From Neolewinella lacunae (lineage in GTDB: Bacteria; Bacteroidota; Bacteroidia; Chitinophagales; Saprospiraceae), in the NCBI RefSeq assembly GCF_014349155.1, contig NZ_JACSIT010000040.1, forward strand, positions 62,001 through 126,000: DNA of 64,000 nt. The letters are read 5' to 3'. Positions 1 to 64,000 of the stretch are shown here, in pieces (positions within the stretch are counted from its first letter, which is position 1; each line of letters starts with the position of its first letter). The translations under genes were made by a program, and so were the position numbers. Below the pieces are notes generated by a model that was not told where the DNA came from, searched no databases, and saw only the letters and a program-made list of their open reading frames with translations.

Positions 1-711
1 GGCGTCAAAGTCGTCATCAATTACCACTCCAGCGATGCCGACGCCGAAGAACTCGTCCGCCAAATCAAAAAGTCCGGCGGCGAAGCCATCGCCGTGCAAG
101 CCGATGTCTCTCAGGAAAAAGACGTCAAAAAACTCATCAAAACCTGCCTCAAAACGTACGGCCACCTGGACATCATGGTCGCCAACGCCGGCCTCCAGGT
201 TGATGCCTCTTTTACTTCCATGACCCTCAAACAATGGAATAAGGTGCTCGAAGTCAACCTCACCGGCCAATTCCTCGCCTGCCGCGAAGCCGCCAAAGTT
301 TTCCGCAAACAAGGGGTCCACCAACACGGCCGCTCCGCCGGCAAAATCATCTGCATGTCCAGCGTCCACGATGAAATCCCCTGGGCAGGACACGTAAACT
401 ACGCCACCGCCAAAGGAGGCGTCAAAATGCTCATGGAATCCATGGCCCAGGAACTGGCCCCCGAGAAAATCCGCGTCAACGCCATCTCCCCCGGTGCCAT
501 CCAAACCGACATCAACCGCGAAGCCTGGGACGACCCCAAAAACCTCAAAAAACTCCTCACCCTCATCCCCTACGGCCGCATCGGCCAGGGCGAAGACGTC
601 GCCAACGTCTGCGCCTTCCTCTGCTCCGATGCCGCCGATTACATCACCGGCGCGACCATCTACGTCGATGGCGGCATGATGCTTTACCCCGGCTTCGCCG
701 ACAATGGATGA
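1..711 (+). CDS. SDR oxidoreductase, glucose 1-dehydrogenase-like (5' truncated by window)
   Basis: The frame is open from the first base, so the start lies outside the window; 236 residues are visible. The Rossmann NAG motif (VANAGLQ), the catalytic Ser in MSSVHDEIP, and the YxxxK pair in NYATAKGG define a classical short-chain dehydrogenase. The SSVHDEIPW stretch, PGAIQTDIN and the C-terminal DGGMMLYPGF closely recall Bacillus-type glucose 1-dehydrogenases, which oxidise D-glucose to gluconolactone with NAD(P)+. The family assignment is secure; the sugar substrate is inferred from these similarities only. The gene ends just before a repeat-rich intergenic stretch and is convergent with the aromatic operon. 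Confidence 0.88.
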   Translation, partial: GVKVVINYHSSDADAEELVRQIKKSGGEAIAVQADVSQEKDVKKLIKTCLKTYGHLDIMVANAGLQVDASFTSMTLKQWNKVLEVNLTGQFLACREAAKVFRKQGVHQHGRSAGKIICMSSVHDEIPWAGHVNYATAKGGVKMLMESMAQELAPEKIRVNAISPGAIQTDINREAWDDPKNLKKLLTLIPYGRIGQGEDVANVCAFLCSDAADYITGATIYVDGGMMLYPGFADNG

Positions 712-714
712 GGC

Positions 715-1031
715 ATTTACAATTTACAATTCAATATTTAGAATTGAACATTGCACGTCATACCCTTACCGGAAACCTATCTGCGTAGCATATAATCACC
801 CCTCCCAGCGAAGCCAAATTTTAAATGCTAAATTGTAAATTGTAAATTGTAAATCCCCTAGCCCGGCGCTCCTCCGAGGCGTCCCCCGCACCACCCTATG
901 TAATCTCTAGTTACTGATAACGTGTAACGGTGCGGGGGCTCCTCGGAGGTGTCGACGGCGTAGCGTTACCCCCCCCTCCCGGCGAAGCCAAATTTTAAAT
1001 GCTAAATTGTAAATTGTAAATTGTAAATCCC
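715..1031. repeat. Repeat-filled intergenic region: 59-bp direct repeats around an inverted repeat
   Basis: No gene is visible here. A 59-bp block occurs twice (799-857 and 973-1031) with one mismatch; each copy ends in an 8-nt microsatellite (AAATTGTA repeated). The reverse complement of that microsatellite lies at 715-731. Between the copies, 873-892 and 929-947 form an interrupted inverted repeat (CCCCCGCACC / GGTGCGGGGG) with a loop of about 36 nt. The block separates two convergent genes, so the hairpin could help end transcription, but neither arm is followed by a clear T-run. Copy 2 touches the stop codon of the downstream minus-strand gene. Confidence 0.8.
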
Positions 1032-2105
1032 TCAGTTCCTCCGATTCACAATAGCATCCTGGTGATCAATCGATTCCTGGTGAATCGCCTGGAGGTACTG
1101 CTTCATGAATTCCGGACTCAACCCGTGCTTCTTGCCTTTCTCCGCCGCAGTATGCAAAATGGCTTCCCAACGGTCGCTCTGCAAGACGGCAATGTTGCGC
1201 TCCGCCTTGAATTCCCCGATCGCGTCGGCCAGTTTCATGCGCCGACCAATCATCCCGATCAGTTCAGTATCAATTTCATCGATTTGGCGGCGGAGCTCCG
1301 TTAGTTTTTCCATCTCAATCTCGCTGACCGTGGGCTTGCGCAGGCGGAGGTTCTGCAGCAGCTCGCCGAACACCGCGGGGGTGATCTGCTGGGCAGCGTC
1401 GCTCCAGGCTTCGTCCGGCCGGGGGTGTACCTCCGTCATCAGTCCGTCGTAGTTGAGGTTGAGCGCCTCCTGGGCCACTTCCAGCAGCGTATCCCGCCGC
1501 CCGCAGATGTGGCTGTTGTCTACGATCATTTGCAGGTCGGGGAACAAGCGATTCATCTCAATGGCCAGCTGCCAGCGCGGCACGTTGCGGTAGGTGGTTT
1601 CCCCGTGGTAGCTGAAGCCGCGGTGGATCAGGCCAATGCGCGTAATGCCCGCCTTGTAAATCCGTTCCACCGCCCCTTGCCACAGGCCCAGGTCGGGATT
1701 GATCGGGTTTTTGATCAGTACCGGAATGTCGGTGCCGTTAAGCGCATCGGCCACTTCCTGCACGCTGAAGGGGTTCACCGTCGTGCGGGCCCCGATCCAG
1801 AGGACGTCAATGCCCGCCTTCAGGCAGTCGTAAACGTGGCTGGCGTTGGCCACCTCGGTGGTGGTCCGCAGGCCCGTTTCCTCCTTCACGCGCTTGAGCC
1901 ACGAGAGGCCTTCTTTGCCGACGCCCTCGAAGCTGCCCGGACGGGTCCGGGGCTTCCAGATGCCCGAACGAAAGAGATCGACCTGCCCGAGTTTGGCCAG
2001 GTCTTTGGCACACTGCATCACCTGCCCTTCGGTCTCGGCGCTGCACGGCCCGGCAATCACGATGCCCCGGCCGGGAGTGGGCTGAATTACTTTTCCTATG
2101 TTCAT
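1032..2105 (-). CDS. Bifunctional DAHP synthase / chorismate mutase
   Basis: Residues 1 to about 265 form a DAHP synthase of the KDO8P-synthase-like type (GPCSAE, SGIWKPRTRPGSF, IGARTTVNPF, KNPINPD, VDNSHICG, EVHPRPDEA). This catalyses the first step of the shikimate pathway, PEP plus erythrose 4-phosphate. Residues about 266-357 are a type II chorismate mutase (LTELRRQIDEID, AIGEFK), giving prephenate. Fusion of the two activities is common in Bacteroidota and allows feedback through the mutase domain. The start overlaps the tyrA stop by one base (TAATG), so the gene is probably translationally coupled as the last gene of the pheA-aminotransferase-tyrA operon. The length of 357 aa is normal for the fusion. 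Confidence 0.95.
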   Translation of the reverse strand: MNIGKVIQPTPGRGIVIAGPCSAETEGQVMQCAKDLAKLGQVDLFRSGIWKPRTRPGSFEGVGKEGLSWLKRVKEETGLRTTTEVANASHVYDCLKAGIDVLWIGARTTVNPFSVQEVADALNGTDIPVLIKNPINPDLGLWQGAVERIYKAGITRIGLIHRGFSYHGETTYRNVPRWQLAIEMNRLFPDLQMIVDNSHICGRRDTLLEVAQEALNLNYDGLMTEVHPRPDEAWSDAAQQITPAVFGELLQNLRLRKPTVSEIEMEKLTELRRQIDEIDTELIGMIGRRMKLADAIGEFKAERNIAVLQSDRWEAILHTAAEKGKKHGLSPEFMKQYLQAIHQESIDHQDAIVNRRN

Positions 2106-2947
2106 TATTTAAGTATTTTCTCGATTTGGTTGGCCTTTTCAATGCGTTCGTAGAAGCCGTCAAAATCGCGTTTGATGAGTTGGGTTCTGAATTTTGCGAG
2201 TTGTTCAATGAGTTCGTCCAGGACGTCCAAAACGTGGTCCCGGTTCTGCCGGAAAATCGGCACCCACATATCGGGCGAGCTTTTCGCCAGGCGCACCGTG
2301 GAGCCAAATCCCGAGCTGGCCAGCTCAAAAATCCGCTGCTCGTCCCGTTCTTTTTCGAGCACGGTCAGGGCCAGGGCAAAACTGGCGATGTGGCTGATGT
2401 GGCTCACGTAGGCGCAGTGGAGGTCGTGCTCCTTGCGGCCCAGGTAGCTGAAGCTCATCCTGGCGCTGGTAAAGAGCCGCCGGGCGGTGTCCAGGGCGTC
2501 GAGGTCGCTGCGTTCGCCGTCAATGACCACGCAGGTTTTGCCCGCAAAGAGCTTGGGCACGGCGGCTTCCGGACCACTGAATTCGGTGCCCGCCATCGGG
2601 TGGCAGGCCACGAAGCGGCCCCGGTTGGGGTGCTCGTCGATGGCGTCCAGCAGCAGTTCTTTGGTGGAGCCCACGTCGAGCACCGTCTGCTTCCCCCCTA
2701 CCCGATCCAGCAGTTCGGGCAGGAGCCGCAGCATCGCATCCACGGGCGTGGCCAGGATGATGACGTCGGCGGCCGCCACGCCCTCGGGCAGCGACATCTC
2801 CTCGTCAATGAGCCGCCGCCGAATGGCCTTGTGGAGGTTCTCCGGCCGCGCGTCCACGCCAATGATGCGCGTCGCAAAACCGCTCTCCTTCAGCGTAATG
2901 CCGAGGGAACCGCCGATGAGCCCGATGCCGATTATGGTTACTGTCAT
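2105..2947 (-). CDS. tyrA: Prephenate dehydrogenase
   Basis: A 280-residue protein. Start chosen at the ATG giving MTVTIIGIG; the longer upstream frame is low-complexity and overlaps a REP-like repeat. The N-terminal dinucleotide fold has GIGLIGGSLG at about residues 7-16. ATPVDAML, DVGSTKE and CHPMAGTEFSGP are characteristic of TyrA, and AYVSHISHIASFAL belongs to the helical dimerisation domain. It oxidatively decarboxylates prephenate to 4-hydroxyphenylpyruvate for tyrosine synthesis. There is no C-terminal ACT domain, so feedback control may come from elsewhere. It is the third gene of the aromatic operon, after a 61-nt gap holding one REP-like element. Confidence 0.94.
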   Translation of the reverse strand: MTVTIIGIGLIGGSLGITLKESGFATRIIGVDARPENLHKAIRRRLIDEEMSLPEGVAAADVIILATPVDAMLRLLPELLDRVGGKQTVLDVGSTKELLLDAIDEHPNRGRFVACHPMAGTEFSGPEAAVPKLFAGKTCVVIDGERSDLDALDTARRLFTSARMSFSYLGRKEHDLHCAYVSHISHIASFALALTVLEKERDEQRIFELASSGFGSTVRLAKSSPDMWVPIFRQNRDHVLDVLDELIEQLAKFRTQLIKRDFDGFYERIEKANQIEKILK

Positions 2948-2980
2948 GGTTGAAATGCCTGGTTTTTTGGGCCTTTTTTT

Positions 2981-2997
2981 GCGCGGTCGCAGGTGCC
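2981..2997 (+). repeat. REP-like element, box A only
   Basis: GCGCGGTCGCAGGTGCC matches the core of the dispersed family found throughout the window. It lies inside the operon, between the aminotransferase stop and the tyrA start, so it is transcribed as part of the intercistronic RNA. Confidence 0.75.
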
Positions 2998-3008
2998 AAA
3001 TTCGTCGT

Positions 3009-4196
3009 TTAAGGAGCGGTGGAGAGCCGGGCCAGGGCCTCCGCCAGCCGGGTTTCCGTAGCACAGAGGCTGATGCGCACGTACTCCCGCCCCGCGCTAC
3101 CGAAGATGCCGCCCGGCGTCAGAAAGACGTCGTTGGCGTACAAGGCGGCGTCGCTGACCGCGTATCCGTCTTGGCCGGTCGGACAACGGGCCCACACGAA
3201 AAGACCCACCTGCTCGGGGTCGTACGCGCAGCCCAGGGCGTCCATGATGCGCATGGCCAACACCTGCCGCCGCCGGTAGTGGCCGTTGAGTTCGTCGTAC
3301 CAGTCCTGGCCCAAGTCCAATGCTACAACCGCGGCTTCCTGAACGGGTCGGAACATTCCACTGTCCATGTTGGATTTGAAGCGGAGTACGGTGTTCAGGT
3401 ATTCCCTTGCACCTGCGAGCGCGCCCACCCGCCACCCCGCCAGATTCTGGGCCTTGCTCAGGGAGCTCAACTCGATGGCCACCTCGCGGGCCCCGGGGAT
3501 GGCCAGCAAACTCTGCCGCGTTTCCGTGAGGATGAACGCGTAGGGGTTGTCGTTGACCAACAAGATGCGCTTGCGGCGCGCGAAGGCGATCAACTCTTCA
3601 AAAAAACCGGCCGGAGCCACCGCGCCCGTGGGCATGTGCGGGTAATTGACCCACATGATGCGCACGCGGCTGAGGTCCTGGGCCTCCAGGCTGGCCAGGT
3701 CGGGCAACCAACCACCCTCCGCACTGAGCTCGTAGGGGCGCACCACGCCACCGGCCAGCTCCGTCGCCGAGCGGTACGTGGGGTAGCCCGGGTTGGGGAC
3801 GAGCGCCTCGTCGCCCGCGTTCAAATAGGCCATGCTGATGTGCATGATGCCCTCCTTGCTGCCGATGAGGGGCAGGATCTCCGCCTCCGGGTCCAGGTCC
3901 ACCCCAAAGTAGCGTTGGTACCAGCGGGCGAAGCCCTGCCGCAGTTCGGGCCGCCCCGTGTAGGGCTGGTAGCCGTGGGCGGCGGGGTCTTGGGCGCCCC
4001 TAGCGAGAGCGGAAATGACCTCCGGCGCCGGGGGTAGGTCCGGACTCCCAATGCCGAGGTTGATCACGTCGTGCCCGTCGCGTTGCAGCTGGGCGAGCTC
4101 GCGCAGCTTGGTGCTGAAGTAGTACTCCTGCACGTCGCCCAGGCGCTCGGCCGTAGGGATGATGGGTTGCAGAGAAGATTTCGTTAGCGTAGACAT
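3009..4196 (-). CDS. PLP-dependent class I aminotransferase (aromatic operon)
   Basis: A 395-residue fold-type I aminotransferase. Start set at MSTLTKSSL, because the 21 residues upstream are basic and unlike the family. The PLP lysine is in SSLSKAQNLAGWRVG. INLGIGSPDLPP near the N-terminus, WVNYPHMPTGA and NDNPYAF (cofactor-binding Asn/Tyr) are typical of the aspartate / LL-diaminopimelate aminotransferase subgroup. Position between pheA and tyrA implies that it transaminates phenylpyruvate and 4-hydroxyphenylpyruvate (or prephenate) with glutamate as amino donor. That substrate is inferred from context; sequence alone cannot separate aromatic from aspartate or DAP specificity. The gap to pheA is 11 nt. 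Confidence 0.92.
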   Translation of the reverse strand: MSTLTKSSLQPIIPTAERLGDVQEYYFSTKLRELAQLQRDGHDVINLGIGSPDLPPAPEVISALARGAQDPAAHGYQPYTGRPELRQGFARWYQRYFGVDLDPEAEILPLIGSKEGIMHISMAYLNAGDEALVPNPGYPTYRSATELAGGVVRPYELSAEGGWLPDLASLEAQDLSRVRIMWVNYPHMPTGAVAPAGFFEELIAFARRKRILLVNDNPYAFILTETRQSLLAIPGAREVAIELSSLSKAQNLAGWRVGALAGAREYLNTVLRFKSNMDSGMFRPVQEAAVVALDLGQDWYDELNGHYRRRQVLAMRIMDALGCAYDPEQVGLFVWARCPTGQDGYAVSDAALYANDVFLTPGGIFGSAGREYVRISLCATETRLAEALARLSTAP

Positions 4197-4207
4197 GGCG
4201 GGAGAGA

Positions 4208-5059
4208 TTAGGGCTTTTCGCCGGCGGCGTAGACGCCCAGGATGCGCAGTTCGGTACACAGTGGGCGGATGGCCTCCAGGGCCTGCTCCAGAGAGATGTT
4301 CCCCTCCAGCAGAAAATCCACGTGGAAGCGGTACTGGAACGGCCGCCCGATGATGGGCGCACTCTGGATTTTGGTGAGGTTGACCTGGTAGGCGGCCAAT
4401 ACCATCAATACTTTGTAGAGGCTGCCGGATTCGTGGCTGGTCGCGAAGCTGAGGCTGACTTTATCGCCCGCGTCCTGCCGGTGGTCGCGCCCCCGCTCCA
4501 GAACCAGGAAACGGGTGTGGTTGAGTTTGTTGGTTTCGATGCCGGGGGCCAGGATGTCCAGTCCGTAAAGTTCGGCGGCCGTAGCGCTGGCCACGGCGCC
4601 GCGGGTGGGGTCCTGCAGCTCCGTGACTTGCCGGGCGCTGAGGGCGGTATCGGCGTCTTCGATGAGTTTGATGCGGGGCCAGGGCTTGAAAAATTCGCGG
4701 CACTGGGCCAGCGCGACGGGGTGGGAATGCACGACGCGGAGCTGGGAGATGTCCGTGCCCGGCAAAGCCATCAGGTTGAGGCGGATGCGGAGGTACACCT
4801 CGGCGGTGATGCGCAGGTCGGCCGTTTGGAGCAGGTCGTAGTTGGCCATCAGGCTGCCGGCCAGGGTGTTCTCAATGGCCATCAGGCCCAGGTCGCTCTG
4901 CCCGGTTTCTACTTGTTCCACCACGTCGGCAAAGGTGTGGGCCGGCACCGTCACCACCCGCCGGTCGGCAAAGTGCTGCCGCGCCGCCGCCTCGTGGAAA
5001 GCCCCCGCGTAACCCTGTATGCTAACCCTTAGTTGTTCCACTTCCGTTATCGTTTCCAT
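4208..5059 (-). CDS. pheA: Prephenate dehydratase
   Basis: A 283-residue monofunctional prephenate dehydratase: prephenate to phenylpyruvate, the committed step to phenylalanine. The periplasmic-binding-like catalytic part covers about residues 11-190 (GYAGAFHEAAA, ENTLAGS, HSHPVALAQC, and NHTRFLVL with the catalytic TRF motif). A C-terminal ACT domain follows, with SHESGSLYKVL in place of the usual ESRP phenylalanine-binding motif. It is the first structural gene of the aromatic operon and lies directly downstream of a leader peptide and terminator hairpin, so transcription is probably controlled by attenuation. ACT-mediated feedback is likely but not proven by sequence. Confidence 0.95.
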   Translation of the reverse strand: METITEVEQLRVSIQGYAGAFHEAAARQHFADRRVVTVPAHTFADVVEQVETGQSDLGLMAIENTLAGSLMANYDLLQTADLRITAEVYLRIRLNLMALPGTDISQLRVVHSHPVALAQCREFFKPWPRIKLIEDADTALSARQVTELQDPTRGAVASATAAELYGLDILAPGIETNKLNHTRFLVLERGRDHRQDAGDKVSLSFATSHESGSLYKVLMVLAAYQVNLTKIQSAPIIGRPFQYRFHVDFLLEGNISLEQALEAIRPLCTELRILGVYAAGEKP

Positions 5060-5070
5060 AGTAGAGGGGT

Positions 5071-5107
5071 AAAAAAAAGTGGTCCCGAAGGCTTCGGGAC
5101 CACTTTT
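5071..5107 (-). terminator. Rho-independent terminator/attenuator hairpin before pheA
   Basis: Read on the minus strand, GTGGTCCCGAAG pairs with CTTCGGGACCAC, the stem is extended by A/T pairs, and a run of eight T follows. It ends 12 nt before the pheA ATG and begins 27 nt after the leader peptide stop. Being inside the leader rather than after a gene, it fits a conditional terminator. A possible competing pairing is GGGAC, in the last leader codons, with GTCCC of the 5' terminator arm; it is only 5 bp, so the antiterminator is not settled by eye. Confidence 0.9.
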
Positions 5108-5133
5108 TGCAATGCTTCTTTCGAGTCATCAGC

Positions 5134-5199
5134 TTAGCGTCCCTTGCCCGGGGGGCAAAAGTAAAAGCCGTACCAAAAGTAAAAATTGCGATTAATCAT
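5134..5199 (-). CDS. Aromatic-rich attenuation leader peptide (21 aa)
   Basis: A short minus-strand ORF of 21 codons plus TAA. It starts MINRN, then runs FYFWYGFYF at residues 6-14, then CPPGKGR. Eight of nine consecutive residues are aromatic (4 Phe, 3 Tyr, 1 Trp), which is what a ribosome-stalling leader sensing charged tRNA-Phe and tRNA-Tyr should look like. The ATG follows an A-rich stretch (GGAAAACG), as is usual in this phylum. A perfect TTGCCC/GGGCAA inverted repeat overlaps codons 14-19, so ribosome position would decide whether it folds. It lies 92-165 nt downstream of nothing else but its own promoter and upstream of the terminator and pheA. The function is inferred from architecture; stalling has not been tested. 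Confidence 0.88.
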   Translation of the reverse strand: MINRNFYFWYGFYFCPPGKGR

Positions 5200-5234
5200 C
5201 GTTTTCCGTTTCGCAAGATACGCCCTTGCAAGGG

Positions 5235-5265
5235 CAAACCTACGGTAGGGGTTCGAAACTACAAA
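5235..5265 (-). promoter_or_regulatory. Bacteroidota-type promoter for the aromatic operon leader
   Basis: On the minus strand, TTTG (5265-5262) is followed after exactly 19 nt by TAGGTTTG (5242-5235). This matches the Bacteroidota -33 TTTG / -7 TAnnTTTG consensus in both boxes and spacing. The expected start of transcription is around 5228, about 30 nt before the leader peptide ATG. The first RNA bases would form a small GCAAG/CTTGC stem-loop. GCCCTTGCAAGGGC at 5235-5222 is a 14-nt palindrome overlapping the start site. Confidence 0.82.
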
Positions 5266-5373
5266 ATGTTGTTTGGGCAAGGGTTTTTAAATATTCTCCC
5301 CCCGCCCAAGCGCCGGGCTCCGACGGACCCTGCCAATGACGAAAACGACCGGGTTTGGCGCTAGCTGCAAAAG

Positions 5374-5500
5374 CTACAGAAACGAAAACATCCGATTCCA
5401 ATGGACGGTAAAAAACGAAAACGTCGGGTTCCACCTGGCGCTGGTTAAACGAAAACGTCGGGCTTACACCCGACGCTACGCTTGGCCCCTCCAGGGCCGG
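5374..5500. repeat. Cluster of AACGAAAACGTCGGG repeats (intergenic)
   Basis: Three tandem copies of a module beginning AACGAAAAC(G/A)TC, at about 5374, 5414 and 5448. The third continues into an ACCCGACGCTACG and GGCCCCTCCAGGG segment. An inverted copy of the full third module lies at 7035-7085, on the other side of the acyltransferase gene. No gene is seen between the promoter at 5265 and this block or within it. Confidence 0.75.
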
Positions 5501-5609
5501 GGGGTGAGAAACCCGACTGGTCATCATTCGGCGCACAGCGCCTCAACCACCCGCCTATCCCTCGCGGCAGCCCCTTTATCCCTTCATCCTTTAATCCCTT
5601 AATCCCTGT

Positions 5610-5692
5610 CTCGCCTATCCCGTGCGGTAGCCCATTCACGCATTAGCTACGCTGCTGCCTACGGCGGTCACGCATTCGCTCATTCACGCATT
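5610..5692. repeat. Dispersed TAGCTACGCTGCTGCC-type repeat
   Basis: About 80 bp containing TCTCGCCTATC, GTGCGGTAGCCCATTCAC, TAGCTACGCTGCTGCC, TACGGCGGTCACGCATT and CGCTCATTCACGCATT in order. The same order recurs at 13030-13106, with fragments at 12748-12786, 12960-13010, 49654-49680 and 56040-56060. It lies just before the acyltransferase gene and contains no plausible gene. Confidence 0.75.
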
Positions 5693-5723
5693 GACTACCT
5701 TCGCCCCGCCCACCCCACTCCCC

Positions 5724-6956
5724 ATGCTTTACCACCTCGTCCGCCCGGTTGCCCGCTACGTATTGCGCCATTACTACCGCAACATCGACCTCACCGGCCT
5801 GGAGCAGATCCCCCCGGGGGCGGCCGTTATCCTGGCGGCCAACCATCCCACAGCCTTCATCGAGCCCTGCATTCTGGCCTGTTTCCAGCCCCGCACCCTG
5901 TGGTTTCTGGCCCGGGGCAACCTGTTCAAAAACGGCATTTTCACCTTCCTGCTCAATGCCCTCAACATCTTGCCGGTTTTCCGCCGCGAAGACGGAGGCT
6001 ACGAAAAGCTGAAGGTCAATTTCAGTACTTTCGACGCCTGCTACCGCGCCCTGAGCAGAGGACGTGCCCTGATGATCCTGGCCGAAGGGCGCACCATCCA
6101 CGAAAAAGACCTCCGCCCCCTGCGCAAGGGGACGGCCCGCATCGCCCTGGGAGCCCTGGACAAATACAACACCCTGCCGGAGGTCTACATCGTCCCCGTG
6201 GGAATCAACTTCACCCACGCCGACCGCATTCGCAGCACCGTCATGCTCCGCTGCGGAGAGCCCATTCTCGCCTCCGAATACCTCGCGGCCTACCGGGAGA
6301 ATGAAGCCATTGCTATTCGCGACCTCACCCTGCACCTGCGGCAGCGCCTCGAACCCCTCGTCGTTCGCTACCCCAGCCGCCTGCACGCCGACCTCGGCGA
6401 AGCGGAACTGGAACTGGACCGCAGCAACCACGCCACCCACCTCCGCCACGGCATCACCCATTTCGGCGACCAGCTGAACCGCGAACTGGCCCTGGCCAGC
6501 GAAGCCCCCGCAGCCGCCCCCGCCCTGAGCCGCTACTTCCACCGCCTGGCCACCAACGGCCTGACCGACGCCGCCCTGGCCGGAAATTACCGCAAAGACC
6601 GCCAAATGCCCGCCACCGAATGGGCCAAAAGCCTCCTGGCCGGCCTCCTCTTGCTGCCCCAAATCCCCCTCTGGCTGCTGGCCGAAGCCATCGCCGCCAG
6701 CCAACCCAAACACATCGAATTTTACAGCCCCGTCCGCTTCGCCGTAGTGGCCGGCGGCACCTTCCTGCTCTATCCCCTGGCGCTGCTGCTCCTGCCCTGG
6801 CTAGGCAAAGCCTGGCTGCTGGCTTCCCTGCTCAGCGTCGGCTGGGCCATCCGCAAACTCGAACGCCTCCAACGCTGGTACGCCAACCGCAAAGTCGAAC
6901 GCATGGTCGAGCAGGAACGGAGCATTTTGAGGGATTGGCGGAAGGCCCTGGAATAA
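5724..6956 (+). CDS. PlsC-type lysophospholipid acyltransferase
   Basis: A 410-residue protein starting at the ATG of MLYHLVRPV; an in-frame TTG 33 nt upstream lies in repeat sequence and is less likely. It carries the acyltransferase motifs of 1-acyl-glycerol-3-phosphate acyltransferases: AANHPTAFIEP (catalytic His, with Glu where Asp is usual), VFRREDGG, LAEGRTIHEKDLRPLRKG, and VPVGINF. Two hydrophobic stretches near the C-terminus (about residues 340-390) suggest membrane attachment. Family members transfer acyl groups to lysophosphatidate or related lipids at the inner membrane. The roughly 150 residues after the catalytic domain are typical of the long Bacteroidota version. The exact acceptor is unknown. 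Confidence 0.9.
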   Translation: MLYHLVRPVARYVLRHYYRNIDLTGLEQIPPGAAVILAANHPTAFIEPCILACFQPRTLWFLARGNLFKNGIFTFLLNALNILPVFRREDGGYEKLKVNFSTFDACYRALSRGRALMILAEGRTIHEKDLRPLRKGTARIALGALDKYNTLPEVYIVPVGINFTHADRIRSTVMLRCGEPILASEYLAAYRENEAIAIRDLTLHLRQRLEPLVVRYPSRLHADLGEAELELDRSNHATHLRHGITHFGDQLNRELALASEAPAAAPALSRYFHRLATNGLTDAALAGNYRKDRQMPATEWAKSLLAGLLLLPQIPLWLLAEAIAASQPKHIEFYSPVRFAVVAGGTFLLYPLALLLLPWLGKAWLLASLLSVGWAIRKLERLQRWYANRKVERMVEQERSILRDWRKALE

Positions 6957-7034
6957 GGGTGGAAGGGCGTAAGGGGTAAAGGGGCTGCGGCAAGGGACAG
7001 GCGTTACAGGATGATCGGTATGCCCATCTCCCGT

Positions 7035-7085
7035 CCCTGGAGGGGCCGCTTACGTAGCGTCGGGTGGAGCCCGACGTTTTCGTTC
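7035..7085. repeat. Inverted copy of the AACGAAAACGTCGGG module
   Basis: The reverse complement reads AACGAAAACGTCGGGCTCC then ACCCGACGCTACG then GGCCCCTCCAGGG, matching 5448-5500 with a few changes. The two copies therefore face each other around the acyltransferase gene. Confidence 0.72.
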
Positions 7086-7188
7086 ATTCTGCCGCGATTG
7101 CCACCCGCCATTTTAGCTTTATTTTACCCCCCAGAAGCCCCCGGCACCCAAACGTCTGTCGCCCGTTAAAACATTAATCCACCCACTT

Positions 7189-8022
7189 ATGCTCCCCATC
7201 GTCTACCTCAACGGCGCTTACCTGCCCAGGGAGGCCGCCCAACTCAACGTGGCCGACCTGGCCATCCTCCGCGGTTTCGGCATCTTCGATTTTTTCCGGT
7301 ACCTGAATGGCAAGCCCCACTTCATCGAAGACCACCTCGACCGTTTCTACCGCAGCGCCGCCAGCCTCGACCTGAAAATCCCCGTCGACCGCACCGAACT
7401 GAAGGCGGTGGTCATGGAGCTCATCCGCCGCAACGGCAAGGCGGATGGCGGCATCCGCTTTGTCCTCACCGGCGGCTATTCCCCCGATGGCTACACGCCC
7501 GGCACCCCCAACCTGGTGGCCATGGCCTACCCTTTCGCCTGGCCCCCCGCCGAACTGTACACCCAGGGCTGCAAGGTGCTCATCCACCCCTTTGAACGGC
7601 AAATGCCCAGCGTAAAAAGCATCGATTACCTGGAAGGCATCCGCATCCAGCCCATGCTGCGCGCCCAGGGCTACGACTACGCGCTGTACCTCGACCGCGA
7701 AGGGATGGTCCGGGAAAGCGACCGCTCCAATTACTTCATCGTCAAAGAGAACACCCTCATCACCCCCGCCGAAGCCGTGCTGCACGGCATCACCCGCCTG
7801 CACCTCCTCCGCCTGGCCCACCACCTGAGCCTGCCAACCGAAGAACGCCCCGTCACCCTGGCCGAAGTCCTGTCCGCCGACGAAGCCATCATCTGCAGCT
7901 CCGCCAAAGGAGCCATGCCCATCACCAGCATCAACGGTGCACCCGTCGGCGACGGCCAGCCCGGCCCCTTCACCCGTCAGCTCATGGCCGCCTGGCCACG
8001 CTACCTGGCGGATTTTGCCTGA
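7189..8022 (+). CDS. Class IV aminotransferase (BCAT / D-amino acid aminotransferase family)
   Basis: A 277-residue fold-type IV PLP enzyme. YLNGAYLPREAAQLNVADLAILRGFGIFDFFRYLNGKP is the usual N-terminal domain pattern (only its parts are diagnostic: the RGFGIFD turn and the F-E/D-H-L-D-R segment). The PLP lysine is most likely in SVKSIDYL, and LYLDREGMVRESDRSNYFIV corresponds to the conserved ESxxxNxF motif. HGITRLHLL and CSSAKGAMPIT close the active site. Members include branched-chain and D-alanine aminotransferases and aminodeoxychorismate lyase; the motifs do not let me choose between them. It stands alone, with repeats on both sides. Confidence 0.85.
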   Translation: MLPIVYLNGAYLPREAAQLNVADLAILRGFGIFDFFRYLNGKPHFIEDHLDRFYRSAASLDLKIPVDRTELKAVVMELIRRNGKADGGIRFVLTGGYSPDGYTPGTPNLVAMAYPFAWPPAELYTQGCKVLIHPFERQMPSVKSIDYLEGIRIQPMLRAQGYDYALYLDREGMVRESDRSNYFIVKENTLITPAEAVLHGITRLHLLRLAHHLSLPTEERPVTLAEVLSADEAIICSSAKGAMPITSINGAPVGDGQPGPFTRQLMAAWPRYLADFA

Positions 8023-8030
8023 GGTTGCTT

Positions 8031-8105
8031 TAGGTCGAGACCCTCTGGGTCGTAGAAGAATAAGTCACTGTAATTAGCTGGATCGACCCAGAGGGTCTCA
8101 ACCTA
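8031..8105. repeat. Long inverted repeat after the class IV aminotransferase
   Basis: The 22-nt arms at 8031-8052 and 8084-8105 are complementary at 21 of 22 positions (TAGGTCGAGACCCTCTGGG on the left), with a 31-nt loop. It begins 9 nt after the stop codon, so it may act as a transcription or mRNA-stability signal, though there is no T-run. Confidence 0.75.
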
Positions 8106-8163
8106 GGAAGTCTAGGCCCCTAAAGCGCGTACGGGTTAAACCCATTAGATTAGACAGCCTAAT

Positions 8164-8390
8164 CTTAGTGGTTCAAAAAAAAGCTGCGCAGCAGCTAAGA
8201 ACCAAAAAAAGGCACCAAAAGACTTAGTGTATCCTTAGTGCCCTAAGTGATCTTAGTGGTTCAAAAAAAAAGCTGCGCAGCAGCTAAGAACCAAAAAAAG
8301 GCACCAAAAGACTTAGTGTATCCTTAGTGCCCTAAGTGATCTTAGTGGTTCAAAAAAAAGCTGCGCAGCAGCCAGAACCAAAAAAAAAGC
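8164..8390. repeat. Tandem 88/89-bp repeat downstream of dnaK
   Basis: Two and a half copies start at 8164, 8252 and 8341 with CTTAGTGGTTCAAAAAAA. Each contains the palindrome AGCTGCGCAGCAGCT and AAGAACCAAAAAAAGGCACC. Related AACCACTAAG-type sequence lies at 53990-54075 and 59440-59700. No gene is seen in 8023-8452. Confidence 0.85.
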
Positions 8391-8424
8391 CCGCCAGCTC
8401 CCTTTCAGGAACCAGCGGGCTTTT
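8389..8424 (-). terminator. Bidirectional terminator after dnaK
   Basis: AAAAGCCCGC and GCGGGCTTTT form the outer stem, with internal pairing CAGCTCC/GGAACCAG. A-rich and T-rich flanks on the two sides suit termination in either direction; the nearest gene ending here is dnaK on the minus strand. Confidence 0.8.
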
Positions 8425-8452
8425 GTCTTGCGAGCGAAGCGCTTTACACTAC

Positions 8453-10366
8453 TTATTTGCCTTCGACTTCCTCGAACTCTACGTCCTGGACATCCTCGGC
8501 ACCCTTTCCGGTGCCAGCGCCCGCTCCGGGGTCACCCGCACCCGCGTCGGCAGTGCCTGCGGCCTGCTGGGCCTGGTAGATGTCTTGGCTGGCGGCGTTC
8601 CAGGCGGCGGTCAGGGCCTCGGTAGCGGCATCGATTTTGGCGATGTCTTCGGCCTTGTGGGCGTCGCGGAGGTCGTTGAGCGCCGTTTCGATGGCGGCTT
8701 TTTTGTCGGCCGGGATCTTGTCTCCGAGTTCCTTCAGCTGCTTGTCCGTTTGGAACACGAGCTGATCGGCACCGTTGATTTTCTCCACGCGCTCGCGGGC
8801 CTGGGCGTCGGCGTCGGCGTTGGCCTCGGCTTCTGCTTTCATCCGTTCGATGTCTTCGGCGCTCAGTCCGGTACCGGCTTCGATCTTGATGGTTTGCTCT
8901 TTGCCCGTGCCTTTGTCTTTGGCGGATACTTCCAGCAGGCCGTCGGCATTCAGGTTGAAGGTTACCTCAATCTGGGGTACACCACGGGGTGCGGGCGGAA
9001 TGTCGCCCAAGACGAAGCGACCGATGGGGCGGTTGTCTTTGCTCATCGAGCGCTCACCCTGCAGGACGTGGATTTCCACGCTAGGCTGGTTGTCGCTGGC
9101 CGTAGAGTAGACTTTAGACTTCTTCGCGGGGATGGTCGTGTTGGCTTCAATCACCTTGTCCATCATCCCACCCATTACCTCGATGCCGAGGCTGAGCGGC
9201 GTTACGTCCAGCAGCAGTACGTCTTGTACATCACCGCTCAGTACGCCCCCCTGGATGGCAGCGCCTACGGCTACTACTTCGTCGGGGTTTACGCCTTTGT
9301 TGGGCTTCTTGCCGAAGAATTTCTCTACCGCTTCCTGAATGGCGGGGATGCGGGTGGAGCCGCCTACGAGAATGACTTCATCGATCTCGTCCTTGCTCAG
9401 GCCAGCGTCTTTGAGGGCCTGCGCGCAGGGCTTCAGCGTGCGCTGTACGAGGTCGTCGGCGAGTTGCTCAAACTTGGCGCGGCTGATCTTCACCACCAGG
9501 TGCTTAGGCACCCCGTCCACGGCCGTGATGTACGGCAGGTTGATTTCCGTTTCCTGGCTGCTGGAGAGCTCAATTTTGGCCTTTTCGGAGGCTTCTTTGA
9601 GGCGCTGCAGGGCCATGGGGTCTTTGGTGAGGTCGATGTTTTCCTGGCTTTTGAATTCGCCGGCCAGGTAGTCGATCAACACGCGGTCGAAGTCGTCACC
9701 GCCCAGGTGGGTGTCCCCGTTGGTGGATTTTACTTCGAAGACGCCGTCGCCAAGGTCCAGAATAGAAATATCGAACGTACCGCCACCGAGGTCATACACG
9801 GCGATGGTCATGTCTTTGCTGCGCTTATCGAGGCCGTAGGCCAGGGCCGCAGCGGTAGGCTCGTTGATGATGCGGCGCACCTTCAGGCCCGCCACTTCAC
9901 CGGCCTCCTTGGTGGCCTGGCGCTGGGAGTCATTGAAGTAGGCCGGCACGGTGATGACCGCTTCGGTTACTTCGGAGCCGAGGAAGTCCTCAGCGGTTTT
10001 CTTCATTTTTTGCAGCACCATCGCGCTGATTTCCTGGGGCGTGTAGAGCCGCCCGTCGATGTCAACGCGGGCTACGCCGTTGTCGCCTTTCACAACTTTG
10101 TAGGCCACGCGGTCTACGTCGTTCTTGGCTTCGTCAAAGCGCATCCCCATGAAGCGCTTGATGGATGCTACGGTTCGGGTCGGGTTCGTGATGGCCTGGC
10201 GCTTGGCGGGTTCGCCGATTTTGCGCTCGCCGCCGTCCAGAAATGCTACGATGGAAGGGGTGGTGTTCCGCCCTTCTTCATTATAGATCACGGTGGGCTC
10301 ACTGCCCTCCATTACCGCCACACACGAGTTGGTTGTACCGAGGTCGATACCAATAATCTTGCCCAT
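8453..10366 (-). CDS. dnaK: Molecular chaperone DnaK (Hsp70)
   Basis: A 637-residue Hsp70. The start [18 protein letters not shown] sets the ATPase domain (about residues 1-380; [45 protein letters not shown]). The linker and substrate-binding domain follow ([14 protein letters not shown], then ITVPA-type beta sandwich and helical lid), ending in an Ala/Gly-rich tail and [10 protein letters not shown]. It refolds and protects proteins using ATP with DnaJ and GrpE. Neither co-chaperone gene is adjacent, which is common in Bacteroidota. A longer upstream frame exists but runs through REP-like repeat sequence. I see no CIRCE element upstream. Confidence 0.98.
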
Positions 10367-10556
10367 ACGATTTACTAATTTTAAGTGGTAGTTAGGGAAA
10401 TATGTCCTCCCCAACAGAGCAATTGCTGTGCCGGAGTGCCGCTTTTTGCCGCCCTTGCCACTTTTACAGCCCAGACTGCTCTTTTTTGCCAGGCCTGCCA
10501 CCCCACGCTCCGTTTCCGGCCAAAATGGCAGCAGCAGGAGGCTTTTTCTGGTTTTT

Positions 10557-10701
10557 GCGCGGTCGCAGGTGCCAGGTAAAGGACGAGGAGCGGGGGAAGT
10601 CCGACTGCCGGGCCTTGCCTTGCTCCTCCCCCTTTGGGGGTTGGGGGGCCAACATTCTCCCCCCTTCGGGGGGTCGGGGGGGAGCACCTGCGGCCGCGCC
10701 C
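10557..10701. repeat. Inverted pair of REP-like elements
   Basis: A plus-oriented box A (10557-10573) and a minus-oriented full element (10620-10701, box A at 10684-10701, with CCCCCCTTCGGGGGG hairpin) face each other between dnaK and crtZ. Together they fill most of the 372-nt divergent intergenic region; the remaining sequence next to dnaK is AT-rich and probably holds its promoter. Confidence 0.82.
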
Positions 10702-10738
10702 TGAACCAAGCGCCCCCCGCATTGTTTTTCCCGGTACT

Positions 10739-11239
10739 ATGATGGTATTACTCTACATCGGCATTGTCTTGGCCACCGTGGCCGGAATGGAATTTGTGGC
10801 CTGGGCCGCACACAAGTACCTGATGCACGGCCTGCTCTGGAACTGGCACGAAGACCACCACCGCCCCCACCACCAGGGCGACGGCTTTTTCGAGAAGAAT
10901 GACCTGTTTTTTCTGGTCTTTGCCATCCCCAGTGCGGCGTCCTACATCATTGGGCTCAACGCGGCGGGCTGGTTTTGGCTCACCTTCGTCGGCATCGGCA
11001 TCAGCATTTACGGCGTCATCTATTTCCTCATCCACGATGTGTACATCCACCGCCGTTTCTCCTGGTTCCGCCACCTGGATAACCGCTACAGCCGCGCCAT
11101 CCTGCGGGCCCACGGCCACCACCACGCGGTAACGGAAAAGGACGGCTGCGAAAGTTTTGGCCTGCTGGTGGTCGACGAAAAGTACTACGGCAAACGCAGC
11201 GACTGGGACCGGCAGCCCAAAGAAGCCACAAAAGCGTAA
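10739..11239 (+). CDS. crtZ: Beta-carotene hydroxylase (fatty acid hydroxylase superfamily)
   Basis: A 166-residue membrane di-iron hydroxylase. The start is the ATG of MMVLLYIG; upstream sequence is REP repeat. Four histidine motifs typical of CrtZ are present in order: [20 protein letters not shown] and HGHHH, with hydrophobic helices between them. CrtZ hydroxylates the ionone rings of beta-carotene to zeaxanthin, the yellow-orange pigment common in marine Bacteroidota. No other carotenoid gene is in the window. A tail-anchored protein of unknown function follows after 23 nt. Confidence 0.92.
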
Positions 11240-11262
11240 TTTAGCCCCCAAAGCCCGGCATT

Positions 11263-11823
11263 ATGGAAGATCGGCTACTGGATAAAATCGCGGAACCCTT
11301 TAATCTGAAGCTCCCGGAGTACTCCTCCATGGAGGAGATGATCGAAGAGGTGCTTCCCGCCGTAGCGAAATACTCAGATCCTACGCTGGACGACGAAGAC
11401 GCCGCCATCTTCAAAACCGACTGGGTATTGATGAGCGACCAGGTCGGCAACACCGCCGTCAGCCTCCACACTTTCCGCCCTTCTGGCGAGATCCGCATCG
11501 CCATTGATGGCGCCATCGAATCGCGCTCTTTTCAAGTCGTGAAAGCCAGGCGCATCATCATGGGCTATAGCCTGAGCCGGGACAGCGTCCTCTACGAACT
11601 GGCCTTCATGGACAGCGATTTCCTGATCCTGCGCCGGCACGGCAACGCCGCCAACCATAAGCAGAAATACGTTTTCTTCTGCTCCGAACCCATTGGCACC
11701 CGCCTGACCTGGGACGAGGCCCTGGAACGACTCGTCGGCAAATACCGCGACAACCAGATGCCCTGGCTGCTGGTGCTGGTCGTTATTTTGGTCCTCGTGG
11801 GTGCGGTCATCTACTTCCGCTAG
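11263..11823 (+). CDS. Tail-anchored protein of unknown function
   Basis: I do not recognise this 186-residue protein. It has an acidic N-terminal helix-rich part (MEDRLLDKIAEPF, SSMEEMIEEVLPAV), a mixed alpha/beta middle, and one C-terminal membrane helix (WLLVLVVILVLVGAVIYF) ending three bases before the stop. That topology places the bulk in the cytoplasm, anchored by its tail. There is no signal peptide and no obvious catalytic motif. It lies 23 nt behind crtZ in the same direction, so the two may be co-transcribed; a link to carotenoids is not shown by the sequence. Confidence 0.75.
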   Translation: MEDRLLDKIAEPFNLKLPEYSSMEEMIEEVLPAVAKYSDPTLDDEDAAIFKTDWVLMSDQVGNTAVSLHTFRPSGEIRIAIDGAIESRSFQVVKARRIIMGYSLSRDSVLYELAFMDSDFLILRRHGNAANHKQKYVFFCSEPIGTRLTWDEALERLVGKYRDNQMPWLLVLVVILVLVGAVIYFR

Positions 11824-11846
11824 CGTACAGGCCCCGTCCCCCCCCA

Positions 11847-12749
11847 TCAGTTTCCAAAAATACCAGCCGCCACACGGAAGGTATTGGCGTGGGCCTCAAT
11901 GATCGTGGCCAGGCGCGTGGAGTAGCCACCGCCCATGCTGACGGCTACGGGCAGTTGCCGGTCTTTACAGGTCTGGAGTACAAAACGGTCGCGCTCGCGG
12001 CAGCCCGCCAGGGTGCAGGAAAGCCGCCCGAGTTTGTCGCTTTCCAGAATATCGACGCCGCTGAGGTAGAAGGCCAGGTCGGGCTGCACCTCGTCGAGCA
12101 CGGCGGGCAAAACACGGTAAAGCTGCTCGAGGTAGGCCGCGTCGCCGGTGCCATCGGGAAAGCCCAGGTCGAGGTCGGAGACCATCTTCCGGGCCGGATA
12201 ATTGCGGGCCCCGTGGAAACTGAGCGTGAAAACACGGGGCTCGTTGGCGAAGATGCTGGCCGTGCCGTTGCCCTGGTGCACGTCCAGGTCAATCACGATG
12301 GCCCGCTGGATTTCCCCGGCGTGGAGCAGTTCCGTGGCCGCAATGGCGATGTCATTGAAAACACAGAATCCTTCGCCCCGGTCGGCAAAGCTGTGGTGCG
12401 TCCCCCCCGCAATGTTGAGGGCAATGCCCTCGCGCCAGGCGTGGCGGGCGCAGTCGAGCGTCCCCTGGGCAATCACCCGGCCGCGCTCGATGAGCTCGGG
12501 GCGCATAGGGAAGCCGATGGCGCGGATTTCCTTGGTGCTGAGCGTTCCGGTCTTGAGCTTGTGCCAGTATTCCGGTGTGTGGGTCCGCAGGATGGCAGCC
12601 TCGGGCAAGGGCGCTGGCGCGAAAAAGTCGTCTTCCGTCACCGTGCCTTCGTACAGCAGTTGCTCCGGCAACAGGCTGTACTTCTCCATCGGGAAGCGGT
12701 GCTGCGCCGGCAGGGAGTAGCGGTAGATGGGGGAGAAGGCGATCTTCAA
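11847..12749 (-). CDS. Histone deacetylase-superfamily deacetylase
   Basis: A 300-residue HDAC/AcuC-type zinc hydrolase. Key motifs are AGGTHHSF (charge-relay His pair), VIDLDVHQGNGTASIF (zinc-binding Asp and His), SLSFHGARNYP-like HxxxFYP loop (here FTLSFHGARNYPA), and YLSGVDILESDKLG with the second zinc Asp, then SMGGGYS. Bacterial members remove acetyl or acyl groups from lysines or polyamines. The start appears to be TTG (MKIAFSP); no nearby ATG gives the conserved N-terminus. The repeat family of 5610-5692 begins right at the start codon, so the 5' end may have been reshaped by it. It is convergent with the preceding gene. Confidence 0.9.
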   Translation of the reverse strand: MKIAFSPIYRYSLPAQHRFPMEKYSLLPEQLLYEGTVTEDDFFAPAPLPEAAILRTHTPEYWHKLKTGTLSTKEIRAIGFPMRPELIERGRVIAQGTLDCARHAWREGIALNIAGGTHHSFADRGEGFCVFNDIAIAATELLHAGEIQRAIVIDLDVHQGNGTASIFANEPRVFTLSFHGARNYPARKMVSDLDLGFPDGTGDAAYLEQLYRVLPAVLDEVQPDLAFYLSGVDILESDKLGRLSCTLAGCRERDRFVLQTCKDRQLPVAVSMGGGYSTRLATIIEAHANTFRVAAGIFGN

Positions 12750-13106
12750 TGAGTGAATGCGTGAATGAGTGAATGAGCGAATGCTGGTGGCAGCAGTGCC
12801 CCATGTGTGCTACAAATTAAACTACTCCTGGTCGCCCTTTTCAAATTTGGAGGTAAAGCATTGAAAATAAACATCTTATAAAATATTTGTTTTCAAAAAG
12901 AAGAAATTCCGGAGGAACAATTCCCCCTGTTACGTGAGGTAGGCCAATAGCTGCGTTCCTGCATACGGCGGTCACGCATTCACTACGCGGCTGCCTACGG
13001 CGGTCACCCATTAAATTCGCTAACACCTATCTCGCCTATCACGTGCGGTAGCCCATTCACTCATTAGCTACGCTGCTGCCTACGGCGGTCACGCATTCAC
13101 TCATTA
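12748..13106. repeat. Intergenic region filled with TAGCTACGCTGCTGCC-type repeats
   Basis: A nearly full copy at 13030-13106 matches 5610-5692. Partial copies are at 12960-13010, and GAATGCGTGAATGAGTG-type sequence at 12748-12786 is in the opposite orientation. Between them (12830-12920) the DNA is AT-rich, with no gene that I can support. Confidence 0.75.
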
Positions 13107-13108
13107 TA

Positions 13109-14665
13109 TCAATTGACCCGCTTAAAAGCATAATCCTTAAACCGCAGGATATTGACGAACTTATTTTCGAAATGATCCAGCGTAGCCTCTTCGAAGTTGG
13201 TGGCGTTGGCGGGCACGCGGGCCACGGGCTCAAAGCGGAAGCGGGTGTGGAGCAGGTCTTCGGGGCTGCGCTCCAGTTCGTGTTGGAAGCGGGTACCGTG
13301 TTGGGCGGCCATGCGCAGGAAGTAGCGCGTTACGTCGTAGCCCACGTAGGCTTCGTCGCGGGGCAGTGCTGCGAAGCGTTCGAAGAAATTCTTGCGGAAG
13401 GCCCGGACGGCAGGATCGAGTTTATCGATGAAGACGCTGGCACTGACGTGGACGTTGTTGCCTTCGTAGTAATCAAAGTTGATCCGGGTGTAATCCATCC
13501 ACTGCGGCAGGCCGTAAACGGCTACCCCGTTGCCGAAATCGTCGCGGGAATTGGAATACAGCAAACGCAGGAAGTTGGCCACGAAAGATTCGTCTTCGTA
13601 GATCGGGACGATGAACACGGTCTTGCGCCCGTTGAGGTAAGGGCTCAGCGTGGCGTTGGGGTTGTTCATCTTCACCACGATTTCTTCGAGGGGCTTCACC
13701 TGGGCGTTGTTGGTCAGGATCTTGTACTCGTCCTGCAGGTAAGCCAGGCGGCTGGCCTGGGCGGCGTCGCCGGAGGTGACGAGCACGATGCGGTCGGCAT
13801 TTTGCGTCTGGTAGGCGTGTTGCAGCAGGGTACGCAGGTGGGTTTCCAGCGTGGGGTTTACCTGGACATAATTGGGGTTGTCCTGGCTGATGTCAGGTGC
13901 TGCGCTGTAGGGGGAAATGAGGACGGTTTCCATCCCCCGGACGGCCTCGGCCAGGGCGGCAACGTTGTCGCGCAGGTAGGGGCCGATGACGAGCTGGGCC
14001 TGGCGGAATTCATTGGTTTTAGCCAGGTCCTTGGTCCGTTCGGGACTGGCCTTGGTATCCTGAACGGTGACGTTGTAGTTGGTACCGTTGCCCTGGGCGC
14101 GCAATTCATCCAGGGCCATGCGGGCACCGCTGTAGAAGTGGAGGGCCCACAGGGAGTTGGGGTCGATGCGGTCTTCGCTGCCGAGGTATCGGTTGGTCAG
14201 GAAGGGCAGGGCGAACTCCACGTTGTAGGCGCTCAGCAAGCGGGAGCCGGACGGGGAAGTTCCCACCTGGGCCACGGGGTTGGCCCCGTTGCTGCCCCCG
14301 GGCGTGGTGGGGTTGGTGCCGGGCGGGGGGACGTAGACCGAGCTGCCGTCTTCCACAATCGGGGGGGTCCGGGTTTCGGAAACGGTGGTCCACTGGACGG
14401 TGTCCATTCGGTCCGTAGGCGCATTTTCTACGTAGATGTAGGTTCCCGTTTCGGGGTCGTACACGCGGCGGCTCTGGATGGGGTCCAACTCCTGCCCATC
14501 ATTCCCGCTGGCCCGGTCATCGGTACGGACGGGGTCCTTGGTCGGCGATACGGCGGGTTTGAGTGCCTCGCAGGAGTAGCTAAGGGCCAGCACAAGCACC
14601 CAGAAAAGGAAGGCGCCAGGCTTATTCCCACTCAATGGTGGCCGGTGGTTTGGTACTGATGTCAT
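13109..14665 (-). CDS. Lipoprotein with type 1 periplasmic-binding fold (LpoA / amino-acid-binding-like)
   Basis: A 518-residue secreted protein. A hydrophobic segment ends in the lipobox ALSYSC (Cys about residue 32), then a low-complexity Pro/Gly/Thr linker to about residue 125, then a Leu/Ile/Val-binding-protein-like domain ([61 protein letters not shown]). Such lipoproteins either bind small ligands or, like LpoA, activate peptidoglycan synthases. The ATG used here overlaps guaA by 44 nt; a TTG at 14635 would give a shorter signal peptide and a 14-nt overlap, and could be the real start. It follows guaA directly, so the two are likely co-transcribed. Confidence 0.78.
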
Positions 14666-16163
14666 AAACGACGCGGTTAATCCCTTTAACATTATTGATG
14701 ATCGAGCTGCTGACGGAGGCCAGGAAATCGTAGGGGAGGTGGCTCCATTCGGCCGTCATTCCGTCGGTGGAAGTTACGGCCCTTAACGCTACGGCTTGCT
14801 CATAAGTGCGTTCATCGCCCATTACGCCGACGGACTGCACGGGCAGCAGGATGGTGCCCGCCTGCCAGACCTGGTCGTAGAGCCCCGCCTCGCGGAGCTT
14901 ATCGATGTAGATCGCATCGGCTTTTTGCAGGAGCGCGACTTTTTCGGGCGTGATGTCCCCCAGAATACGGATGGCCAGGCCAGGCCCGGGGAAGGGATGG
15001 CGTTTGATCAAACGATCGGGCATCCCGAGTTCAGTCCCCACCCGGCGCACTTCGTCTTTGAAGAGGAAACGTAGGGGCTCGACGATTTTGAGCCCCATTT
15101 TGGCGGGCAAACCACCCACGTTGTGGTGGCTTTTGATGGTGACGGAGGGTCCGTGGACGGAGACGCTCTCAATTACGTCGGGGTAGATCGTCCCCTGGGC
15201 GAGGTATTTGATGTTGGTCAGCTGCCTGGCTTCGCGGTCAAATACGTCGATGAAGGTCTTACCAATGGCCTTGCGCTTTGCCTCGGGGTCGGTCAGGCCA
15301 GCCAGGGCGGAGTAAAACTCCTGCCGCGCGTCGATGCCCGTTACGTTGAGGCCCATGCCGGCGTAGCTCACCAGCACTTCGTTGAATTCGTTGTGGCGCA
15401 AAAGACCGTTGTCGATGAAAAAGCAAAACAGCCGGTCCCCGATCGCCTGGTGCAGCAGCATGGCCGCCACCGAACTGTCTACGCCCCCGCTCAGGCCCAG
15501 CAAGACGCGGTCTTCGCCCACCTGCTCGCGCAAACTCGCCACGGTCTCTTCCACGAAATGCGCCGGCGTCCAGCTGCCCGAACACCCCGCAATGTCGATG
15601 ACGAAATTGTGCAAAAGTTGCTTCCCCTCCAGGCTGTGGTAAACCTCGGGGTGAAACTGGATGCAGTAAACGGGCGCACCAAAGGCCCCGGGCTTGCTGC
15701 CGTATGCGGCCACCTCTACGTCGGCCGTACTGGCCAACAACTCGAACTGGTCGGGAATCTCCTTAATGGTGTCGCCGTGAGACATCCACACCTGGCTGCC
15801 CGGTGCCATGCCCGCCAGGAGCCCTTCGCTGCGGTAGATTTTATCCAGGTGGGCCTTGCCGTATTCCCGGCTATCGCTGCGGGCTACCGTACCCCCAAAG
15901 TGCTGGGCCACGTACTGCGCACCGTAGCAAATACCCAAAACGGGGCGCTGCCCGATCAGCGGAGCCAAATCAGGGTGCAGGGCCCGTTCTTCGCGCACGG
16001 AGAAGGGGCTGCCACTCAAGATGACGGCCTTTATCGTGTCGTCCAACGCAGGAACTTTGTTGTAGGGCACGATCTCGCTGTACACGTTGAGCTCGCGGAT
16101 GCGACGGGCAATCAACTGGGTATACTGGCTGCCGAAGTCGAGGATGAGGACTTTTTCCGTCAT
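14622..16163 (-). CDS. guaA: GMP synthase (glutamine-hydrolysing)
   Basis: A 513-residue enzyme converting XMP, ATP and glutamine to GMP. The class I glutamine amidotransferase domain has [18 protein letters not shown], the nucleophile in [10 protein letters not shown] and the His/Glu pair in QFHPEVYHS. The ATP pyrophosphatase P-loop is [14 protein letters not shown]. The C-terminal dimerisation domain has [14 protein letters not shown] and ends in the canonical PPATIEWE. The start is the ATG of [11 protein letters not shown]; the upstream in-frame extension is not conserved in character. The length is standard. A lipoprotein gene overlaps its 3' end. Confidence 0.97.
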
Positions 16164-16264
16164 AGACCGCGAAGGTAGTACCTCCCGGCGGTAGGCAGGT
16201 AGTGTAGGGTCAGAAATTCGGGCGCAGACAAGCTTAGCTGGCCTTGCGGGCACTAATCCGAGCC

Positions 16265-16513
16265 TCAATCCATTTGTTCCTGCCGCTCCCGCTCCCGCTT
16301 GGCTTTCCAGCGGGCATTCTTGCGCTCCAGGTAGGTAGCCGAGCGGTTACTCAACCAAGTGCTGACGAAGCCAAAAACCAGCCAAAACAGGAGGGTGCTG
16401 CCTACGTGCTCAGCGTTCATCTCTACGCCATCGCGGTAATCGATCAACAATAACACTCCGCCCATCCACAGGCCGAAAAGCAGCGATTTGAGGGCGAAGG
16501 CAGCATTCGACAT
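16265..16513 (-). CDS. Small two-helix membrane protein
   Basis: An 82-residue protein of unknown function. Two hydrophobic helices (about residues 6-26 and 38-56, the second as [14 protein letters not shown]) are followed by a strongly basic, charged tail ([18 protein letters not shown]). It lies 101 nt upstream of guaA in the same direction and is divergent from the metal permease gene. Size, topology and a clean ATG make it plausible, but I cannot name a family. Confidence 0.65.
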
Positions 16514-16578
16514 AAACTAAGGTTGTACGTAAAACAAAAAAATATCTCCCAAGATAAGGCCAAGCGGGCAAAAAAATT

Positions 16579-16594
16579 GTTAGACCAATCTAAC
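16579..16594. promoter_or_regulatory. Candidate metalloregulator operator (GTTAGA-N4-TCTAAC)
   Basis: A perfect 6+6 inverted repeat, GTTAGACCAATCTAAC, 24 nt before the ATG of a metal permease that itself carries a DtxR-like domain. A second inverted repeat, TATCTCCCAAGATA, is at 16543-16556. The arrangement suggests autoregulation by metal, but this is inference: no consensus for this clade is known to me. Confidence 0.5.
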
Positions 16595-16618
16595 TTCACC
16601 CCAAATCTACGGGACCGC

Positions 16619-17887
16619 ATGAGCGAAGCATCCTTATTCGAAATTCTTTCCGAGGTCTGGGCCTTGCGCGCCATCGTTGCCAGCAGCATGGTTGGCCTGA
16701 TGTGCGGCGTACTGGGCTGCTTCATCGTCCTCAGGAACATGTCGTTGGTGGGCGACGCCCTGGCCCACGCTATTCTGCCCGGCGTGGTGGTGGCCTACAT
16801 GATTGCGGGCTACAGTACTTTGGCCTTTTTCAGCGGGGCCGTGGCGGCGGGTTTGCTCACGGCCTTTGGCATCACCTGGATCCAGCAGCGGGTAAAAACC
16901 AAGAATGACGCGGCAGTAGGCATCGTCTTTACCTCCATGTTTTCCCTCGGCGTCATCCTGATCAGCCGCATCAGCCGGGAGGATGGGGTGCACCTGGACT
17001 TAAAAGACTTCCTCTTTGGCTACGCCCTCGGCGTTTCGGATACGGATCTGCTGCTCACGGCGCTGGTGATGGTCTACGTTCTGCTCTCCGTCGTGGTGTT
17101 TTACCGCTACTTGTTTGCGGCGACCTTCCAATCGGTGGTTGCCGAAACGATGGGGATTCCCGTCCGGCTGTTGCACTATTTTCTCATGCTGCTGCTCAGC
17201 TTTGCGGTGGTGGCGAGCTTACAGACCGTGGGGGTCATTCTGGTGGTGGCCATGCTGATTACGCCGGCGGCCACGGCCTTGCTGCTGGCCCAGCGTTTGC
17301 AGGCGGTGCTGGTCATTGCCGGCTTCATCGGCATGCTTTCGGCCATCGTAGGAATGGTCGTGGCCGTGTGGCTGAACACGCCGCCCGGACCGGCCATGGC
17401 TCTGGTGGCCACGGGCATCTACGCTCTCACGGTGGTTTTTGCCCCCACCCGGGGGATGCTGGCCCGGGCCTACTTTCGCTACCAGCGCAATCAGCTGACC
17501 CTGCGCGAAGACATCCTCAAGCGGGTCTACGGCCAAAATCAGCAACTGCAGCAGGCCGACGCCCAGGCCATCCGCTCCGAACTCGACCTCAGCGACCGGC
17601 AATGGCAACGGCAACTGACCACCCTGCGCGGCAAAGGACTACTGGAAAAGGCCGACTTAAACCTCACCGACGGCGGAAAACTCCTGGCCCTCCGCCTCAT
17701 CCGCGCCCACCGCCTCTGGGAGACTTACCTCAATCAGGAAGTGGGCCTTACCCCCGACCAGATCCACGAAGAAGCCGAACGCCTCGAGCACCTGCTCACC
17801 GAGGAAATGCTCGATCGCGTCGACGCCGAACTGGGGTATCCCGAGACGGACCCCCACGGTTCCGTCATCCCCGGCAAAGAAGTTTGA
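16619..17887 (+). CDS. Metal ABC transporter permease fused to a DtxR/MntR-like regulator domain
   Basis: A 422-residue protein with start at MSEASLFEIL. Residues 1 to about 285 form the multi-helix permease of ZnuB/MntB/TroC transporters (MCGVLGCFIVLRNMSLVGDALAHAILPG, of which the SLVGDALAHA segment is the family signature, and LQTVGVILVVAMLITPAA). Residues about 300-422 are a DtxR-type repressor: a winged helix (LDLSDRQWQRQLTTL, GLLEKA), then HRLWETYL, HEEAERLEH and LGYPETDPHGSVIP, which carry the metal-ligand pattern of MntR/IdeR. Such fusions occur in some Bacteroidota. No ATPase or substrate-binding protein gene is adjacent, so the partner subunits must be encoded elsewhere. Mn, Fe or Zn are the likely substrates. 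Confidence 0.88.
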   Translation: MSEASLFEILSEVWALRAIVASSMVGLMCGVLGCFIVLRNMSLVGDALAHAILPGVVVAYMIAGYSTLAFFSGAVAAGLLTAFGITWIQQRVKTKNDAAVGIVFTSMFSLGVILISRISREDGVHLDLKDFLFGYALGVSDTDLLLTALVMVYVLLSVVVFYRYLFAATFQSVVAETMGIPVRLLHYFLMLLLSFAVVASLQTVGVILVVAMLITPAATALLLAQRLQAVLVIAGFIGMLSAIVGMVVAVWLNTPPGPAMALVATGIYALTVVFAPTRGMLARAYFRYQRNQLTLREDILKRVYGQNQQLQQADAQAIRSELDLSDRQWQRQLTTLRGKGLLEKADLNLTDGGKLLALRLIRAHRLWETYLNQEVGLTPDQIHEEAERLEHLLTEEMLDRVDAELGYPETDPHGSVIPGKEV

Positions 17888-17965
17888 GGGCGCGCCCGCA
17901 GGTGCCGGGGGGAGGACGACGGGCATTGCTCCACATCCCGCCACTTTGCACCTGCGGCCGCGCCC
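17888..17965. repeat. Facing pair of REP-like elements between convergent genes
   Basis: Box A in plus orientation (17888-17906) starts at the very next base after the permease stop codon. An inverted box A (17948-17965) ends 3 nt before the cysE stop. The arms can pair across a 41-nt loop, so the pair may serve as a shared transcript end. Confidence 0.8.
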
Positions 17966-17968
17966 ACC

Positions 17969-18754
17969 CTACTCTTCCGAACGATAGTAAATACGGCTTT
18001 CGGGCGGCACGCTGCGCACAATCCAGGTGTTGCCCCCGATGATGGAACCCGCGCCAATGACGGTGTCGCCGCCCAAAATGGTGGCGCCGGCGTAGATCAC
18101 CACGCGGTCTTCAATCGTAGGGTGGCGCTTGGTGCGGGCCATGTCCTTACGCACGCTGAGGGCGCCGAGGGTAACGCCCTGGTACATCTTTACGTCGTCG
18201 CCAATAACCACCGTTTCGCCGATGACGATGCCCGTACCGTGGTCAATGCAGAAGCGCCGGCCAATCCGCGCTCCGGGGTGGATTTCAATGCCCGTCTGCC
18301 GGTGGGCCACTTCGCTGAGCATGCGTGGCAGCAGGGGGATGCCCAGGGTGCAGAGCCGGTGGGCAATGCGGTGCACGGCCAGGGCGTAAAAGCCGGGGTA
18401 AGTGCTCAAGACTTCGGTCCGGTTGCGTGCGGCGGGGTCGCCCGCCAGAATAGCATCAGCGTCCTCCGAAAGCGCCGCGTGGATGGCGGGCAAGGAAGCC
18501 TCGAAATCGTCGCGGAGCTCGGCGGCGGGCCGGGATAGCTTGGCCGCCAAGGTATCCAGAATCGTGTAGAGCTTCAGGTCGTTGGTCTGGTAGTGCAACA
18601 GAAAAGCCCGCTCGTTCGAGAAACGCGTGTCACTGAATTCCGGAAACAAAAATTCCAGCAAGCCATCCAGCCAATCCTCAATCAGTTGCGGCGAAGGCAA
18701 CTCGCTCGCCGCAACGTGCTCCCGAAAGCGGGCCCGGAAAAAATCCTGATCCAT
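17969..18754 (-). CDS. cysE: Serine O-acetyltransferase
   Basis: A 261-residue enzyme making O-acetylserine from serine and acetyl-CoA, the first step of cysteine synthesis. The N-terminal helical domain is followed by a left-handed beta helix of hexapeptide repeats: IEIHPGARIG, CIDHGTGIVIGETVVIGD (catalytic His), YQGVTLG, and RHPTIEDRVVIYAGATILGGDTVIG in part. ATG at 18754 is preferred over an in-frame GTG one codon upstream. There is no cysteine synthase next to it, and the C-terminus (SRIYYRSEE) lacks the Ile tail that binds CysK in enterics. Confidence 0.94.
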   Translation of the reverse strand: MDQDFFRARFREHVAASELPSPQLIEDWLDGLLEFLFPEFSDTRFSNERAFLLHYQTNDLKLYTILDTLAAKLSRPAAELRDDFEASLPAIHAALSEDADAILAGDPAARNRTEVLSTYPGFYALAVHRIAHRLCTLGIPLLPRMLSEVAHRQTGIEIHPGARIGRRFCIDHGTGIVIGETVVIGDDVKMYQGVTLGALSVRKDMARTKRHPTIEDRVVIYAGATILGGDTVIGAGSIIGGNTWIVRSVPPESRIYYRSEE

Positions 18755-18855
18755 CACGTGGTATTAAGAAAATAAAATGGAGCGGCAAGGTACTCCAACA
18801 CCCGCAGCAGCCCGCAAGTTTTTACTCCCCTCGGCCACCAGCACCGAAGCAGGCG

Positions 18856-18890
18856 AAAAAGGGCCAGCCTCCGGAAAGACTGGCCCTTTT
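18856..18890 (-). terminator. Terminator after the ECF sigma gene
   Basis: AAAAAGGGCCAG and CTGGCCCTTTT form a stem of about 11 bp with an 11-nt loop, with A- and T-runs on opposite sides. It lies downstream of the minus-strand sigma factor gene, separating it from cysE. Confidence 0.85.
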
Positions 18891-18924
18891 GCCATTTTTG
18901 GTTGCCCACGTTACGGGGATTTTT

Positions 18925-19434
18925 CTAATGCTGGTAGCGATCGCCAATGGCCATCTTCATTTTTTGGCGGGCCAGAAAGATGCGGCTCTTGACCGTCCCG
19001 ATGGGAATGTCCATCTGGTCGGCAATTTCTTTGTACTCGTAGCCCCGGAGAAACATCATGAAGGGAATCCGGTAGATTTCGCCGATGCCGTCCAGCATGC
19101 CTTTGAGCTCTTTCAGGCGCATATCGTGCTCCCCTTGGTTCGGCACCGCGCTGTGACTCTCCAGCGCAAAGGTGAAGTGTTCAATGGGTTGGTTTACGTG
19201 TTTACGGCTTTTGTTTTTGCGGTAATTGTTGATGTAGGTATTCCGCATGATGGTAGACACCCAGCTTTTAAAGTTGGTGCCCATCGTAAACTTATCGCGG
19301 TGGCGGTAGGCCCGCATGCTGGTTTCCTGGATGAGGTCCTGGGCATCCTGCTGACTGCGGGTCAGCCGCAGCGCAAATGAAAAGAGCAGATTTTCGAGTT
19401 TGCCGATTTCCTGAGTGAATTCCTGTGGTGTCAT
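18925..19434 (-). CDS. ECF-type RNA polymerase sigma factor
   Basis: A 169-residue sigma-70 family protein with region 2 (SFALRLTRSQQDAQDLIQET, KFTMGTNFKSWVSTIMRN) and region 4 (YRIPFMMFLRGYEYKEIADQM, IPIGTVKSRIFLARQKM). It directs RNA polymerase to a specific promoter set. No anti-sigma gene is adjacent on either side, and the protein lacks extra domains, so its control is not visible here. The 291-nt region upstream is AT-rich near the start (likely promoter) and ends in a REP-like element at 19629. Confidence 0.93.
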   Translation of the reverse strand: MTPQEFTQEIGKLENLLFSFALRLTRSQQDAQDLIQETSMRAYRHRDKFTMGTNFKSWVSTIMRNTYINNYRKNKSRKHVNQPIEHFTFALESHSAVPNQGEHDMRLKELKGMLDGIGEIYRIPFMMFLRGYEYKEIADQMDIPIGTVKSRIFLARQKMKMAIGDRYQH

Positions 19435-19628
19435 GATACGTAAGTGTGCTGTTGTGAATTGATCTATCGTAAGTACGCCTTAGTTTAGATGACTAAGACA
19501 AGTACTACTATCAACAACCGTACCAAAATCACAACACACTAGTAATCAGACCATTAATCCTGGTCATTGACAAAAAATTTGTTTAAATATAAAAAAATGA
19601 CTAAATAAAAACCCGCCGCAGCAGCCTT

Positions 19629-19690
19629 GGGCGCGGTCACAGGTGCTCCCCCCCCCCCGAAGGGGGGAGAAAGTTGAGGGAGCGGGGGAG
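19629..19690 (+). repeat. REP-like element, full length
   Basis: Box A GGGCGCGGTCACAGGTGC (19629-19646) has one deviation from the core (CA for GC). It is followed by a C-run/GAAG/G-run hairpin and GAGAAAGTTGAGGGAGCGG. Confidence 0.78.
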
Positions 19691-19725
19691 GTCGATCGGG
19701 CTGCTCCCCCGCTCCGCAGCCCGTT

Positions 19726-20625
19726 TTATTCCTGGGGCAGGAAGCCCATCACACTTTTCCGGAGGTCGCTGCGGTAGTCCGTCGGCGTCCGGCCAATGTG
19801 TTTCTTGAAGGCCCGGTTGAACTGGCTCAGGGAGTTGAACCCGCAGTCGTAGGCCACCTCGGCGATGGTCGAGTGCTCGTCGGCCAGCAACTTGCAGGCG
19901 TAAACGATCCGGTAGTTCGTCAGGTAAGTGATAAAGGTTTTGCCCGTCACCTTCTTGAAGTAGCGGCAAAAGGCCTGTTCGGACATCGAGGCGATGCGGG
20001 CCACCTCCGGCAGGGGGATATCCCGGCGGAAGTGCTCGCTGATGAACTGCTGGACATCGTTAAAGCGGTCGTAGCCGTGGGTGGCAATCTGCAGGTGGAG
20101 TCCATCGACGTTGAGGGATTCAAACTCGTTCGATACGGCCAGTTGGTGGAGGATATCGATCAGCAGCAGCATCCGGCTCAGGGGGTCCAGATTGATCAGG
20201 CGTTCCATTCGGGAGCCTTGCACGGTGCGCGTCGTTCCGTTGAAGGAAATGCCGTTGCGGGCGCGGTCCATCAGGTCACTGACGTGGCGCATCTCGGGGA
20301 GATTCAGGAAGTCGGCATTCGGGAACGAAGCACTGAATTGCACCACCGTTTCGGCCTTGTTGCCCGTGAAGCGGTCGGTAAAACCCCAGTGAGGCAGGTT
20401 GGAACCGATCAGGATCAGTTCGCCGTCGCGGTAGTGGGAAACGTGGCTGCCGACGTGCCGCCGGCCATGGCCACCGCGAACGTAGACCAGCTCCAACTCG
20501 GGGTGGTAGTGCCACTTGGGCAATTTATTGGTACGATCCTTCGGGTTGGGGTAGTGCTTCACCAGAAAAGAGGCTCCGGGTGAAGGCATAACACGCTCCA
20601 GGATGGGAAGGCTATTGGCGTCCAT
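19726..20625 (-). CDS. AraC-family transcriptional regulator
   Basis: A 299-residue regulator. The N-terminal half is a cupin-like effector domain (KWHYHPELELVYV, GELILIGSNLPH), which in this class often binds a sugar or sugar acid. The C-terminal about 100 residues carry two helix-turn-helix units (LPEVARIASMSEQAFCRYFKKVTGKTF and TIAEVAYDCGFNSLSQFNRAFKKHIGRTP, each in the AraC pattern). It is divergent from a secreted protein gene. TTAGTGTAC just before its start and a GTGTACA-A-TGTACAC palindrome in the same intergenic region are candidate binding sites. Confidence 0.93.
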   Translation of the reverse strand: MDANSLPILERVMPSPGASFLVKHYPNPKDRTNKLPKWHYHPELELVYVRGGHGRRHVGSHVSHYRDGELILIGSNLPHWGFTDRFTGNKAETVVQFSASFPNADFLNLPEMRHVSDLMDRARNGISFNGTTRTVQGSRMERLINLDPLSRMLLLIDILHQLAVSNEFESLNVDGLHLQIATHGYDRFNDVQQFISEHFRRDIPLPEVARIASMSEQAFCRYFKKVTGKTFITYLTNYRIVYACKLLADEHSTIAEVAYDCGFNSLSQFNRAFKKHIGRTPTDYRSDLRKSVMGFLPQE

Positions 20626-20776
20626 GGGATGAGGTTAGTGTACTTTAGACGATAAGTCAATACAAAGTAACAACCGTTGGGCCGTTAGTAGTTGTGAACA
20701 GGCAAAAATTTAACCTTGAGGAAAGGGTTTCTACCCCGTCGAAACCAGTGTAAAACCGGGCAGTTCCGGCCACTTA

Positions 20777-20791
20777 GTGTACAATGTACAC
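20777..20791. promoter_or_regulatory. Perfect palindrome GTGTACA-A-TGTACAC
   Basis: The 15-nt perfect palindrome extends to 21 nt with one mismatch (TTAGTGTACA / TGTACACCAA). It lies in the 312-nt divergent region between the AraC gene and the secreted-protein gene; the same half-site TTAGTGTAC is at 20635-20643 and 22606-22614. It is a candidate operator; the binding protein is inferred, not shown. The rest of this intergenic region holds no gene. Confidence 0.5.
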
Positions 20792-20937
20792 CAATTTAAC
20801 GGGCCCAAAGGCCCACTTTGCTAAAAACTGCATCACACCTGCCAATTTATGCGCAAAGTGCAGCGAAAATTCGCCCCAACTTTGCAGTATCAAAAGATGA
20901 GGTCGGACATGCGGCACCGCCAAACAACCTCTTCGCT

Positions 20938-21537
20938 ATGCAAAGATTAACTGTTTTACTCTTACTCCTCTTCAGCCTCGGAAACGTCCGGGCTTCCATT
21001 GATCCGCTCGACATTGTTGTGCTGACCGATGTTTCTTCCCGAACTTTCGTACTGCGTACCACGCTGGAAGTGAGCGAAGAGACGACCCTTGACATCCTCG
21101 ACCACACGGAAAACTCCCTGTACCGGATCACGCTGGCCAAGGGACAATTCCTCAACAAGCGCTATCCACTCGCTACCCTGCCAGCCGGGCAATACACCCT
21201 CGTCTTTACCGACTCCCGCGGACGTACCACCCAGCCCATTGTAGCCACTGGCGACGAAGTGACCCGCGACCTCAAGCAAGCCCAAAGGATTTACTACCCA
21301 CGGGTTGACCTGAGTGCCAATCGCCTCCTCGTTGTCAATTATCCCAACGAAAGCAGCCGTCGGGTCTCCATCGCCCTGGTGGGCCAGGACGGCGCTACCG
21401 TCTTTACCGACCAGGTCAAATCCGACGGCCCCGTGAAGCGTGCTTACCAACTCGATAAACTCGCCCCCGGCGATTACTACGTGACCGTTGACGCCTCCAA
21501 CGTCAAAAAACACGTCACAGCCATTCAGCTGTACTAA
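20938..21537 (+). CDS. Secreted protein of unknown function
   Basis: A 199-residue protein beginning at the ATG of MQRLTVLLLLLFSLGNVRA, a clear signal peptide; the in-frame sequence upstream is not coding in character. The mature part looks like two beta-sandwich repeats: each has a turn of the type LPAGQYTLVFTDSRG and LAPGDYYVTVDAS, as in small secreted or sorting-type Ig-like domains of Bacteroidota. I do not recognise a named family. A strong terminator follows 28 nt after the stop, so it is a single-gene unit. Confidence 0.8.
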   Translation: MQRLTVLLLLLFSLGNVRASIDPLDIVVLTDVSSRTFVLRTTLEVSEETTLDILDHTENSLYRITLAKGQFLNKRYPLATLPAGQYTLVFTDSRGRTTQPIVATGDEVTRDLKQAQRIYYPRVDLSANRLLVVNYPNESSRRVSIALVGQDGATVFTDQVKSDGPVKRAYQLDKLAPGDYYVTVDASNVKKHVTAIQLY

Positions 21538-21565
21538 GAATTTTGCATGATCGACTTTAAGTTTC

Positions 21566-21603
21566 GCCCCCTCCGCCTACATTGGCGGAGGGGGCTTTTT
21601 TTT
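21566..21603 (+). terminator. Strong intrinsic terminator
   Basis: GCCCCCTCCGCC and GGCGGAGGGGGC pair perfectly over 12 bp with a 6-nt loop, followed by eight T. It ends the secreted-protein transcript. Confidence 0.95.
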
Positions 21604-21675
21604 GCCCTCAACTACCGGGAGGTTGAGCCCTTGTAATGATCACTACTAGTTGGTCTTCAACGACTTTTAGCAGGC

Positions 21676-21731
21676 AGTTCGGTAGTTTTGCAGGTCGATG
21701 CCCCTCTGCCGAACTACAAAACTACCGAACT
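21676..21731 (+). promoter_or_regulatory. 15-bp stem-loop in the leader of the acetyltransferase gene
   Basis: AGTTCGGTAGTTTTG (21676-21690) and CAAAACTACCGAACT (21717-21731) are perfectly complementary, with a 26-nt loop that contains another GAACTA. The stem ends 18 nt before the ATG. It could affect translation or transcription of the gene, or be a member of the AGTTC/AGTTT repeat family seen at 30034-30205. Confidence 0.6.
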
Positions 21732-21749
21732 AACTACCTTCAGCCCACC

Positions 21750-22403
21750 ATGAAGATCATCGAATTTGCAGAACCCCACCGGCGCAAGCATTTCGCCTTT
21801 TTCAGCCGGATGGATCAACCCCACTTCGGCATTACGGCGGAGGTAGACGTTACGGACTTTCTGGCGCTGGTCCGCCGCTCCCCTACCCTGCGCTTCACGC
21901 CCGCGCTGGTGTACCTCATTACCCGGACAGCCCTGGAACTCCCGCCCTTTTGCTGGCGCATCCGGGGCGAAACGGTGGTTGAGCATGCCACTTTACGCCC
22001 CAGTTTCACCGTGCCTACGGCCGAATCTGCCGTCTTCAGCTTCTGTACGGTGCCCTACGCCGCCGACCCCGCAGCATTTCACCAGCGGGCCGTGCAGCAA
22101 ATGGCCCTGCGCGCTAGCAGCCCCAGCCTGGACGATGACCCGGATACGGACGACTACCTTTTCCTTTCCGCCTTCCCCTGGGCCAGTTTTACCAGCGTTA
22201 CCCACGCCATGCACTACAGCCCGGGCGACAGCGTTCCGCGCATCACCTGGGGAAAGTACTTCGGGCGTGCGGGGCGGATAATGATGCCCCTGGCCGTACA
22301 CGCTCACCACGCCCTCGTGGACGGCAGCGATCTGGGCCGTTACTACCAGAAAATCCAGGGCCACCTCAACCAGTGCGAAAAAATATTTGCAAATTTCGCA
22401 TGA
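21750..22403 (+). CDS. Chloramphenicol acetyltransferase-family protein
   Basis: A 217-residue protein, the normal length of type A CAT subunits. The catalytic motif HAHHALVDGSDLGRYY contains the HHxxxDG signature; AEVDVTDFL, FTPALVYLITRTA, PSFTVP and FLSAFPWASFTSV match the CAT fold. CATs acetylate chloramphenicol with acetyl-CoA; chromosomal homologues in environmental Bacteroidota may have other small acceptors, so resistance should not be assumed. Start at MKIIEFAEPHRR; the longer frame upstream runs through the stem-loop. It stands alone. Confidence 0.88.
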   Translation: MKIIEFAEPHRRKHFAFFSRMDQPHFGITAEVDVTDFLALVRRSPTLRFTPALVYLITRTALELPPFCWRIRGETVVEHATLRPSFTVPTAESAVFSFCTVPYAADPAAFHQRAVQQMALRASSPSLDDDPDTDDYLFLSAFPWASFTSVTHAMHYSPGDSVPRITWGKYFGRAGRIMMPLAVHAHHALVDGSDLGRYYQKIQGHLNQCEKIFANFA

Positions 22404-22536
22404 TTTTTCTACTACCCGAACGAAGGATTATTTGGGAGAGTGGGAGGGGCCGCCGAAACATTCCGTCCGCTGGTGCCTGGGCGCGAAATAAAGACGGGAA
22501 AATCCTGACTTCCCCTACTTTCCAACGACTTGCGCT

Positions 22537-22554
22537 GCACCTGCGCCCGCGCCC
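22537..22554 (-). repeat. REP-like element, box A only
   Basis: Minus-strand GGGCGCGGGCGCAGGTGC. It lies in the 260-nt region between the acetyltransferase and the CBM48 gene; the last 60 nt of that region contain AGGTTAGTGTAC and the probable promoter. Confidence 0.72.
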
Positions 22555-22663
22555 AAAAGCTTTGTAAATCAGCGCGTTCTGCTTAATTTTGTATTAAGGT
22601 TCAGGTTAGTGTACAACAAACACTATCTCGCTGGGTAATCACAAACAAACCACCCATCCAACC

Positions 22664-23386
22664 ATGATCAAAAAAGCGTACGTTAAATCCAAGCAGCTCT
22701 ACGAAGTAACTTTCGAAGTTCCCACAACGCTGGTGGGAGAAAACCGCGACATCCGGGTGCTGGCCAACTTCAACGACTGGAGTTGGGACGGCGGCCTGGT
22801 GATGAAAAGCGGCAAAGGGGCCTACAAGGCCGCCACTCACCTGCCCGCTGGCCACTACCAATTCCGCTACCTGGCGGATGGCTGGGACTGGAGAAACGAT
22901 GACCAGGCGGAGGCCTACACCGACTCCGGCTACGGCACCATCAACTGCTGCTTCGCCCTCGATGCAGTAAACAAAGTTGCTGCCGCCCCCAAGGCTCCGG
23001 CCAAGCCCGCCGCGAAAAAAGCCGAAGCGAAACCCGCCGCCCCCAAGGCCGCAGTAAAGAAGGCCGAGGCCACCCCACCCGCCGCCAAGAAAACCGCCGC
23101 CAAAGCCGCTCCCGCCAAGACCGAAGCCAAGAAGGCCGACGACCTGAAGCGCATTGAAGGCATTGGCCCCAAGATTGCCACCCTGCTCAATGAGGCCGGC
23201 ATCTACACCTTTGCGGAACTGAGCAAAGCCAGCCCGACCATGCTCGCCGACGTCCTCCAGGCCGCCGGTGCCCGCTACCGCCTGGCCAAGCCCGGCACCT
23301 GGCAGGAGCAAGCTTCCCTGGCCGCCGCCGGCAAGGAAGAAGAACTGAAAAAACTCCAGGAGGAACTCAAAGGCGGCGTGCGTTAA
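22664..23386 (+). CDS. CBM48-like glycogen-binding domain fused to H1-like linker and HhH domain
   Basis: A 240-residue three-part protein. Residues 1-105 resemble the CBM48 / AMPK-beta N-terminal module of glycogen enzymes (VTFEVPTTLVGENRDIRVLANFNDW, with NFNDWSWDGG and HYQFRYLADG as the fold hallmarks). Residues about 106-160 are an Ala/Lys/Pro-rich linker like a histone H1 tail. Residues about 163-205 are a helix-hairpin-helix (DDLKRIEGIGPKIATLLNEA), as in DUF4332-type proteins, followed by a charged helix. No signal peptide is seen, so it is cytoplasmic. Glycogen branching enzyme lies 0.7 kb downstream and ends in a similar AAAAKPKASRKKK tail. A role in tethering glycogen is inference. 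Confidence 0.78.
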   Translation: MIKKAYVKSKQLYEVTFEVPTTLVGENRDIRVLANFNDWSWDGGLVMKSGKGAYKAATHLPAGHYQFRYLADGWDWRNDDQAEAYTDSGYGTINCCFALDAVNKVAAAPKAPAKPAAKKAEAKPAAPKAAVKKAEATPPAAKKTAAKAAPAKTEAKKADDLKRIEGIGPKIATLLNEAGIYTFAELSKASPTMLADVLQAAGARYRLAKPGTWQEQASLAAAGKEEELKKLQEELKGGVR

Positions 23387-23424
23387 GCCCGTCCCCACCC
23401 TGGGTTCATATTCCCCCGAATAAC

Positions 23425-23465
23425 AGGCCCGGGTCGCGTTCCAATACGCGCCCGGGCCTTTTTCG
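23425..23465 (+). terminator. Intrinsic terminator after the CBM48-HhH gene
   Basis: AGGCCCGGGTCGCG pairs with CGCGCCCGGGCCT (one bulge), loop of 8 nt, followed by TTTTT. It also sits before the stop of the convergent lipoprotein gene. Confidence 0.88.
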
Positions 23466-23483
23466 TGGGGGAAGACGCTTTGG

Positions 23484-23876
23484 CTAGTCGATTTTGCGGA
23501 TACCCACGGGCAAAGTGGGTTCCATTTCCACAAAAACGCTGGGCATCGTGTAGGTACTCACAGCACCCGTGATCAGGTCTACCCCCCAGCAGAGGATACA
23601 GGTAAGGTTGAGGATGGAAACGCCGTTGAACTGCGTAGGCAATTGGAGGTACTGGTCTTCGTACCCTTCCAGTTCAAAGCCGACCCAGCGGCCGTTGATT
23701 TGGCGGCGAACGTCGAGCAGGATGGGCGTTTTGCCCACGGCGTAGCCATCAATCACCACTTTAACGCCACTGGGCTCGGAGGTGAACAGGATCTGGTCGC
23801 GCGTTCCGGTGAAGAGGGTGGCGCAGCTGCTGCTGAGGAAAAGTGAGAGAAACGCAAGGGAAGTAAACAGGCGCAT
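23484..23876 (-). CDS. Small PEGA-like lipoprotein
   Basis: A 130-residue lipoprotein: MRLFTSLAFLSLFLSSSC gives a signal peptide with the lipidated Cys at residue 18. The next part, FTSEPSGVKVVIDGYAVGKTPILLDV, has the PEGA pattern (SEPSGVKVVIDG, KTP) of small beta modules often found at the cell surface. A hydrophobic stretch (VSILNLTCILCWGVDLITGAV) follows near the C-terminus, typical of Bacteroidota lipoproteins of this type. Start chosen to give the signal peptide; the longer upstream frame does not. Function unknown. Confidence 0.8.
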   Translation of the reverse strand: MRLFTSLAFLSLFLSSSCATLFTGTRDQILFTSEPSGVKVVIDGYAVGKTPILLDVRRQINGRWVGFELEGYEDQYLQLPTQFNGVSILNLTCILCWGVDLITGAVSTYTMPSVFVEMEPTLPVGIRKID

Positions 23877-24100
23877 GGTAAATGGGGTTGTGATTGGGTA
23901 ATTGGAATTGTCGGGCAGAAAGATAGTCCGGCCGCCCAAGCAGACTGCGCGTTTGCCCAATTATAAGATTGAATTAACACCGTTCGCCTCCCTGGCCGTC
24001 CGGAGCGACTGGCCACAAAAGCGACCTGGCCCTGCGAGCAGACGGGGACGATGTTGTTAAAATTCCTATTTTCACCCCGGGGAGGCCCTGGCCTTTCCGT

Positions 24101-26080
24101 ATGCTAAAAAAACCGCCCATGCAATCTACTTCTTCCGTCATTGCCCATAGCCTTTTCACCGATTACGACATCAGCCTGTGGAAAGCGGGGAAAAATTTTC
24201 GGGCTTACGATAAGCTGGGCAGCCACGTCATTGAAGTGGATGGCCAAACGGGCACCTACTTTTCCGTTTGGGCTCCTTCGGCACGCACCGTCAGTGTTTT
24301 CGGCGACTTCAATGGCTGGAACCGCAACGCTCACCCGCTCTACCCGCGGTGGGATAGTAGCGGCATCTGGGAAGGCTTCATCCCCGGTATCGGCAACGGC
24401 ACGGTCTACAAGTACGCCCTCCAGGCCGGCAACGGCGCTTCGCTCGAAAAAGGAGACCCCTTCGCCCGCCTGTGGGAAGTCCCCCCGAAAACCGCCAGCG
24501 TAGTGTGGGATACTTACTTTGAGTGGGAAGACACCGACTGGATGAAGAACCGCATCGAGTCCAATGGCATCGACCGCCCCTACTCCGTCTACGAAGTCCA
24601 CCTCGGCAGCTGGAAAAAGCCCGGCGGCACCACCAGTCTCAGTTACCGGCAGCTGGCCGTGGAACTGGTGGAATACCTGCAGGAAATGAACTTCACCCAC
24701 GTGGAGTTTTTGCCCGTTATGGAACACCCCTACTTCCCCAGCTGGGGCTACCAGGTGACGGGCTACTTTGCCCCTTCGAGCCGTTTTGGGGGACCACAAG
24801 ATTTCATGTACCTCGTGCAGGAGCTCCACAAAGCCGGCATCGGGGTGATTCTCGACTGGGTGCCCAGCCACTTCCCCAACGATGCCCACGGCCTGGCCCA
24901 GTTTGACGGCACTCACCTCTACGACCACGCCGACCCCCGCAAAGGTTTTCACCCCGACTGGAAATCGGCCATCTTCAACTACGGCCGCAATGAGGTCCGC
25001 TCCTTCCTGATTTCCAACGCCCTGTTCTGGCTCGACCGCTACCACGTTGACGGTTTGCGCGTAGATGCTGTGGCTTCGATGCTCTACCTCGACTACAGCC
25101 GCAAGGCCGGCGAATGGATCCCCAACCAGTACGGCGGCAACGAAAACCTCGAAGCCATCAGTTTCCTGCGGGAATTCAACGAAACGGTGTTCCGGGAATA
25201 CCCGGATACGATGACCATTGCCGAAGAAAGCACCGCCTTTTCGGGCGTCTCCCGCCCCACCTACGTCGGGGGCCTCGGCTTTGGCCAAAAGTGGATGATG
25301 GGCTGGATGCACGATACCCTGAACTACTTTAAAAACGACCCCATTCACCGCAGTTACCACCACGGGGAAGTCACTTTCAGCCTCGTGTATGCCTTCAGCG
25401 AAAATTTCATGCTGCCGCTCAGCCACGATGAGGTCGTTCACGGCAAAGGGCCGCTCATCGACCGTATGCCGGGCGACGACTGGCAGCGCTTTGCCAACCT
25501 GCGGGCCATGTACGGCTACATGTACACTCACCCGGGCAGCAAACTCTTGTTCATGGGCGCCGAGTTTGGCCAGACCAGCGAGTGGAGCATTGAGCGCGGA
25601 CTCGACTGGGCGCTGGTCCAGTACGCCCCCCACGCCGCGTTGAAAAAATTTGTGGCCGACCTCAACCTGCTCTACCGCCAAACCACCGCCCTCTACGAAC
25701 AGGCTTACCACCCGCGGGGCTTTGAATGGATTGACATTGGCGACCACCAAAACAGCGTCCTGAGCTACCTGCGTCGTGGCAAAACCGACGGCGACGTGGC
25801 CATCGTTATCAATAACTTCACCCCCGCCGTGCGCCACCACTACCGAGTGGGCGTCCCCGCCGAAGGCAATTACCGTTGCCTCATCAATAGCGACGACGAG
25901 CAGTACGGTGGCACTGGCAATTACGACCTTTCCCTCCTCCCTTCCGCCCCCTCGGAATGGAACGGACGCCCTTACCACGTAGAGTTTACCCTGCCCCCGC
26001 TCAGTACCGTAGTGCTCCAGTTGGAAAAGCCCGTCGCAGCAGCAGCGAAGCCCAAAGCCAGCCGCAAGAAAAAGGTTTAG
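24101..26080 (+). CDS. glgB: 1,4-alpha-glucan branching enzyme
   Basis: A 659-residue glycogen branching enzyme. An N-terminal CBM48 (FSVWAPSARTVSVFGDFNGW) precedes a GH13 barrel: DWVPSHFPND, nucleophile in GLRVDAVASMLY, acid/base in TIAEESTAFSG, and LSHDEVVHGKG with the transition-state Asp. The C-terminal beta domain is followed by an Ala/Lys tail (AAAAKPKASRKKKV) that is not part of the family and resembles the linker of the CBM48-HhH protein upstream. It creates alpha-1,6 branches in glycogen. No glycogen synthase or phosphorylase is in the window. The start may be the ATG at 24101 or, preceded by an A-rich stretch, the one at 24119. A REP-like element begins one base after the stop. Confidence 0.95.
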   Translation: MLKKPPMQSTSSVIAHSLFTDYDISLWKAGKNFRAYDKLGSHVIEVDGQTGTYFSVWAPSARTVSVFGDFNGWNRNAHPLYPRWDSSGIWEGFIPGIGNGTVYKYALQAGNGASLEKGDPFARLWEVPPKTASVVWDTYFEWEDTDWMKNRIESNGIDRPYSVYEVHLGSWKKPGGTTSLSYRQLAVELVEYLQEMNFTHVEFLPVMEHPYFPSWGYQVTGYFAPSSRFGGPQDFMYLVQELHKAGIGVILDWVPSHFPNDAHGLAQFDGTHLYDHADPRKGFHPDWKSAIFNYGRNEVRSFLISNALFWLDRYHVDGLRVDAVASMLYLDYSRKAGEWIPNQYGGNENLEAISFLREFNETVFREYPDTMTIAEESTAFSGVSRPTYVGGLGFGQKWMMGWMHDTLNYFKNDPIHRSYHHGEVTFSLVYAFSENFMLPLSHDEVVHGKGPLIDRMPGDDWQRFANLRAMYGYMYTHPGSKLLFMGAEFGQTSEWSIERGLDWALVQYAPHAALKKFVADLNLLYRQTTALYEQAYHPRGFEWIDIGDHQNSVLSYLRRGKTDGDVAIVINNFTPAVRHHYRVGVPAEGNYRCLINSDDEQYGGTGNYDLSLLPSAPSEWNGRPYHVEFTLPPLSTVVLQLEKPVAAAAKPKASRKKKV

Positions 26081-26081
26081 T

Positions 26082-26150
26082 GGGCGCGGACGCAGGTGCT
26101 CCCCCCCGGCCCCCCGGAGGGGGGAGAAAGGACAAGGAGCAATGGAGAAG
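26082..26150 (+). repeat. REP-like element, full length
   Basis: Box A GGGCGCGGACGCAGGTGC (26082-26099), C-run and CCCCCCGGAGGGGGG hairpin, then GAGAAAGGACAAGGAGC. It starts one base after the glgB stop codon. Confidence 0.85.
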
Positions 26151-26214
26151 TCCCCCTGATCCTTTTAAGCCCCCAAAAAAAGGGTAAAACACGGTGAGCT
26201 ATTAGCAACTGGGC

Positions 26215-28260
26215 CTAATCCAGCAAGCGCCAGGTAACGCCGAAACGAATGGCCGCATCGGGGTAAGGGTGGTCCGCAACCAGGTACAGCAGGCGCTCAG
26301 CATCCCAGGTGGTGTTGAGCTGGTTGTACTTGATGAAAAAGCGGAAGCGCGTCACCCGCATGCTGAAGAAAGGGTCGATTTGGTACTGAAAGCCCGTCGA
26401 TTGCCCTTCCTGCAACTGAAATTGCTGGACCACGGGGTTGTAGTAGTAAGGCCGAAAGCCGGAGGCGTAGCGGAGGTCGAAGCCCACGTTGACGTTGAGG
26501 ACCTTGAACCACTTGCCGGCGTAGTAAAAGCTGTGCTCGCCGTAGAGGCGGGGCAGGCGGAACACGTCCTGGTCAACCTCCTGCAACAAGACGCGGTTGG
26601 CAACGCGCCAGCGGCCGAAGCTGAAGTCGCGTTCTGCCGTCAGTTGCAGCAGGCTGTTGACGTCGCTGGCCTGGGTGGGCACCCCTTCAGCGTTGAAGTA
26701 CACGTAGTTTGTAAGTAGCGTATAGGCCAGGCCCGCGCGGATCCGGACGAGGGGCAGGGTGTAAGCTCCTTCCAGACGGGCCTCCAGCACTTTGCCGAAG
26801 CGGTTGTTCCAGAGCGTCTCTCCGTTGAGGCGGTAGACCTGCTGCACGAGGTCGGGCGCGTAGAGTTGGTTGAGGGCCCGCAGCTCCAGGACCCCACCGA
26901 CGCCGAGGTCGAGCGTGCCCTCTCCTTCGATGCGGTAGTCGCCGACTTGCCCGACGATGTTGAGTTGGCCGGAAATCAGCAGGTTGAGCCGGTCGTTGGG
27001 CCGCAGACCGATTTTCCCGTGGGCCAGGAGGTTGTTTACCGTTGAGTCGCCGTCTTGCAGGATACGGTGGTAGAGGTGGGTCAGGCCCAGCTCTAGGACG
27101 TCGCGCTGGACGCTGGCGCGGTTGCCCGACTGTCCCCGGCGGAAAGTGGAAATGGAAAAGTCGTTCTCCAGCACCCGGTGGCTAATCTGGTTACGGACGC
27201 CCCGGGGATCGATGAGCAGGGCGGGAAAGCGGCGGTAAAAATTGGCGGTATCCTGTTCCGTTGCTTCGGAGGTGACCCGGTAGCGGCTGGCGTCGTACCG
27301 CAGGCGGTGGCGGAGGGTGAAGGCCCGCCGCTCCAGTCCGCTGAGGCTGTCCCGTTGGCCGCCGAACTGCAGGTACTGGGTAGCCATCAGTTCGCGGTTG
27401 CTGTGGCGCAGGCGGGTGTTTTCGAGGTAGGGCGTCAGGTTGCGGATGTTATCGACCTCCCCGCCATTACCGATGTTGGCAAAAGACTCGGCGACGATGC
27501 CGCCGTTCTGGAGTTGCTCGTAGGTGTTGGCCGTAAAACTGAAAAAGCCACTGTAGCGGCTGCCGGATGGCCGTACGCTCAGGCCGGTGCCGACGTGGGT
27601 GTTGCGCAGGTTTTGGCCGGGGTACTGGTCTTGGGTACCCTGCTGGGAGATGCGGGTATAATCGAGGATGAGGTTGACGCCGTCGGCAAAATTGCGGCTG
27701 AATTTGGCTTTCACCCAGTAATCTTCCTGCTCGCTTTCCCGTACGTAGCCCAGGTAGGTGAAGGGATGCTCCAGGCGGTAGTAGTCCAGGTTTTCGCCGT
27801 TGAGGGTGTAAAGGTCAAACTGCCGCAGGCCGATGGCCGTCCCCCGCCGGGTGATGGGCGTATAGCGCAGGGGGTAAGCCGCTCCGCCGCGCTGCCCGAT
27901 GGTGGCGTAATCGTAGGCCACTTTCCGGTCGGGCTCGTACAACTGGAAGCCATCGAGCAGGGAATCCCGCCAGTTTTTTTCCACGTTGGGGTTATCGACC
28001 TGGTAGAGAAAGATGCCGAAGGTGTCCAGAATTTCCTCGCGCTGCTCCTGGGCGCGGGCGCGGCGGTTCTCGTTGGGGTCAAAATTCGGGTCGCCCTCCC
28101 GCGGGGTGAGGGGCGTGGAGGGATCAAGTACCTGGGCATTCAGGCCAGTACCAAACGGCAGGGCCAACAGCAGGCAGGCCAGTCGCCACCAGCGGAGGCG
28201 GGGCGCCACCGAAAGCGAAGGAAAGAGGGGGCCACCGGAAGAATGCTTGCTACTGCTCAT
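26215..28260 (-). CDS. Outer-membrane porin (Porin_10-like)
   Basis: A 681-residue protein. After a Ser/basic N-terminus comes a signal segment (WWRLACLLLALPFGTGLNAQ). The N-terminal mature part includes an acidic, Arg-rich stretch (NENRRARAQEQREEILDTFGIFLYQ) and the rest is a large alternating-pattern beta barrel ending in RFGVTWRLLD. The layout matches the putative porin family PF14121 of Bacteroidota. ATG at 28260 is preferred over TTG at 28269. Substrate unknown; it may be a non-specific channel. It is flanked by REP-like elements on both sides. Confidence 0.82.
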   Translation of the reverse strand: MSSSKHSSGGPLFPSLSVAPRLRWWRLACLLLALPFGTGLNAQVLDPSTPLTPREGDPNFDPNENRRARAQEQREEILDTFGIFLYQVDNPNVEKNWRDSLLDGFQLYEPDRKVAYDYATIGQRGGAAYPLRYTPITRRGTAIGLRQFDLYTLNGENLDYYRLEHPFTYLGYVRESEQEDYWVKAKFSRNFADGVNLILDYTRISQQGTQDQYPGQNLRNTHVGTGLSVRPSGSRYSGFFSFTANTYEQLQNGGIVAESFANIGNGGEVDNIRNLTPYLENTRLRHSNRELMATQYLQFGGQRDSLSGLERRAFTLRHRLRYDASRYRVTSEATEQDTANFYRRFPALLIDPRGVRNQISHRVLENDFSISTFRRGQSGNRASVQRDVLELGLTHLYHRILQDGDSTVNNLLAHGKIGLRPNDRLNLLISGQLNIVGQVGDYRIEGEGTLDLGVGGVLELRALNQLYAPDLVQQVYRLNGETLWNNRFGKVLEARLEGAYTLPLVRIRAGLAYTLLTNYVYFNAEGVPTQASDVNSLLQLTAERDFSFGRWRVANRVLLQEVDQDVFRLPRLYGEHSFYYAGKWFKVLNVNVGFDLRYASGFRPYYYNPVVQQFQLQEGQSTGFQYQIDPFFSMRVTRFRFFIKYNQLNTTWDAERLLYLVADHPYPDAAIRFGVTWRLLD

Positions 28261-28339
28261 GCTCCGCAAAGAAACGACGAAAGCGAGGAACGTGGCCCCG
28301 GGCCGACGGGATTAGGAGAAGTTTAAGGGCTGGGTGGGC

Positions 28340-28421
28340 GAGCAAAGCCTCCTTCCTCCCCTGCTCCCTCAACTTTCTCCCCCCTTCGGGGGGTCGGGGG
28401 GGAGCACCTGCGACCGCGCCC
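28340..28421 (-). repeat. REP-like element, full length
   Basis: Minus-oriented: box A at 28404-28421 (GGGCGCGGTCGCAGGTGC on the minus strand), CCCCCCTTCGGGGGG-type hairpin at 28379-28393, then the GGAGC tail. It lies in the divergent region between porin and purU. Confidence 0.85.
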
Positions 28422-28524
28422 TGTGGGAATTACTGCACGCAAAAAAGCACTGCGTCTTGCCCGCAATGCACCGCCACTCCGGAAGCAGTACCTATCTTCG
28501 CCCAGCTAAATCAACCCCTACGCC

Positions 28525-29382
28525 GTGTCCAACAGCGCTATTTTGCTTATTCATTGTCCGGATCAACCCGGGCTCGTGGCCCTGGTCACCGAGTTCGTCC
28601 ACAAAAACCGGGGCAATATCCTGAACCTGGACCAACACGTAGACCGCGACCTGAACCACTTTTTCATGCGCATTGAGTGGGACCTGGCCGGCTTCATCAT
28701 CCCCCGGGAGAAGATCAATGATTACTTTGCCACCCTCATCGGCAATGCCCACGGCATGAAGTGGCAGTTGAAGTTTACCGAGCACAAACCCCGGATGGTG
28801 CTCTTCGTCAGCAAGGCCAGCCACTGCCTCTACGACATTTTGCAGCGCTACGGCACCGAGGAATTTAACTGCGACATCCCGGCCATCGTAAGCAACCACG
28901 AGCACCTGCGCTACATCGCCGAACGCTTTGACATCCCCTTCCACTACCTGCCCATCACCGCCGTCAATAAAGCGGAGCAGGAAGCCAGAACCATCGCGCT
29001 ACTGGAAGAGCTGGAGGCAGATTTTATTGTCCTGGCCCGCTACATGCAAATCCTCTCCGACGATTTCTGCCAGCACTTCCAGCACCGCATCATCAACATT
29101 CACCACTCTTTCCTCCCCGCTTTCAAGGGCGCCCGCCCCTACCACAGCGCCTTCGAGCGCGGCGTGAAACTGATCGGGGCTACGAGCCACTACGTTACGG
29201 CCGATCTCGACGAGGGGCCCATCATCGCCCAGGACGTTGAGCGGGTCAGCCACCGCGACGGCACCGAAGACCTCCAGCGCATTGGCAAGGACGTCGAAAA
29301 ACGCGTCCTCAGCCGGGCCATTTATCTCCAACTCCAACACCTCATCCTGCCCTTCGGCAACCGGACGATCATCTTCCACTAA
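28525..29382 (+). CDS. purU: Formyltetrahydrofolate deformylase
   Basis: A 285-residue enzyme releasing formate from 10-formyl-THF, which balances one-carbon pools and supplies formate for PurT-type purine synthesis. An N-terminal ACT domain (ILLIHCPDQPGLVALVTEFV) precedes a formyltransferase domain with the catalytic NIHHSFLPAFKGARPY and DLDEGPIIAQDVERV motifs. The start is GTG at 28525, giving MSNSAILLIHC; no suitable ATG exists. lolD begins 4 nt after its stop, so the two are an operon. Confidence 0.95.
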   Translation: MSNSAILLIHCPDQPGLVALVTEFVHKNRGNILNLDQHVDRDLNHFFMRIEWDLAGFIIPREKINDYFATLIGNAHGMKWQLKFTEHKPRMVLFVSKASHCLYDILQRYGTEEFNCDIPAIVSNHEHLRYIAERFDIPFHYLPITAVNKAEQEARTIALLEELEADFIVLARYMQILSDDFCQHFQHRIINIHHSFLPAFKGARPYHSAFERGVKLIGATSHYVTADLDEGPIIAQDVERVSHRDGTEDLQRIGKDVEKRVLSRAIYLQLQHLILPFGNRTIIFH

Positions 29383-29385
29383 GCC

Positions 29386-30033
29386 ATGTTAAAAGCCACC
29401 AACATCACCAAGAGCTACGGCTCGCTGCAAGTGCTCAAGGGCGTAGACCTCCAGGTCGGCAAGGGCGAAATCGTCAGCATCGTCGGTAAATCCGGCGCGG
29501 GCAAAAGCACCCTGCTCCACATCCTGGGGACCCTCGACCGGCCCGACGGTGGCCAGCTGCTGGTGGATGGCCAAGACGTCTTCAAGCTGCGCGAAAAGCA
29601 ACTCGCCGCCTTCCGTAACCAGCACATCGGCTTCGTTTTTCAGTTTCATCATCTGCTGCCCGAGTTCACGGCCCTGGAAAACGTCTGCATCCCCGGCTAC
29701 ATCCATAAGAGCGACGTAGTCACCACCCAACAACGGGCCAAGGAATTGCTGGACTACCTTGGCCTCCAAAGCAGGATGGACCACAAGCCCTCCCAACTCA
29801 GCGGCGGCGAACAGCAGCGCGTAGCCGTCGCCCGCGCCCTCGTCAATTCTCCCGCCATCGTCTTTGCCGACGAGCCCACCGGCAACCTCGATTCCACCAA
29901 CTCCCAGGAACTGCACAAACTGCTGTTTCAACTGCGCGACGACTTCGGGCAGTCCTTCATCATCGTCACCCACAACGAAGAACTGGCCAAATTGAGTGAC
30001 CGGCGCCTGGAAATGGTGGATGGGGTGCTTTAG
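29386..30033 (+). CDS. lolD: LolD-type ABC transporter ATP-binding protein
   Basis: A 215-residue ATPase with Walker A (GKSGAGKST), Q-loop ([12 protein letters not shown], typical of LolD/MacB), signature LSGGEQQR, Walker B ([13 protein letters not shown]) and H-loop (IVTHNEEL). LolD powers release of lipoproteins from the inner membrane with the LolC/E permeases. The likely permease partner is not next to it; a LolC/E-like gene is at 52658. It follows purU after 3 nt. Its 3' end abuts two microsatellites. Confidence 0.88.
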
Positions 30034-30205
30034 TAGTTCAGTAGTATAGTAGTTCAGTAGTTTAGTAGTTCTGTAGTTTAGTAGTTCTGTAGTTTACCGG
30101 TAACGAGTGAACTATGAACTATAAACTATGAACTATGAACTATGAACTATGAACTATGAACTATGAACTATGAACTATGAACTATGAACTATGAACTATG
30201 AACTA
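30034..30205. repeat. Two short-unit microsatellites in opposite sense
   Basis: First, eight 8-nt units of TAGTTCAG/TAGTTTAG/TAGTTCTG at 30034-30096. Then a 7-nt array ACTATGA at 30111-30205, 13.6 copies with one variant unit (ACTATAA). AGTTC in the first is complementary to GAACT in the second, so RNA across the region could fold back. It fills the gap between the convergent lolD and histidine kinase genes, starting right after the lolD stop. Confidence 0.92.
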
Positions 30206-30206
30206 A

Positions 30207-32147
30207 TCACCTCCGGGGCAGCACGTCAGAGACGGGGATGCGGACGGTAACACGGGTGCCGGTGGCCTCTCCGTTTTCGTCGTGGAGGTCTTCGATCAGG
30301 ACGCGGTTTTCGGGGTCGTTGGTGAGCAACTCCAGGCGGGAACGGGTAATGTCGGTGCCGCGGGATTGGTGGTAGGGCCGGGTATTGTCTGAACGTTGCA
30401 TTTCGCGGACGCGGGTGCGGCCGATGCCGTCGTCGGTCACGGTAGCCTTGATGTTGTCGTCGTCATCGTCAATGGCTTCAAAGCGAACGCTGATGTGGCC
30501 CTTGGGGCGGGTGCGCAGGCCGTGTTCGATGGCGTTTTCGACGTAGGGTTGGAGGATCATGGTGGGGACGCCCAGGACGTCCTCCTCCAGGTCACCGACC
30601 AGTTCTACCTCATAGCTGAGTTGCCCGCCGAAGCGGAGGTGGCAGTTGATGTCGAGATAGTCTTTGAGAAAGCTCACTTCATCCTCCAGCGTGATGTATT
30701 CGCGGTTGGTGTATTCCAGGCTGCGGCGCATCAGCATGGCAAACTTGGCCAGGTAGCGGGAGGCGGTGCTGGCGTCGTTGGTGGTGATGAACGACTGGAT
30801 GCTGTTGAGCGCGTTGTACAAAAAGTGGGGGTTCATCTGGGCCCGCAACGCCCGCAGTTGGAGTTGGCTGGCGCGGAGTTGGAGGCTTTCCCGTTCTTTT
30901 TCCCGGATCTCCGCCTCAAACTGGGCGGCAAATTCTTCCTGTCGTTTGGCGTCCTGCAGCTCGTGGTAGCGATCGAGGTAGACGTTGTAGCGCATCTGGA
31001 GGTCGTAGGCCCGGGGGTAATCCCCCGATTCGGCGTAGCAGGTAGCCAGCATTTGGGATATTTCCACGATCTGCCCCATTACGGAGAGGCCAGCGTCTTC
31101 GGCGTGGGGATCGAGGGAATCGAAGGTCTGCTGCAACTTATTGATGGCGGCGGGCAGGTCTCCGTCGGCGTACTGCAACTGGGCCCGGGCAATTTCTACG
31201 GCCACGAGCTGCTGTCGGGGCGGCTCCTCCTCGGCCAAAAAGAGCTGCTCCGCCTGGTCGAGCAACTGCGTGATGACCTCCGAAGGTTCCCCCGTTTCGT
31301 AGTAGCACAGGCCGAGGTTGACGTAAGCCGAAGCCAGGGCGCGACGGCTGCCGTTGGCATTGGAATTGATGATGGACTGAAAACCCGCGATGGCTTCTTC
31401 GTGCGCGCCTTTTCCGAGGAGAACTTCGCCCAGCGCCAGTTGGTGCCAGGGCAGACGGGCGTAGAGCCCCTTCTCCTCGCAGCGGGCGATGGCCCGCTTA
31501 AAGGCGGATGCGGCCTTGTCTTCGCTGTCGGGCCGCGTCAGCAGGGTACCCAGGCCGTAGTGGACCAGCGTGTAGAAATAATGGTCTTTCAACACCAGCT
31601 CAAAACTGCCGCCGGAGAGGAGGCGGTCGGCCTCCAGGAAGGTAGGGATGGCCTTGGCGTAGCTGAAGGAGTGAATGTAGAGGTATCCGTGGCGGCACAG
31701 AGCGCGGGCGCGCAGTCGGTCGGAGGGAAAAGACCCCAGAAAGCGTTCGGCCAGCTCGAAATAATCGCGGGCGGGCTCCAGTTGCCCGAGGTTGATGAGG
31801 ATGCCCACGTAATCCAGGTACACTTCGATCTTGTCGGCAATGTCCCCTTCCCGGTCGACGGACTTTACCGCCTCCTGCATGGCCACCAGCGCCAGCCGAT
31901 CGGCGTAAACCTGGTTCTCGAGGTTGCCGAGGTGCTGGTAGTAGAGGAAGCCCACGCTCTGGTCGGGGGTGGCTTCGTAAGCGTCTTTAAGGTCTTGGAG
32001 CAACTCCCGCGCCCGGGTCGGCTGGGTATAGACGTAGTGGCTGATCAGGCGATCGAGGGTACGGATGCGGTCCATCGGCTTGCTGGTGCCGGCTAGTTTT
32101 TTCTCCAGCAGCTTGATGTCCCGCGGAGCGCTTTGTGCATTGAACAT
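30207..32147 (-). CDS. Soluble TPR-containing LytS-type sensor histidine kinase
   Basis: A 646-residue kinase without signal peptide or membrane helix. Residues 1 to about 390 are TPR-like helical repeats (for example ASAYVNLGLCYYETGEP, ISQMLATCYAESGDYPRAYDLQ). A coiled coil (about 400-435, RQEEFAAQFEAEIREKERE) leads to the His_kinase domain: MNPHFLYNALNSIQSF with His about 441, then an HATPase domain (LQPYVENAIEHG N-box, VTDDGIGR). Such kinases pair with LytTR regulators; one lies upstream in the same direction. TAGCTTTG in the 116-nt gap upstream fits a -7 box, so it may have its own promoter. The TPR region is the likely input domain, perhaps for a peptide or protein. Confidence 0.92.
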   Translation of the reverse strand: MFNAQSAPRDIKLLEKKLAGTSKPMDRIRTLDRLISHYVYTQPTRARELLQDLKDAYEATPDQSVGFLYYQHLGNLENQVYADRLALVAMQEAVKSVDREGDIADKIEVYLDYVGILINLGQLEPARDYFELAERFLGSFPSDRLRARALCRHGYLYIHSFSYAKAIPTFLEADRLLSGGSFELVLKDHYFYTLVHYGLGTLLTRPDSEDKAASAFKRAIARCEEKGLYARLPWHQLALGEVLLGKGAHEEAIAGFQSIINSNANGSRRALASAYVNLGLCYYETGEPSEVITQLLDQAEQLFLAEEEPPRQQLVAVEIARAQLQYADGDLPAAINKLQQTFDSLDPHAEDAGLSVMGQIVEISQMLATCYAESGDYPRAYDLQMRYNVYLDRYHELQDAKRQEEFAAQFEAEIREKERESLQLRASQLQLRALRAQMNPHFLYNALNSIQSFITTNDASTASRYLAKFAMLMRRSLEYTNREYITLEDEVSFLKDYLDINCHLRFGGQLSYEVELVGDLEEDVLGVPTMILQPYVENAIEHGLRTRPKGHISVRFEAIDDDDDNIKATVTDDGIGRTRVREMQRSDNTRPYHQSRGTDITRSRLELLTNDPENRVLIEDLHDENGEATGTRVTVRIPVSDVLPRR

Positions 32148-32263
32148 GGGTAGGTGAAATCGGTGGCGCTCCGGGGCGGATTTCCCAGGCAGCGCGGAGG
32201 TGGGGGAATACGGGGCAAGCCCAGCGGTTGGTCCGCAAAGCTACTCCATCCCACGCCAAAAGT

Positions 32264-32413
32264 TTACTGGGGGATGATCCCGCCGCACACCCGGCGCAAC
32301 CAGCTGCCGCGGCGTTTACCGCCGGTCACCTGGTCCATACTCTTGCGGTCCAAAATTTTGTCTTTTTGGTCCCGCTTCAGTTCCTCGATAGTTTTTTTCC
32401 CGTTTTGAGACAT
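32264..32413 (-). CDS. Double-glycine-leader micropeptide (putative secreted signal or RiPP precursor)
   Basis: A 49-residue ORF from ATG at 32413, preceded by AAGGAACTC; an in-frame GTG at 32455 would add 14 residues. The N-terminal 32 residues are charged and helical and end in ILDRKSMDQVTGG, the pattern of double-glycine leaders cut by C39 peptidase exporters and of Bacteroidota natural-product precursors. The predicted core of 17 residues is cationic, KRRGSWLRRVCGGIIPQ, with one Cys, one Trp and a second GG. It lies between a LytTR response regulator (70 nt after it) and a TPR histidine kinase (116 nt before it), all on one strand. No C39/ABC exporter or modifying enzyme is in the window. 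Identity is inferred from motif and context; it could also be a small cytosolic protein. Confidence 0.62.
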   Translation of the reverse strand: MSQNGKKTIEELKRDQKDKILDRKSMDQVTGGKRRGSWLRRVCGGIIPQ

Positions 32414-32525
32414 AGAGAGTTCCTTGAAAGTTTCACGTTCTGATGATTCAACCACTGTGTAGACTGGGCACGCCGTTCTGCCAGGAACGAATACCGCTCC
32501 AAAAATAGGTATAATCTCTGGGATA

Positions 32526-33290
32526 TTAAAGTACTTCCTGCAATATCCTGAGTTGAGTCATGAAGGCGGGGCGGCGCCGACGGCTCACTTCGATGTGGAT
32601 ACCGTCGTCCATGATGAGGTAGCCACCGTCTCCCTTTACAAATTTTTTCATGTAGTTCATGTTGATCACGTGCCGTTTATGTACCCGGTAGAAGTTAAAC
32701 GGGGCCAACATGTCTTCGTAGGCTTTGATGGTTTTGGAGGCCGTAATTTTGTTGCCCCCGACCAGATAAATGTGGGTATAATTGTCTTCGGCTTCGAAGC
32801 GGACAATGTCGCGGATCTTCACAAAGTGGATCCCATCGAGGGCGGCGATGGAGAGTTTATCGAAGGCATTGGGGTGGCTGGCGTACTGCTGCATCACCTG
32901 CAGGCGCTCCTGGGTGCGGCCCTGCTTGCGCGGGCGCACGCGGGCCACCGCCTCAATGAGTTGCACGTGGTCGATGGGCTTGAGGATGTACCCGATGCTG
33001 GAATACTCGCAGGCCTTGATGGCAAACTGGTCCCAGGCCGTCACGAAGATGATGTCGAAATCAATGCTGGTGAGGCGGTTGAGGAGCTGGAAGACCTTAC
33101 CGTCCTGGAGGTTAATGTCCAGAAAGGCCACGTCGGGGTTGATGTCGGGGTCTTCGAGCAGGCGCAGGCCACTTTCCACCCCGTCGGCGTCGCCAATCAC
33201 CTCAATGTCTTCGCAGTGCTCGGCGAGCATGTGCTTGAGGTTAATCAGGCCGTTGCGTTCATCCTCAATTATTACGGCATTCAGTAGCAT
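32526..33290 (-). CDS. LytTR-family response regulator
   Basis: A 254-residue regulator. The receiver domain (about 1-120) has the acidic pair in IIEDERNG, the phospho-acceptor Asp58 in VAFLDINLQDG, and the conserved Thr/Lys in FVTAWDQFAIKA and YILKPID. The LytTR DNA-binding domain (about 145-250) shows VRFEAEDNYTHIYL, SKTIKAYEDML and FYRVHKRHVINMNYM. It is first in a minus-strand cluster with a double-glycine micropeptide and a LytS-type kinase, and probably receives phosphate from that kinase. Its targets are unknown; autoregulation of the cluster would fit known LytTR systems. Confidence 0.94.
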   Translation of the reverse strand: MLLNAVIIEDERNGLINLKHMLAEHCEDIEVIGDADGVESGLRLLEDPDINPDVAFLDINLQDGKVFQLLNRLTSIDFDIIFVTAWDQFAIKACEYSSIGYILKPIDHVQLIEAVARVRPRKQGRTQERLQVMQQYASHPNAFDKLSIAALDGIHFVKIRDIVRFEAEDNYTHIYLVGGNKITASKTIKAYEDMLAPFNFYRVHKRHVINMNYMKKFVKGDGGYLIMDDGIHIEVSRRRRPAFMTQLRILQEVL

Positions 33291-33378
33291 GGATAGTTTT
33301 TTTTGTGCCGGGCCACAGTCCTCAAAGGGGTGCTGCGGTGCGGTGGTTTGTTTTGGCTGCGCAGTTTTTTTTTACACT

Positions 33379-33445
33379 GGGCGCGTCCGCAGGTGCATCC
33401 CCCCCATCCCCCCGAAGGGGGAAGAAAGACTAAGGAGCAAGGCGC
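33379..33445 (+). repeat. REP-like element, full length
   Basis: Box A GGGCGCGTCCGCAGGTGC (33379-33396), C-run with CCCCCCGAAGGGGG hairpin, then AAGAAAGACTAAGGAGC. It lies in the 341-nt divergent region between the LytTR gene and the ion channel, which holds no other feature I can support. Confidence 0.82.
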
Positions 33446-33631
33446 GAACGGCTGACAAATGTACGATTTTTCATTTTATTCATTGTGCGCCATTGACGGA
33501 ACGCTCCTTCTGCCCGCCAAACGGGAGGGCTAACCCCTGCGCTGAAGCGGCGAGGACGCTTTCGGAAAGGGTTGAACCCCATCCCCGCCCCAGGCTTTGT
33601 ACTTTTACCACCGCCGCAATTTCAGCACCCC

Positions 33632-34468
33632 ATGATCAAGCAAAAGCTCCGCGACCGCATCCACGAGATCATCTTCGAGGCCGATACGCCCGCCGGGAAG
33701 CTTTTCGATGTCGTTCTGCTGGTCCTCATCATCCTGTCCGTCCTCACCGTGATGCTCGAAAGCTCCGAAGATTGGAGCGCGCAGTACGGCCGCGTTTTTT
33801 TCCTGCTGGAGTGGGCCTTCACCTTCCTGTTTACGCTCGAATACCTCCTGCGGCTCTACACCACCCGCAAGCCCCTTTCCTACGCGCTGAGCTTCTACGG
33901 CATCATCGACTTATTGGCCATCCTGCCCTCGTTCCTCAGCTTTTTCTTTGCTGGTACGCAGTACTTTGTGGTCGTACGCGTCATCCGCCTGCTGCGGGTC
34001 TTCCGGATTTTCAAGCTGGGTATTTACCTGAGCGAAGGGGACCAACTGCGCAAAGCCATCATTGCCAGCCGCAATAAGATCACCGTTTTTCTTTTTACCG
34101 TTGCCCTCCTGGTCATCATCATCGGATCCATCATGTACCTCGTGGAAGGGGGCCAAAACGACGGTTTCAGCTCCATCCCCCGCGCAGTCTACTGGGCCAT
34201 CGTCACCCTCACCACGGTGGGCTACGGAGACATCACGCCACAGTCTGACCTGGGGCAGTTCCTTTCCGCCATGGTCATGATCCTGGGCTACGCCATCATT
34301 GCGGTGCCCACCGGGATCGTTACCAGCGAAATGGTGAAGGACGGCCGGAAAAAAGAAGTTTCCACCCAGGTCTGTCGCTTTTGCGCCCGCGAAGGGCACG
34401 ATAAAGACGCGCGGTACTGCAAATACTGCGGTAGCCTGCTGAATGCCGAAAATCCCCCCATCGCATAA
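33632..34468 (+). CDS. Voltage-gated-type potassium channel with C-terminal zinc ribbon
   Basis: A 278-residue six-helix channel, start at MIKQKLRDRIHE. S1-S3 lie in about residues 20-110, S4 is VVVRVIRLLRVFRIFKLG with regularly spaced Arg, and the pore has the K+ selectivity filter TLTTVGYGD after PRAVYWAIV. Pore-lining S6 is FLSAMVMILGYAIIAVPTGIV. The last 40 residues are unusual for the family: CRFCAREGH and YCKYCG form two CxxC knuckles, a zinc ribbon. It would let K+ cross the inner membrane; the zinc ribbon may be a regulatory or assembly module. Single gene. Confidence 0.92.
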   Translation: MIKQKLRDRIHEIIFEADTPAGKLFDVVLLVLIILSVLTVMLESSEDWSAQYGRVFFLLEWAFTFLFTLEYLLRLYTTRKPLSYALSFYGIIDLLAILPSFLSFFFAGTQYFVVVRVIRLLRVFRIFKLGIYLSEGDQLRKAIIASRNKITVFLFTVALLVIIIGSIMYLVEGGQNDGFSSIPRAVYWAIVTLTTVGYGDITPQSDLGQFLSAMVMILGYAIIAVPTGIVTSEMVKDGRKKEVSTQVCRFCAREGHDKDARYCKYCGSLLNAENPPIA

Positions 34469-34625
34469 GGTCTTAACGCTCTTTTAATTGTGTGTTCCTA
34501 AAATTTTAAGAACTGGAGGTGCAACCTTTGGGCATCAGCAATCGCCATTGCTGGTGTAAAACGTGAATACTGCGGGGCAAGCGTTCTCCGCCTTCTTCTC
34601 CTCCATCACCCAAATTTATTTGCAC

Positions 34626-35279
34626 ATGAGACTGCTAACTTTCTTCCTTTGCCTCTTCGCCGCCTCCTTTTTAAGCGCCCAGGCGGAGGCCAGCTTCGAC
34701 GGTCCGGCCCTCGCCTACCGCGCCACCGAATCCACCCAGCCCCTGGCCAAGTACCAGAGCCGCGGCCGCGACCGCACGCTGCTGGGCGACCTCGACCTGA
34801 GCGGCATCTGGGGTGGCCCAACCTATAATTACTCCATGACGGGGGATGACTGGGCGCTCGTCCGCGGCGGCTTTGGCGGACTGGAATTCGGCAACGAGTT
34901 CTTCATCGGCTACGGCGGCTGGAAAGGCCGGGAAGACTTCACTACCGACGACGGTAATGCCAATCGCTACAATTTCCGCCACAGCGGCCTCATCCTTGCC
35001 TACTCTCCCCTCTCCGAGAAACCCATTCACCCCCGCTTCACGGCTATCTTCGGCCCCGGCCGGGTCGAGATAGGAAGCTTCGATGACCGCTTTCTGGTGG
35101 GTCAGGCGATGGCTGGCCTGGAGCTGAACCTCTTCCAGTGGTTCCGCATCGGCCTGGAAGGGGGCTACCGCTTCGCCAGTGGCGTGGACCTTACCATTGT
35201 CGATGTCCCAGTGGTATCGGACAAAGACGTCTCTGGGGCTATTTTCCAGATTGAGGCCCGTTTCGGGTTCAGCAACTAG
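34626..35279 (+). CDS. Secreted protein of unknown function, likely small beta barrel
   Basis: A 217-residue protein starting MRLLTFFLCLFAASFLSAQA, a typical signal peptide with an AQ-type cleavage region. The remainder has alternating hydrophobic strands rich in Gly and aromatic residues (GGFGGLEFGNEFFIGYGGW, IGLEGGYRFASGVD) and ends in IFQIEARFGFSN, a terminal Phe/aromatic strand like that of outer-membrane barrels. It is short for a porin, suggesting an eight-stranded barrel. I do not recognise a named family. It lies 157 nt after the channel gene. Confidence 0.75.
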   Translation: MRLLTFFLCLFAASFLSAQAEASFDGPALAYRATESTQPLAKYQSRGRDRTLLGDLDLSGIWGGPTYNYSMTGDDWALVRGGFGGLEFGNEFFIGYGGWKGREDFTTDDGNANRYNFRHSGLILAYSPLSEKPIHPRFTAIFGPGRVEIGSFDDRFLVGQAMAGLELNLFQWFRIGLEGGYRFASGVDLTIVDVPVVSDKDVSGAIFQIEARFGFSN

Positions 35280-35394
35280 TAAATACTACTCTTTTTCCTC
35301 CAAGGGTCCGGGCTACGCGCCTGGGCCCTTTGTTTTTTTGGGGCTGGTAAATGGCTTTGCGACGGAGTGCTCAAGCTGGCATGTTGACTTACTT

Positions 35395-35455
35395 TGCTCC
35401 CTGTCCGAACTCCCCCCTTCGGGGGGTCGGGGGGGGAGCACCTGCGGCCGCGCCC
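35395..35455 (-). repeat. REP-like element, full length
   Basis: Box A on the minus strand at 35438-35455; hairpin CCCCCCTTCGGGGGG at 35411-35426. It is followed by GGCATGAAATACTGCG, which also follows the copy at the right end of the window (AGCATGAAATACTGCG). Confidence 0.85.
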
Positions 35456-35483
35456 GGCATGAAATACTGCGAAGCAAATAAAA

Positions 35484-35516
35484 AAAGCCACTGGCCCGGG
35501 CAGGACCAGTGGCTTT
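35484..35516 (-). terminator. Bidirectional terminator after the NifU-type gene
   Basis: AAAAGCCACTGG and CCAGTGGCTTTT form a 12-bp stem with a 9-nt CCCGGGCAGGA-type loop, flanked by A- and T-runs. Confidence 0.9.
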
Positions 35517-35534
35517 TGCGTAAGAAAAGGAGGC

Positions 35535-36152
35535 TTAGCCCATCTCCTGCACGACTTCTTTTACTTGCGGCATCATGCGCTTGAGCATGGATTCGATACC
35601 GGATTTGAGGGTGACCGTGGAGCTGGGGCAGCCGCTGCAGGAGCCCTGCATGATGACGGTAACGACGCCTTCGTGGTAGCTTTTGAACTCGATGTTGCCA
35701 CCGTCCATTTCCACGGCGGGTTTCACGTAGGTATCGATGAGTTCCTTGATTTGGGTGACGGTTTCGGCCTCGTCTTCGCTGTAGGCGAAGCTATCGCCCC
35801 GCTCGGCTTCCAGGCGGGCCACCTCTTCGGCAAAACCCTCCTTGATGATGGGTTTCTCGTCCTGGAGGTAATCCTTGATGAATTCCTTGAGTTTGAGCAT
35901 CACATCGTCCCAGGAGTAGTTGAACTCCTTCGTCAGGGTGACGTAATTGTTGGCGATGTAAACTTTCTTGACGTAGGGAAAATCGTAGAGGGCAGCGGCC
36001 AGTTCCGACCACTGCCGGGCGAATTCCTCCTCCTTAAACTCCGCCGTGCCGTTGTACAGCATGCGGTTGGTGACGAATTTCAGGCTTTCCGGGTTAGGCG
36101 TTTGCTCGGTGTACAGCAAGACTGGCCGTTTTTGGGTGACCACTTCACTCAT
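35535..36152 (-). CDS. NifU-like iron-sulfur scaffold protein (Nfu)
   Basis: A 205-residue protein. Residues about 10-95 are the Nfu N-terminal domain (TEQTPNPESLKFVTNRML, FPYVKKVYIANNYVTLTK). Residues about 130-205 are the NifU C-terminal domain (IDTYVKPAVEMDGGNIEF, GSCSGCPSSTVTLKSGIE) with the CxxC that binds an Fe-S cluster. It assembles and delivers clusters to target proteins. Bacteroidota homologues are usually this two-domain type. Start at MSEVVTQKRP. It has its own terminator; no SUF or ISC genes adjoin. Confidence 0.95.
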   Translation of the reverse strand: MSEVVTQKRPVLLYTEQTPNPESLKFVTNRMLYNGTAEFKEEEFARQWSELAAALYDFPYVKKVYIANNYVTLTKEFNYSWDDVMLKLKEFIKDYLQDEKPIIKEGFAEEVARLEAERGDSFAYSEDEAETVTQIKELIDTYVKPAVEMDGGNIEFKSYHEGVVTVIMQGSCSGCPSSTVTLKSGIESMLKRMMPQVKEVVQEMG

Positions 36153-36240
36153 TTTAGCTTGGTTTGGGGGCGCGCGGCCCGGTGATGCCTATTGAACACC
36201 CCGGGGGCTGGAGGGTTGAAGGTGTGGTGTGCATTTTGCT

Positions 36241-36310
36241 GGGCGCGGACGCAGGTGCTCCCCCCCGCCCCCCCGGAGGGGGGAGAAAGGACGAGGAGCA
36301 GGGAAAGTCA
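36241..36310 (+). repeat. REP-like element, full length
   Basis: Box A GGGCGCGGACGCAGGTGC (36241-36258), C-run/CCCCCCGGAGGGGGG hairpin, then GAGAAAGGACGAGGAGCAGGG. It lies in the divergent 252-nt region between nfu and the next barrel gene. Confidence 0.85.
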
Positions 36311-36404
36311 GGCCTCCCAGGGCTGCCGCCGCAAATTTCCCGGGGTGCCGCACCAACCATGTCCGCGATTCGTTCCATCTTTGAGCCAAAATCTACCAAT
36401 ACTA

Positions 36405-37283
36405 ATGCGCCCTACTTTTTTGCTTTGCCTTGTTTTTCTCCTCACCAGCGCTGGCGTTCGCGCTCAGGAATTCAGCGGGGGCTTCCGCGCTGGCCTCAAC
36501 TTCAACAGCTTCGACGGCCCTGCTGAGCAGAGCGCCGACGGAACGGTGAGCTACGAAAGCTTCCAGCGCACGACGGGCTTCCACGTCGGGGCCACTTTTG
36601 CTTTGGCGTTTACTGACTTGTTTGGCTTCAAAGCGGACCTCCTCTACAGCCAGAAAGGGGGGCAAATTGACTACGAAGGGCCTTCGTACTTCTACCTTTA
36701 CTCCAACCCCGATGACCTGCAGGGCGACATCATCTTCGGCCAGCGCACCAGCGAGCACGACATCATCAACAGCTACATCGACGTGCCCGTTACGGCCTAT
36801 TTCAAGCTCGGCAAACTGGAATTGGAGGGCGGCGTATCCGCTGGCTTTCTGGTGGCCAGCCGGGTTTCCGGGGCGGATACTTACCAGACCAACACTTTCG
36901 GGCTGGAGAACGACATCATTTTCAGCGTAGAGGGCAACTACTTCCGCGACCTGGCGGGTGGAGGCGGCGTCATCTCGCGTTCTACCACGCCCCTGCCGCG
37001 CACGGATGTGTTGCCTCCCGACGTCATCTCCGCCTTCTACAATTCGGACCGCGATGAGCCCCGTTACCGGCGGTACGACTTTGGCCTGATTGCCGGGGCC
37101 AGCTATTTCCTGAACAGTGGCCTTTACTTTGGCGTGCGCTACCAACACGGGCTGACGGATCTTTCCCGCGACGAAAACGATCTGCGCCTCACCAACGAAG
37201 ACCGCGTGGGAGGGCGCGCGTTCAACGCTGGCGACGAAGACTTCAGCCGCTCCATCCAGGCGAGCGTCGGCTTCCGCTTTTAG
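36405..37283 (+). CDS. Outer-membrane beta-barrel protein (PorT-like, OMP_b-brl_2)
   Basis: A 292-residue protein beginning MRPTFLLCLVFLLTSAGVRAQ, a clear signal peptide; the 71 in-frame residues upstream run through a REP element and are rejected. The mature part is a beta barrel of the small PorT/OMP type: GGFRAGLNFNSFDG near the start, LFGFKADLLYSQKGG, VPVTAYFKLGKLELEGGVSAGFL, FGLIAGASYFLNSGLYFGVRYQHGL and terminal ASVGFRF. Several acidic loops lie between strands. Function unknown. It is convergent with the acetyltransferase, with only 6 nt between stops. Confidence 0.85.
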   Translation: MRPTFLLCLVFLLTSAGVRAQEFSGGFRAGLNFNSFDGPAEQSADGTVSYESFQRTTGFHVGATFALAFTDLFGFKADLLYSQKGGQIDYEGPSYFYLYSNPDDLQGDIIFGQRTSEHDIINSYIDVPVTAYFKLGKLELEGGVSAGFLVASRVSGADTYQTNTFGLENDIIFSVEGNYFRDLAGGGGVISRSTTPLPRTDVLPPDVISAFYNSDRDEPRYRRYDFGLIAGASYFLNSGLYFGVRYQHGLTDLSRDENDLRLTNEDRVGGRAFNAGDEDFSRSIQASVGFRF

Positions 37284-37289
37284 GGGCTG

Positions 37290-37868
37290 CTACTCGCCGT
37301 AGGTCTCCCGGGAAAAGCCGAAGCGGACCAGGTCGGCCAGCATGCCGCCGGGTCTGCGGAACTCGTTGCGCAGGTCGCCCTCCCGGCTGAAGCCCACCCG
37401 CCGGGCGAGGCGCTGGCTGGGGAAGTTATCGGACAGGGTGCGGAGGTAAATTTTCTCCAGCGCCAGTTGTTTGAAGCCAAAGCGGACCACCCGGGCCAGT
37501 ACTTCGGTCATCAGTCCTTTTCTCACCTGCTGGTGGTCGATGAAGAAACTGATCTCTGCGGCGGGGACCGACCAGTTGATGTCAAAAAGGTGGACGTACC
37601 CCACCAGCTCCGTTGTTTCGTTGAGCCATACCCCGAAGGCGTAGTCTTGCTGCAGCAGCCAATTGGCGATGCGTTCGCGCACGAAAGCTTCGGCGGCGTT
37701 GGGGTTCGCCCCCGCTTCCGCTACCAGGATGGGGAAATGATCGGTGAGGTAATCCTGGTTATCGCTGATGAGCCGGTAGAGGTGTTTACCCTCGCCTTCC
37801 CGAAAGCGTCGGACCACACAGCGGTTGGTGAGCAGCGCCGTATCGATGTCGAAGAGTGCAGCATCCAT
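37290..37868 (-). CDS. GNAT N-acetyltransferase (RimJ/RimL type)
   Basis: A 192-residue acetyltransferase of the Acetyltransf_3 kind. It has LTNRCVVRRFREGEGKHLYRLI at the N-terminus, ELVGYVHLFDINW and AEISFFIDHQQVRKGLMTEVL (with the acetyl-CoA pyrophosphate loop, here QVRKGL for Q/RxxGxG/A), and LRTLSDNFPSQRLARRVGF in the C-terminal half. RimJ/RimL enzymes acetylate the N-termini of ribosomal proteins, but homologues also act on amines and antibiotics, so the acceptor is open. A nitroreductase gene lies 58 nt upstream on the same strand. Confidence 0.88.
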   Translation of the reverse strand: MDAALFDIDTALLTNRCVVRRFREGEGKHLYRLISDNQDYLTDHFPILVAEAGANPNAAEAFVRERIANWLLQQDYAFGVWLNETTELVGYVHLFDINWSVPAAEISFFIDHQQVRKGLMTEVLARVVRFGFKQLALEKIYLRTLSDNFPSQRLARRVGFSREGDLRNEFRRPGGMLADLVRFGFSRETYGE

Positions 37869-37926
37869 GGCTTAAAGATAGCTAAGGTATTCGATGGTTT
37901 TCTGCGAAGGCAGTGCCGTGGGGGGC

Positions 37927-38493
37927 TTAGCCTTCGTACCAGGTCACTTTCTCCTCCCAGGCGCCGCGGCGGCGGGGCAGTTCGGGCGCTTCGTAGTATC
38001 CGAGGTAGAACAGGCCCAGGCAGCGTTCGTTGGGGGCGGCGTCGGGCCATTGCCCGTAGTCTCCGCACAGGAAGCCGGGGCTGGACCAGTAGCCGCCCAG
38101 GTTAAAGGCATCGAGGCTTGTCCACAGGTTTTCTACGGCGCAGGCAACCGCCGCCACTTCTTCCCACTCGGGCAAGGTGGGGTTGGGGTGCTCGCGGTGC
38201 AGGAAGATGGCGATGACTACGGGCGACTGCTCCACTTTTTCGCCGAATTTTTTCTGGAGGCCTTCGTCCCATTTTTTGTCGGGGCCACCGGCTTCGTAAA
38301 TCGTAGCCATATCGTGCATCAGGGTGGCTTTGCCAGCACCGGTGTAGACGCGAAAGCGCCAGGGCTCGAGTTTTTTGTGGCTGGGAGCCTGGTTGGCCGC
38401 GTCCAGCAGCGCACTCAGCACGCTGCGGTCAACGGCTTGATCGGTGAAGAACTGGGGAAAGATGGAACGGCGGTTTGCTACGTGGGCTAACAT
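37927..38493 (-). CDS. Nitroreductase-family protein
   Basis: A 188-residue FMN-dependent oxidoreductase of the nitroreductase fold. RRSIFPQFF at the N-terminus, LLDAANQAPSHKKLEPWRF (FMN-binding), EEVAAVACAVENLWTSLDAFNLGGYW and CLGLFYLGYYEAPELPRRR fit the YdjA-like subgroup. These enzymes reduce nitro groups, quinones or flavins with NAD(P)H; the physiological substrate is unknown. Start at MLAHVANRRS. It may be co-transcribed with the downstream acetyltransferase. Confidence 0.9.
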   Translation of the reverse strand: MLAHVANRRSIFPQFFTDQAVDRSVLSALLDAANQAPSHKKLEPWRFRVYTGAGKATLMHDMATIYEAGGPDKKWDEGLQKKFGEKVEQSPVVIAIFLHREHPNPTLPEWEEVAAVACAVENLWTSLDAFNLGGYWSSPGFLCGDYGQWPDAAPNERCLGLFYLGYYEAPELPRRRGAWEEKVTWYEG

Positions 38494-38566
38494 GTGAAAG
38501 TAAGTTGTACTTCCGCTCGGGGCGGATGGGGAAGCGAAAAAAATAGAATGGCGGCACAGTGCCTCC

Positions 38567-39799
38567 CTACAGAATATTCAGGAGGTAGACGGTGAGAAAG
38601 CTCAGGACGGCCAGCGCCAAACCGCCGACGAAGGTATTGTAGCTGATGGTAAGCAGGAGGTATTTTTTGTGGAGCACCTGGCCGAGATCGTACAAATCCT
38701 TGGCGAGGTCGTCGTAAAGGGCACTTTGGTCGAGCTTCATGGTGGACATGTAGTCGATGAAATCGGCTTTTTCCAGCTTGAGGAAGTTGCCGAAATACAG
38801 CAGGCTCGCTTCTTTACTTTTGATCAGTTTTTGCTTTTTGATCCGGTACTCCGTCACACTGGGACGGGCGGAGAAAACGGCGAAGATCACGGCAATGAGG
38901 GAACTCATGAGCAGGCTGATGATGGGCACCAGAAACTCGGGGTTTTCAAAAAAGACGTCCTCGAAAAAAGAAAAACTTGCTCCGGAGACGGTGATGACGA
39001 TGGAAAGAATGATGGTGTTGATGGAAATCATCATGTTGGCCTTTCCGTCGGCAATCCGGCTGAGATTGATGTGGTTGCGGAAGGAGGTGCGGTACATGGT
39101 ATCGATGCCGCGGCCGAAGTTTTTGCCCGTCTTGGCTTTTACTTCCTTTTGCTCAATCTTGTAGTTGTTCTCCTGTTGGGTGGAGACATTTTTCCGCCGC
39201 CGGGCATCGTAGGCTTCTTTACCGACGGTGGTGAGGTAGTTGAAATGGAGGAGAAACGCCTGCATTTCCTCGCCGAATTTGACCGGGTCGCCGTTTTCTC
39301 CATCCAGGGCGTTGCGTTCCAGCTGGAGGAGGTCGGCCCGGCGTTCGAAGCGTTTGCGGCCGAGCCAACTCCAGGCGGCGTCGTGCAGGATGCGGGCTGG
39401 CAGGGGGCTGGAGAGGTCGGCATCGTGGGCTTCGCGGAGCCAATCGGCGGCGTCTCCCTCTTCGGTGTTCAGGTCTACCTTATGTTCATCGGCCCAGGCC
39501 CGCAGCGCCGCTGCTGAACGGTCGGCTACTTTTTTATAGCCGTCGGTGTAGCCCAGGGGGTAGAAATAGGCGGCAATGGCGAGCAATTCCACCACGGCTT
39601 TACCGAGCCCCGCGGCGGTGGCCAGTTCCTTCACCTGTTCGGCGATCTCTTCAGCGTAGGAAAAATTATGGAAAAGGTAATGCGGTGAAAGGCTGGTATT
39701 GAACTGGCCCTTGACGTAGTCGGCGGCCGCCACCACCCGTGGCGAGGGTGGCACTTTCACTACCTCTTTTTCCTTGGTTTCGTTGTTGTTCTTACTCAT
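38567..39799 (-). CDS. HD-like domain fused to Pycsar-effector-type membrane domain (PycTM / DUF5706)
   Basis: A 410-residue protein. Residues about 20-170 have the fold pattern of HD phosphohydrolases but without the metal ligands: YLFHNFSYAEEI at 41-52 keeps the first His (H44) and has Tyr48 where the second is expected, AAYFYPLGYTDGY at 76-88 has Tyr-Pro (80-81) for His-Asp, and KKVADRS lacks the following His-Glu. Residues about 230-410 carry the PycTM pattern: RTSFRNHINLSRIADGKAN, then MMISINTIILSIVI, a second helix (FLVPIISLLMSSLIAVIFAV) and a C-terminal one. In Pycsar defence such effectors respond to cCMP or cUMP and damage the membrane. No pyrimidine cyclase is nearby, so a defence role is uncertain. 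It overlaps the previous gene by 4 nt (ATGA). Confidence 0.82.
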   Translation of the reverse strand: MSKNNNETKEKEVVKVPPSPRVVAAADYVKGQFNTSLSPHYLFHNFSYAEEIAEQVKELATAAGLGKAVVELLAIAAYFYPLGYTDGYKKVADRSAAALRAWADEHKVDLNTEEGDAADWLREAHDADLSSPLPARILHDAAWSWLGRKRFERRADLLQLERNALDGENGDPVKFGEEMQAFLLHFNYLTTVGKEAYDARRRKNVSTQQENNYKIEQKEVKAKTGKNFGRGIDTMYRTSFRNHINLSRIADGKANMMISINTIILSIVITVSGASFSFFEDVFFENPEFLVPIISLLMSSLIAVIFAVFSARPSVTEYRIKKQKLIKSKEASLLYFGNFLKLEKADFIDYMSTMKLDQSALYDDLAKDLYDLGQVLHKKYLLLTISYNTFVGGLALAVLSFLTVYLLNIL

Positions 39800-40737
39800 T
39801 GTCCCTTACTGGTTGCTGCGGCCGTCTGGCGTCGGTAAGTGGCCAAAACGCCATCGCCGCCCCGGCCCTCACTGCTGATGAAAAGGTCTCCCCGGGCGTT
39901 GAAGGTAAGGCCTTCCGGCTGCCGGAACATTTTTTCTCGCAACAGCTCAATGTGCTTGATGTTGCTTTCCCGGTCAATAACCACCAAGATATTGCCGATG
40001 GAGGCTAAAACGTAAAGATCCTTGGTGATCGGGTCCACGGCAATCCCACTGGGCTTAATGTTGAAGCGTTGCCGCTGGCCGTAGACGACCTGCCCCACGG
40101 CGTACTCGTCAATGGTAAACAAGGGTTCAGGGGCCATCAGGCCCAGCTCAGGGTCGTAGGCGTAGATGCCCCGCTGGTGATCGTCCGCTTCATCGTCGGT
40201 GGTCAATTCCTGTTCCTTCGGCGTAATCAGCAGCCGGTTCAGGACGGGGTCGTAGGCAAGGCCTTCGGTATCGTCGCGGGAACTGAAGCTCGTTTCCAGC
40301 TTCACGGCTTTGTATTCTTTGGTGCCCTCAACGTAATCGAGGTAGTGCACCTTGCCATCGCTTTCCAACACGTAAATTTTGTCGCCATTCCGCGCTACCC
40401 CTTCGTAATCCCGGTTCTTTCCAAAACTGAAGGTTTCTTCTATTTCGCCCGTCCGGACGTCCACCACGAAGAGTTCCCCGTCTTCGTCCTGCACGGCCAG
40501 CACCTGGTCATCAGTGTACCAGGAAGAAAGTCCGCTGATTTCTGTCAAAGCCTCGGGCAAATCCACCACCTGTTCCGGCTCTTCGAAGTCGAAAGGGAAG
40601 CCGTACCCAGGGTCCACCGCGTAGTGTTCCATTTCAGGACGCTGGGTATAAGTGACGTATCCGTAGGTTCCTGCCACCAGCACCACAAAGCCCAGAATGA
40701 GCAAGGAAAGTAAGTTGGGGCTGTTCAGTATACGCAT
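39796..40737 (-). CDS. SdiA-regulated-type beta-propeller protein
   Basis: A 313-residue protein with one N-terminal membrane helix or uncleaved signal (LLSLLILGFVVLVAGTYGYV), so mostly outside the inner membrane. The rest is a beta-propeller of the SdiA-regulated / phytase-like type: LPEALTEISGLSSWYTDDQVLAVQDEDG, RDYEGVARNGDKIYVLESDG, DDTEGLAYDPVLNRLLIT, KPSGIAVDPITKDLYVLAS and RQPEGLTFNARGDLFISSEG in part, each blade ending in a similar turn. Function is unknown; phytase-like hydrolysis or ligand binding are possible. It overlaps the HD-PycTM gene by 4 nt, so the two are translated together, and lies 114 nt after the metallophosphoesterase gene. Confidence 0.85.
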   Translation of the reverse strand: MRILNSPNLLSLLILGFVVLVAGTYGYVTYTQRPEMEHYAVDPGYGFPFDFEEPEQVVDLPEALTEISGLSSWYTDDQVLAVQDEDGELFVVDVRTGEIEETFSFGKNRDYEGVARNGDKIYVLESDGKVHYLDYVEGTKEYKAVKLETSFSSRDDTEGLAYDPVLNRLLITPKEQELTTDDEADDHQRGIYAYDPELGLMAPEPLFTIDEYAVGQVVYGQRQRFNIKPSGIAVDPITKDLYVLASIGNILVVIDRESNIKHIELLREKMFRQPEGLTFNARGDLFISSEGRGGDGVLATYRRQTAAATSKGQ

Positions 40738-40851
40738 GGTTCGCTTCGTTTGGTGGTCAATAGTAAGGGCTGGTGCATTTCCTGGGATGGCGTGAGAGGA
40801 GGGGCTGCCCCCGCCAACTTCCTCCTGCCACGATGGCGGGCATGGTAGCCA

Positions 40852-43800
40852 CTAAAAGGGCCAACCCGCAGCTACCGCTACCCGGGCCTGGTCGCTGTCC
40901 CGAAAGTAGGTCAGGCTCACAATCGTGGCACCCAGGGGGGCCAGCCAGATGCCACCGCCGTAGCCTACGTGCCACTTCTCGCTGTCTTCGCCCTTGAGCC
41001 AGACGCGGCCGTAGTCGAGGCCAAGGATGAATCCACCCACAGTAGGTGCCTCGCCTTTACCGAAATTGAAGCCCATGAAGCGCAGATCAATGTTCTGGTA
41101 AAAAAGGGTATTGCCCCGGTAGCGGTCGGCGCGGGCGGCGCGGTAGTTGGTACGCCCTCCCATGGAGGCCAGCTGATAGTATTCCGGTTGCCCGTCGTTG
41201 TGCTCAAAACCGATGCGGGAAGCTACGTTGATCACTTTGGTCAGCATCTTGTATACCGTCAGGTTGCCACCGTATTTGAAGGTGGACCTTCCCTCGTCTT
41301 TGAGGTTCCAGCTCTGCTGGGCGAAGAGGTCGTATTTTACGCCATTGTCAGCCAGCAGGGGGATGGCCACGTTGTTCGATTCCAGTTGGGCCAGCAAACC
41401 GCCAAAGGGCTGGTTATCGAAAACGCGCGCAGGGATGCCGGGCGTATTCAGGATCAGCGCGTAATCGGGGGTGTCATCGTCCAGGTCGAAGGCGTGGTAA
41501 AAGGGCGCCACGGAGAAAACCGTCCGGTTGCGCTTGCCGCGGAAGCGGAGGGTTGGCCGCAGCATGATTTCTTCCCGCCGGGCCCGGTTGTACTCCAGTT
41601 CTTCGTCTTCCCCGACGCCTTCGATCTCGCCTTCTTCGGGCTGCCCGGGGCCTTCGTTGCCCAGGCCGAAGAAGTTGGCCACGTAACCGGGGGTATAGTA
41701 GTGCGCGTCGAGCACCAGATCGGCCTGCCGACTGAAGAAATCGTTGTAAGTCCCCGTATAAGAGAACTTGAAGAATTCATTGGAACTGTAAGTGGCCAGC
41801 GCCGCGTGCCGGGTCTTGTAGGGGTCGGCGCGGAAACCGTGGTTGGTCCGGCTGAAACCTAAGCCAAAAAACAGTCCGTCGTCTACGTTGAAGCCAAAGG
41901 CGGGAATGGGTGTGGTGTAATCCGGGTAGTACTCCTCAAAATCGTACTGGTTGAGCTCCGGGAAGCGGTCGCTGCGGCGATCCGCAATGGTGCCAGTGTT
42001 CCCCGAAAATTTCATGCCCTCTTTTTCATCGTAGGCCATGGCCCGGAGCCGGCCGTCGGCCACAATCTCGTCTTTGTCGTTGCCCCCCACCAGGCGGAGG
42101 CGGATCGAACTGGGTGGCCCCTGGGTCCGGAAGCGGTCTTTGCCGTCGAGGCCGTAGACGACGACTTCTTTGGTTTCCCCGACGTGAAAGATGCGGCCGT
42201 AATATTTTTCATCGACCTCACCTTCCTTGCTGGCGTCAAAAACTTCCACGTGCAGGTCGCCATTTTCCAGACCGGTAGCGTGGATGACGTCGTTTTTATC
42301 GGTGCCCAGGACGTTGACTTTTTCGGCCAGGTTGGCGTAATAGTCCAGGGCCAGGCTTTCGAGCTGGGCGCGGCGCTGTTTGAGTTTCTCCCCGATTTTC
42401 TCTTGCTCCAGGCTGTAGGCCTTCACCTCGGCCGGGAAGAGGTCCATGGCTTCGTCAATCGCCTCGTCGGTCAGGGTGGCCTGGATGGTGCGGGCCTCCA
42501 CCAGCATTTCCTCCTTGGTAATTTCGTTGAGGAAGACGCGGTCGTTCCATTTGCCGTTCATGGCCCGCCATTTCACTTTGTCGAGTTTTTCATCGAAGGG
42601 GCGCAGTTTGCGGGCTTCGGCCAGGAATACCCGGGCCACCGTCAGCAGCCCGCCGTCGTAGTTGGAGTAGACCTGGTCGCGGTCGCGGGCAATCGGTACG
42701 TAGCGGGTCCGGCCGTCCTCCTCTTCGAAGGAAGACCAGCGCCATTGGTCGCGGTGCCGGTCCCAGTCGCCAATGAGCATATCGAAGAGCCTGGCGCGGG
42801 CGTAGTTTTTGTAGTCGGCGTAGTGCTTCCAGTCGTAGGTGATTTCTTCCCGGACTTTGGAGTTGCTGATGATGTCCTTACTTCCTCCGAAGAATGACGT
42901 TCCACTCCAGTCTTCGTCCGGCCGTTGTTCCAGCCAGTACATTTCGCCGCCGAAGTTGGTGTTGAAGTCGCCCAGGCCAGGTTGTTTGGGGATGTAGTAA
43001 AGTTTAGGATCGGCCCCCAGCAGGCCCAGGCGGCGTTGCAGCGGCGGCAAAGTCAGCGGCGCAAAAGGATGAATGGAGGTAAACTGGTCGCGCGCCAGGT
43101 CGGCCGCAAAAGACTCTTCCAGCATGCTGGGCAACAATTGCGAAGGGTTTTTCCGCACTGACCGCAACTGGTACAAATGCCCGTCGGCCGCCCTGCTGTG
43201 CAGGCTCATCGTCGTCATCCCCCCACCCCGCCGGTAGGGCTTGAGGCCGCCGAAAAGGGTATCGATGTTCAATACCGGCACTTGCACCGGCACGTAGTAC
43301 AGCGGGCGGTAGTGTTCGCCGAGGGCCGCCTTGATCAGTCCGCTCTTGTCCCTGGCCCCCAGTTCGTACACCACCGCTTTTACGGTGTCTTCGTTAACGA
43401 CTTCGATATCCACCTCCTCAATGCCATCGTCGCTGGGCAAGAAGCGATCAGCGATGATGCGGCGGTAAAACACCTTTTGTTCCTGTCCATTTTCATCAAC
43501 GGTGTAAAAGCCAACGTGTACCTCGCCGCTGTCGAAAAAGTCCAGACGGCTGTAGCCGATTTCTCCGTAGGCGAAGTTGGCATCGTTGCCGCCGCGGGCG
43601 GGACCGCGCACGCTACCGGAGCCCGCCGTTATTTTGACGTATTCTTTTTCGTGGGCCAGCATCAGGTTGTGCTCGTGGCCACTGACGAAGATGACGTTGA
43701 TCTCGTCGTCGATGCCCGATTTGATGGACCGCACCATGTCCTGGTACAGCAAATTGCCCACGTCGTTCGGACCGCCGCTTACGCCCTGGATGCCGCGGAT

Positions 43801-44631
43801 GACCGAGCCCACCACGGGCAGGGGGAGGTAGGCACCGGGGATGACATCGGCCAGGGGGAAAAGATGTTGCCGAAGACTGTATTGCCCACCCCGGTTGCCG
43901 TTGCTTTGCAGGGGGTGGTGCATCATCACAATCTTCACCTGCCCGCGGTATCCTTTGATCTCATCGGTCAGGGCAAACAGCATCGCGTCGCGGTTGGTGT
44001 AGTCGCAGCCTTCGCTCACCTCCTGGTCCATACTCCAGTCGGCCAGGAACCAGGCGCTGTTGACGCCGATGAGGCCAACGCGGTCAAAAAGCTCCTCGTC
44101 GTCGGGGCCGGAACATTCGTTATTGGGCATCATGCGCACCTTATCGCCGGCCTCTTCTTCCAGGAATTTTTCGAGGCGCTTCAGGCGGCCGAAGTTGCTC
44201 TCCTGCCCCAGTTCGTTTTCGCCGGGGGTGTAGTAGACGGGGCCGGCAACTTGCCCGAGGCGTTGCAGGATGGCCAAAAGGTGTTCCCGCTCGGGGCTGT
44301 TTTTTTTACGGAGTCCTTCCGGACCGGTAATATCGCCCAGCAGAAGAAGGGAGCTGTTTTCGGGGGCTGAAGACATAGCCTTCACCATCGCATCGAGCGT
44401 GGTGAGGCCGCGGTCGAAGTCGTACCCGAGGTCGCCCACCATAAACGTGGAGTATTCCAACGTACCCCGGGGTGGGGCTTCACTGGTGAGCCCTTCGATG
44501 GGGGCCTCGTGGATGCGGTAATCGGCACAGTGCAGCAGCAGGCCACTAAGAAAGAGCAGAAGCGCAGTACGCCGGAAGAATGGTAGTGAGTGCAAATGGA
44601 TGGGGATTAACTGTCCGTTATAACCCACCAC
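40852..44631 (-). CDS. Lipoprotein-type metallophosphoesterase fused to kinase-like region and outer-membrane barrel
   Basis: A 1,259-residue envelope protein. A signal segment ends in LSGLLLHC, a lipobox. Residues about 60-400 are calcineurin-like: FMVGDLGYD, LLLLGDITG, TPGENELG (Glu where GNHE has His), VMMHHPL and SGHEHNL. A middle part (about 440-760) has LIGDWDRHRDQWRW and PIARDRDQVYSNYDGG, recalling the DRHxxN and metal-Asp motifs of HipA/PI3K/Fam20-like kinases. The last about 320 residues form a beta barrel ending in AVAAGWPF, like Omp85-type surface antigens. The start is GTG at 44631 or, giving a more normal signal peptide, TTG at 44595. It heads a three-gene operon. The enzymatic activity is not established. 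Confidence 0.82.
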   Translation of the reverse strand: MVGYNGQLIPIHLHSLPFFRRTALLLFLSGLLLHCADYRIHEAPIEGLTSEAPPRGTLEYSTFMVGDLGYDFDRGLTTLDAMVKAMSSAPENSSLLLLGDITGPEGLRKKNSPEREHLLAILQRLGQVAGPVYYTPGENELGQESNFGRLKRLEKFLEEEAGDKVRMMPNNECSGPDDEELFDRVGLIGVNSAWFLADWSMDQEVSEGCDYTNRDAMLFALTDEIKGYRGQVKIVMMHHPLQSNGNRGGQYSLRQHLFPLADVIPGAYLPLPVVGSVIRGIQGVSGGPNDVGNLLYQDMVRSIKSGIDDEINVIFVSGHEHNLMLAHEKEYVKITAGSGSVRGPARGGNDANFAYGEIGYSRLDFFDSGEVHVGFYTVDENGQEQKVFYRRIIADRFLPSDDGIEEVDIEVVNEDTVKAVVYELGARDKSGLIKAALGEHYRPLYYVPVQVPVLNIDTLFGGLKPYRRGGGMTTMSLHSRAADGHLYQLRSVRKNPSQLLPSMLEESFAADLARDQFTSIHPFAPLTLPPLQRRLGLLGADPKLYYIPKQPGLGDFNTNFGGEMYWLEQRPDEDWSGTSFFGGSKDIISNSKVREEITYDWKHYADYKNYARARLFDMLIGDWDRHRDQWRWSSFEEEDGRTRYVPIARDRDQVYSNYDGGLLTVARVFLAEARKLRPFDEKLDKVKWRAMNGKWNDRVFLNEITKEEMLVEARTIQATLTDEAIDEAMDLFPAEVKAYSLEQEKIGEKLKQRRAQLESLALDYYANLAEKVNVLGTDKNDVIHATGLENGDLHVEVFDASKEGEVDEKYYGRIFHVGETKEVVVYGLDGKDRFRTQGPPSSIRLRLVGGNDKDEIVADGRLRAMAYDEKEGMKFSGNTGTIADRRSDRFPELNQYDFEEYYPDYTTPIPAFGFNVDDGLFFGLGFSRTNHGFRADPYKTRHAALATYSSNEFFKFSYTGTYNDFFSRQADLVLDAHYYTPGYVANFFGLGNEGPGQPEEGEIEGVGEDEELEYNRARREEIMLRPTLRFRGKRNRTVFSVAPFYHAFDLDDDTPDYALILNTPGIPARVFDNQPFGGLLAQLESNNVAIPLLADNGVKYDLFAQQSWNLKDEGRSTFKYGGNLTVYKMLTKVINVASRIGFEHNDGQPEYYQLASMGGRTNYRAARADRYRGNTLFYQNIDLRFMGFNFGKGEAPTVGGFILGLDYGRVWLKGEDSEKWHVGYGGGIWLAPLGATIVSLTYFRDSDQARVAVAAGWPF

Positions 44632-44665
44632 CCAAAGCGTTGGTTCGGCGGCAAATTTCTCAAGC

Positions 44666-44683
44666 GGGCGCGGCCGCAGGTGC
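44666..44683 (+). repeat. REP-like element, box A only
   Basis: GGGCGCGGCCGCAGGTGC just upstream of the metallophosphoesterase gene, followed by a degenerate GATGTCCGATGT repeat at about 44698-44752. Confidence 0.78.
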
Positions 44684-44806
44684 CAGGGAAGGTTGGATGT
44701 GCGATGTCTGATGTACGAGGTACGATGTCAGATGTCCGATGTCCGATGTACAACCGCTCCGGACGTGCTTAACGGTATAATGTTAACCAGTACGCAATAG
44801 GGTCCG

Positions 44807-45134
44807 CCTGAGGGTGTCCCCACCCGAATATCCACGGTTCGGGTAAATATTGGTTGAGGGTGTCCCCACCCAAACGAGTCGCACCGGTTGAGGGTGTCCC
44901 CACCCGAAGGAGTCGCACCGGTTGAGGGTGTCCCCACCCGAATATCCACGGTTCGGGTAAATATTGGTTGAGGGTGTCCCCACCCAAACGAGTCGCACCG
45001 GTTGAGGGTGTCCCCACCCGAATATCCACGGTTCGGGAGAATATTGGTTGGAGTTGTCCCCACCCAAACGAGTCGCACCGGTTGAGGGTGTCCCCACCCG
45101 AATGCACAGGGTTCGGGTGGGGACACCCTCAACC
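44807..45134. repeat. Array of a 20-bp unit with two alternating spacers, closed by a 23-bp hairpin
   Basis: The unit GGTTGAGGGTGTCCCCACCC occurs at 44852, 44886, 44920, 44966, 45000, 45046 (variant) and 45080, with a shortened copy at 44807. The spacer is 14 bp (AAACGAGTCGCACC or GAAGGAGTCGCACC) or 26 bp (starting GAATATCCACGGTTCGGG), so copies are 34 or 46 bp apart. The 26-bp spacer forms ACCCGAA/TTCGGGT hairpins. The array ends in a perfect 23-bp inverted repeat (45080-45102 with 45112-45134). Several long ORFs run through it only because of the repeat. No gene is seen in 44632-45184. Confidence 0.93.
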
Positions 45135-45184
45135 GGGATTTCTCGTAAGGGGAGACACCCTCAGCCGGACGTTCTACGCCTGGC

Positions 45185-46891
45185 CTACTGACCGCGGTGG
45201 GGCTTTTTGCTTTTGGGCTTGAAGCCGCCGGGCTGGTACTGCTTTTTCTTTTTGCCGCCACCTTTCCAGGGTGCGTCAATTTTGGTGCCATCCTCGAAGA
45301 TGCGCACGTTCATTTCCACGCCCTTATCAACGGCCCCTTCGAAGGCGGCCACCACTTTCTTGGCCTCCTTGCTGTCTACGCCCACGTAGGTGAGGTTGTT
45401 CTGGATGTCGATCTTGCCGAAGGATATCTTCTTGCCGGGCAGACGGCGGTTCATCATCCCAATGATCTGGGGGACGGTGTAACCGTGTTTTTTGCCGACG
45501 GACATGCAGATGGTGGTGAAGTCTGCGCTGCCTTTTTCCAGGCGGTTGTCTTTGGTATCGTCGTTCTGGATCTGCTTCTGCCCGCTGAGTTGGGCGCTGA
45601 GGGTGCCCAGGCCGTAGCCGAGGATCTTCTGGATGATTTCTTCACGGTCCATTTCCGCGAACATATCGATCACTTCGGGCAGGTAGGCGGCGACTTTGTC
45701 GTCGAGCTTGGCAGCCAGGACGTTTTCGGCGAAGCGGAGGGCACGCAGGCGGTAGACCTCGTTTTGGCTGGGGACGTCGCGCAGCTGGAAGCTGATGCCC
45801 GAGTAGTTCTCGATGGCACGCAGGTGGCGGACTTCGCGGCCCGTGACGATGCTCATGGCGATGCCTTCCTTGCCGGCGCGGCCGGTGCGGCCACTGCGGT
45901 GGACGTAGACTTCGGGGGCGTCGGGCAGGTTGTAGTTGATGACGTGGGTAAGGTCTTGGACGTCGAGGCCCCGGGCGGCAACGTCGGTGGCGACGAGCAG
46001 TTTGACGCGGCGGCGGCGGAAGCGGTTCATTACGTCGTCGCGCTGGGCCTGGCTCATGTCGCCGTGCAGGGCATCGGCGGAGTGGCCGGCGAAGCGCAGG
46101 TCTTCGGATACGCCGTTAACTTCCAGGCGGGTGCGGCAGAAGATCACGGCGTACATCTCGGGGTCCAGTTCCACCAGCAGGCGGAGGAGGGCGAAGCGAT
46201 CGGAGCCCCGGACCTTGAAGTATTGGTGGACGACCTTGGAATTGCCGGCATCGGCGTGGCCCACACTGATTTCGGTGGGGTTGCGCATGTATTCCTCGGA
46301 AATCTTGCGGGCTTCCTTGGGCATGGTGGCGCTGAAGAGGAGGGTCTGCTTGTCTTCGGGGGTGCTGGCCAGGATGCCGTTGAGCTCTTCCTGAAAGCCC
46401 ATGTTGAGCATCTCATCGGCCTCATCGAGGACTACGCGCTTGAGTTGGTCGACTTTGAGTTTGCCGCGGGTGATGAGGTCGAGGGTCCGGCCGGGCGTAC
46501 CGACGATGATTTGCGCACCGTCTTTGATCTCGCGGATCTGGTGGGTGATGGGGGCTCCACCGTAGACGGCGGCTACCTTGACGCCGTTGCGGAAGCGGGC
46601 GAAGCCATCAAGGTCTTTGGCGATCTGGAGGCAAAGCTCGCGGGTGGGGCAAAGAATGAGGGCCTGGACGCTGGGGGAATCCAGGTCGATGCCATCCACT
46701 ACGGGCAGGCCGAAACCGGCGGTTTTACCCGTGCCCGTACGTGCCAGCGCGACGAGGTCGCGGCTGGAATCGAGGATGAGGGGAATGACCTGTGCCTGAA
46801 TGGGGGTGGGGGTAGTAAAACCGAGTTCGGCCACCGCGCGCTTAACGTCATCGCGGAGACCGCTGTCCTTAAAAGTTTCCATTTCGTCCAT
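45185..46891 (-). CDS. DEAD-box RNA helicase with DbpA-type RNA-binding domain
   Basis: A 568-residue helicase. RecA1 has the Q motif (GFTTPTPIQ), motif I ARTGTGKT, motif II DEAD in VVLDEADEML, motif III SAT. RecA2 has VIFCRTR, ATDVAARGLDV and HRSGRTGRAG. After a helical linker, the C-terminal DbpA-like RRM fold (GKKHGYTVPQIIGMMNRRLPG, KKISFGKIDIQNNLTYV) precedes a basic tail (GGGKKKKQYQPGGFKPKSKKPHRGQ) likely to bind RNA. Such CsdA/DeaD-type proteins act in ribosome assembly and cold adaptation. Start at MDEMETFKD; METF three codons on is an alternative. It is divergent from the TonB-type receptor. Confidence 0.95.
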   Translation of the reverse strand: MDEMETFKDSGLRDDVKRAVAELGFTTPTPIQAQVIPLILDSSRDLVALARTGTGKTAGFGLPVVDGIDLDSPSVQALILCPTRELCLQIAKDLDGFARFRNGVKVAAVYGGAPITHQIREIKDGAQIIVGTPGRTLDLITRGKLKVDQLKRVVLDEADEMLNMGFQEELNGILASTPEDKQTLLFSATMPKEARKISEEYMRNPTEISVGHADAGNSKVVHQYFKVRGSDRFALLRLLVELDPEMYAVIFCRTRLEVNGVSEDLRFAGHSADALHGDMSQAQRDDVMNRFRRRRVKLLVATDVAARGLDVQDLTHVINYNLPDAPEVYVHRSGRTGRAGKEGIAMSIVTGREVRHLRAIENYSGISFQLRDVPSQNEVYRLRALRFAENVLAAKLDDKVAAYLPEVIDMFAEMDREEIIQKILGYGLGTLSAQLSGQKQIQNDDTKDNRLEKGSADFTTICMSVGKKHGYTVPQIIGMMNRRLPGKKISFGKIDIQNNLTYVGVDSKEAKKVVAAFEGAVDKGVEMNVRIFEDGTKIDAPWKGGGKKKKQYQPGGFKPKSKKPHRGQ

Positions 46892-47231
46892 ATTTTACTT
46901 TTGCCTCCCTACTGCGGAAACGGCAAAAGACCAAGAATTAGGGCGAAATGGTTTACCACCAAACGGCTTGCGAAAGTGAAAGCCCATACGTAAACCGGAA
47001 GAACGCCCCGTTTTGCGGGCGCAAAGGTAGGCATTCTTGGTGTAATAATCACACTAAGTAGTGGATTGCCCTTATTCTGCCGGCCCGAACGCAACCAAAC
47101 GCGGTGGATCGAGTTGTCGAATAAAAGCGGGAAAGGGTAGAAAAATGCTGCGGGCAGCGGTCCTATCCCCTTAATATTGGGTTAAACCTGTATAACGGTT
47201 CCCCAAAAAATATTCCAAAATCCACTTGAAA
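46892..47231. other. Divergent intergenic region, no gene seen
   Basis: It must hold the promoters of the DEAD-box gene (left) and the TonB-type receptor (right). The sequence near 47170-47225 is AT-rich (TTAATATTGGGTTAAACC, then TATAACGG). I find no repeat of the main families and no convincing small ORF. Confidence 0.55.
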
Positions 47232-49622
47232 ATGTCCATTCGCTACTCCTTCACCTTGCTCCTCGTTCTTTTCCTGGGCACCTGCGTCAGCGCCCAATCG
47301 GAAAATACGGGTGATAAAATCACTTTTTCTGGCCAGGTGATCGATGCCGGCAGCGAACAGCCCATTGAATTTGCCACCGTCCGCATCGCCCAGCGGAGTG
47401 ACGAGACGGCGCAGGCGGGGACGACGACCGACGAAACGGGCCGCTTTTCGGTGACCGCAGACTTGCGCGACGTCTTTGCCGAGGTGAGTTTCATTGGCTA
47501 CGAAACGGTGCGTATTGACAGCATCACCGTGCGCAACGGGCGCGCCGATCTGGGCACAATTTCCCTCGGCAGCCAGAGCCAGCAACTGGAGGAAGTGACC
47601 GTGCGGGCCGAAAAATCCCAGACGGAATTCAAGCTTGATAAGCGGGTTTTTAACGTGGGCAAAGACCTCAGCAGCACGGGTGCCTCGGCCCTGGAAGTGC
47701 TCAACAACGTGCCTTCGGTCAACGTCACCATCGAGGGGCAGGTGCAGTTGCGCGGCAGCGGCGGCGTGCAGATCCTCATCAACGGCAAGCCCTCGGTCAT
47801 TGCCAGCGAGCAGGGCAGCCTGCTGGGGACGATCACGGCCGACATGATCGAGAGCATTGAGGTGATCACCAACCCATCGGCCAAGTACGACGCCGAAGGC
47901 ACCTCGGGCATCATCAACGTCGTCCTGAAAAAAGAGGAGCGCAAGGGCCTCAACGGTGCCCTTTCCGTTAACGCGGGGGTGCCCGACAACTACAGCGTGG
48001 GCCTGAGCCTGAACCGCCGGAGTGAAAAATTCAATCTCTTTAGCCAGCTCGGCGTCGGCTACCGCGAACTGCCCAACGACGAAGAGACGGTCAACCTCGA
48101 CAAAACCAGCGGCATTACCCTGTTTGGCGACGGGCGGGAGTTTCGCAACGAGAAGTACTACAACCTGGTGCTGGGCTCCGATTACCACATCGACGAGCGC
48201 AATGTTTTGACCCTCTCGGGCAATTTTGCTTACGAGATTGAAGACCAGCCTTCGAGCTACGACTACCGGCAAACGGATGCTGCGGGCGGCACCCTGGCCC
48301 GCTGGCGGCGCGAGGAGGCCACGGAGGCCACCAACCCCAAATACCAGTTTGAGCTGCAGTACAAGCGCGACTTCAAAGACCACAAAGACCACGACCTGAT
48401 CATCAGCGCCGTAGGCAGCCTCTTTTCCAAGGACCAGGCTTCGGCGTTCAGGGACATCTCTCTGGAGGGCGAAGACCGCAGCGGGCAGCAGCAAACGCGC
48501 ACCGATTTCGGGCAGACGGACAATACCTTCAAGATCGACTACGCCAAGCCCATCTCCGAAAAGGTGAGCATCGAAGCCGGCGCGCAGTACGTCACCAACG
48601 ACGTCAGCAACGACTTTGCGGTGAGCAATTTCGTCAACGGCGCATTCGTGGAAGATCCTGCCCTGACCAACGTTTTCAACTGGAAGCAGAAAGTTGCCGC
48701 TGCCTACGGCACCTGGGCCTACGAACCCGGTGCCTGGGGCATTAAGGTAGGCCTGCGGGTAGAGAATACCGACCTGACGACGCTGCTGGAAAGCACCAAC
48801 GAAAGCAATGACCGGACCTTTGCCAACCTTTTCCCCAGCGGCCACGCTTCTTACAAGATTTCCGACGCGGTTTCGCTGCAGGGCGGATATTCCCGGCGCA
48901 TCTTCCGTCCCCGGCTCTGGGACTTGAACCCCTTTTTTAATCCCCGCAACGCCTTCAGCGTCCGCACCGGCAACCCCAACCTGCAACCCGAGTTTACCGA
49001 CTCCTACGAGCTGACGAGCATTTTCATTCTCGGCGAGGCTTCGATCAACGCAGGCGTGTACTACCGCTACACGACCGACGTGGTGGAGCGCATCACCACC
49101 TTCAGCAACAACGTAGCCATCACGCAGCCGGTGAACGTAGGCACCAACCGCTCGACGGGCCTGGAGGTGAATGCGAAGGTTACGCCGGCTCGCTTCCTGA
49201 CGCTGACGGGAGACCTGAACTATAACTTCTTCACCCGCGACGGGGCGCTGGAGGGCGTGGTTTTCGATTTTTCCGCCAGCCAGTACAGTGGCAAGATCAC
49301 CGGTAAATTTGATCTGCCGAAGGACATTGACTTTGAGGTCACCACCCAGTACCTCTCGGCCTTTCAGACGGTGCAGGGCAACGAAGCCGACCAGCTGTTT
49401 GTGGACGCGGGCCTGCGCAAGAAGCTTTTCAAAGGCCGGGGTGCCTTGAGTTTGAGCGTGCGCGACCTATTTGCTTCGCGCATCCAGATCAGTGAGCTGG
49501 AGGGGCCGACTTTTTCTCAGTACCGGCGTAGCTTCCGGGGCCGTTTCCTGACGATGGGCTTCAGCTACGGCTTCGGCAAGGGGGAAACGATGGAGTATCT
49601 GGGGCAGCAGCGGCGGTTTTAG
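47232..49622 (+). CDS. TonB-dependent receptor-like outer-membrane protein (OMP_b-brl_3)
   Basis: A 796-residue protein starting MSIRYSFTLLLVLFLGTCVSAQ (signal peptide). Residues about 25-105 are a CarboxypepD_reg-like Ig domain (ITFSGQVIDAGSEQPIEFATVRI, AEVSFIGYETVRIDSI). A plug domain follows (VFNVGKDLSSTGASALEVLNNVPSVNV, then MIESIEVITNPSAKYDAEGTSGIINVVLK in part), then a barrel with INAGVYYRYTTD-like strands ending in FSYGFGKGETMEYLGQQRRF. The arrangement matches the outer membrane beta-barrel family PF14905, which takes up or signals with large ligands. No SusD partner follows, so a polysaccharide-utilisation role is not supported. ATG is preferred to an upstream TTG two codons earlier. 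Confidence 0.9.
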   Translation: MSIRYSFTLLLVLFLGTCVSAQSENTGDKITFSGQVIDAGSEQPIEFATVRIAQRSDETAQAGTTTDETGRFSVTADLRDVFAEVSFIGYETVRIDSITVRNGRADLGTISLGSQSQQLEEVTVRAEKSQTEFKLDKRVFNVGKDLSSTGASALEVLNNVPSVNVTIEGQVQLRGSGGVQILINGKPSVIASEQGSLLGTITADMIESIEVITNPSAKYDAEGTSGIINVVLKKEERKGLNGALSVNAGVPDNYSVGLSLNRRSEKFNLFSQLGVGYRELPNDEETVNLDKTSGITLFGDGREFRNEKYYNLVLGSDYHIDERNVLTLSGNFAYEIEDQPSSYDYRQTDAAGGTLARWRREEATEATNPKYQFELQYKRDFKDHKDHDLIISAVGSLFSKDQASAFRDISLEGEDRSGQQQTRTDFGQTDNTFKIDYAKPISEKVSIEAGAQYVTNDVSNDFAVSNFVNGAFVEDPALTNVFNWKQKVAAAYGTWAYEPGAWGIKVGLRVENTDLTTLLESTNESNDRTFANLFPSGHASYKISDAVSLQGGYSRRIFRPRLWDLNPFFNPRNAFSVRTGNPNLQPEFTDSYELTSIFILGEASINAGVYYRYTTDVVERITTFSNNVAITQPVNVGTNRSTGLEVNAKVTPARFLTLTGDLNYNFFTRDGALEGVVFDFSASQYSGKITGKFDLPKDIDFEVTTQYLSAFQTVQGNEADQLFVDAGLRKKLFKGRGALSLSVRDLFASRIQISELEGPTFSQYRRSFRGRFLTMGFSYGFGKGETMEYLGQQRRF

Positions 49623-49981
49623 AAGGGGAGATTTGGGACGTAGGATCTGAGACTAGCTACGCTGCTGCCTGCGGCGCGGTTAAGATGTTTGATTTAGCAT
49701 CGTGGGAGCCAGCATATTCCCGATGGCTTGAACATTGAGGAACGGCCCGGGCGATTGGAGATTTTAGATGAGGGATTTAAAATTGGAGAGGTGCTTCGCA
49801 GGACCAGCACCCTGTAATTACCCAGACCGACACCTCCGGCGATTGTTCTGGCAAGACCAACCTTACCTGGCGGGTGTAACAAAGCCTATGCCTATTGCAT
49901 AGATGCATACCTCCATGCGCTACTCTGGCGGACTAGCGAATGGTTTCCATCTGTTTTCACCACCGTTTAAATGCACTTCCC
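49623..49981. other. Intergenic region with one repeat fragment
   Basis: TAGCTACGCTGCTGCCTGCG at 49654-49673 is a fragment of the dispersed repeat at 5610 and 13030. The remainder has no gene that I can support; the part from 49870 on is probably the promoter of the next gene. Confidence 0.6.
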
Positions 49982-51073
49982 ATGACTCGTATTCTCGTAT
50001 CTCTGGCCCTATTGCTGCTTTCCGGAGCCATTATGGCCCAATCGACCACCCTGGACATTACCATCACTACGGGTGGAGACGACCTGCGGGGCGGCAATGA
50101 CAATGCCAACCTGGTGGTCCTTTTCGCCGACGGACAGCAACAGTACTTTCGCAATATCAACCAGGGTGGTCGTTGGAAAGACCATACTCCCTACAGCGTT
50201 CGCTACACGGTCAACAAAGCCATTGCGGCACTGCGCGGTATCCGGCTGGAGACCACCGCTTCGGGGGGCTTCAACGGCGACAACTGGAACGTCAATGGTC
50301 TCAAAGTGGTAGCCACTTCGGGCGGTCGCAGCCAGGTTTTACTCAGCAAGAGCGGCAATTACCTGGCCCGCTTTACGGGGGATAACCGGGTAGAAGACTT
50401 TATCTGGGGCAGCGTTGCTCCGGTGTCCGCTCCGGCTAAGTACACCAATTTCAACCCCGCCGTCCACGGCTTCAAGTTCAGCAACTCGTTTACCAACGTT
50501 ATCATTGGCGATATTAAGACCAAAGGGCTCTGTGGGGGCATGAGCTATTCCGCTTTGGATTACTACTACGGTCGCCAGGATATTCCTACCCAGACTACTC
50601 AACCCGCCGAGGGCACACCCTTGCGCAAATACATTTACGATCGTCAGGTAAATTCCTTGGCGGATAATGCCGACAAGTGGGCAGAGCTGATTGGCACCAA
50701 CTTTGGCAACCGCGACCAGGAATTTTTCAACTGGGGCTTGCAAGCAGGATCCGGCCGCCTGGGCGAGTTAATGCGCAACATCGACCAGGGGCGCCCTTGT
50801 CCGCTTGGCCTCCAAACCACCGGCCAAGGCCCCTTCAGCCATCAGGTCGTCGCCGTCGGTTATAAACTGGGCCGCTACCAAGGTGATCTGGGGGCCTACC
50901 AAACCGACGTAGAAATTTACATCTACGACCCCAACTACCCCAACCAACGCTTAACCTTGGTGCCCGACCCTGCCGGCCGCTGCTACCGCATAAAGGAAAA
51001 GCCGCAGAACTACTGGCGCACCTACTTTGTGGACCAGCGTTACCGGGCGGCTCGGCCAACGGTGGCTCGGTAA
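49982..51073 (+). CDS. Secreted papain/C39-like cysteine peptidase-fold protein
   Basis: A 363-residue protein. MTRILVSLALLLLSGAIMAQ is a signal peptide; the ATG 42 nt upstream is less likely. Residues about 22-120 resemble a PLAT/LH2-like beta sandwich (LDITITTGGDDLRGGNDNANL in parts, NWNVNGLKVVATSGG). The rest has a papain-like layout: KGLCGGMSYSALDYYYG with the candidate nucleophile Cys, GPFSHQVVAVGYKLG with the candidate His, and IYIYDPNYPNQ with the candidate Asp/Asn. It would act outside the inner membrane, as a protease or as an inactive homologue; no substrate is indicated. A terminator follows. Confidence 0.72.
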   Translation: MTRILVSLALLLLSGAIMAQSTTLDITITTGGDDLRGGNDNANLVVLFADGQQQYFRNINQGGRWKDHTPYSVRYTVNKAIAALRGIRLETTASGGFNGDNWNVNGLKVVATSGGRSQVLLSKSGNYLARFTGDNRVEDFIWGSVAPVSAPAKYTNFNPAVHGFKFSNSFTNVIIGDIKTKGLCGGMSYSALDYYYGRQDIPTQTTQPAEGTPLRKYIYDRQVNSLADNADKWAELIGTNFGNRDQEFFNWGLQAGSGRLGELMRNIDQGRPCPLGLQTTGQGPFSHQVVAVGYKLGRYQGDLGAYQTDVEIYIYDPNYPNQRLTLVPDPAGRCYRIKEKPQNYWRTYFVDQRYRAARPTVAR

Positions 51074-51100
51074 TACCTCCAACGTCAGTGCCCCCCAGGG

Positions 51101-51137
51101 AAAGCCCCGTCCGCCGAAAATCGGCGGACGGGGCTTT
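51101..51137. terminator. Bidirectional terminator between convergent genes
   Basis: AAAGCCCCGTCCGCCGA and TCGGCGGACGGGGCTTT are perfectly complementary over 17 bp with a 3-nt AAA loop. It serves the peptidase-like gene on the plus strand and tyrS on the minus strand. Confidence 0.93.
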
Positions 51138-51162
51138 GGGGTTTAGGCACAGCTTATATCCC

Positions 51163-52512
51163 CTACCCCACCACCACCAAAAAGCGGTTTTTCTTCCCGT
51201 TTTCTACCAGCATGAAGCGTTCGTGGAGCAGATCGGCAGCCGACAGGGTAGCCTCGGGATCGCTGACCTTTTCTTTGTTGATGGCGATGGCGTTGCCCTG
51301 GAGGGCGCGTTTGGCTTCGGATTTGCTGGCGGCGACGCCGTGTTCGGCCAGGAAGTCGAGTAAGGTGGTTTGGTCATCCAGGGCGGCGGCGGTGAGTTTG
51401 ATGGTGGGGATTTCGCCGGCCAGGGAGCCGAGGGCCTGGGCATCGAGGGCGCGGAGGTCATCGGCGGTAGCGCCCCGGCCGTAGAGGAGGTTGGTGACGC
51501 GCTGGGCGGTGGCCAGGCCGCTGGGGCCGTGGACGCGGTCGGTCAGCTCCGCCGCCAGGGCAAGCTTGATCTGGCTGACGGCGCTGAACTGGTCATCGCC
51601 GGCCAGGTGGCGTTTGAGGGTGGCGCAGTCGGCCAGGATCTCCTCTTTGCTGCGGAGGCTGAAGTACTTGAGGTAGGTCGGGATATCGGCGTCGTTGGAG
51701 CGAATCCAGAACTGGTAGAAGTCGTAGGGGCTGGTCAGGTCGGGGTCCAGCCAGATGTTGCCGCCCTCGGATTTGCCGAACTTGGTGCCGTCGGCTTTGG
51801 TCAGGAGCGGGGTGGTGACGGCGTAGGCTTTGCCTTCGAGGTTGCGGCGGACGAACTCGGTGCCGGCCGTGATGTTGCCCCACTGGTCGGAGCCCCCCAT
51901 CTGGACGGTCACGCCGTGTTCCTGGTACAGCTTCTGGAAGTCGTAGCCCTGCAAGAGCTGGTAGCTGAATTCGGTGAAGGACATGCCGGATTCCAGGCGG
52001 TTCTGCACGCTGTCCTTACTCATCATGTAGCTGATGGTGAGGGTTTTGCCGACGTCGCGGAGGAAATCCAGGACGTTCATGTTCTGGTAGAAGTCGTAGT
52101 TGTTGACGACGGAAAACTTTGCTTCTCCTTCGGCGACTTCCCCGGCACCTGCGGCCGCGCCCTTTTCCCGACCTGCGGTGAGGCCGGCGGCGAGGAGGCG
52201 AAACATTTGCTCGCGCTGGTGGGCCAGGTTGCGGTCTACTTCGTCATAACTTTTGAGCTGGCGTTCCTTGTCTTTGCCGCTGGGGTCGCCGATGCGGCCG
52301 GTGGCTCCGCCGAAGAGGACGACCGGGTGGTGGCCGGCGCGGGCCCAGAGCGTGAGGAGCATGATCTGGACGTAGTTGCCGATGGTCATGGACGGTGCGG
52401 TGGGATCGAAGCCGATATAGGCTTTGCGGGGAGTTTCGGCCAGGTGTGCTTCGATTCCGGGAGTGAGCTGGTGGAGCATCCCGCGCCAGGTGAGTTCGGC
52501 GATAAAATCCAT
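51163..52512 (-). CDS. tyrS: Tyrosyl-tRNA synthetase with a REP-derived insertion
   Basis: A 449-residue class I synthetase that charges tRNA-Tyr. Start at MDFIAELTWRG. YIGFDPTAPSMTIGNYVQ contains the HIGH-equivalent, here TIGN, with Thr in place of the first His. GDPSGKDKERQL, QMGGSDQWGNITAG and KFGKSEGGNIWL (the KMSKS equivalent) follow; an S4-like RNA-binding domain is C-terminal (VAASKSEAKRALQGNAIAIN). Residues about 107-131 (GLTAGREKGAAAGAGEVAEG) look like an insertion: their DNA contains a perfect REP-like box A (52145-52162) in frame. The rest is standard in length and order. Function is probably kept, as all catalytic motifs are intact. Confidence 0.94.
   Translation of the reverse strand: MDFIAELTWRGMLHQLTPGIEAHLAETPRKAYIGFDPTAPSMTIGNYVQIMLLTLWARAGHHPVVLFGGATGRIGDPSGKDKERQLKSYDEVDRNLAHQREQMFRLLAAGLTAGREKGAAAGAGEVAEGEAKFSVVNNYDFYQNMNVLDFLRDVGKTLTISYMMSKDSVQNRLESGMSFTEFSYQLLQGYDFQKLYQEHGVTVQMGGSDQWGNITAGTEFVRRNLEGKAYAVTTPLLTKADGTKFGKSEGGNIWLDPDLTSPYDFYQFWIRSNDADIPTYLKYFSLRSKEEILADCATLKRHLAGDDQFSAVSQIKLALAAELTDRVHGPSGLATAQRVTNLLYGRGATADDLRALDAQALGSLAGEIPTIKLTAAALDDQTTLLDFLAEHGVAASKSEAKRALQGNAIAINKEKVSDPEATLSAADLLHERFMLVENGKKNRFLVVVG
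52145..52162 (-). repeat. REP-like element inside the tyrS coding sequence
   Basis: GGGCGCGGCCGCAGGTGC on the minus strand, extended by CGGGGAAGTCG to give 29 nt identical to the copy at 60815-60843. It is read here as GAAAGAGEV. Confidence 0.92.
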
Positions 52513-52657
52513 CGGGGGGTAAATTTTGGCGCAAATATAGCCTAAGAAGCGAATGGGGGGCCGCAATTTGGCTGCGGCGCGGGCGGAGCAGATGCAGTAC
52601 CTTTACCGCACCGGGGGCTGGCGCTCCGGGAATTATTCACCACACAAGCCTTGATTC

Positions 52658-53980
52658 TTGAACCTTCCCCTTTACCTGGCCCGGGGTGTTGCCAAAGGCG
52701 GCACCAAATCCGTTTCCCGCACCATCATTGGCATTGCGGTGGCGGCCGTGGCCATTTCGATGGCGACCATGGTGTTGGCCAGTGCCCTGATTGCGGGGTT
52801 CAAATCGGAGATATCCACCAAGATTTTTGGCTTCTGGGGGCACATCCACATCACGGCCGACGCGGCCAGCTACGGCATTTTCGATACCTACAATTACCCC
52901 ATTTCCAACCGCCAGGATTTTTACCCCAGCCTGGACACCACCGGGCGGGTCAGTTTGCAGGGCTTCGGGGCCTCGCTGGGGCTGGAGGCAGGCGCGCCGC
53001 AGATGACGCGGGCGGGCATCCGGCACATCCAGCAGTTCATCGTTTTGCCGGGGGTGGTTTCCGTCTACCCCGAAGGCGAACGCCTGCCGACCCAGGAAGC
53101 GCTGGTGCTGAAGGGCATCGCAGAGGATTACGACTGGGACAACTTCGGCCGCTACCTCGTGGAAGGCGAAGCGCTGCGGGTGAGCCCCGACTCCACCAGC
53201 CGCGGCATCATCATCAGCAGCATCACGGCTACGCGGCTGGAGATTGGTTTGGGGGACCGGATGGACTTCGCCTTCATCGGCCCCCGGGGCGAAGAACGGG
53301 CGCGGGCGTTTCAGGTGACGGGCATCTACAAGACGGGGCTGGAGGAATTTGACCGGCAGTTTGCCCTCGTTGACCTCAAGCAACCCCGCAGCCTGCTGAA
53401 CTGGGAAGAAGACCAGATCGGGGGCTTTGAAGTGATCCTGGACGACATCGCCGACCTCGAAATTTTTAACGACTACATCCATTACCAGGTCTTGCCCCAG
53501 GACCTCTACGGCGAAAGCATCCGCCGCAAGGTGAGTGAATTGTTCAACTGGCTCGATATCCAGGACTACAACTGGGCCATCATCCTGGCCCTCATGATCA
53601 CAGTGGCGATCATTAATATGATGACGGCGCTGCTCATCCTCATTTTGGAGCGCACGAACATGATCGGCACGCTCAAATCCCTGGGCCTGAGCAACTGGGG
53701 CATTCGCAAAATCTTCCTCTACTACGCGGGCTTCATCATCATCAGCGGGCTGGCGCTGGGCAACGGCATCGGCTTACTGCTGTGCTGGGTGCAGAAAACC
53801 TTCGGGCTGGTGCACCTGGACGAAGAGTCCTACTACCTCTCGGTGGCGCCGATCCAGATCGACTGGTCGACGCTGCTGGCCTTAAACGTGGGTACGTTTT
53901 TGCTGACCCTGTTTTTCCTGGTGGTGCCTTCTTACCTGGTGACGCGGATTGATCCGGTGAAGGCGTTGCGGTTTAAGTAG
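52658..53980 (+). CDS. LolC/LolE-type ABC transporter permease (FtsX family)
   Basis: A 440-residue permease with the LolC/E layout: N-terminal membrane helix (IIGIAVAAVAISMATMVLAS), a large periplasmic domain (about 45-275), then three helices (WAIILALMITVAIINMMTALLILI, YYAGFIIISGLALGNGIGLLL and LLALNVGTFLLTLFFLVV), ending in DPVKALRFK. LERTNMIGTLKSLGLS is the FtsX signature next to the first helix pair. With LolD it extracts lipoproteins from the inner membrane. The ATPase candidate is 23 kb away at 29386. The start is TTG at 52658 (MNLPLYLARG); no ATG gives a correct N-terminus. Confidence 0.9.
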   Translation: MNLPLYLARGVAKGGTKSVSRTIIGIAVAAVAISMATMVLASALIAGFKSEISTKIFGFWGHIHITADAASYGIFDTYNYPISNRQDFYPSLDTTGRVSLQGFGASLGLEAGAPQMTRAGIRHIQQFIVLPGVVSVYPEGERLPTQEALVLKGIAEDYDWDNFGRYLVEGEALRVSPDSTSRGIIISSITATRLEIGLGDRMDFAFIGPRGEERARAFQVTGIYKTGLEEFDRQFALVDLKQPRSLLNWEEDQIGGFEVILDDIADLEIFNDYIHYQVLPQDLYGESIRRKVSELFNWLDIQDYNWAIILALMITVAIINMMTALLILILERTNMIGTLKSLGLSNWGIRKIFLYYAGFIIISGLALGNGIGLLLCWVQKTFGLVHLDEESYYLSVAPIQIDWSTLLALNVGTFLLTLFFLVVPSYLVTRIDPVKALRFK

Positions 53981-54461
53981 TGGGCTGCTTTCGCAGCTTT
54001 TTTTGAACTACTAAGTTTTGTCGCTCCTGCGGAGCTTTTTTTGAACCACTTAGGGCACGAAGAAGGACTAAGGGAGATAGACGATACTTGATATTGGAGA
54101 TTTATACTTCCCACACGATTTACACCTCCGAGGAACTTTAGCCTCCAAAGATTATCCCTCCGAATAAATGTTCCTCACTGCGAACGGCAAAAGATGCCTC
54201 GGAGGAGAAATCGTTCGGGGGTGGTTGGCTCGGGGAGTGCCAAAAATCAATCCTTTTCCCAAAACCTAACCCTCGCCAGTATTCATCCAACCTCCCGGCG
54301 GATGCCAAATGTTGAATGTTGAATGTTGAATGTTGAATGTTGAATCGTAAATGTTAAATCCTGGGGGACTCCTTGGAGGTGTCGACGGAGCCAAGGGGAG
54401 GTGTCTTGGTTTTTTGCTGCGACGTAAAACGTCTGGACCTCACACTTCGCCGTATAACGGC
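53981..54461. repeat. Repeat-rich intergenic region
   Basis: From 53990 to about 54075 it holds AACCACTTAGGG-type repeats with CTGCTTTCGCAGC and CTCCTGCGGAG hairpins. At 54309-54343 there are five 7-nt ATGTTGA units. CTCCTTGGAGGTGTCGACGG at about 54368-54387 resembles CTCCTCGGAGGTGTCGACGG at 939-958. No gene is supported. Confidence 0.78.
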
Positions 54462-55184
54462 TCAACCATGGCCATTCGGGGGCAGCAATTCGAGCAGTTG
54501 ATCGACCGTCCAGGCGTTTTCGATGGGATACGGGCCAACGCGGGTGCGGCGCAGGGCCGTGAGGTAGCCCCCGCTGGCCAGGTTTTTGCCGAGGTCGTGG
54601 GCCAGGGAGCGGATGTAGGTGCCTTTGGAGCAGGAGATTTCGAAATCGACCTCGGGCATTGCGATGCGGGTGATGCGGAAGGAGTGGACGGTGACGGGGC
54701 GGGGCTGGACGAGGACTTCCTGCCCGCTGCGGGCTTTTTTGTAGAGGGGCTGGCCGTCGACTTTGATGGCGGAAAAAATGGGGGGCAGCTGTTGGAGGTC
54801 TCCGGTGAGGGCCTCGGCGGCGGCGAGGATGGCGGCTTCGGTGATGTGTGCGGTGGGGAAGGTGGCCGTAATCGGTTCTTCGGCGTCGTAGGAAGCGGTG
54901 GTGGCGCCGAGGGTGATGGTGCCGGTGTAGCTTTTGTCGAGGCCCTGGAGTTCGGCCAGGCGCTTGGTCCACTGCCCGGTGCAGATGTTGAGCAGGCCGG
55001 TGGCCATGGGATCGAGGGTGCCGGCGTGGCCGACCTTGAACTTCCTGACGCCCAGGTGTTTGCGGATGGCCCAACGGAGTTTATTGACCACGTCGAAGCT
55101 CGTCCAGCCCTGCGGTTTATCCACCAGCAGGAGGCAGCCTTCGGCGAAAGAAAAGGGGGGTTCGGTAGTGGCGGCGGGTAGCAT
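54462..55184 (-). CDS. truB: tRNA pseudouridine-55 synthase
   Basis: A 240-residue TruB, which makes pseudouridine 55 in the T-loop of tRNAs. LLVDKPQGWTSFDVVNKLR, KVGHAGTLDPMATGLL (catalytic Asp in the GTLDP motif), YTGTITLGATTASYDAE, QLPPIFSAIKVDGQPLYKKAR in parts, and GTYIRSLAHDLG are the family motifs. The start is MLPAATTEPPF; the upstream in-frame stretch is repeat sequence. A C-terminal PUA domain is short or missing, as in many Bacteroidota. A large ORF in another frame over the same DNA is a shadow. Confidence 0.96.
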   Translation of the reverse strand: MLPAATTEPPFSFAEGCLLLVDKPQGWTSFDVVNKLRWAIRKHLGVRKFKVGHAGTLDPMATGLLNICTGQWTKRLAELQGLDKSYTGTITLGATTASYDAEEPITATFPTAHITEAAILAAAEALTGDLQQLPPIFSAIKVDGQPLYKKARSGQEVLVQPRPVTVHSFRITRIAMPEVDFEISCSKGTYIRSLAHDLGKNLASGGYLTALRRTRVGPYPIENAWTVDQLLELLPPNGHG

Positions 55185-55209
55185 AGTAGGGTGAAGTTTA
55201 ACATTTTGC

Positions 55210-55309
55210 GGGCGCTGCCGCGGGTGCAAGGTAAGGGACAATGAGACAGAACGTCCTCCCCTACCCTGCTCTCCCCGGGAGACAGCCACTGCATCCTGCG
55301 ACCGCGCCC
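55210..55309. repeat. Degenerate facing pair of REP-like elements
   Basis: GGGCGCTGCCGCGGGTGC (55210-55227, plus) and the inverse of GGGCGCGGTCGCAGGATGC (55291-55309) flank a stretch with CTCCCCGGGAGA. Both differ from the core by a few bases. The pair fills the divergent truB-crp region. Confidence 0.65.
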
Positions 55310-55403
55310 AGTTTCCACCAGGCTAAAAAAACACCCCACCAGAAAATGCATGAAAACTCCAACATATATTCATGTGTTTCGTGCTGACCAGCCTACTACA
55401 ACC

Positions 55404-56051
55404 ATGACCGACCAGCTTTCCATTGCCCAGGTGCAGCAGTTTTTCCCCGATTTCAGCGAGCCCGACCTCCAGCAAGCGATTGCCACCCAAGGCCGCATCC
55501 ACCGCTTCCGGGAGGGGGACGTGATCATGGACTACGGCGGTTACGTCCGCATGCTCCCCCTGATCCTCAACGGCACCATCAAGATCAGCCGCCTGGGCGA
55601 CGACGGCTCCGAACTCTTTCTCTACTACCTGACGCGCGGCGAAAGTTGTACGATGACTTTTTCCTGCTGCATGAACGATAAGCTGAGCGAAATCCAGGCC
55701 ATCGCCGAAGAAGATACCACCATCCTGGGCCTCCCGCAACAGGTGCTCGACCAGTGGATGATGCAGTTCAAAAGCTGGAAAAATTTCGTCTTGACGGCCT
55801 ACGACCGGCGCATGAACGAGATGATCAGCACCATCGACCAGATCGCCTTCCAACAGCTGGATACCCGCCTGCTGGATTACCTCAAGCGCCGCAGCCAAAT
55901 CCACCAGGACGCCACCCTGAACGCCACCCACCAGAAAATTGCCGCCGACCTGAACGTGAGCCGCGAAGCCATTTCCCGCCTCCTCAAAACCATGGAAAAG
56001 CAGGGGACGATTGAGCTGGGGAGGAACCGGGTCAGGTTAATGCGTGAATGA
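55404..56051 (+). CDS. Crp/Fnr-family transcriptional regulator with a cysteine cluster
   Basis: A 215-residue regulator, start at MTDQLSIAQV (an ATG 54 nt upstream is possible). A cyclic-nucleotide-binding-like beta barrel (FREGDVIMDYGGYVRMLPLILNG) is followed by a long helix and a Crp-type helix-turn-helix (THQKIAADLNVSREAISRLLKTME). SCTMTFSCCMN places Cys at 82, 88 and 89 in the effector domain, with no FNR-type N-terminal Fe-S cysteines. Heading a sulfur gene cluster, it may sense sulfide, persulfide or redox state through these thiols; this is inference. The last codons (LMRE stop) are made by a copy of the repeat found at 5670-5692. Confidence 0.9.
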   Translation: MTDQLSIAQVQQFFPDFSEPDLQQAIATQGRIHRFREGDVIMDYGGYVRMLPLILNGTIKISRLGDDGSELFLYYLTRGESCTMTFSCCMNDKLSEIQAIAEEDTTILGLPQQVLDQWMMQFKSWKNFVLTAYDRRMNEMISTIDQIAFQQLDTRLLDYLKRRSQIHQDATLNATHQKIAADLNVSREAISRLLKTMEKQGTIELGRNRVRLMRE

Positions 56052-56131
56052 GCGAATGCGCTCCTTCTGTGACCAGGATCACCGTCCCCCAGATCAAGCA
56101 CGGCAGACCTTTGCCCCACAAAGCAAAACCG

Positions 56132-57835
56132 ATGCAACGATCCTGGATTCCCGCGCTAGACTGGATGCGCAACTACAACCGCGAGTGGCTCAAAGGAGAC
56201 CTTTCGGCGGGTTTAACCGTTGGCGTGATGTTGATCCCGCAGGGGATGGCCTACGCGATGCTGGCCGGTTTGCCGCCGATCCATGGTTTGTACGCGGTGA
56301 CTTTGCCGCTGATGGTGTATGCGTTGCTGGGGACGAGCCGGCAGCTGGCCGTTGGGCCCGTAGCGATGGTGTCTTTGCTGACGGCTACGGGCGTTGGGGC
56401 CATTGCCGAAGTGGGTACGGAAGCTTTCCTGGGCCTGGCCGTGGTGTTGACCCTCATTGTGGGGGTAGTGCAGTTGCTGCTCGGGCTGTTTCGGTTGGGC
56501 TTTCTGGTCAATTTGCTCTCGCATCCCGTCATCAGTGGCTTTACTTCGGCGGCGGCACTCATCATTGGTCTGAGCCAGTTGAAACACCTGTTGGGCGTTG
56601 ACCTGGGTCGCAGCCACCACATCCACGAGATCATTTTTGCGGCAGTTTCGCGGATTGGGGAGATTAACCCCTGGACCTTCGGCATTGGCATCATTGGCGT
56701 AGGGCTCATCATCGGCATCAAGAAGGTGAGCAAGACGGTGCCGGGCCCGCTGTTGGCCGTCGTTTTTGGCGTCCTGGCGGTGTACTTGCTGGGCCTGCAG
56801 GAGCAGGGCGTGAAAATTGTGGGTTCCGTGCCCAGCGGCTTGCCGGGGATCAGCTTCCCCACCTTTACCTGGGAACAAATCCAGGCTCTGTTGCCGACTG
56901 CCCTGACCATCTCGCTCGTCGGTTTCATGGAAAGCATCGCCGTTGCTAAGGCCGTGCAGAACAAGCACAAGGACTACGCGCTCGTCCCCAACCAGGAACT
57001 CATCGCCCTCGGCGCGGCCAACCTGGCGGGTGCGCTCGTGCGGTCTTACCCCGTGACGGGCGGATTTTCGCGCACGGCGGTCAACGACCAGGCGGGGGCC
57101 AAAACCGGCCTGGCTTCGTTGGTGAGCGCTGGTTTGATTGTCCTGACCCTCCTCTTCCTCACGCCCCTGTTTTACTTTTTGCCGCAGGCCATCCTCGCCT
57201 CGGTCATCATGGTGGCGGTGTTTGGTTTGATCGACGTGGCGGAAGTGCGTCATCTTTGGAAAGTGGACCGTTCCGACTTCTGGATGCTGGCCGCCACCTT
57301 CGTCGCTACCCTCACGCTGGGCATCGAGCAAGGCATCGGGGTGGGCGTGGCGCTGTCTTTGGCCGTCCACATCTACCGCTCCATGCGTCCGCACCTGGCC
57401 GTACTGGGGCGGATTCCCGGCACGGATATTTTCCGCAATGTCAATCGCTTCAAAGGAGTGGTCGAGTATCCGAACGCGCTCATCGTACGTTTTGACGGGC
57501 CGCTGTACTTTGGCAACCTGACCTACTTCCAGGCCCAATTGGACGCCCTGGTGGCCGCCCGGGGCCCAGAGCTGAAAACCATCGTCATCAACGCCGAGGG
57601 TATTGCCAGCCTGGACAGCAGCGCCCTGCACGAAATGCACAACTTCGTGGCCAACCAGCGCAAACGCGGCTTGGCCGTCCGCTTTGCCGGCTTGATTGGC
57701 CCGGCCCGCGACTCTTTCAAGAAGGCCGGACTGGTCGATCTCATCGGCCAGGACAACTTTTTCCTCCACGTCGCCGGGGCCCTCGACGGGGAAGCGGCGC
57801 TGCGCAGCGGCTACGTCTTGCAGGCCGATGTGTGA
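56132..57835 (+). CDS. SulP-family anion permease with STAS domain
   Basis: A 567-residue transporter. About 12 membrane helices cover residues 20-400, with LIPQGMAYAMLAGLPPIHGLYA and GSFSRTA-type motif (here VTGGFSRTAVNDQAGAKTGL) characteristic of SLC26/SulP. A cytoplasmic STAS domain is at about 430-560 (LIVRFDGPLYFGN, EGIASLDSSALHEMHNF). It may import sulfate or exchange bicarbonate; neighbours support either (sulfur genes and a carbonic anhydrase). An ATG at 56048 overlaps the crp stop (ATGA) and would add 28 unlikely residues from repeat DNA; the start at MQRSWIPALDW is preferred. Confidence 0.92.
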   Translation: MQRSWIPALDWMRNYNREWLKGDLSAGLTVGVMLIPQGMAYAMLAGLPPIHGLYAVTLPLMVYALLGTSRQLAVGPVAMVSLLTATGVGAIAEVGTEAFLGLAVVLTLIVGVVQLLLGLFRLGFLVNLLSHPVISGFTSAAALIIGLSQLKHLLGVDLGRSHHIHEIIFAAVSRIGEINPWTFGIGIIGVGLIIGIKKVSKTVPGPLLAVVFGVLAVYLLGLQEQGVKIVGSVPSGLPGISFPTFTWEQIQALLPTALTISLVGFMESIAVAKAVQNKHKDYALVPNQELIALGAANLAGALVRSYPVTGGFSRTAVNDQAGAKTGLASLVSAGLIVLTLLFLTPLFYFLPQAILASVIMVAVFGLIDVAEVRHLWKVDRSDFWMLAATFVATLTLGIEQGIGVGVALSLAVHIYRSMRPHLAVLGRIPGTDIFRNVNRFKGVVEYPNALIVRFDGPLYFGNLTYFQAQLDALVAARGPELKTIVINAEGIASLDSSALHEMHNFVANQRKRGLAVRFAGLIGPARDSFKKAGLVDLIGQDNFFLHVAGALDGEAALRSGYVLQADV

Positions 57836-57977
57836 GCCAAACTGTATATTTTCTCCCCCTGGGGCGTTTTAGTGGGGAACCACCCCCAACGAAAAAAAAC
57901 GCACACTGTGATCGAGGTCACCTTTTCGCTCCCCAGACTGGCCTGATCTTTGCATCATCAATTAACAATCCCCAATT

Positions 57978-59429
57978 ATGAAAGTCGAACAAATCTATAC
58001 CGGCTGTCTTGCCCAAGGCGCCTACTACATTGAAAGCGCTGGCGAAGCAGTCATCATCGACCCCCTGCGCGAAACCAAGCCCTATCTGGAAAAACTGGAG
58101 AAAACCGGTGCCAAGCTCAAGTACATCATTGAGACCCACTTCCACGCCGATTTTGTGTCCGGCCACATCGATCTGGCGCGGGCAACCGGTGCAACGATCG
58201 TCTACGGCCCTATGGCCCAGCCCGAGTACGATGTGTACAGTGCTAAAGATGGTGAAGAGTTGCTAGTGGGTGACGTCGTCATCAAGGTCCTCCACACCCC
58301 CGGCCACACCATGGAAAGCAGCACCTTTTTGCTCCGCGACGAAAGTGGTAAAGACTACGCCATTTTCACGGGTGACACTTTATTTTTGGGCGACGTCGGT
58401 CGGCCCGACCTGGCCATCAAGCAAGGCTCCGTCACTAAAGAAGACCTGGCGGGCTACCTCTTCGATAGCCTCCGCGAAAAGATTATGCCGCTGGCCGACG
58501 ACGTGATCGTCTACCCCGCCCACGGTGCCGGCTCCGCCTGTGGCAAAAACCTGAGCAAGGAAACCTTTGGCCTCCTCGGCGAGCAGAAGGCCGTCAACTA
58601 CGCCCTGCGTGCGGACATGACCCGCGAGGAATTCATTCAGGAAGTCACGGCTGGCCTTACGCCACCGCCCCAGTACTTCGCCAAAAACGCGATGATGAAC
58701 AAGGCGGGCTACGAAAACTTCGAGACCGTCTTGAACCAGGGCAAACGCCCCCTCGACCCCGCTGCCTTCGAAGCCCTCGCTGAAGCGGAAGAAGCCCTGG
58801 TGCTGGACGTCCGCGACCGCAACGACTTCTCCGCCGCCCACATCCCCAACAGCATCTTCATTGGTATTGACGGACAGTTTGCCCCCTGGGTAGGTGCCCT
58901 CATTACCGACATCCGCCAGCCCCTGCTCATCGTCGCCCCCGAAGGCCGCGCCGAGGAAGTCATCACCCGCCTCTCCCGGGTGGGTTACGACAATACCCTG
59001 GGCTACCTCGAAGGCGGCATTGAAGCCTGGGTGGCCGCCGGCAAAGAAACCGACGCCATCGAAAACGTCAGCGCCGACACCTTCGCCGCCCGCGTCAACA
59101 AGGGGCTGGTGGACAACATCCTCGATACCCGCAAGCCCACCGAGTTCCTCTCCGAGCACCTCGATGCCGCTACGAACTTCCCGCTGGACTACATCAACGC
59201 CAACATGGATAAGCTCAACCGCAACGAGACCTACTACCTCCACTGCGGCAGTGGCTATCGCTCCCTGATTGCCGCCTCCATCCTGCGGGCCCGGGGCTTT
59301 GAACACCTCGTCAACGTAGAAGGCGGCTGGGGGACCATCAAAAATACCGACCTGGCTAAGTCCGACTTCGTCTGCCCCACCACCATGAGCCAGGAAGTGA
59401 TCGACCAGGCCGTCGGTGAATTCATCTGA
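57978..59429 (+). CDS. MBL-fold hydrolase with two rhodanese domains (persulfide dioxygenase-like)
   Basis: A 483-residue cytoplasmic protein. The metallo-beta-lactamase domain (about 1-250) has THFHADFVSGH (TxHxHxDH-like, with the DFVSGH variant typical of ETHE1-type enzymes), HTPGHT, TGDTLF and YPAHGAGSACG. The first rhodanese domain (about 265-355; VLDVRDRNDFSAAHIPNSI) has no Cys in its active loop (VAPEGRAEE). The second (about 375-460) has HCGSGYRSL with the catalytic Cys. Relatives oxidise glutathione persulfide to sulfite or move sulfane sulfur. It follows SulP after 142 nt and precedes the YeeE/YedE pair. Confidence 0.92.
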   Translation: MKVEQIYTGCLAQGAYYIESAGEAVIIDPLRETKPYLEKLEKTGAKLKYIIETHFHADFVSGHIDLARATGATIVYGPMAQPEYDVYSAKDGEELLVGDVVIKVLHTPGHTMESSTFLLRDESGKDYAIFTGDTLFLGDVGRPDLAIKQGSVTKEDLAGYLFDSLREKIMPLADDVIVYPAHGAGSACGKNLSKETFGLLGEQKAVNYALRADMTREEFIQEVTAGLTPPPQYFAKNAMMNKAGYENFETVLNQGKRPLDPAAFEALAEAEEALVLDVRDRNDFSAAHIPNSIFIGIDGQFAPWVGALITDIRQPLLIVAPEGRAEEVITRLSRVGYDNTLGYLEGGIEAWVAAGKETDAIENVSADTFAARVNKGLVDNILDTRKPTEFLSEHLDAATNFPLDYINANMDKLNRNETYYLHCGSGYRSLIAASILRARGFEHLVNVEGGWGTIKNTDLAKSDFVCPTTMSQEVIDQAVGEFI

Positions 59430-59451
59430 CTTGTTTTGAACCATTTTGATT

Positions 59452-59720
59452 GACCTTCGGTCTGTTTTTGAACCACTAAGTACACTAAGGGACCTTCGGT
59501 CTGTTTTTGAACCACTAAGGGCACTAAGTACACTAAGGGACCTTCGGTCTGTTCTTGAACCACTAAGTACACGAAGATGGACTAAGAGGAGACTTCCCTC
59601 CGACGTGGAATGTCTCGACATCACACACGTTATTAAACTTAGTCCCTCTTCGTGCTCTTAGTGGTTCAAAAAAAGCTCCGCAGGAGCGACAAACCTTAGT
59701 GGTTCAAAAAAAGGACTGCG
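59452..59720. repeat. Tandem AACCACTAAG / GACCTTCGGTC repeats
   Basis: GACCTTCGGTCTGTTTTTG followed by AACCACTAAG and TACACTAAGG-type sequence starts at 59452, 59491 and 59539 (periods 39 and 48). GACCTTCGGTC is a small hairpin. An inverted AGTGGTTCAAAAAAAGCT copy follows at 59661-59720. The family also occurs at 8164-8390 and 53990-54075. No gene is seen in 59430-59770. Confidence 0.85.
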
Positions 59721-59770
59721 CAGCAGTCCAAAAACCGCGCCAGCGGTAAAAACCATCCCCAAACCTTCCA

Positions 59771-60361
59771 ATGCAAGACATTATTTCCCTCATTTCCTCC
59801 AGTTGGCACTGGTCGGTAAGCGGTGCCCTGATCGCGCTGACCATGTTTCTCCTGCTCTACGCCGGCCGCGAGTTTGGCGTTTCGTCGAACCTCCGGACCA
59901 TGTGTGCCATCGCTGGTGCGGGCAAGCGCCACGACTTTTTCCGTTTCGATTGGAAAGAACAACGCTGGAATCTCCTGTTCATCGGCGGCGCAGTCATCGG
60001 TGGCTTTCTGGCCTTTTACGTCTTTCCCAACCCCGAACCGGTACAGATCTCTTCCGCTACGGTCACGTACCTGAACAGCATCGGCATCAGTGGCCCGGGT
60101 GAGACGGCCGGTTTTACCAGCTATTTGCCCGCCGAGTTGTTTGCGGCCGACCAGATTTTCAGTCTGCGCGGCCTGGTCTCGCTGGTTGGCGGGGGCATTT
60201 TGATCGGCTTCGGTACCCGTTGGGCGGGGGGCTGTACGTCGGGACACGCCATCAGTGGCCTGTCCAACCTGCAGCTGCCTTCCCTCATTGCCGTCATCGG
60301 CTTTTTCATCGGCGGCCTGCTCATGAGCTGGTTGTTCCTCCCCTTCATCGTCAGCCTCTAA
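59771..60361 (+). CDS. YeeE/YedE-type sulfur transporter, first half
   Basis: A 196-residue membrane protein with about five helices. GFGTRWAGGCTSGHAISGLSNLQ is the YeeE/YedE (TsuA-like) signature around a conserved Cys that handles thiosulfate; here it lies at about residues 148-170. LVGGGILIG and IAVIGFFIGGLLMSWL flank it. In Bacteroidota this family is usually split into two adjacent genes, as here with the gene 10 nt downstream. Likely role: uptake of thiosulfate or a related sulfur compound for the MBL-rhodanese enzymes. The start is the ATG of MQDIISLISS. Confidence 0.92.
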   Translation: MQDIISLISSSWHWSVSGALIALTMFLLLYAGREFGVSSNLRTMCAIAGAGKRHDFFRFDWKEQRWNLLFIGGAVIGGFLAFYVFPNPEPVQISSATVTYLNSIGISGPGETAGFTSYLPAELFAADQIFSLRGLVSLVGGGILIGFGTRWAGGCTSGHAISGLSNLQLPSLIAVIGFFIGGLLMSWLFLPFIVSL

Positions 60362-60371
60362 TCTACGGACC

Positions 60372-60785
<414 letters not shown>

Positions 60786-60786
60786 G

Positions 60787-62127
60787 ATGCTTTTGCCTGG
60801 TCGTTTGATTCGTTGGGCGCGGCCGCAGGTGCCGGGGAAGTCGGCAATAGCGATGCTCGGCACCGTGCTGCTGCTCTTCCTGCCCTTCGCCGGGCCAGGG
60901 CATTTGGGTGCGCAGGGCGATACTTCCGCCTTGGGCCGCTTGCTGAAGACCTACCAGATCAAGGCCTCCATCGGCTTGCAGTTCTGGGGGACTTACACCC
61001 GGGGGATGCAAGTGTACGACGCTACGACCAACGCCTACGCGGCGGTGGACGACCGGCTGAACACCCAGCTCCGCCGCAGCCGCTTCACCCTGCGTGGGCA
61101 GCCATACCCCACCCTCGGCTTCCAGCTTACGGCGGCGGGCGATCTGGTGGGCCACGACGTCCTGAGCGCTACCGAAGGCGGGGGCAACAACGGCAACACC
61201 CCCAAATTGGCCCTTTGGAATGCCCTGGTCAATTGGCAACTGACGCCCCGGCGGGAGCACCTTTTCCTCACGGCTGGCTATTTCCTCAACCCCGTCGGGC
61301 GGGAAAGCAATACCCCCGCCGTACGCAGCACTTCCTTCGAAAAAGCCTGGTCGCAGAACTACCTGCGGCGGCACCTCATGGGCTTTGGCGGAGGCCGGGC
61401 GATGGGCCTGATGCTGGGCGGGCAGGTTAGCGATGCAGCGGCGAAGCACCACCTCAGCTACCAGCTGGCCATGCAGAATCCCGTCTTCGCGGCCTACGCC
61501 GGCAACTCTACGGGGGCGTCGGCCAGTCCGCTGCTCAGCGGCAAAGTGGCCCTGCACTTCGGCGACCCCGAAAGCAAGAGTTACCGGCTCGGCCACCAGG
61601 TTAACTACTTCGGCAAGCGGAAGGGACTCACCCTGGCCCTGGCCGCCGCCCACCAGAGCAAAACGGATGCCTTTTCCGAAAATGCCGCCTACGGCCTCGA
61701 ACTGCTCTACAACCACCCCGCTTTTCACGTGGATGGCGACTACTTTCTCCTCACCCGCCACGGCGACGCTGGCAATACCGAGGCCGCCACGGGCTACCTC
61801 CGGATCGGCAAAAACATCAACCTGCCCCGGCAACGGGTGCTGGAGCCGGTAGCCAGCTACTGGATTTTCCGCGGCCCAACCTCCGCCGAAGACATCGCCG
61901 TGGCCACCAGCAACGGATCGCTGGCGGGCGACGACAGTGGCCTCGACCTGGGCGCCAACCTCTACTTCAACCCCAACCTGAAGCTCTCCCTCTTCTACGC
62001 CCTCCGCAGCGGTAACGCCGGCGAAGGCAACCCCGCTACCCTGGCGAACAACTACTTCCAGCAGTCGGGCGCCGGGGCCATCCAGCGGGGCGATTACGTG
62101 GGGACTGGGCTGGTGGCCATCTTTTGA
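60787..62127 (+). CDS. Outer-membrane porin of the sulfur cluster (phosphate-selective porin-like)
   Basis: A 446-residue barrel of the OprO/OprP-like porin kind: KASIGLQFWGTYTRGMQVY and LRRSRFTLRGQPYPTLGFQLTAAGD at the N-terminal half, YLRIGKNINLPRQRVLEPVASYW and LGANLYFNPNLKLSLFYALRSG near the end, terminal GTGLVAIF. It would pass anions such as thiosulfate or sulfate across the outer membrane. The ATG at 60787 gives a long, odd n-region (GRLIRWARPQVPGKS) that is read from a REP-like element; the ATG at 60853 (MLGTVLLLFLPFAG) gives a signal peptide lacking a basic residue. Which is used is unclear. Confidence 0.82.
   Translation: MLLPGRLIRWARPQVPGKSAIAMLGTVLLLFLPFAGPGHLGAQGDTSALGRLLKTYQIKASIGLQFWGTYTRGMQVYDATTNAYAAVDDRLNTQLRRSRFTLRGQPYPTLGFQLTAAGDLVGHDVLSATEGGGNNGNTPKLALWNALVNWQLTPRREHLFLTAGYFLNPVGRESNTPAVRSTSFEKAWSQNYLRRHLMGFGGGRAMGLMLGGQVSDAAAKHHLSYQLAMQNPVFAAYAGNSTGASASPLLSGKVALHFGDPESKSYRLGHQVNYFGKRKGLTLALAAAHQSKTDAFSENAAYGLELLYNHPAFHVDGDYFLLTRHGDAGNTEAATGYLRIGKNINLPRQRVLEPVASYWIFRGPTSAEDIAVATSNGSLAGDDSGLDLGANLYFNPNLKLSLFYALRSGNAGEGNPATLANNYFQQSGAGAIQRGDYVGTGLVAIF
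60815..60832 (+). repeat. REP-like element at the 5' end of the porin gene
   Basis: GGGCGCGGCCGCAGGTGC, with the following CGGGGAAGTCG identical to the tyrS copy. If the upstream ATG is used it encodes WARPQVPGKS; otherwise it is in the 5' UTR. Confidence 0.9.
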
Positions 62128-62406
62128 CGGAAGATTTTCCATCCTCGCAGTAGTTCTCGGTTTAGCCTTAAATCCCTCTCCCTCGGTCCCTCTCCAAGGG
62201 AGAGGGATGACCTTTCGAGCTAAATTTTGGTAAAGAGCGAAGTTCTATTTCGCCAGGGCAGCTTTTACAACCAGTAGAGGAGAGTATTCCCTTGGTTGTA
62301 GCAAGCTGATACACTCGAAATGACCAAACTGAGTGCACAAAGTACTGCAAAGAAAATTGCTGCCATCCCCGCAACTTCCCGTTTCATCGCTTTAAACAAT
62401 TGCACC

Positions 62407-62721
62407 ATGCTGAATTTCTTAAAAGCCCTCTTTGGCTTCGGTGGCCCGGCCATCACCCCCGAACAAGTGCGGAGCGGTACCATCATCGACGTACGTTCGC
62501 CCGGCGAATTTGCCAGCGGCCACGTCAAAGGCGCGCGGAACATCCCCCTGCAAGACATCCCCCAGGCGGCGCTCAAACTCCGGCAACTGCCCCAGCCCAT
62601 CATCACCTGCTGTGCTTCGGGGCGGCGGAGTGGCATTGCCGCCAGCCAGCTCCAGGCCAAGGGCATCGACGCCCTCAACGGTGGTCCCTGGCAACGGGTG
62701 CGGGATATGCTCCAACAATAA
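62407..62721 (+). CDS. Single-domain rhodanese
   Basis: A 104-residue sulfurtransferase. IIDVRSPGEFASGHVKGARNIPLQ is the CH2A region (IDVRSPGEF and GHVKGA) and ITCCASGRRSGIAASQL holds the active-site loop with two adjacent Cys, the second in the CxxxGRRS position. It would carry sulfane sulfur for the cluster enzymes. Start at MLNFLKALFGFG; an ATG 87 nt upstream is possible. The 279-nt gap before it has a CCCTCTCC/GGAGAGGG hairpin (62190-62210) and an AT-rich stretch. Carbonic anhydrase follows after 9 nt. Confidence 0.9.
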   Translation: MLNFLKALFGFGGPAITPEQVRSGTIIDVRSPGEFASGHVKGARNIPLQDIPQAALKLRQLPQPIITCCASGRRSGIAASQLQAKGIDALNGGPWQRVRDMLQQ

Positions 62722-62730
62722 ACTGCCGCC

Positions 62731-63357
62731 ATGCACACCAGCAAACTCCTGGAAAACAACCGGCAATGGGCGGCCGGACACCTGGCCGAAGACCCCGAGT
62801 ACTTCACCCGGCTCTCCCAGGGACAATCCCCCAACCACCTCTACATCGGCTGTTCGGATAGCCGCGTGGCCGCCTCGACCATGCTCAACCTGGAGCCGGG
62901 GGAAGTTTTCGTCCACCGCAACATCGCCAACCTGATCAGCAATACCGACCTGAGTGCCCTCAGCGTCATCAACTTTGCCGTCACCCACCTGCGCGTTAAG
63001 CACATCATCGTCTGCGGCCACTACGCCTGCGGAGGCATCAAGGCGGCCATGCAGAGCAATAACCTGGGCATCCTGACGCCTTACCTCAAGGAAATTCGCG
63101 ACGTCTACCGCCTCCACCAGGACGAGATCAATGCCCTCCCCGACGAGCACCGTCGATACGACCGGCTCGTGGAGCTCAACGTTCAGGAACAGTGCATCAA
63201 CGTCGCCAATATCCCCGAAGTGCAGGAGGCCATCCGCGAGCGGGGACTGGAGATCCACGGCTGGGTTTTTGACCTCGCTACCGGTCAGATCATTGACCTG
63301 CAGCTGGACTTGGCCCTGCTGCTCAAAGACTTTGGGACGATTTACCGGGTGGAGTGA
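62731..63357 (+). CDS. Beta-class carbonic anhydrase
   Basis: A 208-residue zinc enzyme interconverting CO2 and bicarbonate. Zinc ligands and catalytic dyad are in IGCSDSRV (Cys, Asp, Arg) and CGHYACGGI (His, Cys). EVFVHRNIANLI and NFAVTHLRVKHIIVCGH match the family. It lies 9 nt after the rhodanese and in the same cluster as a SulP permease; SulP-carbonic anhydrase pairs are known in bicarbonate uptake. Start at MHTSKLLENNRQW. The window beyond it is repeat-rich and geneless. Confidence 0.95.
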   Translation: MHTSKLLENNRQWAAGHLAEDPEYFTRLSQGQSPNHLYIGCSDSRVAASTMLNLEPGEVFVHRNIANLISNTDLSALSVINFAVTHLRVKHIIVCGHYACGGIKAAMQSNNLGILTPYLKEIRDVYRLHQDEINALPDEHRRYDRLVELNVQEQCINVANIPEVQEAIRERGLEIHGWVFDLATGQIIDLQLDLALLLKDFGTIYRVE

Positions 63358-63394
63358 ATTGTGCGGGGGTTAATGCTATACATGACTCTTAATT

Positions 63395-63850
63395 GACCCC
63401 TCCCCCGGCCCCTCCCCAGAGGTGAGGGGTGACCTTCTCTGGTCTTTTCTCTTGTTTGAGGAAAATATTTTTAGTACCCAGAGTGAAGGAGGCAGGCACT
63501 ATTTATGCAAAGACAGTTAACGCACAATCTGTTGAAAATCAATTTTTTAAACAAAATAAATGTATCCGTTCAAAAAGTGGGGGCCACAGGATATTTACCC
63601 CTCCCCCGGCCCGTGCGCTACGCGGCTGGCTACGCCGGTCCCGCAGGCGGAGGGGTGACCTTTTCTTGTCATTTTTCGTGCTTGAGGAAAATATTTTTAG
63701 TACCCAGAGTGAAGGAGGCAGGCATTATTTATGCAAAGGCAGTTAACGCACAATCTACTGAAAATCAATTTTTTAAACAAAATAAATCATGGCTCCTGGG
63801 CACCCCTCCCACATGGGGAGGGGACGGGGGAGGGGTCAAAAGAGTAACGT
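63395..63850. repeat. Two long direct repeats and flanking CCCCTCCC hairpins
   Basis: A 106-bp segment at 63456-63561 recurs at 63682-63787 (offset 226) with about three differences; it includes GAGGAAAATATTTTTAGTAC and ends in TTTTTTAAACAAAATAAAT. Each is preceded by ACCCCTCCCCCGGCCC and GGAGGGGTGACCTT; a third hairpin of this type starts at 63803. The right copy of the preceding part also contains a fragment of the CTACGCGGCTGGCTAC type. Small ORFs here are repeat-derived. No gene is seen from 63358 to the window end. Confidence 0.85.
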
Positions 63851-63909
63851 AAAATCATGCTCAAACGGAACAGCCTAGCACTAAACCTTGCTGGCCGCTG
63901 GACCTCCCC

Positions 63910-63969
63910 CGCTCCTCCAACTTTCTCCCCCCTTCGGGGGGTCGGGGGGGAGCACCTGCGGCCGCGCCC
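63910..63969 (-). repeat. REP-like element, full length, at window edge
   Basis: Box A on the minus strand at 63952-63969, hairpin CCCCCCTTCGGGGGG at 63928-63942 and the CTCCTCC tail on its left. It is followed by AGCATGAAATACTGCG, as after the copy at 35455. Confidence 0.88.
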
Positions 63970-64000
63970 AGCATGAAATACTGCGCCGCAAAATGATTTT

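Follow-up and report, generated by a model that had tools for sequence, protein, structure and literature searches.

The sequence upstream of pheA in Neolewinella lacunae is best read as a leader-peptide transcription attenuator that would sense charged tRNA-Phe and tRNA-Tyr together, a reading to which we assign a probability of about 0.9, and translation of the leader most likely decides transcription of the pheA operon. The kind is a textbook one, leader-peptide attenuation being already known; the points worth following are the class-wide form, the geometry and the doubling of the Phe/Tyr attenuator. Comparison with relatives makes it probable, at a lower level of confidence, that Bacteroidia have their own class-wide pheA attenuator in which one leader serves both Phe and Tyr and the antiterminator is placed by the last Phe or Tyr codon regardless of the stop codon, that in part of the class two such units stand in series behind a single promoter, and that operon and unit have spread together into other classes of the phylum. 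A hunch from a single sequence thereby becomes a testable family, with Phe/Tyr attenuation in a major bacterial class found in the environment and in the gut.

Layout of the pheA leader

The locus was analyzed within a stretch of 64,000 nt (the window), in which the following features were placed.

5280-5262, minus strand: block TTGCCCAAACAACATTTTG, ending in the -33 TTTG (genus alignment)
5265-5262, minus strand: TTTG, the -33 element of a Bacteroidota-type promoter that as a whole reads TTTG-N19-TAGGTTTG (5265-5235)
5242-5235, minus strand: -7 box TAGGTTTG, following TTTG after a 19-nt spacer
5199-5134, minus strand: leader peptide ORF MINRNFYFWYGFYFCPPGKGR plus stop, 21 codons, conserved among relatives
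5184-5158, minus strand: control codons 6-14, FYFWYGFYF (translation of the leader ORF)
5158-5144, minus strand: hairpin P, TTGCCC (5158-5153)/GGGCAA (5149-5144), over codons 14-19
5143-5136, minus strand: antiterminator segment A, GGGACGCT (duplex with B, covariation over 70 genera, ribosome-walk folding)
5108-5071, minus strand: intrinsic terminator, 16-bp stem, loop GCC, eight T
5104-5096, minus strand: segment B, AGTGGTCCC, common to the antiterminator and the 5' arm of the terminator (folding, covariation)
5059-4208, minus strand: pheA, prephenate dehydratase (best NCBIfam matches, under curated cut-offs)
4259-3009, minus strand: open frame of a PLP aminotransferase (best NCBIfam matches, under curated cut-offs)
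3064-2105, minus strand: open frame of tyrA, prephenate dehydrogenase (NCBIfam NF006307, over cut-off)
2105-1032, minus strand: DAHP synthase-chorismate mutase fusion (best NCBIfam matches, under curated cut-offs)

The first-pass annotation had described a promoter, a 21-codon leader, a hairpin, an eight-T terminator and pheA, all of which were confirmed on the minus strand; it named no antiterminator, and the A:B segment is added here. The ATG of pheA (5059) sits 11 nt past the terminator end, and the gene order behind the attenuator is pheA-aminotransferase-tyrA-DAHP synthase/chorismate mutase. The four-gene Phe/Tyr operon headed by pheA, likewise proposed at first sight, holds up in NCBIfam profile matches, among which tyrA alone passes its curated cut-off while the other three genes are named by their best matches; by these matches the genes downstream of the leader are those of Phe and Tyr synthesis, as expected behind an attenuator for these amino acids. 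The true start of the aminotransferase probably lies near 4196 and that of tyrA probably inside the open frame 3064-2105. A relative of this aminotransferase is found downstream of pheA in 46 of 53 loci, the N. lacunae locus counted.

Eight of nine residues in the control stretch are aromatic, which is the clustering of product codons typical of an attenuator. In a census of start-to-stop ORFs encoding 8-45 aa, taken over the 64 kb in both orientations, the leader was the sole one of 2219 short ORFs with 8/10 aromatic residues; the runners-up were four hits (two places with two starts each) with 6/10. The 173-nt leader RNA folds with a z of -5.9, and the fold of the terminator (-23.8 kcal/mol in the window) has a z of -6.5, with 0 of 200 shuffles equally stable. 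Its outer A-U pairs borrow from the T tract; a generic terminator scan misses 5108-5071, where the stem runs into the T tract.

The promoter is shared by all seven genomes of the genus; a generic scan that does not cover Bacteroidota promoters misses it at 5265-5235. Across the relatives described below, a TAnnTTTG box occurs no more than 120 nt ahead of the leader in 42 of 70 genera, compared with 2 of 70 for a control stretch 180-300 nt upstream (shorter in some). The block at 5262-5280 is invariant at 17 of its 19 positions in 7/7 genomes of the genus in the alignment; it reads TTGCC-NN-AACAACATTTTG, is kept in all seven at the -33 element, and may serve as a regulator site or as an extension of the promoter. 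A pattern search with TTGCCNNAACAACATTTTG in the N. lacunae genome returned one exact match, at the pheA locus, and three matches with two mismatches. At the predicted transcript start, a perfect palindrome, GCCCTTGCAAGGGC, occupies 5222-5235 and lacks conservation within the genus. In 19 of the 42 box-bearing genera (e.g., L104, L067, L071 and L049), TAnnTTTG ends 0-10 nt before the leader ATG, and judging from this distance such leaders may be translated from nearly leaderless RNA.

In the proposed mechanism, a transcript beginning near 5228 would contain a short ORF with many Phe and Tyr codons. With Phe and Tyr ample, the ribosome would pass the aromatic codons and cover A, and the terminator would form. 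With either amino acid short, the ribosome would stall on the Phe/Tyr codons with its front edge about at A and would open the P hairpin formed by those codons; A could then capture B, and the polymerase would read through into pheA-aminotransferase-tyrA-DAHP synthase/chorismate mutase.

Conservation across relatives and the amino acids probably sensed

Of 198 genomes searched in the order, 97 had a PheA match, and in the phylum 257 of 296 did. The sample consisted of the 600 nt upstream of pheA in 165 distinct genomes: 90 of the order, after six weak or partial matches and one full match near a contig end (G022) were left out of the 97, and 75 others added from the 257 matching genomes of the phylum search, 20 of them selected manually to broaden the range of families outside the class. 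A leader ORF in which 6 or more of 10 consecutive residues are aromatic was present upstream of pheA in 122/165 genomes, compared with 11/165 on reverse strands and 139/3300 in shuffles. A terminator was located for 120 of the 122 leaders, two assignments being doubtful. After L044 and L069 (no terminator by script) and, by hand, L042 (terminator mis-assigned) and L074 (leader doubtful) were dropped, the set comprised 118 loci with 112 distinct peptides from 70 genera. An ATG-start leader followed by the intrinsic terminator that attenuation calls for is found in 118 of 165 genomes and on none of 165 reverse strands, and the scores of the terminators of the 70 genera were reached by 2 of 1400 shuffles.

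Conservation of the short ORF in relatives, on which the initial reading had staked itself, is evident: the leader is carried by 29/30 genomes in the own family and 73/90 in the order, by 44 of the 48 sampled from the rest of the class, and by 5/27 from other classes of the phylum. The 17 of 90 order genomes without a leader, chiefly from two families (8 of 13 and 5 of 5 without), are a point against the attenuator reading. Of the 80 best named loci, taken from 565 confirmed matches and representing partly the same organisms, 73 carry a leader; the bearers include Phaeodactylibacter, Chitinophaga, Hymenobacter, Parabacteroides, Dysgonomonas, Alistipes and Prevotellamassilia.

The five leader-bearing loci from other classes are L032, L034, L039, L047 and L052. 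In a midpoint-rooted tree without support values their PheA nests among Bacteroidia PheA, which suggests that operon and attenuator may have been transferred together, with misassigned contigs as the alternative. A further locus, L031, also has such a PheA but no leader; it shares its best ORF and tree neighbor with L249, Candidatus Thermochlorobacter aerophilum.

In the best 10-residue windows of the 112 distinct leaders, F accounts for 44%, Y for 32% and W for 2.6% (29/1120) of residues; the corresponding values for 53 PheA proteins are 4.2%, 3.5% and 0.54%. Although the leaders were selected by aromatic density and not by the presence of both F and Y, both occur among the last six cluster codons in 112/112, and W is present in the best window of 29/112; joint sensing of Phe and Tyr is therefore the conserved signal. 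This supports the original proposal that one leader senses the two amino acids together, and the accompanying "perhaps Trp" finds no conserved signal behind it. An attenuator sensing all three aromatic amino acids is unlikely: the window leader does contain one Trp codon and W is more frequent in leader windows than in PheA proteins, but 83 of 112 distinct leaders have no W in the best window, and the trpE-type genes of the family (best TIGR00564 matches, all under cut-off) have their own Trp leader, with at least 3 Trp in 10 residues in 25 of 30 loci compared with 1 of 30 on the reverse strand.

The same data bear on whether the terminator merely ends an upstream transcript or insulates pheA, with the aromatic ORF arising by chance or as a by-product of U-rich RNA. 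Such RNA is expected to contain UUU and UAU codons, and the terminator at 5108-5071 is not singled out by a generic scan; however, the C-ending codons TTC and TAC make up 334 of the 960 Phe/Tyr codons in distinct leaders, the nearest identified gene upstream (5691-6956) lies on the plus strand and points in the direction opposite to pheA, and the ORF and terminator occur together far beyond the reverse-strand control given above. We regard this explanation as very improbable.

Position and pairing of the proposed antiterminator

In the window, the A:B duplex has an energy of -11.2 kcal/mol, and by sequence A:B and the terminator are mutually exclusive. Taken alone, this pairing is not significant (shuffle p 0.27; in a second shuffle test, z -1.24 with 23/200 shuffles equally stable), so the antiterminator claim rests on the relatives. 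The covariation search for an antiterminator, which the first-pass annotation had suggested, supports the A:B pairing across 70 genera. Compared with shuffles, A:B is significant (p ≤ 0.05) in 95 of 118 loci and falls short of this level in 23. With each of the 70 genera represented by one locus, the mean energy of A with its own B is -12.7 kcal/mol, compared with -8.8 kcal/mol for A with the B of other genera, and the own-B mean was reached by 0 of 5000 permutations. For the median genus, 10% of foreign B arms form a better duplex with A than the own arm does; against the claim, this share exceeds a quarter in 17 of 70 genera.

The position of A follows the aromatic codons. With the last aromatic codon set by a gap rule (at most 3 residues, later 4, after Flavobacterium-like leaders had been seen) that was fixed, as was the A window, after inspection of the same loci, the first pair of A is found 13.8 ± 3.2 nt downstream of the first base in the last Phe/Tyr codon; the spacing in shuffled sequences is 25.6 ± 14.9. 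Strong complementarity to B is limited to 22-nt windows starting 0-14 nt past that base, and windows 10-40 nt before or at least 20 nt past the last aromatic codon reach about -1 to -3.5. The stop codon was also considered as the setter of the antiterminator position and was rejected, as the first pair of A lies -11.4 ± 11.1 nt from it, a scatter of ±11.1 compared with ±3.2 nt. According to the relevant passage of a published account, a ribosome covers up to 12 nt downstream, a value stated for the stop codon (PMC4833913); given the spacing of 13.8 nt, A therefore starts about at the edge of a stalled ribosome. The fixed distance from the last codon to A amounts to a quantitative prediction of the edge of the stalled Bacteroidota ribosome and implies coupling of transcription and translation in Bacteroidota.

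To follow the leader codon by codon, a folding model was used that hides RNA under and behind the ribosome, and a B-pairing score was calculated as the expected number of B bases paired upstream out of up to 10, averaged over genera. The score is 0.78-0.86 as long as the A site has not passed the last aromatic codon (from 8 codons ahead of it up to the codon itself), and it declines to 0.55, 0.31 and 0.17 at 1, 2 and 3 codons past it and to 0.16 at the stop codon (computable in 51 of 70 genera). Two results of the model are points against. Without a ribosome the score is 0.71, with B still paired upstream, and in the window B is free at codons 17-18 and partly re-paired at codons 19-22; these alternative pairings are weak (-1.9 to -3.7 kcal/mol), far under the energy of the terminator. 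Taken over the 70 genera, covariation, spacing and the folding model point to an antiterminator whose formation is incompatible with the terminator and hinges on where the ribosome stands.

The P hairpin is real. In the genus alignment its pairs, judged by eye, change together (TTGCCC/GGGCAA, TTACCC/GGGTAA, TTACCG/CGGTAA), and compared with a synonymous-codon null it has a mean z of -1.26, equals or betters the median of the null in 65 of 70 genera and attains p ≤ 0.05 in 21 of 70. A longer form, CUUUUGCCC:GGGCAAGGG, which uses the UUU of a Phe codon, overlaps segment A. The short form adjoins A:B, and both can form together without exclusion, which is a point against the attenuator reading; P is taken as either a hairpin opened by the stalled ribosome or a pause signal.

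The least probable explanation of all is that attenuation for Phe/Tyr rests on a T-box, a riboswitch or an RNA-binding protein and that the ORF is incidental, as these systems do share a terminator with alternative pairing but no Rfam family reaches its gathering score in the loci of 20 relatives, the window stretch has only sub-threshold matches, and the position of the alternative helix is set by the last aromatic codon. In the window, Rfam RF01859 (Phe_leader) scores 20.2 bits against a gathering score of 55. No T-box is among the four Rfam matches up to E 5 for window positions 4900-5500, nor was one detected at gathering score in the 20 relatives' loci; hence no Rfam family fits the loci tested. 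Matches near the region to Vax2os1, snoU25 and Acido-Lenti-1 were below thresholds and were rejected.

Tandem units, known systems and other amino-acid leaders

In 12 of 165 genomes, pheA has a pair of leader-terminator units ahead of it, one after the other; 11 of these genomes belong to the own family, which contributes 30 to the sample. The N. lacunae locus has one unit only. The family loci are L008, L009, L010, L011, L012, L013, L015, L020, L023, L024 and L101; L072 and the named loci L230, L276, L278, L281, L291 and L294 are further cases. In 25 tandem loci chosen for having two leaders (11 from the named set), both terminators were present in 24, and the 60 nt ahead of leader 1 contained TAnnTTTG in 19 of 25, those ahead of leader 2 in 0 of 25, so that by their sequence the two units apparently stand behind one promoter. 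The spacing of A is 14.9 ± 2.5 nt in unit 1 and 13.3 ± 2.8 nt in unit 2, with A:B pairing at p ≤ 0.05 in 19/24 and 19/25, respectively. Tandem forms offer a clean test case for two sensors of the same amino acids in series.

The E. coli pheA attenuator (pheL) likewise has clustered codons for the end product followed by a mutually exclusive antiterminator and terminator before pheA. Its leader is generally described as having codons for Phe but none for Tyr and as preceding pheA alone, whereas the N. lacunae leader mixes F and Y and is followed by a four-gene Phe/Tyr operon. Single leaders that respond to several amino acids of a common pathway are familiar from ilvGMEDA and thrABC of E. coli; the N. 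lacunae leader would similarly be a multi-amino-acid one, although the amino acids and operons differ. A 2004 survey by Vitreschak and colleagues reportedly names Bacteroidetes/Chlorobi.

The initial remark that attenuators of this kind are far better documented in Proteobacteria is fair, but Bacteroidota cases are in print (PMC1173090, PMC9723704). For Flavobacterium psychrophilum, passages of a 2021 study report clues to leader peptides at amino-acid operons and a structured 5' element at pheA that is conserved in other Flavobacteriaceae genera (PMC9723704). This element resembles that of N. lacunae in belonging to a Bacteroidota pheA and having no Rfam hit, whereas the main-text passages on it contain no peptide, statement on joint Phe and Tyr sensing or antiterminator (PMC9723704). 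In Bacteroides thetaiotaomicron, the operon pheA > hisHb > aroA-aroQ > tyrA, with the same gene set in nearly the same order, was listed in 2005 under a putative attenuator taken from a database of predicted attenuators, with no leader peptide described in that part of the source (PMC1173090, Table 7). Small ORFs reminiscent of leader peptides are also mentioned for this species in part of another account (PMC7366714). Tandem attenuators with two short ORFs in series in one leader are described for Salmonella mgtCBR (PMC3641672); the pheA leaders of some relatives similarly carry two short ORFs in series, with the difference that both share Phe/Tyr codons and each has its own terminator. In a literature search confined largely to the main text of open papers, no published account of joint Phe and Tyr leaders, of the A spacing or of tandem Phe/Tyr attenuators in Bacteroidota was found.

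Leaders for other amino acids occur in the own family. Upstream of hisG, a His-rich leader (at least 3 His in 10 residues) was found in 23 of 24 loci compared with 2 of 24 on the reverse strand. Loci of TIGR00118 (ilvB) yielded no clear leaders; ilvD, which lies upstream of ilvB in the N. lacunae genome, was used instead, and at least 8 Ile/Leu/Val residues were present in 11 of 30 loci compared with 1 of 30 on the reverse strand. A single spacing for all attenuators of the family was considered and rejected, since it fails for hisG (22.8 ± 9.1 nt; 20 loci, 4 paired at p ≤ 0.05) and for trpE-type genes (24.9 ± 7.8 nt; 28 loci, 4 paired at p ≤ 0.05). The ilvD leaders do fit the spacing rule, at 13.7 ± 3.8 nt in 11 loci with pairing at p ≤ 0.05 in 5. 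The N. lacunae genome itself carries a His leader, MFHSLHHHLAMLSCPRGER (hisG, L189), a branched-chain leader, MYGLPLVVVLLVLVVILITPRRKAA (ilvD, L323), and a leader with NNNWWW (trpE-type, L368), each with a terminator behind it, and His, branched-chain and Trp leaders like these recur in the family.
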